From contig NZ_VDGH01000005.1 of NCBI RefSeq assembly GCF_006861795.1, positions 1 to 64,000 of the forward strand: a stretch of DNA of 64,000 nt, read 5' to 3'. The DNA comes from Psychrobacillus lasiicapitis (GTDB taxonomy: Bacteria > Bacillota > Bacilli > Bacillales_A > Planococcaceae). A program made the translations under genes and the position numbers. Numbering within the stretch: position 1 is the stretch's first letter; the number at the start of each line of letters is the position of its first letter. The notes below the pieces were generated by a model. That model ran no database searches, had not been told where the DNA came from, and saw only the letters and a program-made list of their open reading frames with translations. Shown in pieces: positions 1-64,000 of the stretch.

Positions 1-93
1 TATATCGAGTATTACAACCATAAACGAATGAAGGCAAAATTAAAAGACCTAAGTCCAGTAGAATACCGAACTCAGGTCCTTGAAGCTTCTTAA
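1..93 (+). CDS. IS3-family transposase OrfB, C-terminal end (partial)
   Basis: Frame 1 from base 1 reads 30 residues beginning [15 protein letters not shown] and ending in a TAA stop. The pattern YNxKRxKxKLKxLSPVxYR is the usual C-terminus of IS3-family (IS150-like) OrfB DDE transposases, after the catalytic Glu. The gene continues to the left of the window, so it cannot be judged whether it is intact. It lies on the plus strand, opposite to dtd. Confidence 0.8.
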
Positions 94-124
94 AATATTT
101 GTCTAACTTTATTGGGTCAGATCA
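1..124 (+). mobile_element. Right end of an IS3-family insertion sequence (partial)
   Basis: The transposase stop is followed within about 10 bases by TGTCTAACTTTATTGGGTCA, which resembles the terminal inverted repeat of IS150-group elements. The element probably ends at the CA dinucleotide near base 124. The left end and any target duplication are outside the window, so the boundary is an estimate. Confidence 0.65.
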
Positions 125-228
125 CATCTTTGGCTGCTTTTTAATGTATTAGAAGGTTATCTATTCTCTCATTAGCCTGAAGCTTTAGCATTTTGTTTAT
201 TAAGGTTTTTTGCAGTCCGACGGAAAGT

Positions 229-313
229 TAGTAATAGTATTACCGAAAAATACGATGGGACGCTAGCCTAGCTAGCGCCCCATCGTATCTAAATATCTCG
301 GTAATAGTACTAA
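229..313. repeat. Long imperfect palindrome downstream of dtd
   Basis: GTAATAGTATTACCGA on the left pairs with TCGGTAATAGTACTAAC on the right, and the inner arms ATACGATGGG / CCCATCGTAT close over a CTAGC-rich centre. Together they form an interrupted stem of about 80 bases. It sits between the IS end and the dtd stop codon. It could terminate dtd transcription, but there is no clear T-run. Bases 125-228 show nothing recognisable. Confidence 0.7.
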
Positions 314-361
314 CTAAACATTCTGCATTAATATTTTGTACTTTGGATACTTAGCTCGCCA

Positions 362-799
362 TCATGCTTCTAACATAATCGTCACAGGGCCATCGTTGGT
401 GAGTGTCACATCCATCATTGCCCCAAAAACACCTGTTTCCACAGTGAATCCTTTATCACGAAGCTTCTCATTAAACAACTCCCATAATGGTTTCGCTATT
501 TCTGGGCGGGCTGCTTCTATAAAGCTAGGTCTTCTACCTTTTCGTGTATCTGCATATAATGTAAATTGAGAAACAGAAAGAATCGAGCCACCTACTTCTA
601 TGATTGAATGATTCATCTTTCCTTCATCATCTTCGTATAAACGCAAGCCAGCAATCTTATCTACTAAATAATTTATTTCTTTTTCACTATCTGTTGATGT
701 AATGCCTACCAATAATACATATCCATGATCTATTTTTCCTGTCACTTGTCCATCCACAGTAACACTGGCATTTTGACAACGTTGTAGCAACACTTTCAT
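362..799 (-). CDS. dtd: D-aminoacyl-tRNA deacylase
   Basis: Cytosolic proofreading enzyme that hydrolyses D-aminoacyl-tRNA (for example D-Tyr-tRNA), recycling the tRNA and preventing D-amino acid incorporation. The 145-residue length is normal for the family. The SQFTLYAD motif near residue 98 and the C-terminal NDGPVTIML (family pattern NxGPVT) form the active site at the dimer interface, including the Gly-cisPro chirality filter. The start ATG lies 15 bases after the relA stop, so the two genes form the relA-dtd operon also seen in B. subtilis. Nothing unusual. Confidence 0.96.
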
Positions 800-814
800 A
801 ATACGGTGACTCCT

Positions 815-3004
815 TTAGTTAATAATCCGTTGAACGGAATAGACATCTGGTAACTGTTTAATCCGCTCCGCTACTTTGTGTAAATGGGCAATATTTGAAA
901 TTAGGATTGTTAAATGGATACTCGCTATATCATTGTCCGTTTTGCCATTTACAGCTGCAATATTTGTTTTCGATTCATTTACCACTTGTAATACTTCATT
1001 TAATAAACCTGGTCGATCAAAACCGGAAACTTCAATGTCCACCTGATACTCTTTTTTCATCGGTACATCCGACTGTTCCCACTCAACTTCAATAATTCTA
1101 GAATGCGCATCATCACTTTGTAAGTTCGGGCAATCTGCACGGTGAACAGACACGCCTCTGCCTTTCGTGATGAATCCAACAATATCATCTCCAGGAACAG
1201 GACTACAACAACGTGACAGACGAATTAGCAAATTCTCGATTCCTTTTACTATAACGCCTGATTCGGTTGTTTTTTTAGTAACGGGTGCTTTCATTTCTGT
1301 TGTAATTTTTTCAAGTGCTTCTTCTTGATCACGAATTTTCCGCATTTTTTCAGCTAGACGGTTCACTACTTGCTGAGCTGTTATACCATTAAAGCCAACA
1401 GCTGCGTATAAATCTTCTTCTCCTGCAAAGGCATATTTTTCACAAACACGCTTAATATTTTCAGAGGTTAATACTTCTTTTATATCAAATTCCTGCGCTT
1501 TAATTTCTTTTTCTACTTGTTCTTTCCCTTTTATAATGTTTTCATCTCGCAGTTGTTTTTTAAAGAACTGTTTGATTTTGTTTTTTGCCTGGGAGGATTG
1601 CGCAATTTTCAACCAATCTTTGCTTGGTCCAAAGGATTGTTTAGAAGTTAATACCTCAATTATATCGCCTGTTTTTAGCTTTGTATCGAGTGGAACCATT
1701 TTACCATTTACTTTCGTGCCAATTGTTTTATTGCCAACTTCGGAATGCACACGGTAAGCAAAGTCAATCGGCACTGATCCTGCGGGCAGCTCGACAACAT
1801 CTCCTTTTGGTGTAAACACATATACCATGTCGGAGAATAGATCGAATTTTAAGGACTCCATAAATTCTTCGGCATTCGAAGATTCTTGCTGGAATTCGAG
1901 AATTTCCCTAAACCACGTCAGTTTAGAATCGATCGTTGGTTTTGCCTCTACTTTACGACCTTCTTTATATGCCCAGTGAGCTGCAACCCCGTATTCAGCA
2001 ATATTATGCATCTCTTCTGTACGGATCTGCACTTCTAACGGATCTCCATTAGGACCAATAACTGTAGTATGGAGAGACTGATACAGATTTTGCTTTGGCA
2101 TTGCAATATAATCTTTGAATCGTCCAGGCATCGGTTTCCATAATGTATGGATAACCCCTAAAACTGCATAGCAATCCTTAATGCTTTTGACAATAATTCG
2201 CATTGCGAGTAAATCGTAAATTTCATTAAACTGTTTATTTTGTACAACCATTTTGCGATAAATACTATAAATATGCTTTGGTCGACCAGATACATCTGCG
2301 ACTACTTCCATCTCATTGAGTTGCTTACGAATATCATTCATGACATCCTTTAAGTAAGCCTCACGCTCCGTACGTTTTTTCTTCATAAAGTTAACGATAC
2401 GATAATATTGCTGTGGATTTAAGTAACGTAACGCCGTATCTTCTAATTCCCACTTCACTGCAGAAATTCCTAGTCGATGGGCTAGTGGTGCAAAAATTTC
2501 TAATGTTTCATTGGAAATTCGACGCTGTTTAGCCTCTGGTAGGTGTTTTAATGTACGCATATTATGTAAACGATCCGCAAGCTTGATAAGTATTATTCGG
2601 ATATCTTGTGCCATGGCGATAAACATTTTACGATGATTCTCTGCTTGTTGTTCTTCTTTGGACATATATTTAATCTTGCCGAGTTTAGTTACTCCATCTA
2701 CTAGAAGTGCAACTTCTTCATTGAACTCTCGGACAATATCTTCTCGTGTATATTCGGTATCTTCTACCACATCATGTAGAAAACCAGCTGCAACGGTTTC
2801 TGGATCCATCTGAAGATCAGCTAAGATTCCGGCTACTTGGATGGGATGTAAAATATACGGTTCGCCAGAGTTACGAAACTGTTCTCGATGGGCATGCTCT
2901 GCAAGTTCATATGCCTTTTTCACAAAATTTACATGCTCTTCGTTCATATAAGTGGAAAGTGTCTCGAAAACATCTTCTGCTGTCTTCACTTGATCTTTTG
3001 CCAA
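815..3004 (-). CDS. relA: Bifunctional (p)ppGpp synthetase/hydrolase Rel
   Basis: Long RelA/SpoT homologue controlling the stringent response: it makes (p)ppGpp from ATP and GTP/GDP on starved ribosomes and also degrades it. At 729 residues it is full length. The HD hydrolase motif is at H77-D78 with E81-D82. In the synthetase domain, RFKD at 295-298 is the RxKD form typical of bifunctional enzymes, followed by YQSLHTT at 308-314. A TGS domain covers about 392-455, a conserved Cys pair follows in [12 protein letters not shown], and an ACT domain begins near 655. The start is TTG, six bases after AGGTGAG. It is separated from apt by the apt terminator and is cotranscribed with dtd. Confidence 0.97.
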
Positions 3005-3086
3005 GCTGTGCTCACCTGATTTCGTTTAAAATTTATCAAATACGCCAAGGCGTTTTACTAAAAATGATATATAAGTTATATTCTAT

Positions 3087-3119
3087 AAAAAAAAAGAGGG
3101 ACTTGTAAAGTCCGCCCTT
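3087..3119 (-). terminator. Rho-independent terminator after apt
   Basis: On the minus strand a GGACTT-TAC-AAGTCC stem with partial flanking pairs is followed by about nine T residues, two bases beyond the apt stop. It separates recJ-apt from relA. Confidence 0.8.
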
Positions 3120-3121
3120 AT

Positions 3122-3634
3122 TTAGTACTGCATTAATGTGCAAATATCGTAATCTTTTAGCTTCTTTCGTCCTTCCAGATATGTAAGTTCGATTAAGAAA
3201 GCACATCCTACTACGACTCCACCCAATTCTTCTACTAAGCGAATGGTTGCATCAATTGTACCACCAGTTGCTAGTAAATCATCGACAATTAGTACACGCT
3301 GGCCCGGTTTAACCGCGTCTTTATGCATAGTCAGAATATCTTTGCCATATTCTAAGCCATATTCTGCACGGATTACTTCTCTTGGAAGCTTTCCTTCTTT
3401 TCGGACAGGAGCAAAACCTATTCCAAGTGAATATGCTACCGGGCATCCGATGATAAATCCACGTGCTTCTGGTCCAACGATAATATCAGCATTTACTTTT
3501 TTGGCATATTCTACAATTTGGTCGGTTGCATATTTGTATGCTTCCCCATTGTCCATAATTGTTGTAATATCCTTAAAACTAATACCTGGTTTTGGCCAAT
3601 CTTCAACAGTTGTTACGTATTGCTTTAAATCCAT
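3122..3634 (-). CDS. apt: Adenine phosphoribosyltransferase
   Basis: Purine salvage enzyme converting adenine plus PRPP to AMP and pyrophosphate in the cytosol. The 170-residue length is standard. The PRPP-binding motif [13 protein letters not shown] is at residues 114-126, and the adenine-contacting region GPEARGFI is near 54-61. Its start overlaps the 3' end of recJ by 10 bases, so translation is probably coupled, and a terminator follows immediately. The recJ-apt-relA order matches B. subtilis. Confidence 0.97.
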
Positions 3635-5979
3635 TTTTGCTCCTCCTCAGGAACGGTTTGCCCTGCTCTTCGCTCTTCAAACCATTGTTTCAGTTCAATG
3701 TATGGCGCATATAATAGCTTCTGTTCAAGCTCAATTTCATTTGCACGCTGTTGATACGCTGGTGCTTCCGATAAATCTTGTTTAGTAAGATGCTCATTCA
3801 TAACCAACGACCCACCCTCTATTCTAACAAAATTAAGTTCAAAAAACACCTTTGACATGAAATTAATTGTTTTTTGGCTCCAGCCAGTATGCTTAGATAA
3901 TTCATGTATATGTTGCTTTAATGCAAATGTTTTGCGTTTTGATAAAAAGGAGAAGTACCACTTAAATTGTTCTCGTGTCGGTAAACCTTCAAAATACGTA
4001 GACTCATCTGCATAGAAATGTACATATATCCTTTGCCACTCTTGGTAATCTAGCAATTGAGTTAGCTCTTTTTCAGTAGATGGCAAATCTAATATAGTTA
4101 TAAACTGAGCATGGACTTGCTGTTCCATCAATTCTGCGCTTAGCCATATATCTTTTGGAATAACCGATCTATAGTGAGCGACCGTCTGTTCATGGAATGC
4201 AACAAACACAGTTTGTTCAAGAGGAATCGTAGGTAGCCAACGATTCACTTGACGTATCCCGCGGATATCAAAAAGCTGCCATTCATTTGTTTTTGCATCT
4301 TGAATCATCAGCTGTGGCTTTTTTCGTCCATTCCATTCATTAATTTGCAAATCGCCTATAAAGGATAGTTTGGTCGCAGGAGCAATTTCATCTACTAGTT
4401 CTCCTTTACCAAATCCAATTGCATCTAATAACGTAACACCTTGCTTCAGTTCCATTTTGATATGGTTTTGTGCAGACCCAATTTTACGTATGGAGGAAAC
4501 TTCTACATTTTCTATACAATATACTGGCTTTGTAAAATCCATTCCGAATGGGGCAAGTTGTTTTAACGATTCAATAGATTCGGTTGAAATTTCATCCATT
4601 TCCAGCGGAACATCTATAGAAACAATCGGGACTAATTGCTCTTCCGTTAGAACTAGTATAGCCTGTTCATTTAGTCGTTTACGAAACGTTTCTACGTGCT
4701 CCAGAGGTAAAGTCATACCAGCTGCCATTGGGTGCCCACCAAAATGGGGTACAATGTCGCTGTTTTTGGCAATCTCTTTATACATATGGAAACCTGCAAT
4801 ACTACGAGCTGAACCTTTTGCTATTTGCTTTTCTTCATCAAAGCCAAGAACAATGGCAGGTCGGTAATATTTTTCTACCAGTTTGGAAGCTACAATTCCT
4901 AGTACTCCAGGGTTCCAACCTTTTTTACCGACAACGATCACACTAGGACCATCTACCACATTCGCTTCGTCAATCATTTCTACTGCTTCATCAGTGATTT
5001 CTTTAACAATTGCTTGTCTTTCTTTATTTTTTTCGTTTAACATATTGGCGATCGCTAATGCATAGTTCGGCTCTTCCGTTAAAAATAATTCAACACCAGG
5101 TGCTGCCTCACCTAATCTACCTACTGCATTAATGCGGGGACCAAACATAAATCCAACCGTTTCTTCATTTATCGTCGATATATCTGCACCACTCACATTT
5201 GCAAGCGCCTCTATTGCTATAGAATCGGTTCGTTGCATTTGTTTTATTCCTTGTTGGACAAAATAACGGTTTTCTCCAGTCAATGAAACCAAATCCGCAA
5301 TTGTTCCGATTGCTACTAAGTAATAGAATTCTTTCGGTATTTCTCCAATTAGAGCATGTGCCACTTTAAAAGCAACCCCAACACCAGCCAAATGAGGAAA
5401 TGGATACAATGTATCTTGTAATCCTGGGTGAATAATAATATCTGCTGCCGGCAACGTTTCTCCTGGTTCATGGTGGTCTGTTACGATCACATCCATTCCT
5501 AAATCTTTTGCAAATTGAATGGCTGTATGGCCAGAAATGCCGTTATCTACTGTAATGATTAATGTGACTCCCTCATCAAAAGCCTCTTGAAATAGTCTTT
5601 CACTAGGACCGTAACCATCGACAAAACGGTTAGGAATCTTAAACAACACATCAGCACCTAGTGCCTCCAATGTTTTCATCATAACTGACGTACTTGTAAT
5701 GCCGTCCGCGTCGTAATCACCGTACACCATAATACGCTCATCTGCGTCTATTGCCTGATGAACGCGCGCTACTAGGGCATCCATTCCAGTCAGCAAAAAT
5801 GGATTATGTATCTGTTCTTCCGTTATATATAAAAACTCTTTTGCATCTTCTACACTTTCAAAACCTCTAGATACTAACACTTTTGCACATACACTAGGGA
5901 TGGAGAGTTCACGCTCTAGTGCGGAAACTAGTTGTTCGTCTGGTCTCGAAATACTCCACTTTTTTTGAGATTGAATCAT
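3625..5979 (-). CDS. recJ: Single-stranded-DNA-specific exonuclease RecJ
   Basis: 5'-to-3' single-strand exonuclease used in RecFOR recombination and base excision repair. It is 784 residues, the size of the Bacillus form. The DHH-superfamily metal motifs are clear: [11 protein letters not shown] at 86-96, VDNGIS at 144-149 and DHH at 168-170. A DHHA1 domain with GGHPMAAG follows near residue 420, then an OB-fold and a Bacillus-type C-terminal extension. It ends 10 bases inside apt. A lapA terminator lies upstream, so recJ probably has its own promoter. Confidence 0.96.
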
Positions 5980-6010
5980 ATACTCACTTCCTTATAATCT
6001 ATTATAACTT

Positions 6011-6050
6011 AAAAAAGAGTTGTCTCCAAAAGAACATTTTGGAACAACTC
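6011..6050 (-). terminator. Rho-independent terminator after lapA
   Basis: Minus strand: GAGTTGT and CAAAA arms pair with TTTTG and ACAACTC, followed by TTTTTT. It is placed 11 bases past the lapA stop. Confidence 0.85.
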
Positions 6051-6060
6051 CTTTGCTGAT

Positions 6061-6405
6061 TCAACTTAAATCATTTTTTACTTCTGTTGGTTTTTCTACT
6101 ACTTCTAGTGATCTTTCTTGATGAACAACGATTTCATTTTGCAAAGCACTGATAGATGCCTCTTTCTTCTCTAGCTCTTTTTCAAGATGTTTTACTTTTC
6201 TTGATAGCATAAAAGAACGATAGATTGCAACGGTACCGCTTAAAAGTGCTCCTAGTAATGCAGAGCCTAATATTACTAAAATAAGGGGCCAGTCAGCTGT
6301 ACCAAAAACATAATTGACAGGTACTGCATCGACATTGTATACCGCAAATAATGCAATAACTACTGCAAATATTAATCCAAATAATAACGACCATTGAAAT
6401 TTCAT
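6061..6405 (-). CDS. LapA/DUF1049-domain small membrane protein
   Basis: 114-residue protein with two hydrophobic segments (about residues 5-24 and 40-62) joined by a short loop, then a charged coiled-coil tail rich in K/E heptads (about 66-100). This is the arrangement of the LapA (DUF1049) family, present at the same position between recJ and secDF as B. subtilis YrvD. In Gram-negatives LapA acts in LPS assembly; in Gram-positives its function is unknown. It has its own terminator and is separated from secDF by another, so it looks monocistronic. Confidence 0.8.
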   Translation of the reverse strand: MKFQWSLLFGLIFAVVIALFAVYNVDAVPVNYVFGTADWPLILVILGSALLGALLSGTVAIYRSFMLSRKVKHLEKELEKKEASISALQNEIVVHQERSLEVVEKPTEVKNDLS

Positions 6406-6475
6406 CTCGACACCCCTTTTATTTTTTACTTTACCATAAAAAAGCGCATGAGCCTATCTCCGCAAATTTTAAAAC

Positions 6476-6515
6476 AAAAAGGAACAGAGTATATATAACA
6501 TATACCCTGTTCCTG
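6476..6515 (-). terminator. Rho-independent terminator after secDF
   Basis: Minus strand: GGAACAGGGTATAT pairs with ATATACTCTGTTCC around a short loop, followed by TTTTTGTTTT. Confidence 0.85.
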
Positions 6516-6529
6516 AAAATAGTTAAACC

Positions 6530-8800
6530 TTAAACTACCGGCTCATCAGAACCCCATTTTTTCTCATCTTTCTTCACATCAAGTCCGCCTGTTTTACGTA
6601 ACTCTTTCGCTTTCAAATCGAACCATATCTGAGCAGCGATAAAAATAGAAGAATACGTACCTGCGATTAATCCTATTAATAAAGCAATGGAGAAGTTTTG
6701 AATTCCACCTGCCCCAAATAGTAGAAGCGCCACAACTACTAAAATAACAGTTAACACCGTATTTACAGAACGTCCAAGCGTTTGGCGTAATGATTTGTTT
6801 ACAATTAAAGCAAGTTCATCTTCGTTAGTAATCTTCTTGCTACGATGTAAATTTTCACGAATACGGTCAAACGTAACAATCGTATCATTGATCGAATAAC
6901 CGACAATCGTCAGTACAGCGGCTATAAATGTAATATCTACCTCTAAGCGTAGAATACTGAATATCGAAACCATTAAAAATGCATCATGTAATAACGAGAC
7001 GATGGAAGCTAAACCCATTCTCCATTCGAAACGGAATGCAACATAGATAACAATTCCTATTGCTGCAAAAAGAAGCGCACGAATCGCATTTTTCACAAGC
7101 TCCCGACCAACCGTTGGAGATACACTGCTGACAGCTGGATCGATACCAAACTCTTCGGTCATTGTCGTTTTCATTGTTTTAACTTCTTCTTGAGTGAAAT
7201 CCTCATTATAGCTTACTACTGCTATTTCATTGTTATCTCCAGAAAGAACGATATCATCAGAAGATAAACCGATTTTATCTAGTTTTTCTGAAACAATTTC
7301 TTTCGTTAATGGCTCTGTAGACTGAATATCTACACGAGTTCCACTTGAGAAATCAATTCCGAGATTTAACTTGAATACACTTAAGATAATAATTCCCGCA
7401 ATCGTTAAAGTGATCGAAGCAATATAGAAAATTTTACGACTGTGAACAAAATCAAAACGATCAAATTTCGTCGTTAAGTCAAGTGTATCCACTTCTTCTT
7501 CCGGAGCGTGCATACGTTTCTTCGGAATGCCAAACCAACCTGGTTTATTATCAAAGTAACCACTGTGAACGAGCAAACCTAATAATATACGTGATGCCCA
7601 AACCGCAGTAATGAAGATAACTAATATACTTATGATTAACAGCGTTGCAAATCCTTTAACAGAACTTGTACCAAAGTAGAACAATACAGCTGCTGCCAGG
7701 AGAGTTGTAATGTTAGCATCAAGAATCGCTGAAAATGACTCTTTTGCTCCGGCGTCAAATGCCTTCTTAACGGACTTACCAACTCGTAATTCTTCCCTTA
7801 CTCGTTCATACGTCAAGATATTGGCATCTACCGCCATCCCGACACCGAGCACAATCGCTGCAATACCTGGAAGCGTTAAAACACCATTAATCCAATCAAA
7901 AATGACCAAAATCAAGAAAATGTAAACTACTAAAGATACAACTGCTACTACACCTGGTAAACGGTAATAGAAAATCATGAAAATAAAAATAGCGGCAACC
8001 CCGATAATACTAGCAAGAATTGTACTATTTAATGCTTCTTCACCGAACTGTGCACCAACAGATGTAGAATAAATTTCCTTTAACTTAACCGGTAGAGCAC
8101 CTGCATTTAAAACACCTGCTAAATTCTTTGTTTCTTCTACAGTGAAAGAACCTGAAATTTCTACGCTATTAGAATTAATACGCTGAGAAACTCTAGGATT
8201 CGATGTGAATTTCGGATCTGGCTTCATCACTTCAGCAGCGTATGAATCGACACCCTCTTCAAAATCCATCCAAATTACTAATACATTATCCGGCGCTGGT
8301 TTAGCAGCAATTTCGGATGTTATATCCGCAAATTTACTAGCATCTTTAAGTTCTAATGTAACAATAGGTTGCCCTTGTTGGTTAAAAGCATCCTTTGCTC
8401 CACCTTCTTTTAAATCTGCTCCATCTAGCATAATGTTATCATCTGAATTACGGAAAGTTAGATTCGCTTGCGTAGAAAGAATTTCCCTTGCTGAGTTCTG
8501 ATCCTCTACTCCAGCAAGCTGAACACGAATACGATGTCCGTCTTCTATTTGAATACTAGGTTCACTTACACCTAATACATCAATACGGTTCGAAAGAGCT
8601 GCTGCAGTAGCTGATACTACTTCATCTGTAATTTCTTGTCCTTCTTTTAACTCTTCTACTTGGTAAAGAACTTCAAATCCACCTTGCAAGTCCAAACCAA
8701 GTTTAATATTATTTAATACTCCACTAACAGTAGGGCTGATTGTCCCTGCAAAAATAACTAAGAGTAATAAAAACGCAACTATACGCCCTCTAGTTTTCAT
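6530..8800 (-). CDS. secDF: Protein translocase subunits SecD and SecF, fused
   Basis: RND-type membrane protein that uses proton-motive force to help pull preproteins across the membrane after SecYEG. A single 756-residue chain contains SecD (to about 420) then SecF, as in Bacillus. It has an N-terminal membrane segment, a large extracytoplasmic P1 domain, then SecD membrane helices with GMAVDANILTYERVREEL; the SecF half repeats the pattern with GYSINDTIVTFDRIRENL. I chose the ATG at 8800: GAGGAGG lies nine bases upstream. A longer reading from TTG at 8818 would start inside that ribosome binding site. yajC, a Sec partner, is encoded nearby at 11503. Confidence 0.95.
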   Translation of the reverse strand: MKTRGRIVAFLLLLVIFAGTISPTVSGVLNNIKLGLDLQGGFEVLYQVEELKEGQEITDEVVSATAAALSNRIDVLGVSEPSIQIEDGHRIRVQLAGVEDQNSAREILSTQANLTFRNSDDNIMLDGADLKEGGAKDAFNQQGQPIVTLELKDASKFADITSEIAAKPAPDNVLVIWMDFEEGVDSYAAEVMKPDPKFTSNPRVSQRINSNSVEISGSFTVEETKNLAGVLNAGALPVKLKEIYSTSVGAQFGEEALNSTILASIIGVAAIFIFMIFYYRLPGVVAVVSLVVYIFLILVIFDWINGVLTLPGIAAIVLGVGMAVDANILTYERVREELRVGKSVKKAFDAGAKESFSAILDANITTLLAAAVLFYFGTSSVKGFATLLIISILVIFITAVWASRILLGLLVHSGYFDNKPGWFGIPKKRMHAPEEEVDTLDLTTKFDRFDFVHSRKIFYIASITLTIAGIIILSVFKLNLGIDFSSGTRVDIQSTEPLTKEIVSEKLDKIGLSSDDIVLSGDNNEIAVVSYNEDFTQEEVKTMKTTMTEEFGIDPAVSSVSPTVGRELVKNAIRALLFAAIGIVIYVAFRFEWRMGLASIVSLLHDAFLMVSIFSILRLEVDITFIAAVLTIVGYSINDTIVTFDRIRENLHRSKKITNEDELALIVNKSLRQTLGRSVNTVLTVILVVVALLLFGAGGIQNFSIALLIGLIAGTYSSIFIAAQIWFDLKAKELRKTGGLDVKKDEKKWGSDEPVV

Positions 8801-8875
8801 ATGTATGTTCCTCCTCAAAAAAACGCAACAAGTTTATTATGAAACACGATGCGCTCACTGTCAAATAACGGTTAC

Positions 8876-9190
8876 TTATGCATCGACATTTTTTGGCTTT
8901 AATAATAATTGAAGTTCTTCTTGATTGATCTCTGAGAACCAATTTTCCGTTTTAAACTGATCAATTTGTTCATACGTCATATATTCTGCTGGTGAAACAG
9001 AAAGCACATCATTGACAATTTGGTATAAAGGCAATTTGGCAATATCTTTTTTCCGCCATTTTTTAGAGACGCAATATTTCCAAATGTCACTTTCCGTTAC
9101 TGTGGCATATTGATATACTTCAAATTCACTTTTTTTACTTTCTAAAGCAGGTAGCACGTGCGTATAAATATCTTTATATATGTTTTCCAA
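8876..9190 (-). CDS. comN: ComN-like post-transcriptional regulator
   Basis: 104-residue protein matching the Bacillus ComN/YrzD family in length, position (between secDF and spoVB) and sequence character, including WRKKDIAKLPLYQIVNDVLS and MTYEQIDQFKTENW. In B. subtilis ComN controls comE operon expression after transcription and associates with DivIVA at division sites and poles. The start is TTG behind AAAGGGGTG. No terminator is visible before secDF. Confidence 0.75.
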   Translation of the reverse strand: MENIYKDIYTHVLPALESKKSEFEVYQYATVTESDIWKYCVSKKWRKKDIAKLPLYQIVNDVLSVSPAEYMTYEQIDQFKTENWFSEINQEELQLLLKPKNVDA

Positions 9191-9281
9191 AATACCGCAC
9201 CCCTTTAACGAATAATATACGAGACTTGAAGCATATTGTTATTGTAAACTATGTTCCTGTATTTGAGAAGGAAGTGTTTAT

Positions 9282-10808
9282 TTGTCGACTTTTTTAAAAG
9301 GTTCTCTTGTGTTAATGCTCTCCATTTTTTTGTCTAAGTTTTTAGGATTTGTTTATCGAATGCAGTTTGTCCGGTTAACGGGCGAAGAGGCAGTTGGGAT
9401 TTATATGACTGCATACCCAGCTTTTATCTTTTTCTTATCGCTCATTCAGCTAGGTATTCCCATTGCCATCGCTAAAATAATTGCTGAATTACGTACACGA
9501 AATGCAATTTCAAAGTATTTCACCGTCATGCGGACTTCTGTAATTATTACCGTTGTTTCTATCCTAATTTTTACACCATTTTTTTTATTTGTCACGCCTT
9601 TTATTTCTGGTGAATTATTAAAAAATGATGCCATTACGATGACTTTGTATGTATCGATTGCGATTGTTCCATTCGCAGCAGCAAGTGGTGTCATTAAAGG
9701 TTTTTTCCAAGGTATTGCCCGTTTAGAAGAAACAGCTGTAGCGCAATTGTTGGAGCAAATTATTCGAATTTTGCTCATCACCTTTTTGTTACCTTTATTA
9801 CTCACTTCCTCTACACCTCAAGAAGCTGCAGCCTATGCAATGGGTATGACACTGCTTGCTGAAGTTGCTTCGTTACTCTATTTACAGTGGAAGTATAATA
9901 AATGGAAAGCAAAGCAACATTATGAAAAAGAGAAAAAGCATTATCCATTATCCCCTATATTCTCGATTGCTCTACCATCTTCAGGGAGTCGATTATTCGG
10001 ATCTTTCACTTGGTTTTTAGAGCCGATTATTTTCATCAAAGCTCTTGCTGTAACAGGTGTTACAAGTATTGCCGCAACTACATTATATGGGGTCATTTCT
10101 GGAGTATTAATACCTTTATTACTGTTTCCGTCTTTCATTCCGTATGCGCTTTCTATAGTATTAATCCCAGCTGTAAGTGATGCGTTTGCTAGAAGGGATC
10201 ATTCTCTATTAAAAGAAAGAATTCATTTATCATTAAAATTTTCTACATTAACCGGCTGCTATGCTGCCACTTTGTTTTATTTGCATGGTGGTGAGTTAGT
10301 TTCGACTCTTTTCCATGTAGAGGATTCCACTGTTTACATGAAGATATTGGCACCAATATTTTTCTTTTATTATATTCAGAGTCCGTTATTTTCCATTCTC
10401 CAAGCATTAGATAATTCAAAAGCCGCCTTTTTAAATTCGTTATATGGCGGTGTTGGAAAATTATTATTATTGTTTTTTCTGGCATCCCAGGTTTCTATCC
10501 AAGAAAAAGGGGCTATTGTTGCGATTGGTTTTGGCGTATTAATCACGTCGTTTTTACATATCGCTTCTTTAAAAGAAAAAAAAGAAGCACAAATTGGTTT
10601 CTCATTTTTTGTGCTACCTTACGTAGTTTTTTTGATCACTATTATTGCAAGACCACTTCTTATTTCTATAGGCGATCGATCCTTGATAGTTGATTGCTTG
10701 TACACATTGCTATTTTTAACAATCGGGTTAGTTTTATCTAGACAGATTAAGCGAAAAGAAATAGCCGTGATTCTGAAAATTGCTCGGACAACTAAAAGGA
10801 AGTTTTAA
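9282..10808 (+). CDS. spoVB: Stage V sporulation protein B (MOP-superfamily flippase)
   Basis: Polytopic membrane protein of 508 residues with about 12-14 hydrophobic segments, in the MATE/MOP family with lipid II flippases. SpoVB is required for spore cortex peptidoglycan synthesis, presumably moving lipid-linked precursor across the outer forespore membrane. The N-terminal GFVYRMQFVRLTGEEAVGIY and AYPAFIFFLSLIQLG are characteristic. The start is TTG preceded by AAGGAAG. It is one of the few plus-strand genes and overlaps the convergent DUF421 gene by 17 bases. Confidence 0.92.
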   Translation: MSTFLKGSLVLMLSIFLSKFLGFVYRMQFVRLTGEEAVGIYMTAYPAFIFFLSLIQLGIPIAIAKIIAELRTRNAISKYFTVMRTSVIITVVSILIFTPFFLFVTPFISGELLKNDAITMTLYVSIAIVPFAAASGVIKGFFQGIARLEETAVAQLLEQIIRILLITFLLPLLLTSSTPQEAAAYAMGMTLLAEVASLLYLQWKYNKWKAKQHYEKEKKHYPLSPIFSIALPSSGSRLFGSFTWFLEPIIFIKALAVTGVTSIAATTLYGVISGVLIPLLLFPSFIPYALSIVLIPAVSDAFARRDHSLLKERIHLSLKFSTLTGCYAATLFYLHGGELVSTLFHVEDSTVYMKILAPIFFFYYIQSPLFSILQALDNSKAAFLNSLYGGVGKLLLLFFLASQVSIQEKGAIVAIGFGVLITSFLHIASLKEKKEAQIGFSFFVLPYVVFLITIIARPLLISIGDRSLIVDCLYTLLFLTIGLVLSRQIKRKEIAVILKIARTTKRKF

Positions 10809-11430
10809 GCTGGATATAAAGCGCATCTTCTTCATAACTGCAATAGAATATCTTTTCTACACTTTTGATTGATTGCTTTTCTAGCTCTTCCATTAACCAT
10901 TTTTCACTTTTTCCGATTCTTTCTAAGTGCTCTTGCTGGACTTCTCCATCAATAATGAGCGGAAAAACGTACTGTTCTTCCTCTTTTTTAAATACAGATA
11001 AATTTCCAGAAGGCTCTAAAAACGCATACGAAACAGATCGGATAGATCCAATTTGCTGTTCACGTAATTGTTGCAATAAATCATCTAAATTATATCGTTG
11101 CTTTCGCATTTCCTTTTCATTGATGATTCCTTCTTTCATAATAATCGAAGGTTCCCCTTCCATGGTATCTCGAAACTTTTTACTTTTTAGTGAAAAATAA
11201 GAAACACCAATTTGGATAATCAATAATATAAGCATTGGCACTAGCGCATGAATAAAATTGCTATGTGGATCATCTAAAGCAAAGGCAGCGACCTCTGCTA
11301 TTAACAAGAAAACAACCAAATCGAAAATACTTAGCTCTCCAACTTCTCTTTTTCCCATTACACGCAAAATACCCAGTATAATCCAATATAGCATAATCGT
11401 ACGTAGCATGATGATAAGTATATCTTGCAC
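10792..11430 (-). CDS. DUF421-family membrane protein (YrbG-like)
   Basis: 212 residues with three N-terminal membrane helices (about 7-25, 33-52, 60-78), then a cytoplasmic domain including FRDTMEGEPSIIMKEGIIN and IRSVSYAFLEPSGNLSVF, the signature of DUF421 (YetF/YrbG/YdfS) proteins. Some family members are induced in forespores, but the biochemical role is not established. The gene is convergent with spoVB with a 17-base tail overlap and has no visible terminator of its own. Confidence 0.82.
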   Translation of the reverse strand: MQDILIIMLRTIMLYWIILGILRVMGKREVGELSIFDLVVFLLIAEVAAFALDDPHSNFIHALVPMLILLIIQIGVSYFSLKSKKFRDTMEGEPSIIMKEGIINEKEMRKQRYNLDDLLQQLREQQIGSIRSVSYAFLEPSGNLSVFKKEEEQYVFPLIIDGEVQQEHLERIGKSEKWLMEELEKQSIKSVEKIFYCSYEEDALYIQLKTSF

Positions 11431-11461
11431 ATGATCACCTCATCCTTACTGTGCCCAGAAA

Positions 11462-11500
11462 AAAAGAACTTACTCATATATTTTGAGTAAGTTCTTTTAC
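11462..11500 (-). terminator. Rho-independent terminator after yajC
   Basis: AAGAACTTACTC pairs with GAGTAAGTTCTT around a short loop. T-runs follow on both strands, so it can act in either direction. It lies three bases past the yajC stop and just upstream of the DUF421 gene. Confidence 0.85.
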
Positions 11501-11502
11501 TT

Positions 11503-11766
11503 TTATTTTGCTTCTGATACAACTCGTCCAACTGCAACGCGCTCGAATTGTAAACGAGTGCCATCTGCAACTACTACGAAGATTGTTTGATCATCCACTG
11601 CATCTATCTTTCCGTGTAAACCACCAACTGTAATGATTTGATCTCCACGTTTTAGATTATTTTGCATTTGTGCTGTAGTTTTTTGACGTTTTTGTGCTGG
11701 GCGAATGATGAAAAACCACATCACGGCAAACATCGCAACTATCGGTAATAAGCCTACTAAATCCAT
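11503..11766 (-). CDS. yajC: Preprotein translocase subunit YajC
   Basis: 87-residue single-pass protein: a hydrophobic N-terminus with MWFFIIRPAQKRQK (positively charged stop-transfer) and a small KOW-like cytoplasmic domain with LKRGDQIITVGGLHGKI. YajC associates with SecDF in the membrane. It follows tgt in the order yajC-tgt-queA-ruvB-ruvA, normal for Bacillales. The SD is GGAGGGGAA, and a strong terminator closes the transcript. Confidence 0.94.
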   Translation of the reverse strand: MDLVGLLPIVAMFAVMWFFIIRPAQKRQKTTAQMQNNLKRGDQIITVGGLHGKIDAVDDQTIFVVVADGTRLQFERVAVGRVVSEAK

Positions 11767-11809
11767 AAATTAATTCCCCTCCTTCGTACCTCTTTATAGT
11801 ATACAAGAA

Positions 11810-12949
<1,140 letters not shown>

Positions 12950-13990
12950 TTAATAATTCCTTCCTTTTATAAACATTGCATCTCCAAAACTAAAAAATCG
13001 GTAGCGTAAATCGATTGCTTCCTTGTATGCTGACAATATGAATTCCCTTGAAGTAAGTGCGCTCACAAGCATTACGAGCGTTGACTTCGGCAAATGGAAA
13101 TTAGTAATCATTCCATCAATACATTTAAATTCGTATCCTGGATAGATGAAAATAGATGTCCAACCACTATCTTCCTGCAATACTCCATCAAACTTAGTTG
13201 CAACCGTTTCAAGTGTTCTGGTAGAAGTAGTTCCTACTGCAACTATTTTTCCACCTGCAGCTCTCACTTCATTTATCGTATTCGCAGTTTCTTTCGATAG
13301 ACGATAAAATTCCGAATGCATTTCATGATCGTCGATAGAATCCACGCTTACTGGACGGAAAGTTCCAAGACCTACATGAAGTGTCACAAACGCTATTTTA
13401 ACACCTTTTGCTTGAATTTCCTCTAATAAGTTTTCAGTAAAGTGAAGACCAGCTGTTGGTGCCGCGGCCGAACCTTGTTCTTTTGCATAAACTGTTTGAT
13501 AACGATCTTTGTTTTCCAGCTTTTCATGAATATATGGTGGCAAAGGCATCTCCCCAAGTTGGTCCAATACTTCAAAAAACACACCATCATATTCAAAACG
13601 GAAAATACGTCCGCCATGCTCTTTTATGTCGGTACAAACTGCACGCAGTAGCCCATCACCGAATACAATGGTCGTCCCTATTTTCACACGCTTTGCCGGT
13701 TTAACAAGCGTCTCCCAATGATCTCCTTCAATTTGTGTCAATAATAGCACTTCTACATTTGCGCCAGTCTCTTCCTTTACTCCCATTAAACGTGCAGGCA
13801 TTACCTTCGTGTCGTTTAATACAAGACAATCTCCCTCGTTTAACTCATCCAAAATAGCAGAGAAATGGGTGTGTGTAAACGTATTCTTCGGATAATCTGC
13901 GATTAACAGCTTGCTACTTGTTCGATCAAGTAATGGTGTTTGTGCAATCAATTCTTCTGGTAAATTAAAATCAAAATCTTCTACTCTCAT
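12950..13990 (-). CDS. queA: S-adenosylmethionine:tRNA ribosyltransferase-isomerase
   Basis: Transfers and isomerises the ribosyl part of SAM onto preQ1-modified tRNA to give epoxyqueuosine. It has 346 residues, normal length. Family signatures are visible: N-terminal [15 protein letters not shown], then [22 protein letters not shown] and [14 protein letters not shown]. It abuts tgt (no gap) and follows ruvB by 17 bases. Confidence 0.97.
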
Positions 13991-14007
13991 ATGGCGTACA
14001 TCCTTTA

Positions 14008-15018
14008 TCAGTCGTTTCTTTCTATCGGTAACGGCATTCCTAAATGCTCGTAAGCTGACGGCGTTACTATTCTTCCCCTAGGAGATCGTTGTATAAACCC
14101 GATTTGCAATAAATAAGGCTCGTACACATCTTCTATCGTTGTCGATTCTTCTCCAATGCTTGCTGCAATCGTATCTAAGCCAACAGGACCACCTCTGAAC
14201 CTTTCAATCATAGCCATTAATAGCTTATGATCGATATGGTCTAATCCACGTGGATCCACTTGAAGAAGCTCCAGTGCTTCTGTTGCTAGATTTAATGAAA
14301 TATGACCATTGCCGCGTACTTGTGCATAATCACGTACACGTTTTAATAAACGGTTTGCAATACGGGGCGTCCCTCTCGAGCGTCTTGCAATTTCACCAGC
14401 AGATTCATAGTCAATAGATGCATTAAATAATTCTGCGCTTCTTTCCACAATCGACGTTAATGCATATTCATCATAATAGTCTAATCGAAGCAAGACACCG
14501 AAGCGATCCCTAAGTGGAGCAGATAATGAACCTGCTCTTGTTGTTGCACCTATTAGCGTAAATGGTGGTAAATCTAACCGAACACTTCTTGCCGCTGGAC
14601 CTTTTCCTACTACGATATCTAAACAGAAATCCTCCATTGCAGGGTATAGCACTTCTTCTATGGAACGATTCAGTCGATGTATTTCATCGATAAATAATAC
14701 ATCTCCCGGTTCAAGCGAACTAACGATAGCCGCTAAATCACCAGGTCGCTCTATAGCGGGCCCACTTGTCATCCGAATTTGAACGTCCATTTCGTTCGCG
14801 ATAACAGAGGCAAGAGTCGTTTTACCAAGTCCTGGAGGCCCGTACAAAAGACAGTGATCCAAACTCTCACTTCTCATTTTTGCTGCTTCGATGAAAATCT
14901 CTAAATTATGTTTTATTTTATCTTGTCCAATATATTGTTTTAATAATTGTGGACGAAGCGATTGCTCATACGGTTCATCATAATTAGAAATCTCGCTCGA
15001 AATCACACGTTCCGTCAT
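14008..15018 (-). CDS. ruvB: Holliday junction branch migration helicase RuvB
   Basis: AAA+ motor that forms hexamers with RuvA to move Holliday junctions. It has 336 residues. Walker [11 protein letters not shown] is at 60-69 and Walker B DEIHRL at 111-116. Sensor region [18 protein letters not shown] and the C-terminal winged helix (ending in YEHLGMPLP) are present. It follows ruvA by 43 bases. Confidence 0.98.
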
Positions 15019-15061
15019 GCCAAGAATCTCCCTTCTTTAGCGACATAGTCATGCGCTTTAC

Positions 15062-15682
15062 TTATTTCCCAGAAAATAATAATTGCAATGCTTTTTTCAT
15101 AAATTCATCTGTTGTTTGAAGTTCTTTATTGTCTTTTAACTTGGGACGAACTTTAGATAGTTCACGTTCTGAATAGCCAAGTGCCGTAAGTGCAAGCATG
15201 GCTTCTTCTAGTTCATGGTCAGCAGAGCTATCCACAAATAAGGTTGGTTCATCGTCTACAAATTCGATGTGTTCCAAATCTATGAGATCATGTAATTTTC
15301 CTTTTAAGTCTAAGATCATTTGACGAGCTGTTTTCTTTCCTACTCCCGGGAACTTCACCAAAAATGTCTCATCTTCTCGTTCGATTGCCTGAATAACATG
15401 GGTTGGTTCACCACTTGCTAATATGGCAAGCGCTCCCTTTGGCCCAATTCCAGAAACAAGAATAAGCTTTCGAAACAACTCTCGCTGCGCTAAGTTTGAA
15501 AAACCCATTAGCTGCTGTGCATCCTCTCGCACATGAAAATGTGTAAATACTTGGATTATTTCTTCGCTCTTTCTAAAAGCAAATGGATTTGGCGTAAACA
15601 GCTGATATCCTATCCCCTGTTGCTCCAACACAACATACTCAGGCGTCACTCGTGTAACCTGTCCTTTTATGTAATCATACAT
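15062..15682 (-). CDS. ruvA: Holliday junction DNA helicase subunit RuvA
   Basis: Tetrameric junction-binding partner of RuvB; 206 residues from the chosen start. Domain order: N-terminal OB-fold (MYDYIKGQVTRV), helix-hairpin-helix motifs (LVSGIGPKGALAIL and FPGVGKKTARQMILDLKGKL), and a C-terminal RuvB-binding domain (about 155-206). I chose ATG at 15682 because GTGAGGG lies upstream and it matches the family N-terminus; the open frame extends 16 codons further. bofC, found upstream of ruvA in B. subtilis, is absent. Confidence 0.95.
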   Translation of the reverse strand: MYDYIKGQVTRVTPEYVVLEQQGIGYQLFTPNPFAFRKSEEIIQVFTHFHVREDAQQLMGFSNLAQRELFRKLILVSGIGPKGALAILASGEPTHVIQAIEREDETFLVKFPGVGKKTARQMILDLKGKLHDLIDLEHIEFVDDEPTLFVDSSADHELEEAMLALTALGYSERELSKVRPKLKDNKELQTTDEFMKKALQLLFSGK

Positions 15683-15802
15683 ACTAAAATCCCTCACAAT
15701 CAATACATCTAGTATACCATAAGGATCCAAAGCGATAACCTTTGTCTTAAGGGAATATAAGCTACTGGCTAGGAGCTGGAGTCAAAATGTACAAACAAAG
15801 AA

Positions 15803-15833
15803 GGCCGCTCTTAAAACGAGCGACCAACTCCAA
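15803..15833 (-). terminator. Hairpin terminator after the coat-kinase-like gene
   Basis: Minus strand: GGTCGCTC-GTTTTAA-GAGCGGCC stem followed by the T-rich TTCTTTGTTTG, 12 bases past the stop at 15845. The tail is imperfect. Confidence 0.6.
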
Positions 15834-15844
15834 CTAGATTTGAC

Positions 15845-16693
15845 TCAAAGCTTACTCAAATTATAGCACAAATTAGGCCATTCCGTTAACGCTTTGTTCG
15901 TATATGGTACTAACTGTTCGATAAACTTTTGTTTTCGTTCTACAGGTAACGCAAACGCATATAACCACTCTCGATATAATTCATTTGGATACATCATCGC
16001 TTCTTTATGCTGATGCACGATTGTTTCGAGCATGGGAAATTCACTCATTAAAAAATGAATATCATAATCTATTTCCGATAAGACACGATGCATCCACAAA
16101 ATACTTTCCATTTCTTTTGGTCCAATTACGGCAAGATCAAAATCAATTATTTTATAAGCAGAACCGTCCGATAAGAAGTTATGATGTACAACATCTCCAT
16201 GCAATAATGTCCGGTCCTTCATATCGAATGCTTTCATATCCTTTAATGCCATATCACCATACATCAATAGTATTTTCGTGTTGTTAACTCCTATAAAGGA
16301 TTCAACGAAAAAAGAAATTTCTTTCATTTTTAATAAACGATTTTGCCATTTAGATATCAAATTAAATGCATAAAGAACCTTACTATCTTCCCAATCAATT
16401 ATTTCGTTCGTTTCATGCAAACGAGTAAGAAGTGAGTATACAGCTTTCCGATCTTCCTCATTACTGTAATTTACCGTATGTGTCCCTTGAAACCATGGTT
16501 GTATAATGAAATCCAGTTGAGGAGATTCTACTACCGGCAAGACAAATGGATCTTCTATATATTGTAATTTATCGTGAATAAAACGAATTTTTTCCGCCTG
16601 TTGTTCCGAAGGATATTTCTTAACAGAAAATACCCCATTTTCATTTCTCCATTTCCATACGTTTTTTTTAATTTGTTTAATATAATAACTCAC
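15845..16693 (-). CDS. Spore coat kinase-like protein (CotS/YsxE family)
   Basis: Protein-kinase/aminoglycoside-phosphotransferase fold of 282 residues. The catalytic region LLHGDVVHHNFL and metal-binding IIDFDLA near the middle are characteristic of CotS/YsxE/YutH coat proteins. The open frame runs upstream to 16864, but those 57 residues overlap safA in another frame and are Pro/Trp-rich nonsense. A GTG at 16693, two bases after the safA stop, starts a plausible N-terminus (SYYIKQIKKNVWKW). No good SD is visible, so translation probably depends on coupling to safA. B. subtilis has the similar ysxE next to spoVID instead. Substrate is unknown. Confidence 0.75.
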   Translation of the reverse strand: MSYYIKQIKKNVWKWRNENGVFSVKKYPSEQQAEKIRFIHDKLQYIEDPFVLPVVESPQLDFIIQPWFQGTHTVNYSNEEDRKAVYSLLTRLHETNEIIDWEDSKVLYAFNLISKWQNRLLKMKEISFFVESFIGVNNTKILLMYGDMALKDMKAFDMKDRTLLHGDVVHHNFLSDGSAYKIIDFDLAVIGPKEMESILWMHRVLSEIDYDIHFLMSEFPMLETIVHQHKEAMMYPNELYREWLYAFALPVERKQKFIEQLVPYTNKALTEWPNLCYNLSKL

Positions 16694-16695
16694 TA

Positions 16696-17505
16696 TTAAA
16701 AGTGGTGGTGATGGTGATATGGTGGGCATGGATATACCGGTACATAACAAATCTGTACGCATGGGCAACCACCAAAATGTGCTTGCATATGTGGGTGCAT
16801 GCCAGGATGCATTTGTGGGTACATACATTGGTACATATAGGAAAAATCTTGTTCTGGCGGGCATGGATACATTTCTTCGAATACAGGGGACGGCTCTTGC
16901 GCTATTGGTTGCGTTTGTTGTTGAACTGGTGGTGCTGGCGGCGGTGGTGCTGGTTTTTCACGCTCTGTAAAATTCGCTTGAATATGAATAGATGTTGATT
17001 CCACTAGTCTCCAGCCTTGCGGAGATGGGGTCATATCTAAGTCTGGAACTGGCATCATGTGATATGGCAATGAATAAGATGGCATCGGTTGCGGCCTAAC
17101 AGGTGGTGCTGGCGGCGGTGCAATCGGGACCGGTTGAACAGGTTGAGCTTTTGGCGGGACTTGTTGTGCTTTCGGCGGTACCGGCTGTGCTTTTGGTGGC
17201 ACATGTTGCGCTTTTGGCGGGATTTGTTGTGCCTTCGGTGGTACCTGGTGTGCTTTTGGTGGAACAGGGTGCGGTTTCATTTCCTCCTTCTTCACCATTT
17301 CTTTTTTAACTGGGCGATTCTCGCTATATGGATGATTGACGGATTCCATGCTTTTTGTATCTGGAATAAATATCTTCATACCCGGAACGATATATTCCGG
17401 ATTTGCAAGATGTGCATTTAATCTCTTTAGTTCTTCAAAAGAAACACCATAACTTCGAGAAATTTTCCATAGCGTGTCACCTTTTTCGACAATATGAATT
17501 TGCAC
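16696..17505 (-). CDS. safA: Spore morphogenetic protein SafA-like (LysM domain)
   Basis: 269 residues. One LysM domain at 2-48 (IHIVEKGDTLWKISRSYG, LNAHLANPEYIVPGMKIFIP) closely resembles the SafA N-terminus, which binds the cortex and SpoVID and organises the inner coat. The rest is low-complexity: a basic region at 64-76, six VPPKAQ-type heptads at 81-122, Pro-rich and Met/His/Pro/Cys-rich segments, and a terminal HHHHH. It is shorter than B. subtilis SafA (387). The start is GTG behind AGGAGGAAGA. Its position between ruvA and niaR also matches safA. In B. subtilis the nad genes lie between safA and niaR; here they are missing. Confidence 0.82.
   Translation of the reverse strand: MQIHIVEKGDTLWKISRSYGVSFEELKRLNAHLANPEYIVPGMKIFIPDTKSMESVNHPYSENRPVKKEMVKKEEMKPHPVPPKAHQVPPKAQQIPPKAQHVPPKAQPVPPKAQQVPPKAQPVQPVPIAPPPAPPVRPQPMPSYSLPYHMMPVPDLDMTPSPQGWRLVESTSIHIQANFTEREKPAPPPPAPPVQQQTQPIAQEPSPVFEEMYPCPPEQDFSYMYQCMYPQMHPGMHPHMQAHFGGCPCVQICYVPVYPCPPYHHHHHF
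17140..17265 (-). repeat. Six 21-bp tandem coding repeats in safA
   Basis: Six consecutive heptads of the form (V/I)PPKAxx at residues 81-122 of SafA are encoded by 21-bp tandem units. They suggest repeat expansion/contraction in a coat scaffold region that is likely extended and cross-linkable (Lys/Gln content). Confidence 0.85.
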
Positions 17506-17642
17506 AGTCTTCCTCCTTCCCTTCTCCTTAAACTATGTGCAACTACCTAAATTGGACACAGATTTTTTGTAAAAAGCACTTCCCTTCATGATAAACTTAT
17601 GAATAGAAGCTAGGTCGTTATGCAAGTTGGGAGGAGTTATTA

Positions 17643-18176
17643 TTGAAAAAATTAAAAGGTGCAGAACGAAGAAGTTGGATACTTTCCTATTTAGTAGAGC
17701 AGGAACAACCAGTTACGGGTTCAGATCTTGCTAAACAAGCAAATGTCAGTCGACAAGTGATTGTAAATGATATTACGTTGTTAAAGGCAACGAATGTCCC
17801 AATTGTTTCGACAAGCCAAGGATATATGCTCATGCAAAACAAGGAAGCTGGTGCATATGTTCAAAAAAAAGTGGCATGTAATCACCAATCAAAAGATTCA
17901 GAAGATGAGCTTCAAACGTTGGTAGACGTTGGTGTGACAGTAGAAAATGTAACAGTAGAGCATCCTGTATACGGAGAAATCACTTCTTCTATCATGGTAT
18001 CCAATCGTCATGATGTGGAGATGTTTTTAAAAAAGGTAAGAGAAACAGAAGCCTCTTTCTTATTAGAACTTACTTCTGGTGTTCACCTACATCTCCTTTC
18101 TGCCCCCTCAGAGGAAATATTAAATCGAGGAATAGAAGCACTTAGGAAGAAAGGGTATTTAATAGAAGAATCGTAA
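17643..18176 (+). CDS. niaR: NAD biosynthesis repressor NiaR (YrxA)
   Basis: 177-residue transcriptional repressor that responds to nicotinic acid. The N-terminal HTH_11 winged helix is at about 8-65 (VTGSDLAKQANVSRQVIVNDI). The C-terminal 3H domain has conserved His residues in VEHPVYGEI, SNRHDVEMF and SGVHLHLLS. The start is TTG, six bases after GGGAGGAG. It is divergent from safA. In B. subtilis it adjoins nadB/nadA/nadC; no NAD genes are in this window, so its targets lie elsewhere. Confidence 0.9.
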   Translation: MKKLKGAERRSWILSYLVEQEQPVTGSDLAKQANVSRQVIVNDITLLKATNVPIVSTSQGYMLMQNKEAGAYVQKKVACNHQSKDSEDELQTLVDVGVTVENVTVEHPVYGEITSSIMVSNRHDVEMFLKKVRETEASFLLELTSGVHLHLLSAPSEEILNRGIEALRKKGYLIEES

Positions 18177-18199
18177 AAACTCTAGTGCCTGGCCCAAGG

Positions 18200-18340
18200 T
18201 GGTAACCGCTTGAAATTCCGCTACAGGACGAACGCTTTTCTGCGGCACTTTTATATATAAAATCCAATATGTGGATAAAAGCAACCAATTCTAAAAAATA
18301 GAAATGTTACGGTAGTGCAGCAAGCCCGCAGGAAAAAAGT
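18200..18340. repeat. Composite intergenic repeat between niaR and pheA
   Basis: GAAATTCCGCTACAGGACGA near 18215 and AGCCCGCAGGAAA near 18325 look like the two halves of a palindromic REP-like element common in Bacillales. They flank two units with a 21-bp period at 18260 and 18281. The second begins GCAACCAATT, as in the larger array at 54209-54334. No gene is seen between 18177 and 18428. Confidence 0.6.
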
Positions 18341-18370
18341 TATCCACCAGTCTATATTTTTAAGTGATAA

Positions 18371-18419
18371 TAAAAAACGCAAGGAAGAAAGTGGATTATT
18401 TTCTTCCTTGCGTTTTCTC
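18371..18419 (-). terminator. Bidirectional terminator between pheA and niaR
   Basis: AACGCAAGGAAGAAA pairs with TTTTCTTCCTTGCGTT. There is a T-run at the minus-strand end and TTTTCTCT on the plus side. It serves pheA and possibly niaR. Confidence 0.88.
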
Positions 18420-18428
18420 TATTGTATA

Positions 18429-19301
18429 TTAGTCTGCAGACTCTTTCGTTTCATATGTATAATAAGATCCAAGTGACTTCACTTCACATCCTAGAGCCGC
18501 TAACTCTTCCATCGCACCTCGCATCATAGGAACCTGATCATCTTCTAATATATCCATAATAAAAAAGTATTGGCCCAGACCTGTTTTCAGTGGTCTTGAC
18601 TCAATCTTACTTAAATTGAGCTTTCTCCATGCAAAAACAGAAAGCACTTGGTGTAATGATCCGGATCGATCATCTTTTGGCAATGTAAGCATGATAGTCG
18701 TTTTTACTTGTTCTGTATGTCCTGCTCGTTGGATACTATCATTCTTTTTAGAGAGTACAAAAAATCTCGTATGATTAAAATGAAAATCATGAATATTGTG
18801 CTCCATAATTTGAAGGCCATATTCCGTTGCAGCGGATGTATTTCCGATCGCTGCAATACAACTCTGTTTATTTTCCGAAACATATTTTGCAGCAGCTGCA
18901 GTCGAAGTCGATTGTTCAAGAGGAACTTTGCCAAATCGATAAGACAAATATTTATGACATTGCGCTAATGCATGTGGATGAGAATAGATCGTCTGAATGT
19001 CTTCCCATTTGTTTGCATTAGATGAGTGCACCATTAAATGTTGTTGAATCGGTGCAAGTATTTCCGCGATAACGGATACATTTGCTTCATGATATAAATA
19101 ATCGATTGTAAGTGGTACGGTGCCTTCTAAAGCATTTTCAATCGGCACAACAGAAATATCAACTTTTCCACTTGTAACAGCTTCAATACATTCTGGTATC
19201 GTCCGCAGCGGCACTAACTTTTCATGTTGGAATAAAACTTGCGATGCTAAATGGGTAAAAGAAGCTTCCGGTCCAAGGAAAGCCACTTGTTGAGTTGCCA
19301 T
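18429..19301 (-). CDS. pheA: Prephenate dehydratase
   Basis: Converts prephenate to phenylpyruvate in phenylalanine synthesis. It has 290 residues: a periplasmic-binding-like catalytic domain (VAFLGPEASFTHLA at 6-19, TRFFVL motif near 178) followed by an ACT domain with KIESRP and GQYFFIMDI, where Phe binds for feedback inhibition. It is monofunctional (no chorismate mutase domain). A 200-bp repeat separates it from pheB, which adjoins it in B. subtilis. Confidence 0.95.
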   Translation of the reverse strand: MATQQVAFLGPEASFTHLASQVLFQHEKLVPLRTIPECIEAVTSGKVDISVVPIENALEGTVPLTIDYLYHEANVSVIAEILAPIQQHLMVHSSNANKWEDIQTIYSHPHALAQCHKYLSYRFGKVPLEQSTSTAAAAKYVSENKQSCIAAIGNTSAATEYGLQIMEHNIHDFHFNHTRFFVLSKKNDSIQRAGHTEQVKTTIMLTLPKDDRSGSLHQVLSVFAWRKLNLSKIESRPLKTGLGQYFFIMDILEDDQVPMMRGAMEELAALGCEVKSLGSYYTYETKESAD

Positions 19302-19318
19302 TTGAAATCCCCCTTATG

Positions 19319-19521
19319 TCTAGCTCTAGCGCTTTTCTTTGTCTAGCTCCAGCGCCTTGCCTCTCGGGGTCAAATAACCTTCCCCCAATGAAGTCAAAGT
19401 GCGACTTCTTTGGGGAAGAACATTTGCCTGTCGAAGGCCTGTAGGATGCAGGTCATGCAGTCGTTGCGACACGATGTCGCGAATTTAGACTGTAATCCTC
19501 TATAAGGCGCTAGCGCTTTTC
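19319..19521. repeat. MITE-like dispersed repeat between pheB and pheA
   Basis: The element begins with two copies of TCTAGCTC(C/T)AGCGC and ends with GGCGCTAGCGCTTTTCTT in inverted relation. Inside are a palindrome (TTCCCC..GAAGTC..GACTTC..GGGGAA, 19380-19418) and GC-rich half palindromes. It has no ORF. A degenerate relative lies at 59565-59700. The pattern is typical of non-autonomous dispersed elements in Planococcaceae. Confidence 0.75.
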
Positions 19522-19977
19522 TTATAATGCGCCGGAGCTAATCACTTCTGCTGATTCTACAAAATCTAGTCGCTTCATTTCATTTAAAAACTCATCTAAT
19601 TCTTTAGTCATTGCGGTTACATCTAGAGATAATGTAACGCTAGCTCTTCCTTGAATCGGTATCGTTTGATGAATCGTGAGTATATTGATCGATGACCCTG
19701 CTACAAGTTGAAGTAACCTTGCAAGGGTTCCCTCTCGGTCCTCTAACTGTAAAAACACCGTTAAAATGCGTTCTTGAACAATCGAATGGAAAGGAAAAAC
19801 CGCATCACGATATTTGTAAAAAGCACTTCGGGATAAATCGACTTCCTTTACTGCATCCCAAATCGAAGATACTTTCCCAGATTGGAGAAGATACTTTGCT
19901 TCCAAAGTTTTTTGCATTGCTTCGGTTAAAACATCCTCTCGTACTAAATAAAATCGCTGGCCAGTTACATCTTTCAT
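19522..19977 (-). CDS. pheB: ACT-domain protein PheB
   Basis: 151 residues: an N-terminal segment (YLVREDVLTEAMQKTLEAKYLL) and a C-terminal ACT domain (about 73-145, VFLQLEDREGTLARLLQLVA). This is the PheB/YszB family that accompanies pheA next to obg. Once annotated as chorismate mutase, it has no mutase active site; a regulatory amino-acid-sensing role is more likely. It lies 18 bases after obg. Confidence 0.9.
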   Translation of the reverse strand: MKDVTGQRFYLVREDVLTEAMQKTLEAKYLLQSGKVSSIWDAVKEVDLSRSAFYKYRDAVFPFHSIVQERILTVFLQLEDREGTLARLLQLVAGSSINILTIHQTIPIQGRASVTLSLDVTAMTKELDEFLNEMKRLDFVESAEVISSGAL

Positions 19978-19995
19978 GCGGTTCCCCTTCTTTCC

Positions 19996-21285
19996 CTACT
20001 CGATAAATTCAAATTCAAATTGTAATAGTCGTACCGTATCGCCATCTTTTGCACCGCGCTCGCGAAGTGCATCATCGATTCCCATTCCTCGAAGTTGTCT
20101 TGCGAATCTGCGGATTGAATCTTCTCTGCTGAAATCAGTCATTTTAAATAGTCTCTCAACTGATCCACCAGATAATACAAATGCTCCATCATCATCTCTT
20201 GAAATTTCGAAATTCTCTTTTGTAGATTCATGCTTGTACATAACAGATGTTTCCGATTCTTCCTCTGTTAAATGTTCTAATGGGAACTCTGGTGCCACTT
20301 CTAACAAGTCTGCTACAGCAAATAATAGCTCTTGCAATCCTTGGCGTGAAATTGCTGAAATTGGGAAAACTTTCAAATCCGGTCCCACTTTTTCTTTAAA
20401 AGCTTTTAAATTTTCTTCCGCATCAGGCATGTCCATTTTGTTTGCCACAATAATCTGAGGTCTTTCCGTTAGACGTAGATTATACTGCTTTAACTCTTCA
20501 TTGATCGTTAAATAATCTTCGTATGGGTCTCGACCTTCCATTCCCGACATATCGATTACGTGTACGATTACACGCGTACGTTCTATATGACGTAGGAATT
20601 GATGTCCTAAACCTACTCCCTCTGATGCTCCTTCGATTAGTCCTGGTAGATCGGCCATCGCAAAGCTACGATGATCCTCTGTTTCGACCATTCCTAAATT
20701 CGGGACAATTGTTGTAAAATGATATTCAGCAATTTTCGGTTTAGCTGCAGAAACAACGGATAATAAAGTGGATTTCCCAACGCTTGGAAAACCTACTAAT
20801 CCAACATCAGCTAATACTTTTAGTTCTAATATAACATTTAACTCGAAGCCTGGCTCCCCTTTTTCAGAAAGCTCCGGCGCTGGATTAGCTGGCGTTGCAA
20901 ATCGGGAATTTCCTCGACCGCCTCGTCCACCTCTTGCAATTATCGCTTTTTGTCCATGCTCGACTAAATCTGCAATAACAACTCCAGTTTCTTCGTCCGT
21001 TACGACAGTACCCGGTGGAACTTTTACAAATAAATCATCTGCATTTGCACCATGCATATTTTTACTCATTCCGTGTTCCCCACGAGTTGCTTTAAAATTA
21101 CGTTTATAGCGGAAATCCATTAATGTACGCAAACCTTCATCTACGACAAAAACAACGTCTCCACCATTTCCTCCATCCCCACCAGCAGGACCGCCCATAG
21201 GAACATACTTTTCACGACGGAATCCTACCATTCCATCTCCGCCGTCTCCACCTTTTACATAAATCTTCACGTGATCTACAAACAT
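19996..21285 (-). CDS. obgE: Essential GTPase Obg
   Basis: 429-residue ribosome-associated GTPase linked to 50S assembly and, in Bacillus, to the stress response and sporulation phosphorelay. Glycine-rich OBG fold at 1-158 ([16 protein letters not shown]). G domain: P-loop GFPSVGKST at 165-173, G3 DLPG near 213, G4 NKMD near 281. A C-terminal OCT domain follows (about 345-425). It is encoded five bases after spo0B, the conserved spo0B-obg operon. Confidence 0.97.
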
Positions 21286-21290
21286 TTATT

Positions 21291-21824
21291 TCACTCCAAT
21301 CTTTCACTTGCAATTAACTTCAATTTAAGTTCGTTTTCTGTATTTACCTGTTTCTCTATTTGGAAAAGAGTTGTAAATGATTCTTCCATCCAAGGTTGAG
21401 AAGACCAATCACCTTGAACTTCAATTTGTATTTCTAGCTGTTCATCCATCTTAATATGAACTTTAAGTAATTGCTCTTGATATCCTCTAAGATTCGGGTA
21501 AATGGATTGAAGAAAACATTCTAAGTATTCCCGAAGTGCAGCATCATATTTATTTGCTCCGCTACTTAAAAGAGATGTTTGAACAACTAAAGTCATTTTA
21601 TTATATCTCATACTAAACGTTTGTAACCATTCGTTTGTTTGAGATAGACCGATATTATTGATATCAAAAAACTGATTACATTTGGAAGAATAATTACTTA
21701 TTAACTTTTTGGCCTCTTCAACCCTGCCCATATCTAAATTCATTTGTATTAAATGTAAGCTATTTAGAAAATCATGCATAGAATGGCGCAGTACATTGTT
21801 TATCGTTATCTCTTTATCGTTCAT
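21291..21824 (-). CDS. spo0B: Sporulation initiation phosphotransferase Spo0B
   Basis: Phosphorelay protein that passes phosphate from Spo0F to Spo0A. It has 177 residues. The four-helix dimerisation hairpin begins at the N-terminus with LRHSMHDFLNSLHLIQMNLD; H17 in MHDFLN aligns with the phospho-accepting His of B. subtilis Spo0B. The C-terminal part is a degenerate histidine-kinase ATPase-like domain with no N/G boxes, as in the family. It sits between rpmA and obg as expected. Confidence 0.9.
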   Translation of the reverse strand: MNDKEITINNVLRHSMHDFLNSLHLIQMNLDMGRVEEAKKLISNYSSKCNQFFDINNIGLSQTNEWLQTFSMRYNKMTLVVQTSLLSSGANKYDAALREYLECFLQSIYPNLRGYQEQLLKVHIKMDEQLEIQIEVQGDWSSQPWMEESFTTLFQIEKQVNTENELKLKLIASERLE

Positions 21825-21892
21825 TTTACCACGCTCCTATTATGCTGTTGTCTCATAAGTATAACAGGAATGACTTGTTATTGCTCTAACCT

Positions 21893-21924
21893 AAAAAAAG
21901 GACCGCATAAATGCAGTCCTTTTC
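21893..21924 (-). terminator. Rho-independent terminator after rpmA
   Basis: Minus strand: AAGGACTGCAT pairs with ATGCGGTCCTT, then TTTTT. It separates the ribosomal protein operon from spo0B-obg. Confidence 0.87.
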
Positions 21925-21930
21925 TTATCA

Positions 21931-22233
<303 letters not shown>

Positions 22234-22569
22234 CTACTTTTTGAAGGTTATTTTTATATACTTACCATAATCTTGCTCAATCGTTTGTAAAGAAACAATC
22301 ATTGACTCTAAAATTAGCTGCACTTTCGCTGCCTTTTCAGAATTTGAAATGCTCGGTACTTCGACATATAAATAGCCGCCGTCCCCTTTTTGCGAAATTA
22401 TTGGTGTAATTTCTGTAAGTGCAATAATGGCATTCACTGCACCAAATGATACAGCAGAAGCTCCTGCACATACTAAATCTTTTCCGTGTTCCGCAAAATC
22501 AGCATGTCCTTTCATTTCAAATGAATGAATCAGACCTGATTGATCTTTCGTTATGATCACTTTAATCAT
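22234..22569 (-). CDS. prp: Ribosomal-processing cysteine protease Prp
   Basis: 111-residue protease (YsxB family) that removes the N-terminal extension of L27. The catalytic pair is visible as H22 in GHADFAEHG and C34 in LVCAGASAVSFG. It lies between rplU and rpmA (1 and 12 bases), the conserved arrangement linking the enzyme to its substrate. Confidence 0.95.
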   Translation of the reverse strand: MIKVIITKDQSGLIHSFEMKGHADFAEHGKDLVCAGASAVSFGAVNAIIALTEITPIISQKGDGGYLYVEVPSISNSEKAAKVQLILESMIVSLQTIEQDYGKYIKITFKK

Positions 22570-22570
22570 C

Positions 22571-22879
22571 TTATAAACTAATAGATTCTACTACTAATTT
22601 AGTGTATGGTTGACGGTGACCTTGTTTTTTACGGTAATTCTTTTTCGCTTTGTATTTGAAAACGATGATTTTTTTAGCTTTGCCATTTTTTACAACTTTC
22701 GCTGTAACTTTAGCACCTTCCACGAATGGAGCACCAACTTTAACATCATTTCCACCTACGAATAAAACTTTGTCGAAAGTTACAACTTCATCAGCGTTCA
22801 CATCTAATTTTTCAATGTAGATTTCTTGCCCTTGTTCAACTTTGATTTGTTTACCACCAGTTTCAATAATTGCGTACAT
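22571..22879 (-). CDS. rplU: 50S ribosomal protein L21
   Basis: 102 residues starting [18 protein letters not shown], the standard L21 N-terminus, with [17 protein letters not shown] near the C-terminus (23S rRNA contact). ATG at 22879 follows GAGGAGGTGCAAGT; the open frame extends 12 codons further but has no ribosome binding site there. It is first in rplU-prp-rpmA and is preceded by an L21-type leader. Confidence 0.97.
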
Positions 22880-22887
22880 ACTTGCAC

Positions 22888-22985
22888 CTCCTCTTAGACT
22901 AAGACTCGCCCTCAATAGGTGACTCGATCAATCGAGTACTTAAACCTTCTCAGTGCGGTTGTAGCAACGGGTGCTGCTACAAACA
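22888..22985 (-). promoter_or_regulatory. Ribosomal protein L21 leader (5' UTR)
   Basis: About 100 bases upstream of rplU on the minus strand contain the hairpin GTAGCA-GCACCCGT-TGCTAC, then ACTCGATTGATCGAGT, then an A/G-rich stretch before the SD. The position and stem order fit the L21 leader family of Firmicutes, thought to mediate autoregulation by L21. Exact boundaries are estimates. Confidence 0.65.
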
Positions 22986-23021
22986 ATAACATTTGAATAT
23001 TATCATATATAAAACTCCGCG

Positions 23022-23618
23022 TCAAGCAGTTTTCGTTATTCTATCAAATGCTAACTTATACTTTCGAAATCTCCAATAAATAATATTTTGCAAAACGATA
23101 AACAAAAAAATGAACGAAACCGATACAGCTCTTGGAAAATAAGCTAAGCTAATGAAAAAAATTAGGCTACTAATCCAAATGGAATAGCCTATTAGCATCT
23201 CATACTTATCCGGAAAAAGCGCATCTAAAGCCCGTCCACCGTCTAGAGGATAAATTGGAAGCAAATTTAAACATAAAATAATTAATTGTGTAAAAAAAAC
23301 AAGTCGATCTTGCGGAAAGTCAATGAAATAACTGAAAACCAATACCAAAAGGGTACAAAAGGGACCACCAAAAATAACGAGAAGCTGTCCACTTTTTGGT
23401 ACTTTTGAAAATTGTTCCATCTTAATCTCTCCGCCGTACGGTAATATCGTACAAGATCGAACTTTTATCCCTACTAATTTTGCAGCAATAAGGTGACCAG
23501 CTTCATGAATAAGCAAGGAGCCGAAGACGATCGAATAGATAGCTATTTCTCCGGACAAATAAAAAAAAAGGAAAAACGGAATCATAATAGGATGCACTTT
23601 ATATACTGACTTATTCAT
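23022..23618 (-). CDS. spoIVFB: Intramembrane metalloprotease SpoIVFB, short form
   Basis: Site-2 protease that cleaves pro-sigmaK in the outer forespore membrane. It has about six membrane segments. The zinc motif HEAGH is at 39-43 and the third metal ligand is in NLLPIYPLDGGRALD near residue 125. It has 198 residues against about 288 in B. subtilis. The chain stops after the last membrane helix, and the C-terminal CBS domain, which binds ATP and pro-sigmaK, is absent. The next bases are a short spacer and the L21 leader, with no CBS remnant. It overlaps spoIVFA by eight bases. Confidence 0.88.
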   Translation of the reverse strand: MNKSVYKVHPIMIPFFLFFYLSGEIAIYSIVFGSLLIHEAGHLIAAKLVGIKVRSCTILPYGGEIKMEQFSKVPKSGQLLVIFGGPFCTLLVLVFSYFIDFPQDRLVFFTQLIILCLNLLPIYPLDGGRALDALFPDKYEMLIGYSIWISSLIFFISLAYFPRAVSVSFIFLFIVLQNIIYWRFRKYKLAFDRITKTA

Positions 23619-24156
23619 AAGTTGCTGCTAGCCAATCAACAAGCTCGCTCATCTCTAATTTTTTTCCGTCTTTGACCACTTCAATATATAGTAATTCGTT
23701 TTCAACTGTCGCAAATATATCTCCTGGACTCACTGTTGTATACGGTAGCTGGTGAAATTCAGCTACAAAACCAAATGTAGCAGTCTCCCCTGTATCATAT
23801 AAAATAGACATCGTTTTACTTGTATCTTTTTTATATCCAGTAAAAATAATCAGTCCATTTTCTGAAGCATACAAATCCTGTGACTGTTCAACAGCTAAAA
23901 TGGCTCCGTCACCAAAAGGTTGAATGGATTCATATTGGATTAAAGGAGGGTTCGCCACAGGTGCACTCACTTTAATTTTTTTATCCGATTGGTCCACCCA
24001 TGCTTTAACTTTTTTATACATCTCAGCTGGCTTTTGAGGCTCTAATAACGTTGTTGTATAGTTGGTCGATAACGTATTATTATCCTCTAGATATGCCACT
24101 ATAAAAAAGACTGATACAAATAGTAACGCAAGCGCCCATTTTCGTTTTGAAAGCAT
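23611..24156 (-). CDS. spoIVFA: Stage IV sporulation protein FA
   Basis: Membrane anchor that holds SpoIVFB and BofA in the outer forespore membrane and keeps the protease inactive until signalled by SpoIVB. From ATG at 24156 (GGGGGAA upstream) it has 181 residues: one membrane segment at about 7-25, then an extracytoplasmic region ending in a degenerate M23-like fold (ENGLIIFTGYKKDTSKTMSILYD). A longer reading from 24222 adds 22 residues without a better SD. Confidence 0.85.
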   Translation of the reverse strand: MLSKRKWALALLFVSVFFIVAYLEDNNTLSTNYTTTLLEPQKPAEMYKKVKAWVDQSDKKIKVSAPVANPPLIQYESIQPFGDGAILAVEQSQDLYASENGLIIFTGYKKDTSKTMSILYDTGETATFGFVAEFHQLPYTTVSPGDIFATVENELLYIEVVKDGKKLEMSELVDWLAATYE

Positions 24157-24350
24157 AACATTCCCCCTAGTAGGAATGTATGATGGCAAGTACAAAATCA
24201 TGAACAAAAAAGTGGCGAACACTAAATATATTAACCCGTTACTTTCAATTCTAAGCCTCTTTTCGATTTGGACGAAATAAACCTATCTTCCCTACCTTTT
24301 AAGGGAAAATAACGCCATTTTTTAGACATATACTTATATACGCTCTTTTA

Positions 24351-24405
24351 ATTTGGATAAAAATAAATACCAGGTTGTTACTAGCACTGCTAGACAACCT
24401 GGTAT
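24351..24405 (-). terminator. Rho-independent terminator after minD
   Basis: Minus strand: ATACCAGGTTGT pairs with ACAACCTGGTAT (12 bp, CTAGCAGTGCTAG inside the loop), followed by TTATTTTTAT. It lies 40 bases past minD and separates minCD from spoIVFAB. Confidence 0.87.
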
Positions 24406-24444
24406 GCACTATCAATCTTTGAAATTATTTAATTATATTTATGC

Positions 24445-25245
24445 TTATTTAGCAAATATAGATTTTAGTTTAGACATTACACCTTTTTTAGGCGTGTCCA
24501 TAGACATTAATGGCACCGATTCACCTAAAATACGACGGGCGATATTTCGGTATCCGAGTGCTGCTCTATTGGATGGATCCATTACAACAGGCTCTCCTTT
24601 ATTGGAGGAAGTGATGACACTTTCATCATCCGCTACGATACCTAATAGATCAATAGATAAATGCGTTGTGATTTCATTGATATCTAACGCTTCGCCTTTT
24701 GTCATTAAATGCTGACGAATGCGATTGATGATCAACTTCGGTGGATCGATAGCTTCTTCTTGTTCCAGCAATCCAATAATACGATCCGCATCACGAACAG
24801 CAGAAATTTCCGGTGTCGTTACGACAATCGCTTTATCTGCACCAGCAATCGCATTTTTATAGCCTTGCTCAATACCTGCCGGACAATCGATTAACACGTA
24901 ATCATAATCTCGTTTCAGCTCATTTACAAGGTCTTTCATTTGCTCTGGATTTACCGCATTTTTGTCTGTTGTTTGGGCAGCTGGTAATAGATATAATTTG
25001 TCTTCAAAACGTTTATCTTTTACAAGTGCTTGATGTATTTTACAGCGTCCTTCCACAACATCTACTAAATCATAAATAATTCTATTTTCAAGCCCAAGAA
25101 CAACATCTAAGTTTCGTAACCCGATATCTGTATCCATTAAGCAAACTTTTTTTCCTTGTAGAGCCAATGCAGTTCCAAGATTTGCAGTTGTAGTCGTTTT
25201 ACCGACCCCACCTTTCCCAGAAGTTATTACGATTGCTTCACCCAC
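24445..25245 (-). CDS. minD: Septum site-determining ATPase MinD
   Basis: Membrane-associated ParA/MinD ATPase that recruits MinC and prevents polar division. It has 266 residues. The deviant Walker A GKGGVGKTTTT is at 10-20, the DTD region LMDTDIGLRNLDVVLG near 37-52, and DCPAGIE near 120. The last residues (KGVMSKLKSIFAK) form the amphipathic membrane-targeting helix. It begins one base after minC. Confidence 0.97.
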   Translation of the reverse strand: MGEAIVITSGKGGVGKTTTTANLGTALALQGKKVCLMDTDIGLRNLDVVLGLENRIIYDLVDVVEGRCKIHQALVKDKRFEDKLYLLPAAQTTDKNAVNPEQMKDLVNELKRDYDYVLIDCPAGIEQGYKNAIAGADKAIVVTTPEISAVRDADRIIGLLEQEEAIDPPKLIINRIRQHLMTKGEALDINEITTHLSIDLLGIVADDESVITSSNKGEPVVMDPSNRAALGYRNIARRILGESVPLMSMDTPKKGVMSKLKSIFAK

Positions 25246-25246
25246 A

Positions 25247-25918
25247 TTAGCTTCCTCCTTTAAATGTCGATAGATTTGGTCTTAATAATCGTAGTTCTTG
25301 CAGGCGATCAATTGCGATCGACCCATTTGTATGTAAGTAAGCACATTCCATTTCCGGTTGCTCGGAAAGAACGGTTAACTCGTCTGTCATCGTTTCTATG
25401 ACATTATCAATTATCAAGTGTGTTGCTTCTAACCATGAGGCAGCAATAACCGCATTTCGATTGCCGTTTGCCCCTGCATGGGCAATTCCTTTTAGTCGTC
25501 CTAGCACAAATACATTACCACCAGCAATAACGCGTCCATTTGGATTGACATCTCCTATGACAACCAGATCCCCAACGGCAGTAATTATTTGGCCGGACCT
25601 AACGATTCCCACATACGTCTCGGACTGATTTTCTAGTAATCTTCTATTGCATTCTTCGACGGTCATTACATCACTTTGAATTTTCGTCACGCGAAGATGC
25701 TCCGTCTGTTGCACGCAATTGATAATTTCTTTGGCCTGTTCATCATTGCAATACCGACATCCTAGATGCAATAGCACTTCTGCTTGACCTTCAAATCCTT
25801 CATCAGATACCTTTTTCACCAACTCTTCTAAAAGCTCTGTATATGAACACTGATCATCTAGACGTAAGACAAGCCCTTCTTTTGTTCCTTTAATCGATAT
25901 TAACTGCTTTTTCGTCAA
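25247..25918 (-). CDS. minC: Septum site-determining protein MinC
   Basis: Inhibitor of FtsZ assembly, 223 residues. The N-terminal FtsZ-interacting domain is at about 1-100 and the C-terminal right-handed beta-helix at about 105-205, with VGDLVVIGDVNPNGRVIAGG and VFVLGRLKGIAHAG, which binds MinD. It is upstream of minD in a tight minCD pair following mreBCD, as in B. subtilis. Confidence 0.95.
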   Translation of the reverse strand: MTKKQLISIKGTKEGLVLRLDDQCSYTELLEELVKKVSDEGFEGQAEVLLHLGCRYCNDEQAKEIINCVQQTEHLRVTKIQSDVMTVEECNRRLLENQSETYVGIVRSGQIITAVGDLVVIGDVNPNGRVIAGGNVFVLGRLKGIAHAGANGNRNAVIAASWLEATHLIIDNVIETMTDELTVLSEQPEMECAYLHTNGSIAIDRLQELRLLRPNLSTFKGGS

Positions 25919-25955
25919 TCAAGTCACCTCAGATCTACTGTCTAACCAAAAATGA

Positions 25956-26483
25956 TTATTTTTGAAGCAGTAATAATTTTTGATTAAACCGATTTAGAAG
26001 AATATATTTAAACAACCATCCAAACATTAAAACAAATACACCATTAGCAATCATCGTTGGAATAAGATTAAATTGATAAAAATTCGCAAACGTCAGCGAT
26101 TTAATACCAATGGATGTATAAAATACGAATAATATAATTTCCACTGCAGCTACTAGTAGAAGCGTCAAAACAGTCGCAACTAATAAGTGATGATGTATAA
26201 ACCTTACGATAAAGCTAGCTACTAGACACATTAATGGAAAAATAAAAGAATATAATCCAATAATATCAATGAAAAAGACATCATACAAGAGTCCAAAAAT
26301 CAATCCATAAAGCATTGCTCGTTTTCGATCATAATAAATAGCAATAAAGATTAAATAGATGATTAAAAAACGAGGAACTAGTACATAAAAATGGCCGTTC
26401 AATTCAATAGGCGAAAAAAGTCCAAAAATCGGTTCCATATAAAATAATAGAACCGAAATAATGATTACTACATAACGAATCAT
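25956..26483 (-). CDS. mreD: Rod shape-determining protein MreD
   Basis: 175-residue integral membrane protein with about five helices, part of the elongasome with MreB and MreC. The conserved IDIIGLYSFIFPLMCL region is near residue 70-85. It overlaps mreC by four bases (ATGA-type coupling). Confidence 0.93.
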   Translation of the reverse strand: MIRYVVIIISVLLFYMEPIFGLFSPIELNGHFYVLVPRFLIIYLIFIAIYYDRKRAMLYGLIFGLLYDVFFIDIIGLYSFIFPLMCLVASFIVRFIHHHLLVATVLTLLLVAAVEIILFVFYTSIGIKSLTFANFYQFNLIPTMIANGVFVLMFGWLFKYILLNRFNQKLLLLQK

Positions 26484-27382
26484 GATTCTTCCCCTGCGCC
26501 TTCTGTTAAATCAGCTTCCGTATTTCCACCATCTGTCCCGTCTACGGGGTTAATCGTACGTTTTGATATAATGACATGATCTAAAATCGAAAAGCTTGCA
26601 GCAGGTTTTACATACGCAAGTTGGGTTAAACCATAATCATCCGTTGTCACTTCTGTAACTTCTCCGATTAAGATACCTTTAGGAAAAATTCCACCTAAAC
26701 CAGAAGTAGTTACTTTTTGACCTTTTTTCACTTCAAATTCGGAATCTATTCTTTTTAGCACAAGTTCTTTACGCTCTATATCATATCCTTCAATTAATCC
26801 AAATACTTCCTGTTCATCTGCAATAACCGCCGAAACACGATAATTTGGATTTTGGGTAGATAAAAGTTCTACTGTAGATGTATATGGAGTTGTTAAAATG
26901 ACTTTCCCTATTAATCCTTGGGATGTCATCACTGCCATATTAACAGCTACACCGTGTATTTCCCCTTTATCAACAATAATCTTTTCTTCCCATTGATCCG
27001 GATTACGTGCGATAACAGTAGATTGAATCGGATTAAAATCACGAATATTTTCTTCTTTATCGACAATGTCTCGTAATTCTTCATTTTCTAATTGCAAGTC
27101 ATTCACACTAGCTTGTAAGGTGGCATAATCTTCTAATCTTGCTTTCAACCGTTTGTTTTCATCATATGTATTAAGTAAAGATTCGACATTATTAAAAATC
27201 CCCGTAACATACTGGGTCGGCTTGGAAAACATAGTTTGTCCAAAACCGACCACATCTTTGATTAATTGCTCAGGCAAGGATGCATGATTTCGATCTCGCA
27301 AAGAAAAGCTGATGAGTGCCACAAGAAATATCATCCCTACAAGCAGCAAAACTAATCGCTTATTTGAAAAAAATTGTGGCAT
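26480..27382 (-). CDS. mreC: Rod shape-determining protein MreC
   Basis: 300-residue bitopic protein: membrane helix at about 9-26, coiled coil at about 67-105, then the beta-barrel MreC domain with STVIARNPDQW and GVAVNMAVMTSQGLIGKV. The tail after about 280 is acidic and low-complexity. MreC links MreB to cell-wall synthases outside the membrane. Confidence 0.95.
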   Translation of the reverse strand: MPQFFSNKRLVLLLVGMIFLVALISFSLRDRNHASLPEQLIKDVVGFGQTMFSKPTQYVTGIFNNVESLLNTYDENKRLKARLEDYATLQASVNDLQLENEELRDIVDKEENIRDFNPIQSTVIARNPDQWEEKIIVDKGEIHGVAVNMAVMTSQGLIGKVILTTPYTSTVELLSTQNPNYRVSAVIADEQEVFGLIEGYDIERKELVLKRIDSEFEVKKGQKVTTSGLGGIFPKGILIGEVTEVTTDDYGLTQLAYVKPAASFSILDHVIISKRTINPVDGTDGGNTEADLTEGAGEES

Positions 27383-27395
27383 AGCTCAGTTCTCC

Positions 27396-28415
27396 TTAAC
27401 TTTTAGTTTGTTGACGCTTTAATAAGCCCATGTGATCAAGTGCTTTTCCTGTTCCGATAGCCACACAATCTAATGGATCTTCTGCGATAAATACTGGCAT
27501 ATTTGTTTGATCACTAATTACTTTATCTAAATTTTTCAGTAATGCTCCCCCACCGGTAAGCATAATACCGCGTTCCATTACATCCGCAGACAATTCTGGC
27601 GGAGTTTGCTCTAACGTTTTCTTAACGCCGTCAATAATAGAAGCGATAGATTCACGCAATGCATTAGCAATTTCAGTTGATGTAATGTCAATTGTTTTCG
27701 GTAATCCAGTTACTAAGTCACGTCCACGGATGTCCATTTTTTCTTCTGCACCAGTTACTCGTGCAGAACCAATTTCCATTTTAATAGCTTCTGCCGTACG
27801 TTCACCGATTGTTAGGTTATACGTTTTACGAACATAGCTAGTAATCGCTTGATCCATTGCGTCTCCACCTACACGGACAGATTCGCTTGTCACGATACCG
27901 CCAAGTGAAATAACAGCCACTTCAGTTGTTCCTCCACCTATATCAACGACCATACTTCCTGTAGGTTCCCAAACAGGTAAATTTGCACCGATTGCAGCTG
28001 CAAAAGGCTCTTCAATCGTTACCGCATCACGAGCACCAGCTTGTTTCGCTGCATCAATCACCGCACGCTGTTCTACTGAAGTAATACCAAAAGGCACACA
28101 GATCATAACATTTGGCTTGCTCCATGACATACCAGATGCTTTAATCGCATTTTTTAAATAATATTCAATCATAGCAGATGTCGTGTCAAAATCTGCGATA
28201 ACTCCGTCTTTCATCGGACGGATCGCTACGATTGAACCAGGCGTACGACCAATCATATTTCTTGCATCATTACCTACCGCCACAATAGAACCATTTTGTA
28301 CATTTTTCGCAACAACAGAAGGCTCTCTTAATACAATTCCTTTGCCTTTAATAAAGACAAGCGTATTTGCTGTTCCTAAGTCAATCCCTAAATCTCTAGC
28401 TCCAAATCCAAACAC
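27396..28415 (-). CDS. mreB: Rod shape-determining actin homologue MreB
   Basis: Cytoplasmic actin-like ATPase that orients cell-wall elongation. From GTG at 28415 it has 339 residues, close to B. subtilis MreB; the N-terminus [17 protein letters not shown] holds phosphate motif 1, and [13 protein letters not shown] and MLTGGGALL are the phosphate-2 and adenosine motifs. GTG at 28415 follows AAAGGGAG by eight bases; an upstream GTG at 28451 has no SD. First gene of mreBCD-minCD. Confidence 0.96.
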
Positions 28416-28509
28416 TTTTTTTACTCCCTTTCTATCTCCAACAAGTTTCACTTAATTGTTTTAAAGTCATAACTCTCATTATAACGGATAGAAAGAAAAA
28501 AGCACAGTG

Positions 28510-29208
28510 TCACATGTACCCCTTTTCTTTAAGACTTATAAATTGATGATCCCCAATGATCAAATGATCGATAATCTCGATGCCCATTATAAGCCCTGCT
28601 TCTATTAATCGTTTTGTCACATCAATGTCTTCTGGAGAAGGAGAAGCGTTTCCGCTGGGATGATTATGTGCGCAAATTATCGAGGCGGCAGAGCGTTTTA
28701 CAGCTTCACGGAACACCTCTCTTGGGTGTACGATAGAAGCGTTAAGTGATCCGATAAAAATAGTTTGTTTGTGAAGAATTTGGTTTTTGACATTAAGGAA
28801 AAGAGCAACGAAATGTTCTTGCTTAAGTGAAGACATTTCTGGCATTAAATAAGTAGCGGCATCTTTCGGAGAACGTATTGTAAACTTTTCATCTGTTTGT
28901 TGTAGAGATAGTCTTCTACCTAATTCTACTGCTGCGAGAAGCTGTACAGCTTTTGCTTCTCCTATACCTTTTACAGACATAATTTCTTCTAATGTGGTGT
29001 TTTTAAGTTCTTGAATTTGTTCGATAAAGTTGAGGACTCGATTAGCTAGATGGAGAACAGACTCTTGCTTCGTACCAGTACGAAGCAAGATTGCTATTAA
29101 TTCTTGATTGGATAGACTTTGTGCACCTTGTCTCACAAGTCTTTCACGAGGTCTATCGGCTATATGAACATCCCGAATCATTAAAGAGGATGGCACATCA
29201 AGAGTCAT
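28510..29208 (-). CDS. radC: RadC/MPN-family protein
   Basis: 232 residues: N-terminal helix-hairpin-helix (SVKGIGEAKAVQL, 78-90) and a C-terminal JAB/MPN domain with the JAMM metal site H181-x-H183 and D194 in CAHNHPSGNASPSPED. Although named for DNA repair, its biological role is unclear. Its start overlaps the maf stop by four bases, the maf-radC-mreB order of Bacillus. Confidence 0.95.
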   Translation of the reverse strand: MTLDVPSSLMIRDVHIADRPRERLVRQGAQSLSNQELIAILLRTGTKQESVLHLANRVLNFIEQIQELKNTTLEEIMSVKGIGEAKAVQLLAAVELGRRLSLQQTDEKFTIRSPKDAATYLMPEMSSLKQEHFVALFLNVKNQILHKQTIFIGSLNASIVHPREVFREAVKRSAASIICAHNHPSGNASPSPEDIDVTKRLIEAGLIMGIEIIDHLIIGDHQFISLKEKGYM

Positions 29209-29807
29209 TTGCTCAACTCCTTTTCAAACGTAAGCACTTCAAGTGTCAATAACGTTTGAAACAGGCGACTTATCGGAAGACCTACAACATTATTGTAATC
29301 GCCTTCGATTATTTGAACGAATAATCCACCCATCGTTTGAATACCATATGCACCTGCTTTGTCCATTGAATCTCCGGTAGCTACATAAGCATCTATTTGC
29401 TCCTCTGTTAGTTCATAAAATGTCACAAGCGTGGTTTCTGCAAAACTGATACTTGTCCCTGCTCCCTGAATGGAGACGCCTGTCACTACATGATGCGTGC
29501 GACCCGAAAGCTTTAGTAAGTATTCTTTTGCTTGTTCCTTACTAGCCGGTTTCCCTAATACTTCTTCCTCTAAATAGACAATCGTATCAGCACCAATAAC
29601 AATAGCATTTGGATTACTTTCAACAATTGGCACCGTTTTTTTATACGCAATAGAAATTGCCATGTCTTCCGGCGTAAGTTTCCCTTCTGCCACTTCTTCA
29701 ATTTTGGCAGGCTGTACGTCGAACGGAATAGCTAATCTACTAAATAACTCTTTTCTTCTTGGCGACTCACTCGCTAGTATAAATGAATAATCAGTTGTTA
29801 GTTTCAA
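29205..29807 (-). CDS. maf: Maf-family nucleoside triphosphate pyrophosphatase
   Basis: 200-residue house-cleaning enzyme hydrolysing dTTP/UTP or modified nucleotides to the monophosphate. Signature ASESPRRKELFSRL is at 12-25, IGADTIVYLEEEVLGKPAS is in the middle, and MDKAGAYGIQ is near 148. It is coupled to radC by a four-base overlap. Confidence 0.95.
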   Translation of the reverse strand: MKLTTDYSFILASESPRRKELFSRLAIPFDVQPAKIEEVAEGKLTPEDMAISIAYKKTVPIVESNPNAIVIGADTIVYLEEEVLGKPASKEQAKEYLLKLSGRTHHVVTGVSIQGAGTSISFAETTLVTFYELTEEQIDAYVATGDSMDKAGAYGIQTMGGLFVQIIEGDYNNVVGLPISRLFQTLLTLEVLTFEKELSK

Positions 29808-29901
29808 TTTAAATTCCTCCTTTCCATTAGCATACAGAAAAATTGGAAAAAGGGAAATTGTTTTAAAAATAGAACAATGAGAGAGTTGCTCGATATTTTG
29901 A

Positions 29902-30540
29902 TTAGAAACTCAATTTTACACATGTGTTCTGTTCTGCATAATGAGTAAAAACATGTAATCTCATAACAGAAGAAACATCCGAAATTGCTGATACAGCTTG
30001 CACTATCGTCATTAGATCATCAGGATAATCTTCTTTTTTGGCAATCGACTCAAAAAAGTTTTTCGAAATATTATCTTCTTGTAAAATATTAACAAGTTTT
30101 TTTACTTTGGGATTTTCACAACCACTAGTAGAAACATGCACCGTTTTGTTGAAACTAGGAAGAGACTCCGATTGTGGAGTAGGCACGTCATTTAAAAACA
30201 AATCACTCCACACAAAAAACTGGTTTTCGACCTGAACGATCCCTGCTTTTTCTAAAGAAGGCTGCGTTGCCATAAAGGAGATTGCACTATCTTTTGAAGA
30301 AAACATACCATATTGTTTTACATGAAATGATAATACGCCATCTGCAGCAACCTCCACTTTTTCTCCTTGTGCTTGTGCCCCTGCCGGTGTCGTATCTTCT
30401 TCCTTGGCAACCTCTACTTTTTTATCATTTGCTAAATTAAGAATAAAACCAAATAGTAAAACACCAACAACCCCAATGACAAGCCCTTGAATACCAGCTA
30501 ATATTATCTTCTTTCTTGGATTTCGCCTTCTAATCGGCAT
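29902..30540 (-). CDS. spoIIB: SpoIIB-like membrane protein with SPOR-like domain
   Basis: 212 residues. A basic cytoplasmic start (PIRRRNPRKK) is followed by one membrane helix at about 11-32 and an extracytoplasmic part. That part includes LSFHVKQYGMFSSKDSAISF, which resembles the first strand and helix of SPOR domains binding denuded peptidoglycan. Its place between comC and maf is that of spoIIB in B. subtilis, which helps septal peptidoglycan thinning during engulfment. Sequence similarity alone is modest; assignment rests on layout plus synteny. Confidence 0.65.
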   Translation of the reverse strand: MPIRRRNPRKKIILAGIQGLVIGVVGVLLFGFILNLANDKKVEVAKEEDTTPAGAQAQGEKVEVAADGVLSFHVKQYGMFSSKDSAISFMATQPSLEKAGIVQVENQFFVWSDLFLNDVPTPQSESLPSFNKTVHVSTSGCENPKVKKLVNILQEDNISKNFFESIAKKEDYPDDLMTIVQAVSAISDVSSVMRLHVFTHYAEQNTCVKLSF

Positions 30541-30580
30541 AACGTCACCTCTTTTTTCACAACCATATCACGAACAACCT

Positions 30581-30612
30581 AAAAAAAGACGAGACCTATG
30601 TCGGCTCGTCCT
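30581..30612 (-). terminator. Rho-independent terminator after comC
   Basis: Minus strand: GACGAGCCGA-CATAG-GTCTCGTC stem then TTTTTTT. It closes the comC/pilus transcript before the spoIIB-like gene. Confidence 0.83.
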
Positions 30613-30626
30613 AAAAATTTATCGTG

Positions 30627-31388
30627 TTAAAAAAACAAATTCACATACCAATCGACAATCGTTTCTCCGTAAAAATAAGAAATAATTGCGGCAATCGCAA
30701 TCGATGGTCCAAATGGGATCGGCGTTTTCCGTCCTTTTTTCGCTTTTTTCAAAGCAATGATACCAAAAAAGGTTCCAATAATAGAAGCTAAAAATAATGT
30801 CAATAAAGTCGGAACAAACCCTAACACCATTCCTATAACAAAAAATAATTTAATATCCCCGCCGCCCATACCGCCTTTTGACAGCACGGCGATTAAAAAC
30901 AATACCCCAAAACCGACCACAGCTCCTAACAAACTCTCCCACCAAGGAGTTAACGGCGAAAAAACGCGGGCAATGATCAAAGGAATCAAAAAGAAAAGCA
31001 ATATCTTATCTGGAATAAGCATATACGCTAAATCAGATACAGTTATAATAACAAGCATAGAAATAAATAATATCGCAACAATTAGCTCTATAGAAAAGCC
31101 TAACTGACTATATGCAAATGCAAATAATAAACCAGTCACCAGTTCCATCACCGGATAAATCCAATGAATCTTTGTGCCACACCCTCTACATTTCCCTTTC
31201 AAAAATAGATAAGAAAACACAGGAACTAAATCCACAGCAGTTAAGTTTCGATCACAAACCGTACAGTGCGAAGGTGGCTTTACAATCGATTCCCCTTTTG
31301 GTACACGGAGGCCAACTACGTTGAAAAAGGAACCGAATATTAGACCGTATATGAAAAATAATATTGTGTACAGACTAGTCATTCCCAT
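30627..31388 (-). CDS. comC: Prepilin leader peptidase/N-methyltransferase
   Basis: 253-residue polytopic A24 peptidase that cleaves type IV prepilins after Gly and N-methylates the new terminus. The tetracysteine zinc site is C42-C45 and C67-C70. The catalytic aspartates are D119 in SDLAYMLIPD and D178 in GMGGGDIK. ComC is in the same place as in B. subtilis, but here the pilus genes run directly into it (14-base overlap with the pilO-like gene), so it likely serves both the pilus and any competence pseudopilus. Confidence 0.95.
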   Translation of the reverse strand: MGMTSLYTILFFIYGLIFGSFFNVVGLRVPKGESIVKPPSHCTVCDRNLTAVDLVPVFSYLFLKGKCRGCGTKIHWIYPVMELVTGLLFAFAYSQLGFSIELIVAILFISMLVIITVSDLAYMLIPDKILLFFLIPLIIARVFSPLTPWWESLLGAVVGFGVLFLIAVLSKGGMGGGDIKLFFVIGMVLGFVPTLLTLFLASIIGTFFGIIALKKAKKGRKTPIPFGPSIAIAAIISYFYGETIVDWYVNLFF

Positions 31389-32172
31389 TCTCCGCTATTG
31401 CTGCTTGTTCGTCATGATAAAAAGTAGTCAGCTGTATCGTAGCAGCTATATCGTCCTCTTGATCCTCATTTAAAAGCTGTTCCTCACCAGGTGCTGACAA
31501 AATAATCTGATCAACGCGATAGATTCGTTTTAAGTTCTCTACTTCTTCTACGAACAAAACAAGCTGATCATAATTTTTGGCTAAAATAGAAATATTGAAG
31601 GTAATCAATTTTAACTTTTCAGGAAGAACAACTTCAGCAACAGGAGAAACGGGCGGTTCTTCGGACGTTTCATCTGTTGTAGTTTCATCCGATGCTGCTT
31701 CATCTGTCATTTCTTCCGTTGTTTCGGTCGTTCCTTCGGTTGTTGTTTCTTCTGTTGATACATCATTGCCTTCTACTTCAGTCTCCGCGTTTTCCTCTGG
31801 AGTTTCCGGTAACAATTGAGACTCTTCTAGCGTTCCATCATAATTATTAAACTCCACAGAGAGAATTTTCGAATCACTTAGTAATTCGACCTCTTCTATC
31901 GAACGAATAAGCTCATTTAATTCACGGGTCAATGGAACCTGCGTTTTTAAGAAGAATGTATTCTCTGAGGAATCTTCCTCCAACTGAGCAGAAGAATATT
32001 CTTCCTTCAAAGCAGCAACCTCACCCTGTAAAACCTGTACACTTATTTCCTTCGATGCTCTTTCATCTTTTAACGGTTGCAGGACAAAATAGTAAACTGC
32101 CCCTAACAAAACGACCACAAGAGCAACGATTAATATAAAGGCCGTTCTTTTATTGCTAACTAGTTCATTCAT
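31375..32172 (-). CDS. pilO: Type IV pilus alignment-complex protein PilO-like
   Basis: 265 residues: short cytoplasmic start, membrane helix at about 10-30, coiled coil (about 36-66), then a ferredoxin-like extracytoplasmic domain (about 178-260). Position after pilM-pilN and this layout support PilO. Residues 124-174 form an unusual acidic insert made almost only of Glu, Thr, Ser, Asp and Ala. Start overlaps pilN by four bases, and its end overlaps comC. Confidence 0.75.
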   Translation of the reverse strand: MNELVSNKRTAFILIVALVVVLLGAVYYFVLQPLKDERASKEISVQVLQGEVAALKEEYSSAQLEEDSSENTFFLKTQVPLTRELNELIRSIEEVELLSDSKILSVEFNNYDGTLEESQLLPETPEENAETEVEGNDVSTEETTTEGTTETTEEMTDEAASDETTTDETSEEPPVSPVAEVVLPEKLKLITFNISILAKNYDQLVLFVEEVENLKRIYRVDQIILSAPGEEQLLNEDQEDDIAATIQLTTFYHDEQAAIAENGND

Positions 32173-32762
32173 GGAGTGACACCTCCATTTTCCAAGTAAG
32201 TTTGATCAATATCTAAATTTAAGATTGCTGAGTAGCGTGGAATAATCTCATATTTTTTTTCTGTATTTTCCTCCGAGTTAGATAGCTCAAAGTTCGTGAC
32301 ACTCTCTACCTTTACATCCGAAAAATAATCGCTAATTAGTAGTTTATCCACGAATAAAGACAGACTCTTCATCGTTTCTACATCTACAGAGATATGGATA
32401 CTTCGTTCTACAAATTCATATTGCCGTAAATATGTATGTGGCTCGAGTAATGCATTCACTTCTATAAGTAAAGGACTCACAGGATAGGAAACACGTTCAG
32501 CAAAAGTCACAGAGGTCTGCAGATCCCCTTGTCCGGACACTTTTAAATCGGTTACTACCTGTGTGAGGTCATCTCTTTCTGCCGTCGAATAAGTTTCATC
32601 AGCAATAAGGGTTTCTATATCTCTCTTTACGGTTAAATATTGAATAAAGAACAACACAAGAATTGTAAGAATTAATATTGAACTAATAACGAGCAATAAA
32701 ATAGAATTGGACTTTTGCCGCTCCCTTTTAGGCAATAAATTTATCTCTGGAACCATCATCAA
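32169..32762 (-). CDS. pilN: Type IV pilus alignment-complex protein PilN-like
   Basis: 197 residues. The N-terminal cytoplasmic motif EINLLPKRER at about 5-14 is the conserved PilN segment that docks in the PilM groove. A membrane helix follows at about 20-43, then an extracytoplasmic alpha/beta domain. Overlaps pilM and pilO by four bases on each side, a tightly coupled pilMNO unit. Confidence 0.83.
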   Translation of the reverse strand: MMMVPEINLLPKRERQKSNSILLLVISSILILTILVLFFIQYLTVKRDIETLIADETYSTAERDDLTQVVTDLKVSGQGDLQTSVTFAERVSYPVSPLLIEVNALLEPHTYLRQYEFVERSIHISVDVETMKSLSLFVDKLLISDYFSDVKVESVTNFELSNSEENTEKKYEIIPRYSAILNLDIDQTYLENGGVTP

Positions 32763-33727
32763 GCCTCCCTATATATAAGTCCAATAAGTGGAATATGCTT
32801 AGACTTCAAATTAGGATGATATTTTTGTACTTGAGAATCATCTATATATGTAACAGGTGTGACAAAATTTGCCGACATCTCAGAAGCAATATAATCCATT
32901 TCCGGCGAGTCTCCCATTGTAATTATTTCATCTACCGCTTTTTCTCCCTTATATAAAGAGAAACGATAAAAGTTTAGAATTCTTTCAATCTCAGCAATTT
33001 GATCGATCAATTGCGTGCGATACTCTTCAATCTCTCCATCATAAACAAAACTGATTTCATCCTTTTCACTTCTACTTTCCCACTTTTCTTTAAATGTATC
33101 AATAGATTGATAGCGAAGGAATTCAACATTTCCTCCCGTATATATGCTGATCGAAACACCTGAAATAGACCATTCAGTTATTAAATAGCTCTTATTTTCT
33201 TCCAAATCAATCGTCTTGTCTAAAAAACGAATTGTAGCTAATGCTCTAACATCTGCTGTAACTGGTTCTAAATGTAGATCGTCTAATAATCCAGCTAATT
33301 TGTTAATTTCTTCGGAAGGTGCAGCAAACAAAACCGCCTCTCCATCATTAGGCTTAAAATCATAAACATCAATTAGAGGTTGAGAGAAAGGCAAGTGAAT
33401 CGTTTGTCCCAGCTCCATCTCCACATATCCTTTTAATTTCGCTGACGTTACATCGGTAGGATGCTCAAAAGTTTTCATCATCACAGTACTGTCTGGCACA
33501 AAAAAGCGGACATCATAACGCTTAATACCCCACTCATGGATGAGTGTCTTCAACGTTTCATACAACGCCATTTCATCTTCTAAAATATCCCCATCAAAAA
33601 TACCTTTCTCCAAAGGGTACTCATAAACAGCTGACTGCGCAATATCGTTACCAGTCATCACTATTGCTCTTAGTATGTATTCATTTAAATCTAAAGCAAC
33701 ATACCGCTTAACTTTCTTTTTAAACAT
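32759..33727 (-). CDS. pilM: Type IV pilus actin-like protein PilM
   Basis: 322 residues, cytoplasmic, actin/FtsA-like fold: YVALDLNEYILRAIVM is the first phosphate-binding strand, and PDSTVMMKTFEHP and VEMELGQTIHLPF follow the PilM pattern. It binds the PilN N-terminus. I chose ATG at 33727; an in-frame ATG at 33742 overlaps the GGGGGAG that serves as SD. Confidence 0.83.
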   Translation of the reverse strand: MFKKKVKRYVALDLNEYILRAIVMTGNDIAQSAVYEYPLEKGIFDGDILEDEMALYETLKTLIHEWGIKRYDVRFFVPDSTVMMKTFEHPTDVTSAKLKGYVEMELGQTIHLPFSQPLIDVYDFKPNDGEAVLFAAPSEEINKLAGLLDDLHLEPVTADVRALATIRFLDKTIDLEENKSYLITEWSISGVSISIYTGGNVEFLRYQSIDTFKEKWESRSEKDEISFVYDGEIEEYRTQLIDQIAEIERILNFYRFSLYKGEKAVDEIITMGDSPEMDYIASEMSANFVTPVTYIDDSQVQKYHPNLKSKHIPLIGLIYREA

Positions 33728-33811
33728 ATTCTTCTCCCCCATATTTAGCTGTAATTAGTTTTATGGTTCAGAAAATGAAGTATTCATTTGCTCAAAGATA
33801 AAACTAAGGGA

Positions 33812-33836
33812 CTACAGCAGCGGTAAGCTGCTGTAG
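33812..33836. repeat. Strong hairpin between the major pilin gene and pilM
   Basis: CTACAGCAGC and GCTGCTGTAG form a perfect 10-bp stem with a five-base loop, 30 bases past the pilin stop. On the minus strand it is followed by TCCCTTAGTTTT, a weak T-tract. It may be a leaky terminator or a 3'-end stabiliser giving more pilin than downstream pilMNO transcript. Confidence 0.75.
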
Positions 33837-33865
33837 AAGATATAAAATTAGATGGTTCAAATTTT

Positions 33866-34312
33866 CTATGCACCCGGTTTTGGAATAGTTTTATCGCCTG
33901 CATCACTACCTTTTTGAGTATCATCATTAATCATTTTGAGTGTTGCGTTTGTAAAAGTTATCTTTTTACTATTGGAATAAACGAATGCCGTAGGAGTAGT
34001 AAGTTTATTAGGGTTAGCCTTATCAACTTTAGCATCCGTAGGAATCTTCCCTTCAGATTCTAAATAATTCGCTGTCTTTAATTCGGCTACTGTAACAGTC
34101 GTTTTCGTCTGATCATCAGTAAAATATAATTGAGCAGCACTTAAAACATTAGTTGCATCTGCCTTCACAGCATTAAATTTACTATTTTCAATAATATTCC
34201 CTATCGCCGGTACAGCGATCGCAGCCACAATCGCAAGTATTACGATTACAGCAAGTAATTCAATTAGTGTCAAACCTTTTTCATTTTTTAATAACTTTCT
34301 CATTTTTTTCAT
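33866..34312 (-). CDS. Major type IV pilin (prepilin)
   Basis: From ATG at 34312 (AAAGGAG upstream) the protein has 148 residues with a class III signal: a basic 13-residue leader ending NEKG, then LTLIELLAVIVILAIVAAI with the Glu at +5 needed for filament assembly. The globular part (about 80-148) has few landmarks and no cysteine pair. The same frame is open further up, and a GTG at 34366 follows a perfect AAGGAGGTGA, which would give a 31-residue leader. Position between pilC and pilM and the size support major pilin. Confidence 0.85.
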   Translation of the reverse strand: MKKMRKLLKNEKGLTLIELLAVIVILAIVAAIAVPAIGNIIENSKFNAVKADATNVLSAAQLYFTDDQTKTTVTVAELKTANYLESEGKIPTDAKVDKANPNKLTTPTAFVYSNSKKITFTNATLKMINDDTQKGSDAGDKTIPKPGA

Positions 34313-34394
34313 ATAATTAGCTCCTTTATTTGTCATTTCATTTGGCTCTTTCATCTCATTTATCACAAATTTCACCTCCTTCAAATGAAAAATA

Positions 34395-35600
34395 TTAGAT
34401 TTGTTCATACATACTAAACATTGGTATCATAATAGCCATTACAATTGTTCCTATAATTGCAGCGAGGAAGACAATCATTAAAGGCTCGATTAACGATTTC
34501 AACGTATCTACAGTCCGGTCAACATCATCCTCATAAAAATCCGCTATTTTTTCAAGCATATAATCGAGAGAACCAGTAGATTCCCCTATGGAAGTCATTT
34601 GTGTAACTAAAGGGGGGAAAATCCAGCTTTTTGCTAGTGGGGCGGATAATGTACTCCCTTTTTCCAGGCTTGTCCTTGAATCCTTAACTACCTTACCTAC
34701 AACTGGGTTTCCAATTACTTTTTCTACAATAGTCAGTGCCTGTAAAATAGGAACGGAACTGCTAAATAAAGATGATAGGGTTCTTGTCATACGAGCAATT
34801 GCTGACTTTTGCAGCAACTTTCCAAATACAGGTAGCCTTAAAAGTAGTAAATGAACCGAATAATTAAATTGTTCGTTTTTCTTATATAGGTAGTTGAAAA
34901 CAATAACTATAATCAAGAAAAGAATTGTATATATATACCAAGATGACTGTAGTGATTCACTTATCCCCATTACTATCTTTGTGATCATTGGTAATTCAGC
35001 GCCCATATCCTCAAACATCGAAACAAATTGTGGAACAATTGTTAGCATCAAAAATACGGAAACTACTATCGTTAAAAAAAGTAAAACAACAGGATAAGCT
35101 AACGTTGATTGAACTTTTTTCTTTAGTTTAAACTGTTTTTCATAAGAAAAAGCTAGTCTCTCTAATGATTCATCCAAGTTACCGGTCGCTTCTCCGGCGC
35201 GGATCATATTTACAAACAAAGCTGGAAAGACCTTTGGATTTTTAGCTGCTGCATCAGAAAAAGATAATCCTGACCGAACATCCTCTTCTACATCCTGCAG
35301 TCCTTTTTTTAATGGTTTACTAGAAGTTTGCTCTGCTAAAATTTTAGTAGATTCTAGTATCGAAACCCCTGCTCTAATAAGCGTGGCAAATTGTCGACTA
35401 TATATAACAAAGTCTTGATTTTTAACTTTACCACCTAAAGCTAACTCTTTATGAAGGATGCTTTTCGACTCTTCTATTTCTCGCGGATTTATACCTTGAG
35501 AACGAAGTCTGGTGATCGCCGTTTGTTTGTTGGTCGCATCCACAATTCCTTTTTTTACTGTCCCTCTAGAGGTTCTACCGACATATTTATAGACAACCAT
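34395..35600 (-). CDS. pilC: Type IV pilus inner-membrane platform protein PilC
   Basis: 401 residues with two T2SSF domains (about 70-193 and 273-395), each with a four-helix bundle, and membrane helices around 170-190, 220-240 and 375-397. Motifs FSRQFATLIRAGVSILES-like (YSRQFATLIRAG) and GEATGNLDESL and GESTGSLDYML mark the paired repeats. PilC couples the PilB/PilT motors to pilin insertion. Starts directly at the pilT stop. Confidence 0.93.
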   Translation of the reverse strand: MVVYKYVGRTSRGTVKKGIVDATNKQTAITRLRSQGINPREIEESKSILHKELALGGKVKNQDFVIYSRQFATLIRAGVSILESTKILAEQTSSKPLKKGLQDVEEDVRSGLSFSDAAAKNPKVFPALFVNMIRAGEATGNLDESLERLAFSYEKQFKLKKKVQSTLAYPVVLLFLTIVVSVFLMLTIVPQFVSMFEDMGAELPMITKIVMGISESLQSSWYIYTILFLIIVIVFNYLYKKNEQFNYSVHLLLLRLPVFGKLLQKSAIARMTRTLSSLFSSSVPILQALTIVEKVIGNPVVGKVVKDSRTSLEKGSTLSAPLAKSWIFPPLVTQMTSIGESTGSLDYMLEKIADFYEDDVDRTVDTLKSLIEPLMIVFLAAIIGTIVMAIMIPMFSMYEQI

Positions 35601-36640
35601 TAATATTCACCAACGTTCATATAAGGTCGGGCAGATTCTAGCGAAATCTTGCTTGTTGAGACTAATTGCTGAATAGATGATTCTAGTGTGTGCATCCCGA
35701 GAGCTCGGCTCGTTTGCATGACATTTTGTATTTGATGTACTTTTTCATTTCGAATAAGATTAGCAACAGATGGTGTTTGCATCAGAATTTCTGTAGCAGC
35801 TACACGACCTTTTTCATCTTTTCTAATAAACAAACGTTGTGATACAATTCCTTGCAGGACATTTGCCAACTGTATTCTTATTTGCCCTTGCTGATGAGGC
35901 GGAAACACATCAATTATTCTATCAATTGTAGTAGGCGCACTACTTGTATGGAGTGTCGCCATTACTAGGTGTCCAGTCTCAGCAGCTGTAATTGCTGTGG
36001 AGATTGTCTCTAAGTCTCGCATTTCTCCAACAAGAATAACGTCTGGATCTTGTCGTAAGGCTGCTCTTAAACCATTTGAAAAACTTTGTGTATCCGAACC
36101 AACTTCACGCTGATTGATAATAGACTTTTTATGTGTATGCACATATTCAATCGGATCTTCCAACGTAATAATATGCTTGGATGTAGTAGAGTTAATATAA
36201 TCTATCATCGAAGCTAGTGTTGTTGATTTACCAGAACCAGTTGGACCTGTCACTAAAATAAGCCCTTGAGGTTTACCTGCAAGTGTGTAAAGTACATTTG
36301 GCATACCTAACGCTTCAATAGAAGGAATTTTAGATTCGATCATCCTAATGGCAATTGCAATATTATTTTGTTGATGATAGGCATTGATCCGAAAACGACA
36401 TAGTCCTGGCAAGGCATAACTAAAATCAATTTCTCCCTTTAATTCAAACTCTTCCATTTTGACAGAAGATAATAAATCCTCTAACATTCTTTTCGTATCT
36501 ATATCTTTCAATAAATACTCACCATATGATTTTAGCTTTCCATTTACGCGAAAAACTGGCGTTACTCCTACTGTTAAATGAAGATCAGAAGCTTTATCAT
36601 GAAAGGTTTTTTCTAATAATTGAATGATATTCAATTCCAT
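35600..36640 (-). CDS. pilT: Pilus retraction ATPase PilT
   Basis: 346 residues, hexameric motor powering pilus disassembly and twitching. PAS-like N-domain, Walker A GPTGSGKSTT at about 132-141, Asp box EDPIEYVH, Walker B DPDVILVGEMRD, His box HLVMATLHTSSA, and AIRMIE near the N-domain junction. ATG at 36640 is preceded by GAGGTGA; the GTG nine bases upstream lies in that SD. Its presence shows the pilus is retractile, unlike the competence pseudopilus. Confidence 0.94.
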   Translation of the reverse strand: MELNIIQLLEKTFHDKASDLHLTVGVTPVFRVNGKLKSYGEYLLKDIDTKRMLEDLLSSVKMEEFELKGEIDFSYALPGLCRFRINAYHQQNNIAIAIRMIESKIPSIEALGMPNVLYTLAGKPQGLILVTGPTGSGKSTTLASMIDYINSTTSKHIITLEDPIEYVHTHKKSIINQREVGSDTQSFSNGLRAALRQDPDVILVGEMRDLETISTAITAAETGHLVMATLHTSSAPTTIDRIIDVFPPHQQGQIRIQLANVLQGIVSQRLFIRKDEKGRVAATEILMQTPSVANLIRNEKVHQIQNVMQTSRALGMHTLESSIQQLVSTSKISLESARPYMNVGEY

Positions 36641-36650
36641 ATTACTCACC

Positions 36651-38315
36651 TCAATTAACTGTAGCTACACGAAGCACTTCTTCTGTTGTCGTAAGCCCTT
36701 CTTTTACTTTTAATAACCCATCCTCTAGTAAACTTAAATACCCTGTTTCTTTCATATAATCTCTCAGATGAGTTGGACTTTTTCCAGTTAAAATTGTCTC
36801 CTTAACAACTTCGTCTACCATTAATACCTCATGAATAGCGATTCTTCCACGATATCCTGTTTTATTACAAGCTGGACAACCTTTTCCACGTCGAACTTTC
36901 TCTACTGTCATACCGTGCTCTTCGAAAATCTCTCTTTCGCGTTCATTCGGTTCCCTATATTCCCCACAGTCTCTACATACTTTTCTTACCAATCGTTGTG
37001 CAACTATTCCAACCAATGAAGAAGAAAGCAAAAACGGTTCAATACCCATATCTCTTAATCTAGAAACCGATTCAACAGCACTGTTTGTGTGAAGTGTACT
37101 TAAAACTAAATGTCCTGTTAAAGAAGCTCGGACAGCAATTTGTGCTGTTTCTAAATCGCGTATCTCTCCTACCATTACAATATCAGGGTCTTGACGTAAG
37201 ATGGATCGAAGACCAGCAGCAAAAGTAAGCTCAACTTCTTCTCTCACTTGAATCTGATTGATACCTTCCAATTGATATTCGACTGGATCTTCGACTGTGA
37301 TAATATTGACGTTTTCATTATTTAGTTTATTTAAAGCTGCATATAGAGTGGAAGATTTACCGGATCCTGTTGGCCCAGTCAGTAACACGATTCCATTTGG
37401 ATGTTCAATCATTTTATTGAATGCTAATAAGTTTTTTTCATTAAAGCCTAATTTATTTAAATCATTTAACGCATTACCCATATCCAGAATACGCATAACT
37501 ACTTTTTCGCCATAAATTGTAGGAAGTGTCGAAAGTCGGATATCAATGGCTCTCATATTTACCGTCGTTTTAATACGCCCATCTTGAGGTATTCTATTTT
37601 CAGTAATATTGAGGTTGCCCATAATCTTAATACGAGCAATTATGACATTTTGCATATATTTTGGTAATGCACGTTCCGTTTTGAGCATTCCATCTATGCG
37701 ATATCTAACCTTTAACTCTGTTTCTTGTGGATCAAAATGGATATCACTCGACCGTTGCGCTACACCATTTGCGATTATCTGATTCACTAAGCGAACGATC
37801 GGTGAATCTTCATCAGTAATTTGGTTGTCATTTTCTATTTCAATTGGTGTCATATCTACCAACGCTTGATCCATTGATTCTTGTAAATCATAATATTTCG
37901 TAATCGTTCGATATAAATCATCTTTTGCAGCAATACTAGTTTCTATTTGACAACCTGTAGCCATTCGCACTTCTTCGATAGCAAAATAATCCATTGGATC
38001 AGCCATCGCTATCAAAAGTCTATTTTTATTTTTCTTAAGTGGCATTACATTTGCACGTTTAGCCAATTCTTTAGGAACTAACTGTATAAGCTCCGGTTCA
38101 ATAGAATACTGATTTAGATTGACATGGGGTATACCTAGCTGGAACTCAAGCACCTCGATAAGCTGCTGTTCGGTGATTAAGTTTTCACTGATTAAATAAT
38201 CTCCTAATTTTTCATTTTTATTTTTATGGGACAATGCAAATTGCAGCTGCTCATTGTCTATAATTCCTGACTCAACTAGTAGATCCCCAAGTAGTTTACG
38301 AGTATTAGTTTTCAC
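36651..38315 (-). CDS. pilB: Pilus extension ATPase PilB with MshEN-like N-terminus
   Basis: 554-residue GspE/PilB ATPase. The N-terminal region has two tandem motifs, LLGDLLVESGIIDNEQL near 8-24 and KLGDYLISENLITEQQL near 36-52, spaced as in MshEN domains that bind cyclic di-GMP. Some consensus residues differ (Leu and Lys for Arg, Asn for Gly in the second). The motor domain has GPTGSGKSST, EDPVEYQLEG, DPDIVMVGEIRD and HLVLSTLHTNSA. A tetracysteine zinc site (CRDC, CPAC) lies near residue 445-475. It ends 10 bases before pilT. Confidence 0.94.
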   Translation of the reverse strand: MKTNTRKLLGDLLVESGIIDNEQLQFALSHKNKNEKLGDYLISENLITEQQLIEVLEFQLGIPHVNLNQYSIEPELIQLVPKELAKRANVMPLKKNKNRLLIAMADPMDYFAIEEVRMATGCQIETSIAAKDDLYRTITKYYDLQESMDQALVDMTPIEIENDNQITDEDSPIVRLVNQIIANGVAQRSSDIHFDPQETELKVRYRIDGMLKTERALPKYMQNVIIARIKIMGNLNITENRIPQDGRIKTTVNMRAIDIRLSTLPTIYGEKVVMRILDMGNALNDLNKLGFNEKNLLAFNKMIEHPNGIVLLTGPTGSGKSSTLYAALNKLNNENVNIITVEDPVEYQLEGINQIQVREEVELTFAAGLRSILRQDPDIVMVGEIRDLETAQIAVRASLTGHLVLSTLHTNSAVESVSRLRDMGIEPFLLSSSLVGIVAQRLVRKVCRDCGEYREPNEREREIFEEHGMTVEKVRRGKGCPACNKTGYRGRIAIHEVLMVDEVVKETILTGKSPTHLRDYMKETGYLSLLEDGLLKVKEGLTTTEEVLRVATVN

Positions 38316-38343
38316 GACGTCTCATCCTAACCATTTGATACAT

Positions 38344-39744
38344 TTATTTTGGTGTAATGATATTTCCTGCCTTATCATAATAGCTACCCTCTGGTAACGA
38401 ATCCAAATCATCCTCTAAATTAGTTTTTCCTGATCCTTCACCTGTATTGATATCTTCATCAGCGCCACTATTATCTGAGCTTTTGTTATCAGGGTTATTA
38501 TTACCTGATTTATTACTATCGGAATTACCGTTTTCCACATCTGGTAAACCATCTGCATTTAAATCGATTTCCAAATCAGGGTCGACTACAGGAGTTAGTT
38601 CAGGTGTTAACGAAGATTTTAATATTATTCGGTGAGTCGGCGAATAATAATCTTGACTAACAATTTCTTCATTTTCATAAGGTCCTTTTTTATCAGATAT
38701 AATTCGATAAACAGTTACTTTCAATCCTGGGCTACCTTCTTGAATAAGACTTTCTTCTCCGGCTTTTAAATCAGAAGAATATCGATAAATTGTTCTTGGT
38801 TTCACAACTTGAGTATCACGAACTTCATACTTACCCACCGTTTCAGCAGGAAGAGAGTATAACTCAACTAATAAGCTTGAATCCTTTAAACTCACTTTTA
38901 ATACTGCCGGGTTACTCTTATTTATAAACTTTAGATCTTTGTTAGCATTTAAGTCGATATTTGCCTCTATTCCCGGTTCTAAATATGTTGGCACAACTCC
39001 TTGAGAGTGTCTCTCTACAATTTCAAAATCAGTTTGTAAAATTGTGCTATACAACAATGAAGCGACAAAATCTGCAGTTTCATCATTATATACACCACTT
39101 ATTTCCAACGTTTCTTCAAAAAAAGAAAAGACATCACCTGTAGAAATAACCTGTTCATTTAATGCTGCAATAATTTCTGATAAACCAATTGTATTAATAG
39201 AGACTTCTTCAAGTGAAAATGCAATACGCTCTGATTCTAAGGCTGTTAAATCTACTAAAACTGCTTCAATAGGTATTTTAGATAGTACAGCAACTTGGGC
39301 TTTTATGTTTTCAATAGTTTTTTCTTTGTTTAATAACGAGTTTTCTTCAATCAATGTTAACAATTTAGGATCTATTGTTATTTGAAGAGGAATATGTACT
39401 ATTGAATCTGTTTTCCAAAATGCATACCAAGGCTTTTGCGAAGCGTTTAGGTATTGATTTACAGAAGCTTCTACATCAAAAATGAAATAATTAGTATCTA
39501 AAGTTAAATTAATTCCTTTACCTTCTAAAACTAACTTAGTGTCTCTCTTCCAATCTTCAATCGCTAGTCCTAAACGACTTGTTATTTCTTTTTTATCTAA
39601 ATCTTCTATTTCTATTCCACCGATCGTTGAACCATCTGATTTTGCATCTACTTTTAAAAATGCAATGTTACTTTCTGACAAAAACAAATAGAAAAAGAGC
39701 GTAACTAAACAGATAAGAGTAATAATTTTCGTAAGTATTTTCAT
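38344..39744 (-). CDS. VanW/G5-domain surface protein in the pilus operon
   Basis: 466 residues from ATG at 39744 (third of three consecutive ATGs, best spaced from GGAGG). N-terminal membrane anchor or signal at about 3-24, then a region of unknown fold, a VanW domain (about 195-300, with VFSFFEETLEISGVYNDE and GVVPTYLEPGIEA), a G5 domain (about 305-390), and a low-complexity Asn/Ser/Asp tail. The tail includes DLNADGLPD, a possible calcium loop. VanW and G5 domains are linked to wall binding. First gene of the pilus operon, 28 bases before pilB. Confidence 0.78.
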   Translation of the reverse strand: MKILTKIITLICLVTLFFYLFLSESNIAFLKVDAKSDGSTIGGIEIEDLDKKEITSRLGLAIEDWKRDTKLVLEGKGINLTLDTNYFIFDVEASVNQYLNASQKPWYAFWKTDSIVHIPLQITIDPKLLTLIEENSLLNKEKTIENIKAQVAVLSKIPIEAVLVDLTALESERIAFSLEEVSINTIGLSEIIAALNEQVISTGDVFSFFEETLEISGVYNDETADFVASLLYSTILQTDFEIVERHSQGVVPTYLEPGIEANIDLNANKDLKFINKSNPAVLKVSLKDSSLLVELYSLPAETVGKYEVRDTQVVKPRTIYRYSSDLKAGEESLIQEGSPGLKVTVYRIISDKKGPYENEEIVSQDYYSPTHRIILKSSLTPELTPVVDPDLEIDLNADGLPDVENGNSDSNKSGNNNPDNKSSDNSGADEDINTGEGSGKTNLEDDLDSLPEGSYYDKAGNIITPK

Positions 39745-39991
39745 CATCATTCCTCCGATCAAGACCTTTTCTTTTATTGAATTTTATTTTTCAAACGCTG
39801 TAATTATAATACAATAATGCTACCTTCATTGTATATGACTTTTTTCATACATTAACATAAAATTTATAAATAAATAAAATCTACTTAGCACTTTAGAGGT
39901 ATAAACTTAATGGAAATAAGTCTTATATACCTATTTAACATGTATATTAATTCCAATAAATGTTTTTTATATTTCATGAAATAGCTTCTGA
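39745..39991. other. Intergenic region upstream of the main pilus operon
   Basis: 247 AT-rich bases between the minor pilin operon and the VanW/G5 gene. On the minus strand TATTATAAT near 39800 could be a -10 element, without a clear -35. AGGTATA..TATACCT arms at about 39896-39932 could form a weak terminator for the minor pilin genes. No ORF. Confidence 0.5.
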
Positions 39992-41641
39992 CTAAATTTC
40001 AATCAAAGGCTCTCTTTTGGTTAAATCTGGATTCGTAGCTTGGGTTGGAGGCGTACCAGGGGTACTTGGTGTACCCGGAGTTCCAGGAACCCATGTATTA
40101 TATTGTGGTTCACCAAAATGTATTAAACCCTCACCTTCCATGCTTATCGAATTACCAATAATTGTTCCGGTCACTTTTCCACTATTTCTAACTTCGAAAT
40201 GTGCATTAGGAGCGAAGTATAAAGAAGGACCAACTTTCCCCTCACCTCTTACAATAAATGAGTTACCACCGGAGAGAATATTTCCAAAAATTCGAGTACT
40301 AGAAGCAATTTCTACATTGGCCTTTTGGGCATATAGAGAAGCATATATTTCTGCCCCTCCTCCAAAGTTTTTCCCCAACACTTCACTTCCTGAGTAAAAG
40401 ATTTCTGTGTTTTTATTAGAAGATTCCACATTAAATTTCCCACTCCCTGTTACATAAAATTTATTTTTTACATACATAGTTAATTTGCCGGTTCCTTTTA
40501 TTATTACTTGAGCGCTACCACTAATATCCAAATTATCTAGTACAATTTCTTTATCGCTATCACCTATATCTATGGTCAATATATGACTTCCAGATACTTT
40601 TAAAGTTCCCATCGAAGTATTGTTCTGCACTTTCAAATTAGAAGATCCGTAGTCAGGCGAAATATAGTTACTAGATAGCTTATAGCTTGGAATGGCCGGA
40701 AACGTAGGTAGTTCCGGTAAGCTTCCCATATTAGTACCATTTACTTGAGGGGAAAATCCCATATAGGCGGGTTGCGTTAAAGCAGTCGTTTCTGAACCGC
40801 TAGGTACGTAAAAGGAGCCATTGATAGTAGGGACACCCCAGTCAATCGTTATACTTTTTGCACCTGGTTTCAAAGTTGCTATATTCCCTGTTACAGTTGA
40901 ACTTTTTATCTTAATTTCATTTTTCACCATTATTGCTGTATTTTCGGGCAAACCTTCAACTAGGCCTCCCCCATGTCCTGGTGTTCCTGGGGTGCCCGGT
41001 ATCTCTGGAGTTCCAGGATCTCCTAGATTTCCAACTTTTAAATTGACGATTAGTTTTTGTTTAACGGTTCGCTCTTTATCACCGATTGAACCAACCGATG
41101 TGAGTTTATACTCAAGAGCCTCACTATTTTCCTTTTCTCTGGTGATGGTTACTGTTGCGGTTTGATTGGTTTTAACATCATTTTCATTGTAGTTCTCCTC
41201 AAAATTGAATCTATCTTTAAAGTTAATGCTATCCGATTTTACTATCCAAGATTCGGGCAAGTCTTTTTTTATCTTAGCTAAATAGTAATCTTCTAATGTA
41301 GTTGCAAAGTTAAAATTAAATCCTGTTTGATCTTTTAAAGGGCGTTTATAATATTCATCTTGTGCTTTTTTATAGTCGTCTATAGTTTTTTGATATGCAT
41401 ATTCGTATGCCTGTTGCAATTTATCCTCCATATCTTTCCTAGTTACAACAATTCCGGCTTCAGCTATATAAAAAGTGGATTGATCAGTGCGTTCATTCCC
41501 TGATAATTTCAAACTATTATTAGTCACTACTAATATACTTACCCCTAAAACACTAAAAAGAACTAATATCATTAATACACCTAAAAGTGTAAAACCATTT
41601 GAATCTAAATTCCAAGCCTTTTTGAAACTTATGAATTTCAA
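39992..41641 (-). CDS. Large minor prepilin (PilX/GspK-like) with beta-rich passenger
   Basis: 549 residues. The leader ends SNG and is followed by FTLLGVLMILVLFSVLGVSI; position +5 is Gly rather than Glu, as in GspK-type tip subunits. IAEAGIVVTRKDME at 59-72 is the usual PilX/GspK motif. After a stalk to about 205 comes a GTP-rich linker (207-226), a repetitive beta-strand region with many ...VxGSGxxxV... rungs (about 230-510) suggesting a beta-helix, a second PGTP linker (518-533) and a short tail. Likely displayed at the pilus tip. Stops and starts within three bases of its upstream neighbour. Confidence 0.8.
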   Translation of the reverse strand: MKFISFKKAWNLDSNGFTLLGVLMILVLFSVLGVSILVVTNNSLKLSGNERTDQSTFYIAEAGIVVTRKDMEDKLQQAYEYAYQKTIDDYKKAQDEYYKRPLKDQTGFNFNFATTLEDYYLAKIKKDLPESWIVKSDSINFKDRFNFEENYNENDVKTNQTATVTITREKENSEALEYKLTSVGSIGDKERTVKQKLIVNLKVGNLGDPGTPEIPGTPGTPGHGGGLVEGLPENTAIMVKNEIKIKSSTVTGNIATLKPGAKSITIDWGVPTINGSFYVPSGSETTALTQPAYMGFSPQVNGTNMGSLPELPTFPAIPSYKLSSNYISPDYGSSNLKVQNNTSMGTLKVSGSHILTIDIGDSDKEIVLDNLDISGSAQVIIKGTGKLTMYVKNKFYVTGSGKFNVESSNKNTEIFYSGSEVLGKNFGGGAEIYASLYAQKANVEIASSTRIFGNILSGGNSFIVRGEGKVGPSLYFAPNAHFEVRNSGKVTGTIIGNSISMEGEGLIHFGEPQYNTWVPGTPGTPSTPGTPPTQATNPDLTKREPLIEI

Positions 41642-41643
41642 AC

Positions 41644-42075
41644 TTACTCATCACCTTTCCTTAGATAAACTTCAGTTTTTTCAGTCTTTTCTACTCCTAC
41701 TCCATTAGAACTTTCTATTTCGATGATCCACTTATTGTTTTCGCTTGTCACATGAAAGCGTTTAATGGAACTAGCTATGACAACACCATTTCTATTAATT
41801 GTATTACCATCAAGAGAGTAGTTGATACCATTTAACTCTATTTTACTATTATTGATTATTTGAGGATCTTCAGTTTTTCTTATATCTTTTGTAATCATTT
41901 TTAAAGCATAAGATATATCGGTTAGTTGATTGTTTTTCTCAAGTTGACTTTTGTATTGTTTGGTGCCAGACATTAACACACTATAAACTATCAACATTAC
42001 TATACTAGCAAGCACAATAGCTGCAAGAAGTTCTACGAGCGTGATGCCTTTACCATTATTCAAGTGTTTGCGCAT
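41644..42075 (-). CDS. Minor prepilin, PilW/ComGF-like
   Basis: 143 residues. Class III signal NGKG then ITLVELLAAIVLASIVMLI with Glu+5. The remainder is a small globular domain (LTDISYALKMITKDIRK, IEIESSNGVG). It sits in the pilV-pilW-pilX-type cluster with three- and four-base gaps, so it is cotranscribed and probably part of a priming/tip complex. Confidence 0.8.
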   Translation of the reverse strand: MRKHLNNGKGITLVELLAAIVLASIVMLIVYSVLMSGTKQYKSQLEKNNQLTDISYALKMITKDIRKTEDPQIINNSKIELNGINYSLDGNTINRNGVVIASSIKRFHVTSENNKWIIEIESSNGVGVEKTEKTEVYLRKGDE

Positions 42076-42078
42076 AAT

Positions 42079-42519
42079 TTATGACCCCCATTCTAAAATC
42101 GTTTCCATTTTAGCTCTAGGACGTGTTCCATTCTCTGTTTCAAAAACTTCTATTACTAAATAAGACATTCCAGGATAAGTATGCTTCTTTAATTTTAAAT
42201 AAATGTATAAACCATCAATCGTTTTTGTAAACTTCTGTTCACCAGGATTAGTAGATGTAAGTTGTTTATATCTTAGATTTTTTCTTATTTCATCAATACC
42301 AGAGTTATAATCTCCATTTCTACTAATCTCGTATATTTGTTCCATTTCCGATTGTGCTACATAAGTTGCATCCACCACTTCTTCTGAAGTTTTACTGGTT
42401 CTAGCAGACTGTATAAATAATGAAAAGAATGTAGTGATAATAATAGTAATTAAAATAATAGATACTAGTATTTCAATAAGAGTTAATCCCTTTGTATTTA
42501 AACGAGCACTAAACTTCAT
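42079..42519 (-). CDS. Minor prepilin, PilV-like
   Basis: 146 residues from ATG at 42519 (AAAGGA 11 bases upstream). Signal NTKG then LTLIEILVSIILITIIITT with Glu+5, then VDATYVAQSEMEQIYE, a typical PilV/GspI-like helix with AQxxxE. First gene of the minor pilin operon. An in-frame ATG at 42552 has no SD. Preceded by the terminator of the GGDEF gene, so the operon has its own promoter. Confidence 0.8.
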   Translation of the reverse strand: MKFSARLNTKGLTLIEILVSIILITIIITTFFSLFIQSARTSKTSEEVVDATYVAQSEMEQIYEISRNGDYNSGIDEIRKNLRYKQLTSTNPGEQKFTKTIDGLYIYLKLKKHTYPGMSYLVIEVFETENGTRPRAKMETILEWGS

Positions 42520-42563
42520 TGTGTTTTCATTCCTTTTTCCTATGGTTTGCATTTATAGGTATT

Positions 42564-42596
42564 AAAAAAAACCAATTAGCATAATCTAATTGGTTA
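42564..42596 (-). terminator. Rho-independent terminator after the GGDEF gene
   Basis: Minus strand: AACCAATTAG-ATTATG-CTAATTGGTT then TTTTTTTT. Perfect 10-bp stem, 24 bases past the stop at 42620. Confidence 0.9.
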
Positions 42597-42619
42597 TTGG
42601 TTCTATTTCACTATAACAT

Positions 42620-44323
42620 TTACCTTACATACTCCGCAACTCGATTCCTACCCGCCTGCTTAGCACCCGTATACAACGCCCGATCCGCATTTCGTAGAAG
42701 TGACATGCCTTCGTCGCTGTCTTCTGGTGCAGTTGAAATTCCGATACTAGCCGTAATGAAAATGATTTGCTCACCAGCCGTTTGGTCTAAATCCGATTGG
42801 ACGATGAATGGAGTTTGTTCTATTTTTAGTCGAAGCTGTTCGGCGACATGGAATGCTTCTGTTTTCGTATAATTTGGAAGTAAGACGACAAATTCTTCTC
42901 CACCATATCTTGCAACCGTACCGCTACTACCTATTTCCCTTTTTATAATTTGGGCAAATTCTTTTAATATGAGATTTCCGCTATGATGGCCAAACGTATC
43001 ATTGACTGCCTTGAATTTATCGATATCCATCATGATGAGAGACAAGCTACTATGCTGACCGAGTGATAATTTTTCCATATCTGATTCTAGTTGCCTATCT
43101 AGGTATCGGTAATTATGCAATTTCGTTAATTCACAACGTTCACTTTTAGCAAGTGCTTCTCTAACATATTTCGCCTTTTCTACAGAAACAGCAAAATAAG
43201 AGCAGAGTAAATGTACGATTTTAAGCTGATATGCTTCAAATGAATATTTGTTGCGAGATGCTAAGACTAAGACACCTTCTATTTTTTTATTGCGATAAAC
43301 TGGCACACACATCACACTTTGCATCTCTAAACTTAGAAATGGAGGTTTTATGTGAAGCCATTCACTTTGTTTATTGTACAAGGTAGGAACCCCTTTTTCA
43401 TAAACAATTCCTGCAAGGCTTTGTTCCAGCTCTTCATGAGCAAAATGTAGGTCTTTGTTTTCTCCATCTTCAATAGCTCGTAAAATTTCAAAGCTTCCAT
43501 ATAAATCATCCACTATATAAGCAGCATCTATGGGGAACATATTAGCAATTCTTTCGATGAACATATCGATAATCTCTTTACTGGTCATCCGCTCCGCTAA
43601 TTCATGTCCAAATTCACTAGCTTTGTTCAAATCACTATTCACTTTTTCCGAATCGCTATAAAGCCTTATTAATAGAGTGATTAATATAAAGGGGATTCCG
43701 AGCAGTGCAAATGCACTTGTCCCTACATAGCTTTGAAGAAAATATAAGCTTAAGCCAAAAGGCAAAGTCATCAGTAATCCTATTAGATCCCATCCAAAAT
43801 CTTTCGTGAAAAATTTAGGCTTAAGACCTGTCACTACATCGCGCACATATAAAAATAGATGATTAAGAAGTACGTATAAAAAAGCATAAATAGAACCGTA
43901 AATTAATACATCCTTCACTACTAGCGAGCCTAAATCAAATCCGAGAACATGAGTAATGGTCCCACATAGAATAGAAACTAAAAAAAACATAAAGGAACTA
44001 TAAACGATCCGGTACGCATTCTCTCGATTCGTTTTCATATGATAAGCAATTGGTATTAAAAATAATTGCATAACTAGCAATTCTGCAAATATACCATAAT
44101 TCAAAAAGACTACTAACGTAACCCACTGCACAAGAAACATAGTAGTTCCAGAAATAAAAAAAGGAAAAATAGTCGTCAGTAATCCCAAAACAATTAATAA
44201 AGACAAAGTTCCCCAATCGATTTGCCGTATAGGTGCGTATTCAAAAGCTAAATATGTCCCAAGAGGCACCACTAATAGCCATAAAATATAAATATTCTTT
44301 TTTGCCTTATCCGAAATATTCAT
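42620..44323 (-). CDS. Membrane GAF-GGDEF diguanylate cyclase
   Basis: 567 residues: about seven membrane helices (about 10-230), a GAF domain (about 245-400) and a C-terminal GGDEF domain with active site RYGGEEF and MDIDKFKAVNDTFGHHSG. The catalytic residues are intact, so it should make c-di-GMP. The inhibitory RxxD site, expected five residues before GGEEF, reads GSSG, so product inhibition is probably lost. ATG at 44323 follows GAGGTGG. It lies between folC and the pilus genes on the same strand but has its own terminator. Confidence 0.9.
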   Translation of the reverse strand: MNISDKAKKNIYILWLLVVPLGTYLAFEYAPIRQIDWGTLSLLIVLGLLTTIFPFFISGTTMFLVQWVTLVVFLNYGIFAELLVMQLFLIPIAYHMKTNRENAYRIVYSSFMFFLVSILCGTITHVLGFDLGSLVVKDVLIYGSIYAFLYVLLNHLFLYVRDVVTGLKPKFFTKDFGWDLIGLLMTLPFGLSLYFLQSYVGTSAFALLGIPFILITLLIRLYSDSEKVNSDLNKASEFGHELAERMTSKEIIDMFIERIANMFPIDAAYIVDDLYGSFEILRAIEDGENKDLHFAHEELEQSLAGIVYEKGVPTLYNKQSEWLHIKPPFLSLEMQSVMCVPVYRNKKIEGVLVLASRNKYSFEAYQLKIVHLLCSYFAVSVEKAKYVREALAKSERCELTKLHNYRYLDRQLESDMEKLSLGQHSSLSLIMMDIDKFKAVNDTFGHHSGNLILKEFAQIIKREIGSSGTVARYGGEEFVVLLPNYTKTEAFHVAEQLRLKIEQTPFIVQSDLDQTAGEQIIFITASIGISTAPEDSDEGMSLLRNADRALYTGAKQAGRNRVAEYVR

Positions 44324-44421
44324 AGAACTATTTTCCACCTCATTAGTATATTTTAACTAATCCAAATAGCACATCTACTACTTGCATATTATTGTACCAC
44401 GGAATTTATAGAATTTTTAAA

Positions 44422-45654
44422 TTACCAATTAACTATTTTTGCTCTTATTTCTGTAAGGAAATATAGAGAACCTGTGACAATAGTTATATCAGAATTGTCT
44501 TTATTTTTAAAATGTATTTTGTTTATATCTTTAGTAATACATTTTTCACTATGTTGACTGTGGCTGTATAAAATGTTAGCCGGAAGCGCCCGTTCATGAT
44601 GAAAGTCCACAAACTGAAAAGAAGTGGCAACTCCCTCTAATTTTCTTAGCATGTATATATAATCTTTGTCTTTCAAGATGCCAACGACAAAGTGGACATT
44701 TTTGTTCGGAAATACATCTTTGATTGTTTCTACTAATGCATCTATACTTGCCTCGTTATGTGCACCATCAAAATAGATGTCTTCTTCTACTCTTTCCATT
44801 CTACCCAGTAAGCTAGCTTTTTTTACCGCTTGTTGAACAATGCTTTCCTTTAAAGGGACATCACTTTCTATTAGTGCCGTGATTGCTAATGCCATATTCG
44901 ATAATTGATGTTTACCTAACATTTGAGGTTGTAAATCATTGTAAGTAATCTTGCCAAATGTATACGTATTTTCTTGTACAGAAAAGTTTTTTCCAAGCTC
45001 CAATATACGTGCGTTTTGTTCACTAGCAACTTCCTGAACAATATGTTTTGCACCTTCTGGAAGTGCACCTATTATTAATTTGCTGTTCGGTTTTATAATT
45101 CCTGCTTTATGCCAACTTATTTGTTCGATTGTATCTCCTAAAAAATTCGTATGATCGATGGATATGCTCGGAATTACGGCGATAGATTGGTCCATAACAT
45201 TTGTACTGTCCCATCTCCCCCCCATGCCCGTCTCGATAAAAACAAAATCTAGCTGGATTTGTTCAAAAACGAGAAATGCAACGACAGTTAATAATTCAAA
45301 ATCAGTTAACATGCCACTTATCTCCGCCGCTTGCATTTTCCGGAAAGCCTCATCCATCTGTTGCTCCGTTACGTTTTGCCCGTTTAGCTGAATTTGATCA
45401 TGCACATCCACGATACTTGGTGAATTAAAGCTTCCATAAGTCAGACCATGTTCTTTTGCAAGTGCACTTAAAAAGGCAATGGTTGATCCTTTACCATTTG
45501 TACCAGCCACATGGATAACACGGTGCTTATTTTGTGGATTTCCGAGTTTTTTTAATGCTTTTTGTATGGATGCAAGCCCTGGTTTTATCACTGTTTCACT
45601 CTCTATATCCCACTTTTTTTTGTATATATTAAAATTAGTTATTTCCACGTACAT
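44422..45654 (-). CDS. folC: Folylpolyglutamate synthase/dihydrofolate synthase
   Basis: Mur-ligase family enzyme adding Glu to dihydropteroate and folates; 410 residues. P-loop HVAGTNGKGST at 48-58, SPSIVDVHDQI (omega-loop side), ETGMGGRWDSTN near 142 and FDGAHNEAS near 300. Located between the GGDEF gene and the divergent ATP-grasp pair; in B. subtilis folC lies between comC and valS. Last residues are typical. Confidence 0.95.
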   Translation of the reverse strand: MYVEITNFNIYKKKWDIESETVIKPGLASIQKALKKLGNPQNKHRVIHVAGTNGKGSTIAFLSALAKEHGLTYGSFNSPSIVDVHDQIQLNGQNVTEQQMDEAFRKMQAAEISGMLTDFELLTVVAFLVFEQIQLDFVFIETGMGGRWDSTNVMDQSIAVIPSISIDHTNFLGDTIEQISWHKAGIIKPNSKLIIGALPEGAKHIVQEVASEQNARILELGKNFSVQENTYTFGKITYNDLQPQMLGKHQLSNMALAITALIESDVPLKESIVQQAVKKASLLGRMERVEEDIYFDGAHNEASIDALVETIKDVFPNKNVHFVVGILKDKDYIYMLRKLEGVATSFQFVDFHHERALPANILYSHSQHSEKCITKDINKIHFKNKDNSDITIVTGSLYFLTEIRAKIVNW

Positions 45655-45736
45655 TACCCTACTTTCGTCTTTGTTCTTTTCGTGCTAAACTTCTTATGAA
45701 CACCATTATAACACGCAATCGAAGGGGTCTTTCATT

Positions 45737-46615
45737 ATGCAAACATGTTGGATTGTATACAACGGTAGTCTTACTCATGATAAATTTATCGAACAAGCGC
45801 TCCTCCTTCAAGAAGCTGCTGAAAAACAAGGAATCCAAGCAATATTAGTGAAGAACTATGAGCTGCTTATTAATGTCCAGGAATACTTATCAACGAGACC
45901 AGATTTTGTCGTCTTTCTTGATAAAGATATATTGCTGGCCAAATATTTGAAAAACCAAGGCATTCCTGTTTTTAATGATCCGAATGTCATTGAAATTTGT
46001 GACAATAAAGCGCAGCAATATCTTGCTTTAGCACAAGCATTGGTGCCAATGCCCTTAACAATTATCGCACCGAAAGTGTATCCCGAATTTTCGATTGTGC
46101 ATACAGGTTATTATGAACAAGTGATAGAAAAATTAAAGCTTCCTATGATCATAAAAGAAGCACATGGATCATTTGGAATGCGTGTCTACCTAATCGAAAC
46201 TAGAGAGCAATTTTACGAGAAAGTGGAAGAACTTAGAGGAATCGAGTATGTATTCCAACAATTTATAGAGAATAGTCGTGGACGAGATATACGCGTGAAT
46301 GTTGTAGGCGGTCAAGTTGTCGCTTGCATGCATCGCCAATCTGAAACAGATTTCCGTGCCAACATAACAAACGGTGGAACTGCCTCTCCTATTATTTTGA
46401 CGGAAAGACAAAAAGAAGTAGCCATTCAAGCTGCTGCTGCATTAAATGCGGAATTTGCGGGAGTCGATTTGTTATTTGGCGACGATGACGAGCCATTAGT
46501 ATGTGAAGTAAACGGCGTTGCCCATATTCGTAATCTTTATAATGTAACCGGTATTAATGTTGGAGATTATATGATTAGTTATATACTTTCGAAAGTTGGA
46601 GCGGTTACAATATGA
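45737..46615 (+). CDS. ATP-grasp ligase, RimK-like (first of tandem pair)
   Basis: 292-residue ATP-grasp enzyme. The N-terminal Rossmann-like domain runs to about 95. The ATP-binding part has LPMIIKEAHGSFGMRVYLIE near 135-154, then VFQQFIENSRGRDIRVNVVGG with the basic residues of RimK-type ligases, and metal ligands in CEVNGVAHIRNLYNVTG near 257. It would join a carboxylate to an amine, often Glu or a peptide; substrate unknown. SD AAGGGG. Its stop overlaps the next start by four bases. Confidence 0.85.
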   Translation: MQTCWIVYNGSLTHDKFIEQALLLQEAAEKQGIQAILVKNYELLINVQEYLSTRPDFVVFLDKDILLAKYLKNQGIPVFNDPNVIEICDNKAQQYLALAQALVPMPLTIIAPKVYPEFSIVHTGYYEQVIEKLKLPMIIKEAHGSFGMRVYLIETREQFYEKVEELRGIEYVFQQFIENSRGRDIRVNVVGGQVVACMHRQSETDFRANITNGGTASPIILTERQKEVAIQAAAALNAEFAGVDLLFGDDDEPLVCEVNGVAHIRNLYNVTGINVGDYMISYILSKVGAVTI

Positions 46616-47424
46616 ACGGCTTATTGATTTATGAATTAAAAGAAATAGAGCGAAATAAAAGTTTTATAGATCGACTAATAACGGCTGCAAAGAGCCATGG
46701 AATTACTCTAACCGTTATAGATGATCAAAATCCAGCAATTCCGGAAGCTGACTTCATCTTTTTTAGAACCAGGAATCCAAAGCTTGCTAAGAAATTAGAA
46801 CAACGCAGGATCCCAATGTTTAATCGTGCAGAAGTTAACGTGATTGCTAACGATAAATTAAAAGCCATTCAGCTCGTCCAGCTTCTAGGAATAGCCACTG
46901 TCCCAACAAAGAGAATACACAGTATTTCCGATATCAACGATTACCCAACTGTGTTAAAAACGGTTGATGGATACGGTGGAACACAAGTAGAGCTTAGTCA
47001 AACAAAAGAAGATGCGCTGCTCTTCCTAGAAAAACACGAGGCCCAAACAATCATCGCACAAACCTATATCGAAACAAACGCAACAGATGTGCGTGTATTT
47101 ATGTTAGGCGATGAAGTTGTTGGTGCAGTGAAACGCATCGGTGCTGAAAATAGCTTCAAATCTAACTTTACACTTGGCGGTACAGTCGAAAAATATATAC
47201 TAAATAGTGAACAAGCTGCAGATGTTCAAAAAATCGCTAAAGCATTGAAAAGTGATTACATCGGAATAGACTTTCTACTGCTACCAGATGGCACTTGGCT
47301 GTTCAATGAAATCGAAGATCCGGTTGGAGCAAGGTCCTATTTCGCAACGACCGGTGAGGACATTGCTATACCGATTATGAATCATATAAATAAAAAATTA
47401 ACTGAAAAAGAGCGCGCCAATTGA
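46612..47424 (+). CDS. ATP-grasp ligase, RimK-like (second of tandem pair)
   Basis: 270-residue paralogue of the upstream gene, more divergent. Nucleotide-binding segment TVLKTVDGYGGTQVELSQ near 113-130, then AQTYIETNATDVRVFMLGDEVV, and the C-terminal metal site FNEIEDPVGARSYFATTG, in which the usual NxN pattern is NEIED. ATGA overlap with the first gene implies coordinated synthesis and possibly a heteromeric or two-step reaction. No precursor peptide gene is visible beside it. Confidence 0.83.
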   Translation: MNGLLIYELKEIERNKSFIDRLITAAKSHGITLTVIDDQNPAIPEADFIFFRTRNPKLAKKLEQRRIPMFNRAEVNVIANDKLKAIQLVQLLGIATVPTKRIHSISDINDYPTVLKTVDGYGGTQVELSQTKEDALLFLEKHEAQTIIAQTYIETNATDVRVFMLGDEVVGAVKRIGAENSFKSNFTLGGTVEKYILNSEQAADVQKIAKALKSDYIGIDFLLLPDGTWLFNEIEDPVGARSYFATTGEDIAIPIMNHINKKLTEKERAN

Positions 47425-47446
47425 TAATTGGCTGCGCTCTTTTTTC
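47410..47446 (+). terminator. Terminator of the ATP-grasp pair, overlapping its stop codon
   Basis: GAGCGC and CCAATT pair with ATTGG and GCGCTC, followed by TTTTTT. The 5' arm lies within the last codons and the TGA stop (47422-47424) is in the loop region. Confidence 0.87.
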
Positions 47447-47460
47447 CGGGATTATGGAAA

Positions 47461-47565
47461 TTACAACTAAACACGCCATTTTTACAACTAAATGATCCAA
47501 AATTCCAACAAAACCTCCAAATTTTCCAACTAAACTAGCTTAAGTTCCAACAAAAAAAGTGAGCA
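47461..47565. repeat. Five-unit intergenic array, exact 21-bp period (family A)
   Basis: TTACAACTAAA, TTACAACTAAA, TTCCAACAAAA, TTCCAACTAAA and TTCCAACAAAA begin at 47461, 47482, 47503, 47524 and 47545, exactly 21 bases apart. The first 11 bases are conserved and the remaining ten vary. The last unit runs into the T-tract of the valS terminator. The array lies between two convergent terminators. Confidence 0.85.
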
Positions 47566-47596
47566 GGCATATTTTACGCCCACTCACTCTTTTTTC
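47552..47596 (-). terminator. Rho-independent terminator after valS
   Basis: Minus strand: AGTGAG..GGCGTA pairs with TATGCC..CTCACT, then TTTTTTT. It starts at the valS stop. Confidence 0.87.
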
Positions 47597-50239
47597 TTAT
47601 AAATTCTTCAGTTCTTCCAAACGCTTTAACACAGTTGCGTGTTTTTCTAGATAATCTTGTTCTTTTGCACGTTCTTCGGCAACAACTGCTTCTGGAGCTT
47701 TGGATACGAAGCGTTCATTGGATAGTTTTCCTTGAACTAGCTTCACTTCTTTTGCCCATTTTTCTAATTCTTTTTCTAGTCGAGCTTTTTCTGCATCGAT
47801 ATCGATTAATCCTTGAAGTGGAAGATATAAAACTGCTCCAGTTACAACAGCAGACATCGATTGACCAGGTGCTTCTAAATCTTGCCCGATTACAAGCGGT
47901 TCTGGATTACAGAAGCGCTCTAAATATTTTGCGTTTGCTTCTAGTACTGCTAGCGTTTCTGTGTCTTTTGCAGAAATATATAACGGCACTTTTTTACTCA
48001 TTGGCGTTTGTACTTCTGAGCGGATATTACGTACAGAACGAATAATTTCTGCAAGTAGTTTCATGCTAGCTGCTTCTTCTTTATTGGAAAGGGCTTCATT
48101 TACAGTTGGCCAAGGAGCTACTGTAATAGACTCCCCTTCATGCGGCAGGTTTTGCCAAATTTCTTCTGTAATAAATGGCATGAATGGGTGAAGAAGTCTC
48201 ATTGTATTATCTAAAACATATGCTAATACAGAGCGAGTCATTTTCTTCGCTTCTTCATCGTCTCCGTTTAATGGGAGCTTAGACATTTCAATATACCAGT
48301 CACAGAAATCATCCCAGATGAAGTTATATAGCGCACGCCCTACTTCACCGAATTCATATCTTTCAGAAAGTCTTGTTACTTGCTCGATGGTTTCGTTTAG
48401 GCGAGTTAAAATCCAAGCATCGGCAACTGATTTTTTACCATCTAGATTGATTTCTTCAAATTTTAAGCCGTCCATATTCATTAATGCAAAGCGAGATGCA
48501 TTCCAGATTTTATTAGCAAAGTTCCAGACTGCTTCTACTTTTTCTGTAGAATATCGTAAATCTTGCCCTGGAGATGAACCAGTGCTTAAGAAATAACGTA
48601 GAGAATCGGCACCGTACTGGTCGATTACATCCATTGGGTCTATACCGTTACCAAGTGATTTAGACATTTTACGTCCATCTTCTGCTCGAACTAGTCCGTG
48701 GATTAAAACGTCATCAAATGGACGAGTTCCTGTAAATTCAACCCCTTGGAAAATCATACGAGAAACCCAGAAGAATATAATATCATAACCGGTAACAAGT
48801 GCATTTGTTGGATAATACTTTTTGAACTCTTCGTTTTCAGCGTCCGGCCAGCCGAGTGTTGAGAATGGCCATAATGCAGAAGAGAACCAAGTATCTAGTA
48901 CGTCTTCGTCTTGATCCCAGTTTTCAGCGTCTGCTGGGGCTTCGTGTCCAACATACACTTCGCCTGTTTCTTTATGGTACCAAGCTGGAATTCGATGTCC
49001 CCACCATAATTGGCGAGAGATACACCAATCATGAATATTTTCCATCCAATTTAAATATGTTTTTTCAAAGCGGTCAGGTACGAAGTTTACTTTTTCTTCT
49101 GCTTGTTGTAACTTAACTGCTTCTTCTGCAAGTGGCTGCATCTTAACGAACCATTGTAAGGATAAATACGGCTCTACAACTGCTCCACTACGTTCTGAAT
49201 GTCCTACAGAGTGAAGATGCTCTTCAATTTTGAATAAAACACCTGCATCTTGTAAATCTTTGACGATTTGCTTACGACATTCAAAACGATCCATTCCGTT
49301 ATAGGATGCTGCGTTTTTATTCATCGTACCGTCTTCATTCATCACTAAGATTCGTTCTAAATTATGACGATTTCCGATTTCAAAGTCGTTCGGATCGTGT
49401 GCAGGTGTAATTTTTACTGCTCCACTACCAAATTCCATATCTACGTAGTCGTCTCCAACGATTGGAATTTCACGGCCAACGATAGGTAGCTTAACTGTTT
49501 TACCGATTAAATGTTTATAGCGTTCATCTTCAGGATGTACGGCAACTGCAGTATCACCAAGCATTGTTTCAGGTCTTGTTGTTGCAATATCAATAGAACC
49601 AGTACCATCTGTTAGGGGGTAATGCATATGATAGAATGCACCCTGTACATCTTTATGAATTACTTCGATATCAGAAAGCGCTGTTTTAGTTGCAGGATCC
49701 CAGTTAATAATGTATTCACCACGGTAAATGAGTCCTTTATTGTACAGCTTAACAAAAACTTCTTTTACAGCATTTGATAAGCCTTCATCTAATGTAAAAC
49801 GCTCGCGTGAATAGTCTAGACCAAGACCAAGCTTTGCCCATTGTGCACGGATATGACCAGCATATTCTTCTTTCCATTTCCATGTTTCTTCGACGAACTT
49901 TTCACGCCCTAAATCATAGCGAGAAATATTTTCTGAACGCAGCTTTTCTTCTACTTTCGCTTGTGTAGCAATACCTGCATGGTCCATACCAGGTAACCAA
50001 AGTGTATCGTATCCTTGCATACGTTTCATACGCGTTAGAATATCTTGTAGAGTAGTGTCCCAAGCGTGCCCTAAATGCAATTTTCCAGTTACATTTGGTG
50101 GTGGAATTACGATTGTATAAGGTTTTTTGTCGCTTTCCGGGTGTGCTTCAAAGAATTTTCCTTCGAGCCACCATTTATACCGACCTTTTTCAATCGACTG
50201 TGGATCATACTTAGTTGGCATCGTCGTTTCATTTGTCAT
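47597..50239 (-). CDS. valS: Valyl-tRNA synthetase
   Basis: Class I synthetase of 880 residues. HLGH (HIGH motif) is at 55-58 and [12 protein letters not shown] near 527. The CP1 editing domain includes [17 protein letters not shown]. The C-terminal coiled-coil arm (about 810-880) that grips tRNA is present. Expression is controlled by the T-box leader immediately upstream. Confidence 0.98.
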
Positions 50240-50261
50240 CTGTTGTTCCTCCTAATTAAAA

Positions 50262-50545
50262 GAATATAAAAAAACTCCATTCGTCATTAAAGGACGAAGG
50301 AGTTTGTTCGCGGTACCACCTTTATTCGCAGATGCCAAAAAATGCGCATCACGCTCTCAATTCGATAACGGCTTCAAACCGGCATTTGCTACTGTAAGTT
50401 CACAAATGCTGCTCATGGGCTACCTTCAAATGGTAGTTAACAGAAACATTTCAGCAAGTTGTTTCCTTTCTTTTGATAACCAAGTCATTTTACTCTTCCC
50501 AATCATTGCATCATTATTTAGATGTCAATATTGTACCTAATCTTA
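50262..50545 (-). promoter_or_regulatory. T-box leader of valS
   Basis: On the minus strand, AAAGGTGGTACCGCG (revcomp of the bases near 50305-50325) is the canonical T-box that pairs with the uncharged tRNA acceptor end. It is followed by the terminator stem ACTCCTTCGTC..GACGAATGGAGT and TTTTTTT at about 50268-50300. Upstream, GGGAAGAGTA resembles the Stem I GA motif. Uncharged tRNA-Val should favour the antiterminator and valS readthrough. I could not fix the specifier codon with certainty. Confidence 0.93.
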
Positions 50546-50585
50546 TCATATGTCGTCAAGTCAAGTCTCGTGAAAGGAGAATATT

Positions 50586-50780
50586 ATGAAAAGAAAAGGC
50601 TATAACCCTTATTTGTTACCTGATTGGTTGCGCAAAACACGGTTTTATTGCAAAGGTTTCATTATTCCTATTTGTGGTTTTCAGCTAATACGTGTATTAA
50701 TCGTACCTACCACTTGGGATTTTCTATTACTTGTTTTACTACTCCTCATCTGTTTTCTGTTTTACAGAGACATAATTTGA
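50586..50780 (+). CDS. Small membrane protein of unknown function
   Basis: 64 residues with a good ribosome binding site (AAAGGAGAATATT then ATG). Basic N-terminus (MKRKGYNPYLLPDWLRKTR) and one or two hydrophobic segments, about 23-40 and 44-60. I do not recognise the family. It is divergent from valS and overlaps the 3' end of the convergent SpoVID-like gene by 42 bases, which argues for some caution. Confidence 0.5.
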   Translation: MKRKGYNPYLLPDWLRKTRFYCKGFIIPICGFQLIRVLIVPTTWDFLLLVLLLLICFLFYRDII

Positions 50781-51374
50781 TGGATAGGAAACCTTGGAGT
50801 AGCCATCAGCTAAATCTAAAATGAATTGAAGTTCAGACTCTTCTCTTGCAGTGTTTTCGTTTTCTTTCGTGTCTTCTGTATTTTTTTCTTTTACATCTTT
50901 TTCTTCCGATATAGGTTCCAATTCTATTTTCTTTTCAATCTCAATTTCGATCTCTACTGCTTCCTCATTGGGACCTTCAAATTCGCAATTAACAGACCAT
51001 GCAATTTCAATTGCTGCATGCTCTGTGGTTTTCGCATTCACATGTTGAACATTCAAAGTAGGTGAACTGCCCGCCCGTATTTTTTCTTTTGGAATATCTA
51101 TACTCATAGGTACGGCATATTCAAAATAACCAACTTCGCCTTGTACATCTAAATCTTCAATTTCTGTAATTTCACTTGTTGCATGATGTGCATGTTCACC
51201 TTCTTCGAACTCAACATGACAGGTAATATGATAGATCCCCACTATTTGGATCGATTCTTCTGTTTCTTGTTGTTCAAATTGTGGAGTAACTGCCACCGTT
51301 CTTATATCTTTTGGCACACCGAAGCTTGCAGGAAAAAGAAACTGTTCTTTTACATCCCAATTTTTCACTTCCAT
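50739..51374 (-). CDS. SpoVID-like spore coat protein lacking LysM
   Basis: 211 residues. Residues 1-130 look like the beta-sandwich N-terminal domain of SpoVID (FLFPASFGVPKDIRTVAVTP, YFEYAVPMSIDIPKEKIRAG). SpoVID directs coat encasement with SafA, and its gene lies next to valS/hemL in B. subtilis, close to this position. A Glu/Lys-rich low-complexity segment (about 140-180) follows, and then a short conserved-looking end (LQFILDLADGYSKVSYPSN). The C-terminal LysM domain of SpoVID is absent. An alternative is an unrelated DUF3794-like coat protein. Confidence 0.6.
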   Translation of the reverse strand: MEVKNWDVKEQFLFPASFGVPKDIRTVAVTPQFEQQETEESIQIVGIYHITCHVEFEEGEHAHHATSEITEIEDLDVQGEVGYFEYAVPMSIDIPKEKIRAGSSPTLNVQHVNAKTTEHAAIEIAWSVNCEFEGPNEEAVEIEIEIEKKIELEPISEEKDVKEKNTEDTKENENTAREESELQFILDLADGYSKVSYPSNYVSVKQKTDEE

Positions 51375-51444
51375 TTGTCATCCTCCTTCATATAGGACAA
51401 CTTATGAAAAAGAAGGTACGAATAGAACAGCGATATTTTAGCAA

Positions 51445-52023
51445 TTATCTTAAATTTTCAGCTTCCCCTATTAGCTGTTTCCATTCGGACCAATCCGAAA
51501 ATCTTGGAATGGTTAGATGCTCATTATAGGATTGAGTTTTCACAAATACTTTCGTTTCACAGTTAGCCAGTGTATTTAATACATCTGGTTTGTCATCGAA
51601 ATAATAATCTAACTGCAATTTTTTAATAATATTTACTTTTTCTTGATCTTTCATTCCACAATAGAAATTTTCATTTTTCACCGGAAAACCTTGTTCTTCT
51701 AGCCATTTTTTTGTTCGTTCCCGATGTTCAGGCGGACGAGCAGTAATATAAAAAATTTCATGTCCTTCTTTCGTTAATTGCTGTAACAATTCTACTGCAC
51801 CTAAATAAGGTGGACAATTAGTATAATATATTTCTTCTAAAGAGCTGTTCCACATCTTGGAGCCTTCCTCTGCAGTCATACCAAAAGGCTCGTGTATTTC
51901 CACTTTATTTAACGCATGAAAAATTTCAAGCGCAATGTTTTGATTGAGTTTTTTATTATAAACATGGAAAGCGTGCTCCCGAAGGTTAATCAATGTATCG
52001 TCAATATCAAATCCAAATCTCAT
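51445..52023 (-). CDS. HAD-superfamily hydrolase, 5'-nucleotidase (NT5C)-like
   Basis: 192 residues. Motif I FDIDDTLINL at 4-13 gives the nucleophile and acid/base aspartates, motif II ITARPPEHR near 95, and motif IV DYYFDDKPDVL near 139. NT5C-family members hydrolyse (deoxy)nucleoside monophosphates. The start overlaps the ribD stop by four bases, making it the third gene of ribA-ribD-HAD; a phosphatase step in flavin synthesis is therefore a plausible alternative role. Confidence 0.8.
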   Translation of the reverse strand: MRFGFDIDDTLINLREHAFHVYNKKLNQNIALEIFHALNKVEIHEPFGMTAEEGSKMWNSSLEEIYYTNCPPYLGAVELLQQLTKEGHEIFYITARPPEHRERTKKWLEEQGFPVKNENFYCGMKDQEKVNIIKKLQLDYYFDDKPDVLNTLANCETKVFVKTQSYNEHLTIPRFSDWSEWKQLIGEAENLR

Positions 52024-53126
52024 TCTGTAATCCCTCTTTTATAAACTGGATATCCGACAAACTTAAAATCTTTTCCGATTTTAAAAAATTCCGTATCCAC
52101 TAGTTCTACTGCATCGCCCATACTTTCGATACCGGTGCCTCCCATAAACGAAGGAGCATTTATACCACCAATTAATTTTGGGGCAATATAAATAATGGCC
52201 TTATCGATTAATTGGTTTTCCAAAAATGCAGCATTAATCGTGCCTCCACCTTCTATAAGTAAAGAAGAAATCGATTTTTCTCCTAAGATGGTAACGACTT
52301 CAAGTGGATCTACGTGCTTTGGATTAGAAGTATGGAATATAGAAATACCTAATTTTTCTAAAGCCTCTTTCTTTTCTTCATCATAGCTTGCGCTTGTGAA
52401 AATCCACGTATCTGCAAGCTTATCAGTAACTAATTTCGATTTTAGGGGTATTTTCAAGGAAGAATCCAGTACAATTCGAAGTGGATTTCGTCCATTTGGG
52501 ATTCGAGTAGTTAGTTCAGGATTGTCTGCGATTACCGTGTTAACCCCTACTAATATGGCCATATGCTCATTGCGTAAATGATGTACGTCGTGTCTAGCCT
52601 CTTCTGATGTTATCCATTTACTATGACCAGTGTGAGAAGCAATTTTCCCGTCTAATGTAATACCCGATTTTAGTGTAACGAACGGTTTATTTTCTACGAT
52701 GAATTTATTAAACACTTCATTCATCTTGCGAGAAGACTCTTCTTCTACACCAACAAGAACTTCAATACCCGCATCTTCCAAGATTTTGACTCCTCGTCCA
52801 GATACGATAGGATTCGGATCGAGCGTTGCAATGACTACCGTTTGTATACCAGCTTTTACGATTGCCTCCGCACATGGGCCAGTTCGCCCATGATGAGAGC
52901 AAGGCTCAAGCGTTACATATATGGTAGCCCCTTTTGTTTTGTCTCTTGCCATTTGAATCGCATGAATTTCCGCATGAGGTTCGCCCGCCTTCATATGTGC
53001 CCCTACTCCAACGATGCGATTATCATTTACAATCACTGCTCCAACGAGTGGATTCGGATCTGTTTGTCCTTTCATCGCTTGTGCATTTTGAAGCGCTAAA
53101 TTCATATAAAACGTATGATTAGTCAT
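52020..53126 (-). CDS. ribD: Riboflavin biosynthesis deaminase/reductase RibD
   Basis: Bifunctional enzyme performing the second and third steps from the GTP cyclohydrolase II product. 368 residues from ATG at 53126. N-terminal deaminase with zinc site HAEIHA near residue 51 and PCSHHGRTGPC near 75-85; C-terminal reductase (about 147-365) with KSGITLDGKIA and IEGGGTINAAFLE. The open frame extends upstream to 53249 but runs through ribA; the ribA stop overlaps this ATG by eight bases (coupled translation). Confidence 0.94.
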   Translation of the reverse strand: MTNHTFYMNLALQNAQAMKGQTDPNPLVGAVIVNDNRIVGVGAHMKAGEPHAEIHAIQMARDKTKGATIYVTLEPCSHHGRTGPCAEAIVKAGIQTVVIATLDPNPIVSGRGVKILEDAGIEVLVGVEEESSRKMNEVFNKFIVENKPFVTLKSGITLDGKIASHTGHSKWITSEEARHDVHHLRNEHMAILVGVNTVIADNPELTTRIPNGRNPLRIVLDSSLKIPLKSKLVTDKLADTWIFTSASYDEEKKEALEKLGISIFHTSNPKHVDPLEVVTILGEKSISSLLIEGGGTINAAFLENQLIDKAIIYIAPKLIGGINAPSFMGGTGIESMGDAVELVDTEFFKIGKDFKFVGYPVYKRGITE

Positions 53127-53877
53127 GTAGGAATGTACCTGCTTCCTCCAAATGCCCAGAGCGGTTGATTTTCGTTTGTAAGTATGACTCATTATATTCC
53201 GAAACATCGCCCCATAAAGGAGTACGGCCAGAAACTGGAAGACCTGCATCTTGCAATGCTTTTAACTTTTTCGGGTTGTTTGTGATTAATGTTACTGGTT
53301 TAGAACGCAATGCTTTTAACACTTCAATTGCATCGCTATAATTTCTTGAATCATCGACAAAACCTAGTTTTTCGTTTGCTTCAACTGTATCCGAACCATT
53401 TTCTTGAAGGATATAAGCCATTGCCTTACTAAACAAGCCAATTCCTCTACCTTCGTGATTTGCTAAATAAAATAATGCGCCTGATCCATTGTCCACAATC
53501 ATTTGCATGGATTGTTTCAATTGGAAGCCACAATCACAACGTTTGCTTCCAAAAATATCGCCAGTATGGCAAATGGAATGCATACGAATTAACGCCTCTT
53601 CATCTTGCTGGAAATCCCCATAAACGAGAACACTCGATTGTTGATATTCAGCCAAATTAGCAGAAGATAAGTTATCTATAATTTGTCCGATATCTTCTGT
53701 TTCTTCCTTGCTATTTAACCAGCAATACCATTTAAAAATAACTGTTTCTCCGTGTAAGTTAACAGGCAGGCGAATCGGACCAACTAAGTAGATAGACCCT
53801 TCCGTTGCCTTAAGTACTTGTATTTTATCTTTTAAAACATTTATAGCATCGTTTGTAACGGTTTGTATATTAACCAT
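53119..53877 (-). CDS. ribA: GTP cyclohydrolase II
   Basis: 252 residues, standalone GTP cyclohydrolase II without an N-terminal DHBP synthase domain. Zinc cysteines in HTGDIFGSKRCDCGFQL near 112-128, GTP-binding region ANHEGRGIGLF near 145, and TNNPKKLKAL near 205. First gene of ribA-ribD-HAD. ribE, ribH and ribB are not present here, unlike the usual riboflavin operon, and I see no FMN riboswitch upstream. Confidence 0.92.
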   Translation of the reverse strand: MVNIQTVTNDAINVLKDKIQVLKATEGSIYLVGPIRLPVNLHGETVIFKWYCWLNSKEETEDIGQIIDNLSSANLAEYQQSSVLVYGDFQQDEEALIRMHSICHTGDIFGSKRCDCGFQLKQSMQMIVDNGSGALFYLANHEGRGIGLFSKAMAYILQENGSDTVEANEKLGFVDDSRNYSDAIEVLKALRSKPVTLITNNPKKLKALQDAGLPVSGRTPLWGDVSEYNESYLQTKINRSGHLEEAGTFLHD

Positions 53878-54067
53878 GTTAATTCCTCTTTTCTTCGTAA
53901 CTAAAATGCATTATCATTTATAGTATTCTTCTTTGATTACTTTTCGTAAGCAATTATATTTTAGTAATCATATTATGTCAAATAAGTTAGACTAAAAAAC
54001 TAACGGGCTAACTTTGTTTCGCATTATAGGGAAACTGTTTGGTAAATCTTTAGCAGGTGTCGACCGC

Positions 54068-54138
54068 GATTTTCACTGCAGTCGTCCACTTTTCGCCGGG
54101 TGAGCGATGAGCCATCCCCGCCGTCTGTAGCGAAAATC
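54068..54138. repeat. REP-like palindrome, copy 1
   Basis: GATTTTCACTGCAG at the left pairs with CTGTAGCGAAAATC at the right (12 of 14), enclosing a GC-rich core with CGCCGGGTGAGCGATGAGCC. GC content is far above its surroundings. Confidence 0.75.
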
Positions 54139-54208
54139 AATGGTAATAGTTTATATATTTAGCATCGACTTGCTAAAAAACAAAAACATCAACGTTATTT
54201 GAGTGTAT

Positions 54209-54334
54209 GAATCCAATAAATGGATAAGGGCAACCAAACGACTGTTGAAAGCGACCAATTCTAGTCTAAGAGCAACCAGTAGCAATCTAAAAACAACCAA
54301 ATTATCCCTGAAAGCAACCATTTTTTCATAACAT
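54209..54334. repeat. Six-unit intergenic array, exact 21-bp period (family B)
   Basis: GCAACCAA, GCGACCAA, GCAACCAG, ACAACCAA and GCAACCAT begin at 54230, 54251, 54272, 54293 and 54314, exactly 21 bases apart. Each is preceded by an (A/G)AAA-like end. A leading degenerate unit at 54209 reads GAATCCAATAAATGGATAAG and is nearly identical to the unit at 18260. Only the core is conserved; the rest of each unit varies. Confidence 0.85.
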
Positions 54335-54408
54335 AAGTTTAGTTGGAAAATCCCTCAAGAAGTTTGATTTGTTAAACAGGGACATCAATTAGATAGCGTT
54401 ATTCTTAA

Positions 54409-54528
54409 TGGATTGTAGCGGAGGGGCGGCGACTCCTACGGGATGAGTGAGTAGATGAAACATCGCTAGCGTCGGCGATGGCTCAACACTCACCCCGTGG
54501 AAAGCGTCCGCCCTATAGCAGAAATCCA
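54409..54528. repeat. REP-like palindrome, copy 2 (120 bp)
   Basis: TGGATTGTAGCGGAGGGGCGG at the left end pairs with CCGCCCTATAGCAGAAATCCA at the right. ACGGGATGAGTG pairs with CACTCACCCCGT inside, and CATCGC-TAGCGTCG-GCGATG closes the tip. It is GC-rich in an AT-rich region and resembles dispersed Bacillales repeats of the GCGGACGC..GCGTCCGC kind. Confidence 0.82.
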
Positions 54529-54605
54529 GTGGACACTTCATCAACTATCTACGTCACAGTATCTCTATATAATAACAGACCATCCGCTTTCTATCCCTAA
54601 TAAGA

Positions 54606-54633
54606 TAAAAAAGGACCTTGCATTGCAAGGCCC
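54606..54633 (-). terminator. Rho-independent terminator after hemL
   Basis: Minus strand: GGCCTTGCA pairs with TGCAAGGTCC, then TTTTTT, eight bases past the hemL stop. Confidence 0.88.
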
Positions 54634-54640
54634 CTCGTTA

Positions 54641-55933
54641 TTATCTAGCTAATTTTTCAAATACTGTATGGAATGCTTGTACTGTTTTTTCGATATGCTC
54701 TTCTGTATGGGCACTTGATAAGAATAAACCTTCAAATTGAGAAGGTGGTAGATAAATTCCTTCTTCTGCCATTAGACGGAAATACTTAGCGAATAGCTCC
54801 AGATCAGATGTTTTCGCTGTATCAAAATTAATGACGTTTTCATTTGTAAAGAAGAACCCAATCATCGAACCTGCTCGATTCACAGTATGTGGAATATTAT
54901 ATTTGGTTGCTGCTTCTCGGAATCCTTTTTCTAATTGGTCACCCAGTTTAATGAAATATTCATAGGATCCTTCATTCAAACGAGAAAGTGTTTCATAACC
55001 AGCTGTCATTGCAAGTGGATTCCCAGAAAGTGTACCCGCTTGATATACAGGGCCGCTTGGAGCAATTAGCTCCATAATTTCGCGTTTACCACCAAAAGCA
55101 CCAACAGGCAGACCGCCGCCAATTACTTTTCCAAGACATGTTAAATCTGGTGTAATTCCAAAATAACCTTGCGCACAATTATAACCAACACGGAATCCAG
55201 TCATTACTTCATCAAAGATTAACAAAGTACCATTTTGCTCTGTTAACTCGCGAAGCTCTTCTAAAAATCCTTCTACTGGTGGTACGACACCCATATTTCC
55301 TGCTACAGGCTCTAAAATAACTGCTGCTAAATCATCACCAAAGTTCTCGAATACGTGACGCGCGCTCTCTATGTCATTATAAGGTACCGCAATCGTGTTT
55401 TTCGCAATCGATTCAGGAACACCAGGACTATCTGGTAAACCAAGCGTAGCGACTCCAGAACCCGCTTTAATAAGTAGGCTATCCCCATGACCGTGATAAC
55501 TACCTTCAAATTTCAATATTTTATTTCTCCCTGTGTATCCACGAGCTAGGCGAAGTGCACTCATTGTCGCTTCAGTACCAGAAGAAACCATACGAACCAT
55601 CTCGATAGAAGGAACTCGGTCCATTACAAGTTTAGCAAGCTTGTTTTCGATTAAAGTCGAAGCACCAAAACTTGTACCTGTTTCTGCAACAGCTTGAATC
55701 GCTTTCACTACATTTGGCTCTGTATGGCCTAAAATAAGTGGTCCCCATGACAATACATAATCGATGTATTCATTGCCATCGATGTCTGTTAAAATGGCAC
55801 CTTTTCCACTTTCCATGAAAATTGGATCCATATCAACGGATTTAAATGCACGTACTGGGCTATTAACACCACCTGGCATTAATTCTTTTGCTTCTGTAAA
55901 CGCTTGTTTAGATAAGTCATATGATTTTGTCAT
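54641..55933 (-). CDS. hemL: Glutamate-1-semialdehyde 2,1-aminomutase
   Basis: PLP enzyme forming 5-aminolevulinate in the C5 heme pathway. 430 residues from ATG at 55933, which follows GGAGGAG. The PLP lysine is in [17 protein letters not shown] near 265-275, and [10 protein letters not shown] near 25 and [10 protein letters not shown] near 145 are conserved. hemB stop and hemL start share one base (TAATG). Confidence 0.97.
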
Positions 55934-56916
55934 TATTTCTCCTCCAACCATCGTGCAACGTCTTTTGCATGATATGTTAAGATGATATCTGCTCCGGCAC
56001 GTTTCATTCCTGTTAACGTTTCTAGTACTGTTTCTTTTTCGTTAATCCAGCCGTTAATCGCAGCTGCTTTGACCATCGCATATTCCCCGCTTACATTATA
56101 AGCAACGATCGGTAAGTCAAAGTTATTTTTCACATCACGGATAATATCTAGATAAGAAAGTGCTGGCTTCACGATTAACATATCCGCACCCTCTTCGATA
56201 TCAGATGATGCTTCACGGATTGCTTCCATACGATTAGAATAATCCATTTGATACGTTTTGCGATCTCCGAATTTTGGCGCTCCATCTGCTGCTTCACGGA
56301 ATGGACCATAGTATGCTGAAGCATATTTCACCGCATAAGACATAATTGGCACATCTGCGAATCCAGCAGCATCTAAACCGTGACGAATAGCCGTAACGAA
56401 TCCGTCCATCATATTTGAAGGGGCAATAATATCTGCACCTGCTTCTGCTTGGCTTATTGCTGTTTTAGCTAATAAATCAAGAGAAGGATCATTTAAAATT
56501 CGTTCGTCTGCATCCACTACACCACAATGACCATGGTCTGTAAATTCACATAGGCAAGTATCCGCAATGACTACCAAGTGAGGATGACGTTCTTTTATGA
56601 AACGGATTGCTTTTTGAACAATGCCGTGATCGTGATACGCTTGTGTTCCAACTGCATCTTTTTCTGCAGGAAGTCCAAATAGAATAACAGAGGGGATACC
56701 TAGTGATACTACTTCATCTATTTCCTCTCCTAGACGATCTAAAGAAAATTGGAAAACACCAGGCATAGAAGCTACTGCGTTTTTAATATTTTCCCCATCC
56801 ATTACGAAAATCGGGTAGATTAAATCTTCTTTATGTAAATATGTTTCTTTGACCATTGCTCTTATACCAGCTGTTTTTCTTAAACGACGGTGACGTTGAA
56901 ATACTAATTCTGTCAT
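55933..56916 (-). CDS. hemB: Delta-aminolevulinic acid dehydratase
   Basis: Porphobilinogen synthase, 327 residues from ATG at 56916. Zinc-site cysteines are in [14 protein letters not shown] near 115-128, and Schiff-base lysines in [14 protein letters not shown] and [22 protein letters not shown] is the SD. ATGA overlap with hemD confirms the start. Confidence 0.97.
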
Positions 56917-57677
56917 TGTGCTCTTCCTTTCCACTCTGCTAATTTATTTACTACATCTAATAACGTATATGTCTTTGGCATGACTTGTACAGTCGCCCCT
57001 AATGATTCTAAATAGTTTTTCGTAATATGACCAATAGTACATATGGTGAATCGATCATAACCTGTATGAATGCCTATACTTCGATGAAATACACTTGCAG
57101 TAGACGGACTTGTGAAGATAATCGAACATCCCTCACCGCTTTCTAGTAGTGCTCGTACTTGTTCCGAGTTTTCATCTACTTCCACTGTTTCGTATATTGT
57201 CCATGTATCAATTACATTTGGTAACCCATCAACTATCGTATTTTTTGCCAGATTGCCTTTAAAGAACAGACAATTTTCATGTGCTGCAGAAACTGCAGGA
57301 AACTCTTGTACAAATACATCTGCACTAAAAACAGTGGGTGTAAAACTTACTTGAAAACCTAAACTTTCTATTGCACATGCCGTTTTTGAACCAACAACTG
57401 CAATTTTAGATTTAAAGGAAGATGCATCTAATTCATATTCTTTTATTTTTGAAAAGAATGCATGCACACTACTTTGACTCGTAAAAATGAACCAATCATA
57501 TTCGTAACACGCAAGTAATTTCTGTTTGTCATCTACCGCAACGATTTCCTGTGTCGTGATTAAAGGAGCTATTACTGGATTGCCTCCTAATCGAAATGTT
57601 AAATCGACTGCGTCTGAGGATCTTAGTATTCCAGTAAAAATGACATGCTCGCCTTTTAAGGGTTGCCCATTAGTCAT
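56913..57677 (-). CDS. hemD: Uroporphyrinogen-III synthase
   Basis: 254 residues, two-lobed protein closing hydroxymethylbilane with D-ring inversion. The family is poorly conserved; visible signatures are [15 protein letters not shown] near 93 and [15 protein letters not shown] near 189, plus [15 protein letters not shown]. Encoded between hemC (eight-base overlap) and hemB (four-base overlap). Confidence 0.92.
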
Positions 57678-58602
57678 TTAAATCTGCCTTTACTTGTTGG
57701 ATTAAATCATATGCTCCTTGCTCTGTAACTAGGCGCGCTACTTCTTTCCCTACTGTTTCGGCATCCGTTCCCGTTACTACTTCTTTATACACGACAGATG
57801 CATCCGGCGCCGCAACTAGTCCGGTCATCGTTATTTTATCGCCATCAATAATCGCATGTCCTGCTATAGGCACTTGGCATCCACCGTCCATTGCAGCTAA
57901 AAATGCACGCTCTGCATGTACAGCATCCCAAGTTTCTTTATCCGAAAGCTTCGCAAGCTCTGCAAGCAATTCTGCATCGTCCTCGCGACATTCGATCGCA
58001 AGAGATCCTTGTCCTACTGCAGGAACACAATCTTCGTGTGACAAATATTCCGTCACTACATCGTCACTCCAGCCGAGGCGCTTTAGTCCCGCTGCTGCTA
58101 AAATGATCGCATCATACTCGCCGTCTTGCAGCTTTTGAAGTCTTGTATCCACATTTCCACGTATCCATTTAATCTCGATATCTGGACGCATTAATAGCAG
58201 TTGAGCACTTCTTCTTAAGCTACTCGTCCCAACAATTGCTCCTGCTGGTAAGTCTGCAAATTTCACATGATTCGTTGAGATAAATGCATCTCTTTCATCT
58301 ACTCGTTTTGGTGTGCAGCCCATCACTAATCCTGGCGGCAATACGGAAGGCATATCTTTCATACTATGTACTGCAAAGTCGATTTCTTTGTCATATAATG
58401 CTTGTTCAATTTCTTTTACAAAAAGTCCTTTTCCACCAACTTTAGATAGCGTCACATCTAAAATTTGGTCCCCTTTTGTAACAATCTCTTTTACTTCAAA
58501 CTCAAAAGGAGCACCCATACCTTTCATTTGCTGTATAAACCAGTTTGTTTGTGTTAAAGCTAACTTACTTCTTCTTGAACCTACAATAATTTTACGCATC
58601 AT
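57670..58602 (-). CDS. hemC: Porphobilinogen deaminase
   Basis: 310 residues. Conserved [11 protein letters not shown] at 8-18, HSMKDMP near 80, [11 protein letters not shown] near 128, and the cysteine that carries the dipyrromethane cofactor in [12 protein letters not shown] near 240. A second Met follows the first, so the start may be one codon later. Confidence 0.97.
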
Positions 58603-58701
58603 TTCGCTACCTTTCTATCAATTACGCCTTGGCATAATTGCATCTAAATAATAAAGTGTTTATTGCGCTTGCTATAAGCGTTGGTTGTCTTTCTTAACTC
58701 G

Positions 58702-59532
58702 TTAATACCATAAATGGAATTGAGAAAACTGACTACCCAATAAAAAATTGATCAAAACAAATAAAAATGCATATATATGAACCCAAGCATAGTTTGTTCC
58801 AATAAATTTTGCTTGTTTTTTAATGATTAAAACGACCATATATACCACCAATAAAAAGAAAGAACTGATAATTTTAAAATCAGCGATAGAAAATACTTCT
58901 AGGGATACATATGCCCATTCTAACCCAAGAACTAAACTTACAAACAATAAAGGAATCCCTATTAAAATAGATAATGTCATTCCTGTTTCCGCTTGTTTTA
59001 AAGATGGCAATCTAGAAAACTGATTTGTCCACTTCTTCTTTTTTAGCACACGATATAAAATCAAGTATAATGTCGAAAAAACAAATGATAAAGAAAAAGC
59101 GACATATGCCAATAGAGCAAATGTAATATGAATAAATAATAACTCAGATCGCAGCGTATCACCAACCGCAGACTGCTCAATCTGATTTGGCGCAAAGGTA
59201 TGAATCGTCATAAAAATAAACCCAATCACATTCAAAAAGAACGCGGGTAAATCTAAGCGGAATATTAGCTGCAGTACTAAGGATAATAGGATGATTAACC
59301 ATGCATAAAAATATATTCCTTCAAACAAAGAGAGTATCGGAAATCGCTTTGTTTCGACTATATACAACACTAAAAACACCGTTTGCAATATCCAAACAAT
59401 AAAGAGCAGCCGCACCGCAATTCGGTGTGCATGACGATCCTTATTCAAATAATCGATAAAATAAAAAACAAGACTAACGGATTGGAGGACGACCATTATC
59501 TCGTGCAGCCTTGTCATCGTCAAATCTGCCAT
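58702..59532 (-). CDS. hemX: HemX-like cytochrome c assembly family protein
   Basis: 276 residues with about eight membrane helices, CcsA/HemX family. Conserved FEGIYFYAWLIILLS near 88-102 and RSELLFIHITFALLAYVAFSLS near 127. In B. subtilis HemX negatively affects HemA amount. The SD is GAGGGAG. It leads hemX-hemC-hemD-hemB-hemL; unlike in B. subtilis a terminator and repeat stand between it and hemA. Confidence 0.88.
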   Translation of the reverse strand: MADLTMTRLHEIMVVLQSVSLVFYFIDYLNKDRHAHRIAVRLLFIVWILQTVFLVLYIVETKRFPILSLFEGIYFYAWLIILLSLVLQLIFRLDLPAFFLNVIGFIFMTIHTFAPNQIEQSAVGDTLRSELLFIHITFALLAYVAFSLSFVFSTLYLILYRVLKKKKWTNQFSRLPSLKQAETGMTLSILIGIPLLFVSLVLGLEWAYVSLEVFSIADFKIISSFFLLVVYMVVLIIKKQAKFIGTNYAWVHIYAFLFVLINFLLGSQFSQFHLWY

Positions 59533-59564
59533 ATCAAATCTCCCTCTACATAAGAAATGCCCTA

Positions 59565-59700
59565 GCGCCTATTAAAAGGAATACAATCTAAGTCCACAAC
59601 CTCGAAGTACTCCCGTGCACAGTTTTCCCCTCCACCAATCAGCAATTTTATTTGCGAGCAGCTTCTGAAGAACAAGGCACTAAAGCTAGAACGATACTGA
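59565..59700. repeat. Degenerate dispersed repeat between hemA and hemX
   Basis: CCTAGCGCC near 59571 and GGCACTAAAGCTAGAA near 59677 form imperfect inverted ends resembling the element at 19319-19521. The interior has drifted. No ORF is seen. Confidence 0.5.
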
Positions 59701-59731
59701 GTAAGAACACTCTTACTTTTGTATCTACATA

Positions 59732-59784
59732 CAAAAAAAGGCGTTTAAAATATCTATTAGTTTCCATATAGATATAAAACGCCT
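59732..59784 (-). terminator. Rho-independent terminator after hemA
   Basis: Minus strand: GGCGTTTTATATCTAT pairs with ATAGATATTTTAAACGCC, then TTTTTTT, 12 bases past the hemA stop. Confidence 0.88.
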
Positions 59785-59796
59785 CCTTTTACTTCG

Positions 59797-61161
59797 TTAA
59801 AATGATAAATTTTCTTTTAAATTTTGGGATTGGATAATTGTTTGTTTTAAATTGATTTTCGCTTTTTCAGCTTGGTCGATAATTTCCTTTTGCACCTCTT
59901 CTTCAATCCCAAAAATTTGTTGGAATAATTGAAGTTGTTCCACCGATTCTTTAGCTGTGGATAATTCTTTCACTTGCAAAATCGGATCTTTTAAAAGCTG
60001 ATTAATAATGGATTTTGTGTGCTTGTTTAAGATTTTTCGCTCACGTTCAGTTAAACCAGGCATTTTGTTTTCAATTGAAACCATTGTTTCGGTTTGTATT
60101 TTGTTTGCTTTTTGACGAAGTGCCGAAATAATAGGGACAACTCCAAGCGTAGCTATCCAATCGTTAAATTGTTCTACTTCGGCTCCGATCATTTGCTTAA
60201 TTTGCCCTGCTGCTCGTTCGCGTTCTGCCAAGTTTGCTTCCACAATACCTTGTAAATCATCGATATCATATAAAAAGACATTTGGTAAATCCCCAATACG
60301 TGGATCTAAATCGCGTGGCACCGCGATATCTACCATAAATAGCGGTTTGCCTTTACGTAAACGTTCTACAAATTGCATTAATTCAAAATCGATGACGAAA
60401 TCTGTTGCACCTGTTGAGCTGATTAAAATATCCGCTTCCAACAAAGCACATTGCAGTTCGTCCATCGGTTTTGCATTTCCTTCGAATTTCTTAGCAAGCT
60501 CTTTCGCCTTTTCAAAAGTACGGTTAATAACTGTTACTTTTTCAGCACCGCTTCCGTGCAAGTTTTGAATAGCGAGCTCTCCCATTTTTCCAGCACCCAA
60601 AATGACTACATGTTTATGTTTTAACGTACCGAAAATTTTCTTTCCAAGCTCCACTGCAGCATAAGAAACGGAAACTGCATTTTCACCAATGGCTGTTTCT
60701 GAATGTGCACGTTTTGCAAATGTGACTGCTTGTTTAAATAATTGATTGAAAACAGTCCCCGTTGTACCATTTTCTTGACCATTTAGAAAGCTTTTTCTCA
60801 CTTGTCCTAATATTTGGGTTTCCCCAAGCACCATGGAATCTATACCTGCCGTAACTCGGAACAAATGATTATTCGCTTCATTATCCTCATGGATAAATAA
60901 ATAGTTAGATAAGTCTTCTAATGGGATATCAAACCAATTTGCTAAAAATTGCTTTACATAGTATTTGCCTGTATGTAATTGATCTACAGTCGCATATATT
61001 TCTGTGCGGTTACATGTAGATACAATGACATTTTCAAGTATGCTTTTTTGTCCTTGTAATGCTCGCATTGCATTCGGAAGCTCTGTTTCGACAAATGAGA
61101 GCTTTTCTCGAATTTCAACTGGTGCAGTACGATAATTGACACCTACCACGATTGTATGCAT
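59797..61161 (-). CDS. hemA: Glutamyl-tRNA reductase
   Basis: First committed enzyme of the C5 heme pathway, reducing Glu-tRNA to glutamate-1-semialdehyde. 454 residues from ATG at 61161 (AAAGGGAG upstream), giving the family start [20 protein letters not shown]. The catalytic Cys is C50 in [14 protein letters not shown] domain GAGKMGELA near 195 and C-terminal dimerisation helix follow. Closed by its own strong terminator. Confidence 0.96.
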
Positions 61162-61361
61162 GGAATCATGTCTCCCTTTCACGTTCATTTCATTAGTCCT
61201 ATTATATCATAGCTTTTCCCCATGTTTTTAGCCATTTGTGAACAAGCTATGAAATCTTATTTAGAATGATTATAAAATAATATTAACAAACAACTTAGCC
61301 CATTACAAGGCAATAGCTTGAATGCGAAATATGCAGAAAATTAGCGAATTGAAAACAACAT

Positions 61362-61407
61362 TAAAAAAGATTACGTAGAGATATATTACCCTACATAATC
61401 TTTTTTA
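61362..61407. terminator. Bidirectional hairpin between ysxC and hemA
   Basis: AAAAAAGATTACGTAG pairs with CCTACATAATCTTTTTT; A/T-runs flank both sides. It would end ysxC/lon transcription on the minus strand before hemA's promoter. Confidence 0.78.
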
Positions 61408-61469
61408 ATCCCCTATTCGATCGGGATGCTGTTATATATAATATCCGATGTATTGATTAATAGCACTAC

Positions 61470-61494
61470 AGGAAGTGACATAATCACTTCCTGC
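61470..61494. repeat. Perfect hairpin after ysxC
   Basis: CAGGAAGTGA-CATAA-TCACTTCCTG, a 10-bp perfect stem about 20 bases past the ysxC stop, with no T-run. It may protect the mRNA 3' end or act with the second hairpin downstream. Confidence 0.7.
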
Positions 61495-61514
61495 TACACT
61501 TTATCTTTCGGTAA

Positions 61515-62096
61515 TTATATTCTGCTTTCAATCTCCGCCCAAGCCGTGTCATAGCCTAGACCTGTTTCGGATGAGAATACGACAAGCGGATCACCTTTTT
61601 CCATCTGCAGTTCTTCTTTGACAATTTTTTTATGCTTATCCCATTTACCTTTAGGAATTTTATCAGCTTTTGTAGCAACTACGATACATGGTATATTGTA
61701 ATGCTTTAAAAAGTCATACATCATGCAATCATCCGCAGTTGGGGGATGACGTAAATCTACAAGTAGCACGACTGCTTTTAATACATCGCGGGATGTGAAA
61801 TATGTTTCAATCATTTTTCCCCACGCCGCACGTTCTGTCTTAGATACTTTCGCGTAACCATACCCAGGTACATCCACAAAAAGTAAATCTTCCTCTAGTT
61901 TATAAAAATTTAATGTTTGCGTTTTTCCCGGCTTCGATGAAATGCGCGCCATACTTTTTCGACCAATCATTTTATTGATAAAAGACGATTTCCCAACATT
62001 CGAACGTCCTGCTAACGCGAATTCTGGTAATCCACCTTCTGGATATTGCGCTGGTCTTACAGCACTTATAAGTAGCTCGACGTTATTAATTTTCAT
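61515..62096 (-). CDS. ysxC: Ribosome biogenesis GTPase YsxC/YihA (EngB)
   Basis: 193-residue GTPase required for 50S maturation. G1 [10 protein letters not shown] near 31-40, G3 DVPGYGYAK near 75-83, G4 TKADK near 143-147. Its start overlaps the lon stop by four bases; lon-ysxC-hemA is the B. subtilis order. Confidence 0.97.
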
Positions 62097-64000
62097 TTTT
62101 TTGTCTCCTCCAATGCTAATTGAAGCACCTCTTGAGCATCGGAAACAAAATGAAATGTTAATACTTCACGAACACTTTCTGGAATATCTTCAATATCACG
62201 CTCATTGTCTTTAGGGCAAATAATCGTTGTTAGCCCTGCGCGATGTGCACTTAATGTTTTTTCTTTTAATCCACCAATTGGTAATACTCTACCTCTTAGT
62301 GTTACTTCCCCTGTCATACCAATTTCACGTTTGATAGGACGTTTCGACAGCGCGGATACAAGTGCGGTAACAATTGTAATTCCCGCTGACGGTCCATCTT
62401 TTGGAACCGCTCCTTCTGGTACGTGAATATGAATATCTTTGTTTTCGTAGAATGATGCATCAATCCCAAATTCATCTGCTTTCGAACGAACATAGGATAA
62501 CGCTGTTTGCGCGGATTCTTTCATGACATCCCCGAGTTTACCAGTTAGTTGAAGTTTCCCGCTACCAGCAGATAGAGATACTTCAATTTGCAATGTATCG
62601 CCACCAACCGTTGTATATGCTAGACCTGTAGCCACACCGATTTGGTTTTCTGTTTCTGCTAGCCCGTATCTGAATTTTCGTTTACCGATTGTATCTTCTA
62701 AATTCTTTGATGTAATAGTTATCCGTTTTTTGTCAGCAGAAACGATTTGGAGTGCCGCTTTTCGGCAAACATTTGCTAGTACTCGATTTAAACCCCTTAC
62801 CCCTGCTTCTCGCGTAAAATGGCGGATGATATCTATAATTGCCTCATCCTTCAATTGAAGCTGAGATTTGGTTAAGCCATGCTCTTTTATTTGCTTTGGC
62901 AATAAATGATTTTTGGCAATTGAAAGCTTTTCCAATTCCGTATAACCTGCAAGGGAAATAATCTCCATTCGATCTCGCAATGGCCCTGGTATTGTACTTA
63001 AGTCATTCGCAGTAGCGATAAATAATACATTAGATAAATCATACGTTTCTTCAATATAATGGTCACTGAATGTATTATTTTGCTCCGGATCTAATACTTC
63101 TAGCATAGCAGCAGAAGGATCTCCTCTAAAGTCGTTCGACATTTTATCGATTTCGTCTAACAAAAATAGTGGATTTATAGTGCCTGCTTTTTTCATTCCT
63201 TGAATGATGCGTCCAGGCATGGAACCTACATAAGTTCGACGATGCCCACGAATTTCTGATTCGTCGCGAACCCCACCCAACGAAATACGAACAAAATTAC
63301 GGCCTAATGATTCAGCAATAGACTTTGCAAGTGAAGTTTTCCCTACACCAGGAGGTCCTGCTAAACAAAGGATTGGTCCCCGCAATGATTTCGTTAATTG
63401 ACGAACGGCCAAATATTCTAAAATTCTTTCCTTCACCGACTCTAATCCTTCATGGTCTCGATTTAATATTTGTTCGGAACGTTTAATATCTAATTGATCC
63501 TCTGTTGCTTTTGACCAAGGAATAGAAACAATCCAATCGATATAATTTCGAATAACTCCACTTTCAGGCGCTTGAGATGGTAATTTTTCATAACGATTTA
63601 ACTCTTTTAATACATTTTTTTTAGTCGATTCAGGTAAACCGGCTTCATCAATCCGCTTTTTCAACTCTGCTACTTCACCAGTTTTACCTTCTTTTTCTCC
63701 AAGTTCGGTTTGGATCGCTTTCATTTGCTCACGTAGATAAAATTCTTTTTGTGTTCGTTCCATCGCATGTTTGACACGCGTATTAATCTTTTGTTCAAGA
63801 TTGAGTATTTCCTGTTCATTGAATAATCGTGCGATCAATACCTCTAATCGCTCTTTTACATCCATTATTTCTAAAAGTTCTTGTTTTCCTGAAATTTTCA
63901 ATGGTAAATGGGAAGCAACCATATCTGCCAATCGTCCTGGTTCTTCAATATCTACAACCGAATTATATGTTTCTTCTGATACGCTCTTGGATACCTTTGA
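62093..64000 (-). CDS. lon: ATP-dependent protease LonA (5' end outside the window)
   Basis: The frame is open to base 64000 and reads into the N-terminal substrate-binding domain ([17 protein letters not shown]), so the gene begins beyond the window. Present: the coiled-coil N-domain end, AAA+ domain with Walker [11 protein letters not shown] and [19 protein letters not shown], and the C-terminal protease with the Ser-Lys dyad in [11 protein letters not shown] (Ser) and [13 protein letters not shown] (Lys). It degrades misfolded and regulatory proteins in the cytosol. Confidence 0.97.

Follow-up and report, generated by a model that had tools for sequence, protein, structure and literature searches.

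The window, that is, the whole stretch of 64,000 nucleotides analyzed here, contains a gap of 763 bases between hemL (54641–55951, minus strand) and a ribA-like gene (53119–53877, minus strand), both named by eye, and this gap houses an array of short direct repeats at 54209–54334, which we assign to family B. The array consists of five 21-bp units and an in-register trailer, and its natural reading direction is the minus strand, the same as that of the two genes. Read from 54320 to 54216, the units are TGGTTGCTTTCAGGGATAATT, TGGTTGTTTTTAGATTGCTAC, TGGTTGCTCTTAGACTAGAAT, TGGTCGCTTTCAACAGTCGTT and TGGTTGCCCTTATCCATTTAT, followed by a trailer with the dyad ATCCATTTATTGGAT. The minus-strand core is TGGTTGCTTTC, and the cores, at 54230, 54251, 54272, 54293 and 54314, have a start-to-start distance of exactly 21 bases. 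The chance of a B match at any one given place is about 10^-10 in a base-composition model, a single-place value uncorrected for the places and periods tried. No initiator gene was recognized by eye among the ORFs near the array.

The initial annotation described six units with a short conserved core, the rest of each unit being free. The latter part holds, as about 11–12 positions are common to all units and the remaining ones vary. Five units bear the core, but the "unit" at 54209, GAATCCAATAAATGG, is the in-register trailer, with the dyad ATCCA-ATAAA-TGGAT. The defined end that had been ascribed to the array does recur at other loci; what was read as its first unit is, however, this trailer on the minus strand. 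A single fixed core string is also not found, GCAACCAA being exact in one unit only and the others reading GCGACCAA, GCAACCAG, ACAACCAA and GCAACCAT.

Table 1. Features of the two intergenic arrays of the window and of their surroundings.
Feature	Coordinates	Strand	Basis
B array, leader, related to family leader CCAAGTAAACTTGTTATTTTAAGAA	54321–54350	-	by eye
B array, unit 1, TGGTTGCTTTCAGGGATAATT	54300–54320	-	sequence
B array, unit 2, core TGGTTGTTTTT	54279–54299	-	sequence
B array, unit 3, core TGGTTGCTCTT	54258–54278	-	sequence
B array, unit 4, core TGGTCGCTTTC	54237–54257	-	sequence
B array, unit 5 (last), altered core TGGTTGCCCTT, as in many last units	54216–54236	-	sequence
B array, trailer; short dyad ATCCA-TTTAT-TGGAT at 54211–54225 overlaps the end of unit 5	54201–54225	-	sequence
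REP-like imperfect palindrome flanking the B array	54068–54138		inverted repeat I2
Second REP-like palindromic flank of the B array, partly complementary to the first	54415–54525		inverted repeat I1
Composite insert, between ribA-like gene and hemL, imperfect terminal inverted repeats TATAGnGAnACTG	54005–54575		boundaries approximate
Family A array, five 21-bp units, core TTTAGTTGGAA or close variants, directly 3' of the valS terminator	47451–47555	-	sequence and scan
valS intrinsic terminator hairpin, precedes the A array	47552–47592	-	by eye

The site between hemL and the ribA-like gene holds inserts of differing content across genomes. G007 has only a hairpin of 64 bases, whose inverted ends are 21 bases long (TATAGnGATACTGCGTGGTAA); the own genome (G000), G013 and G017 have larger inserts that include REP-like palindromes, and the G013 gap has a B array different from that of the window. 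This makes the window B array a component of a composite MITE-like insert, in which it was carried to this place and may be a passenger. The MITE-like insert with terminal inverted repeats TATAGnGATACTG... is seen in the window at 54005–54575 and also in L324 at about 6660–6730. In G017 (L321, about 3700–4150) a short array of three 21-bp units with core ATCCGAGCAT and a tail is repeated, at a site where the window scan has no array. The HemL search of genome contigs gave a top identity of 84% among the best 80 matches, which include Planomicrobium and Sporosarcina loci and no very close relative.

The second array of the window, downstream of valS, belongs to family A. A comparison of positions 47000–55000 with Rfam gave only a T-box at gathering score (50287–50515, minus strand, 133 bits), the leader upstream of valS, and no match at that level on the arrays; a sub-threshold match to the L20 leader at 47549–47664 (E 0.65) meets the A array at its edge.

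Both families are dispersed through the genome. The paired-core pattern of B, at up to 3 mismatches, has 83 + 112 = 195 matches in the own genome vs 6 + 12 = 18 for the reversed pattern, and that of A, at up to 2 mismatches, 58 + 30 vs 2 + 0. Among the own-genome matches listed, the 48 B arrays with at least three units show start-to-start steps of 21 (110), 20 (22), 42 (3), 41 (1) and 22 (1) bp; the exact 21-base step proposed by the initial annotation is thus a property of the window array but not of every member of its family, and the 22 of 137 steps that measure 20 bp imply a phase tolerance of at least 1 bp. Core-to-core distances between 5 and 37 bp at own-genome loci are 21 (71) and 20 (12) for B and 21 (80), 20 (1) and 27 (1) for A, counts that are supportive rather than unbiased, because the loci of both families were fetched via 21-bp patterns. 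Elsewhere, B matches stand well above the control in 7 of the 19 genomes of the genus. Of 261 genomes searched in the order, 22 have A-type pairs, 16 with at least four matches and six with a single match that may be due to chance; the 22 comprise 12 of the 19 genomes of this genus, six of g11, two of g3 and one each of g14 and g10. A plasmid or phage source of B was searched for in "distant" mode, with no match at E 0.01 in either collection.

Family B arrays have characteristic ends, a leader close to CCAAGTAAACTTGTTATTTTAAGAA and a trailer close to GCCCTTAgCCATTTATTGGAT. A short dyad, AAGGATATTTTATCC or TATCCATTTTTATGG, often comes after the last unit of an A array, and at base 9 of the A core (own genome and G013) T is present in 33 of 42 last units and in 28 of the 42 units before them, most of the earlier units having G. 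The mean dyad stems, 4.0 vs 3.6 shuffled for B and 4.3 vs 3.7 for A, are only modestly above the shuffled values, so that the dyad is a reading by eye rather than a strong statistic. The A spacers have a composition of their own: columns 12–15 are 80–97% A/T, divided between A and T (at least 90% in columns 12–14), and columns 16–21 are 46–62% G+C. Other array-like repeats, TGCTCGGTTA, TTGCGCG and TTGTCGCAGT, were noticed by eye adjoining B arrays elsewhere in the own genome (L018, about 1300–1440; L013, about 1550–1640; L024, about 1640–1720).

The two families differ in their history. Some B copies descend from one another, with spacer order shared beyond the 99.9% null level in nine of 350 array pairs, and the family has spread at least partly by whole-array copying. 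Since the B copies partly share descent, B alone would not prove selection, and that argument is carried by family A and by the comparison across families. For A, 206 pairs of own-genome loci have a mean spacer-order score of 0.432 against a null of 0.424, with one pair above the 99.9% level. The A arrays at separate loci thus have the core in common but not the spacer order, which indicates that the core has outlasted the spacers.

The period emerges also when no core is assumed. When the window was scanned for four tandem units at all periods from 10 to 45, only period 21 came up (17136, 47456 and 54230), along with its double, 42, once over 17136. The array at 17136 lies within an ORF, as the intergenic-only scans drop it; this repeat, at 17132–17277, apparently encodes a glycine/cysteine-rich heptapeptide repeat and seems unrelated to the intergenic arrays. 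In five genomes of the genus, twenty 20-kb stretches, of which one stretch was picked to include valS, have four-unit intergenic arrays at periods 21 (10) and 42 (2) and at no other, with zero arrays in the shuffled control. In 40 genomes of the family (40 stretches, 775 kb), four-unit arrays occur at periods 20 (1), 21 (5) and 42 (2), one of the latter two being a true longer repeat at the end of a stretch, and three-unit arrays at 12 (1), 20 (2), 21 (3), 41 (1) and 42 (4), while the periods of tandem repeats within ORFs of the same stretches are scattered from 9 to 60. Pooling 122 stretches (2.47 Mb) of the window and its relatives gives 32 merged intergenic arrays in the range of periods 8–39, namely 21 (22), 20 (4), 19 (2) and one each of 14, 26, 33 and 37, so that 26 of the 32 have period 20 or 21; because most of these stretches are centered on valS or hemL, the slot after valS is over-represented and supplies 11 of the 26. 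Outside that range, four loci from the HemL search (L053:11683, L055:11458, L056:4109 and L087:12907) have intergenic arrays with a period of 52, about five helical turns, and several of these have hairpin-like units TGTCCGAA...TTCGGACA. The 36 other loci from the hemL search (567 kb), nearly all from outside Bacillales (L126 is labeled Paenibacillaceae), have no comparable array: their period-21 matches are one 7-bp simple repeat and one A/T-rich stretch, and the other periods are 8, 9, 11, 14, 28, 41, 42 and 54. The initial annotation had named beforehand, as its refuting outcome, random spacing of the core or a lack of further arrays with a 21-base step; neither was obtained in the own genome or in the relatives.

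The slot downstream of valS allows different occupants of one place to be compared. The gene was located in 94 of 102 loci, with 70 downstream slots of at least 63 bp. Of these, 17 contain an array that is significant after correction and 53 do not, a count in which the slots of G013 and G011 were shortened by the ORF caller and G012 fell below the limit, all three having arrays visible by eye. The best periods of the 17 arrays are 21 (11), 42 (3), 40 (2) and 20 (1), in every case 20/21 or its double. Their cores, about ten in number, look dissimilar in a by-eye comparison: TTTAGTTGGAA, TTGCGGAGA, ACCACATA, TTCnGGTGATT, ATCTAGAATTC, GACGTCTGAAAAA, a weak TTCATGAA-like core (one), TTTCTACGC (20 bp), TAGTGCGGATGAAA (Planomicrobium) and CGCTCATAAA (20 bp, two Sporosarcina). 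That the step stays constant while the repeated word varies suggests that the spacing itself is under conservation.

The cores also change more slowly than the spacers. Between the own genome and G013, seven pairs of orthologous A arrays differ at 14 of 330 core positions and 44 of 299 spacer positions, and four pairs of B arrays at 14 of 195 and 38 of 200, so that core change is about three times below spacer change between these two close species; since the arrays were chosen by their core in G000, the apparent core divergence is somewhat lowered. The comparison comprises arrays with a syntenic match and an alignment cover of at least 75%. Flank identity is 90–96% across eight of the orthologous pairs, and one pair (L227/L359) differs by precisely one 21-bp unit. 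The B pairs are few and partly non-independent, two of the four being neighboring L015 arrays aligned to one locus, L389, of the relative. That the core changes slowly favors a function or, at the least, continued recognition, although gene conversion between arrays could be an alternative source of core conservation. Together, dissimilar cores with a common step and cores that change more slowly than spacers support selection on both core and step.

The arrays are not placed at random with respect to genes. Gene context was assigned with a crude ORF caller (at least 80 aa, longest first), and the baseline was taken from the window and the 20 genus stretches rather than from the whole own genome. 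Among the 74 own-genome A and B arrays, 73 have both neighbors called, and 3 of these lie in divergent gaps, which account for 22% of intergenic bases (P 2.5e-5 for avoidance). The 26 core-agnostic arrays divide into 16 convergent, 9 codirectional and 1 divergent; without the valS slot (n = 15) there are 7, 7 and 1, and the 7 of 15 in convergent gaps, compared with 11.7% of bases, still represent an enrichment (P 8e-4). The sense/antisense split of the codirectional arrays (A 8:8, B 18:11) is not trusted, because the ORF caller misses short genes, for example, beside L040. By eye, most of 27 A arrays start shortly after a sense terminator, with L218 (second), L219, L222 and L224 as clear exceptions, and tandem second and third A copies come after the first copy. 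A study on E. coli and yeast describes positive supercoiling as enriched between convergent genes (PMC8360656).

A physical side to the two-turn spacing is supported by a 10.5-bp alternation of A+T and G+C, which over the 14 period-21 families amounts to 0.219 vs 0.112 (P 5.6e-4); this value is preferred to an earlier 0.240 from 15 hand-picked families. The alternation is absent in B (0.07), F1 (0.05), F2 (0.08) and g11 (0.03), and the units have no identity excess at a 10–11 bp sub-repeat. Static curvature was considered and rejected, the wedge model giving for 26 arrays a mean z of -0.51 (s.e. 0.26), hardly above shuffles, with 5 of the 26 below -2; the window arrays, at -0.16 and +0.41, are not among the five.

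We consider that the window B array belongs to a large class of such intergenic arrays in this bacterial family, made of two-turn-phased recognition sites for a putative bound factor, and we place the probability of this reading at roughly 0.5. An array would be about 3–8 copies of a short core (about 9–13 bp) set 21 bp, or in some families 20 bp, apart, and the two-turn step would bring all copies to one side of the DNA. Each core would serve as the recognition site of a putative DNA-binding factor, bound copies would cooperate side by side, and the step would be kept since phase matters. The arrays would be period-locked recognition sites on one helix face, probably protein-bound. As many of them follow terminators, where the DNA is presumably little transcribed and, in E. 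coli, positive supercoils collect, a role in local chromosome topology or insulation may be guessed. A broader proposal, to which we give rather less weight, is that this category of element is defined by its step and not by its sequence: two-turn arrays with exchangeable cores would arise repeatedly at the same places after terminators, each time with another core. Every core would have its own fast-changing DNA-binding partner, or all would share one machine with a two-turn ruler, and the arrays would lie between transcription units as phased scaffolds.

The strongest competing explanation is an enzyme that copies or cuts with a fixed two-turn ruler, the arrays being selfish or neutral repeats that survive where insertion is harmless, i.e., after terminators. 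This would account for dissimilar cores with a single step, and it agrees with the location of the window B array in a composite MITE-like insert, with the spacer order shared by some B copies and with the tandem duplication of arrays, e.g., three times downstream of valS in G013, and also in L040 and L049. The cores of A, F1 and F4 further contain TCCAAC, GCGGAG and TACGAC, which we take to be MmeI-type sites, cutting about 20 bases or two turns away, a chance match being quite possible. A neutral relic would not, however, have cores slower than spacers between orthologues, and the A spacers are unrelated between loci even though they changed by only about 15% between G000 and G013, which means that the core has been held for long; we judge this explanation somewhat unlikely. 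Old, unevenly decayed tandem duplications of the ordinary kind would fit the shared ancestry of some B copies, but many periods would then be expected instead of 20 or 21 in 26 of 32 pooled arrays and 20/21 or its double in all 17 at valS, and this origin has very little probability.

The arrays might instead serve a DNA-wrapping protein of a general kind, for instance gyrase or a nucleoid protein, which needs helical anisotropy and not one given core, and lie where transcription piles up positive supercoils. The convergent enrichment, the family-averaged 10.5-bp signal and the core exchange at the valS slot are in line with this, as are the supercoiling of convergent gaps in E. coli and yeast (PMC8360656, in the part covered) and the account, in the covered portion of PMC1525189, of REP elements that bind gyrase and sit between convergent genes. 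Wrapping would, on the other hand, not need strict core conservation within a family, the curvature hardly exceeds that of shuffles, and B, F1, F2 and g11 are without the 10.5-bp signal; this reading is improbable. The initial annotation had proposed selection for phase with a DNA, 7-codon or RNA period. The selection finds support in the many dissimilar cores with one step and in the slow cores, but the last two periods are disfavored. A transcribed 21-nt (7-codon) repeat, i.e., an RNA or peptide feature, would suit the divisibility of 21 by 3 and the location of most A arrays, by eye, after the terminator of a sense-direction gene, and four of the six frames are open across the whole array in 23–31 of 42 A arrays. 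However, units and families of 20 bp exist and would break the reading frame, and none of the frames stays open throughout all arrays; the best one is open in 31 of 42 arrays of A and 30 of 67 of B, with several others, on both strands, open about equally often, and a coding repeat was rejected. RNA structure was likewise rejected with folding z-scores of 0.36, -0.23, 0.83 and 0.49, near chance, and the Rfam comparison has nothing above gathering score on the arrays. The GC skew of ten valS-slot arrays takes both signs (+0.61 to -0.23), and this change of sign between occupants of one slot speaks against Rho/rut or other strand-specific RNA signals. With such features highly improbable, DNA phase remains of the three periods offered.

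In the portion of the open-access literature covered, PMC5217627 and the papers cited here included, no description of such two-turn arrays was found. Plasmid iterons are direct repeats with a step of about two helical turns, to which an initiator protein binds on one face; the present arrays differ in being chromosomal, with dozens to hundreds of units and several cores per genome. CRISPR was considered and rejected, the unit being 21 bp, some B arrays sharing spacers between loci, and the neighbors hemL, ribA-like gene and valS not looking cas-like by eye. The likeness to REP/BIME elements lies, as far as the covered part of their description goes (PMC1525189), in gene-end location, often between convergent genes, and in many dispersed copies, and REP-like palindromes do flank the window B array. 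REPs are, however, palindromic, whereas the array core is a non-palindromic direct repeat: a palindromic unit is absent within the array units (fold z -0.23 to 0.83), and only the flanking elements are palindromes.

The STAR elements of Staphylococcus aureus are, in the portion of PMC3532100 covered, direct repeats interspersed in intergenic regions, with a conserved short core and spacers that vary, at loci that differ per species, much as found here. They have one 14-bp GC-rich consensus, T(G/A/T)TGTTG(G/T)GGCCC(C/A), and spacers of at least 40 bp, in contrast to the many cores and the 20/21-bp step of the present arrays; the cores TGGTTGCTTTC and TTTAGTTGGAA do not match that consensus, and the spacers, about 10 bp in units of 20–21 bp, are shorter. 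The BOX elements of Streptococcus pneumoniae, as described in the covered part of PMC3049150, have a leader, a variable number of tandem middle units and a trailer, and family B, with its leader, 3–5 units and trailer, has the same arrangement of distinct 5', tandem middle and distinct 3' modules, a likeness of architecture only. BOX is, however, one module set with a transcript predicted to fold, whereas the window arrays fold no more than chance and are built of 21-bp units. Explanations of interspersed repeats in bacteria usually treat one family at a time, whereas here about twenty families, dissimilar by eye, in one bacterial family and its near relatives obey a single spacing rule. Such a shared rule sets the constraint, i.e., spacing and place, apart from the sequence, so that phase itself can be tested directly; behind it there would be either a class of phased chromosomal binding sites not described before or a copying enzyme that measures two turns.
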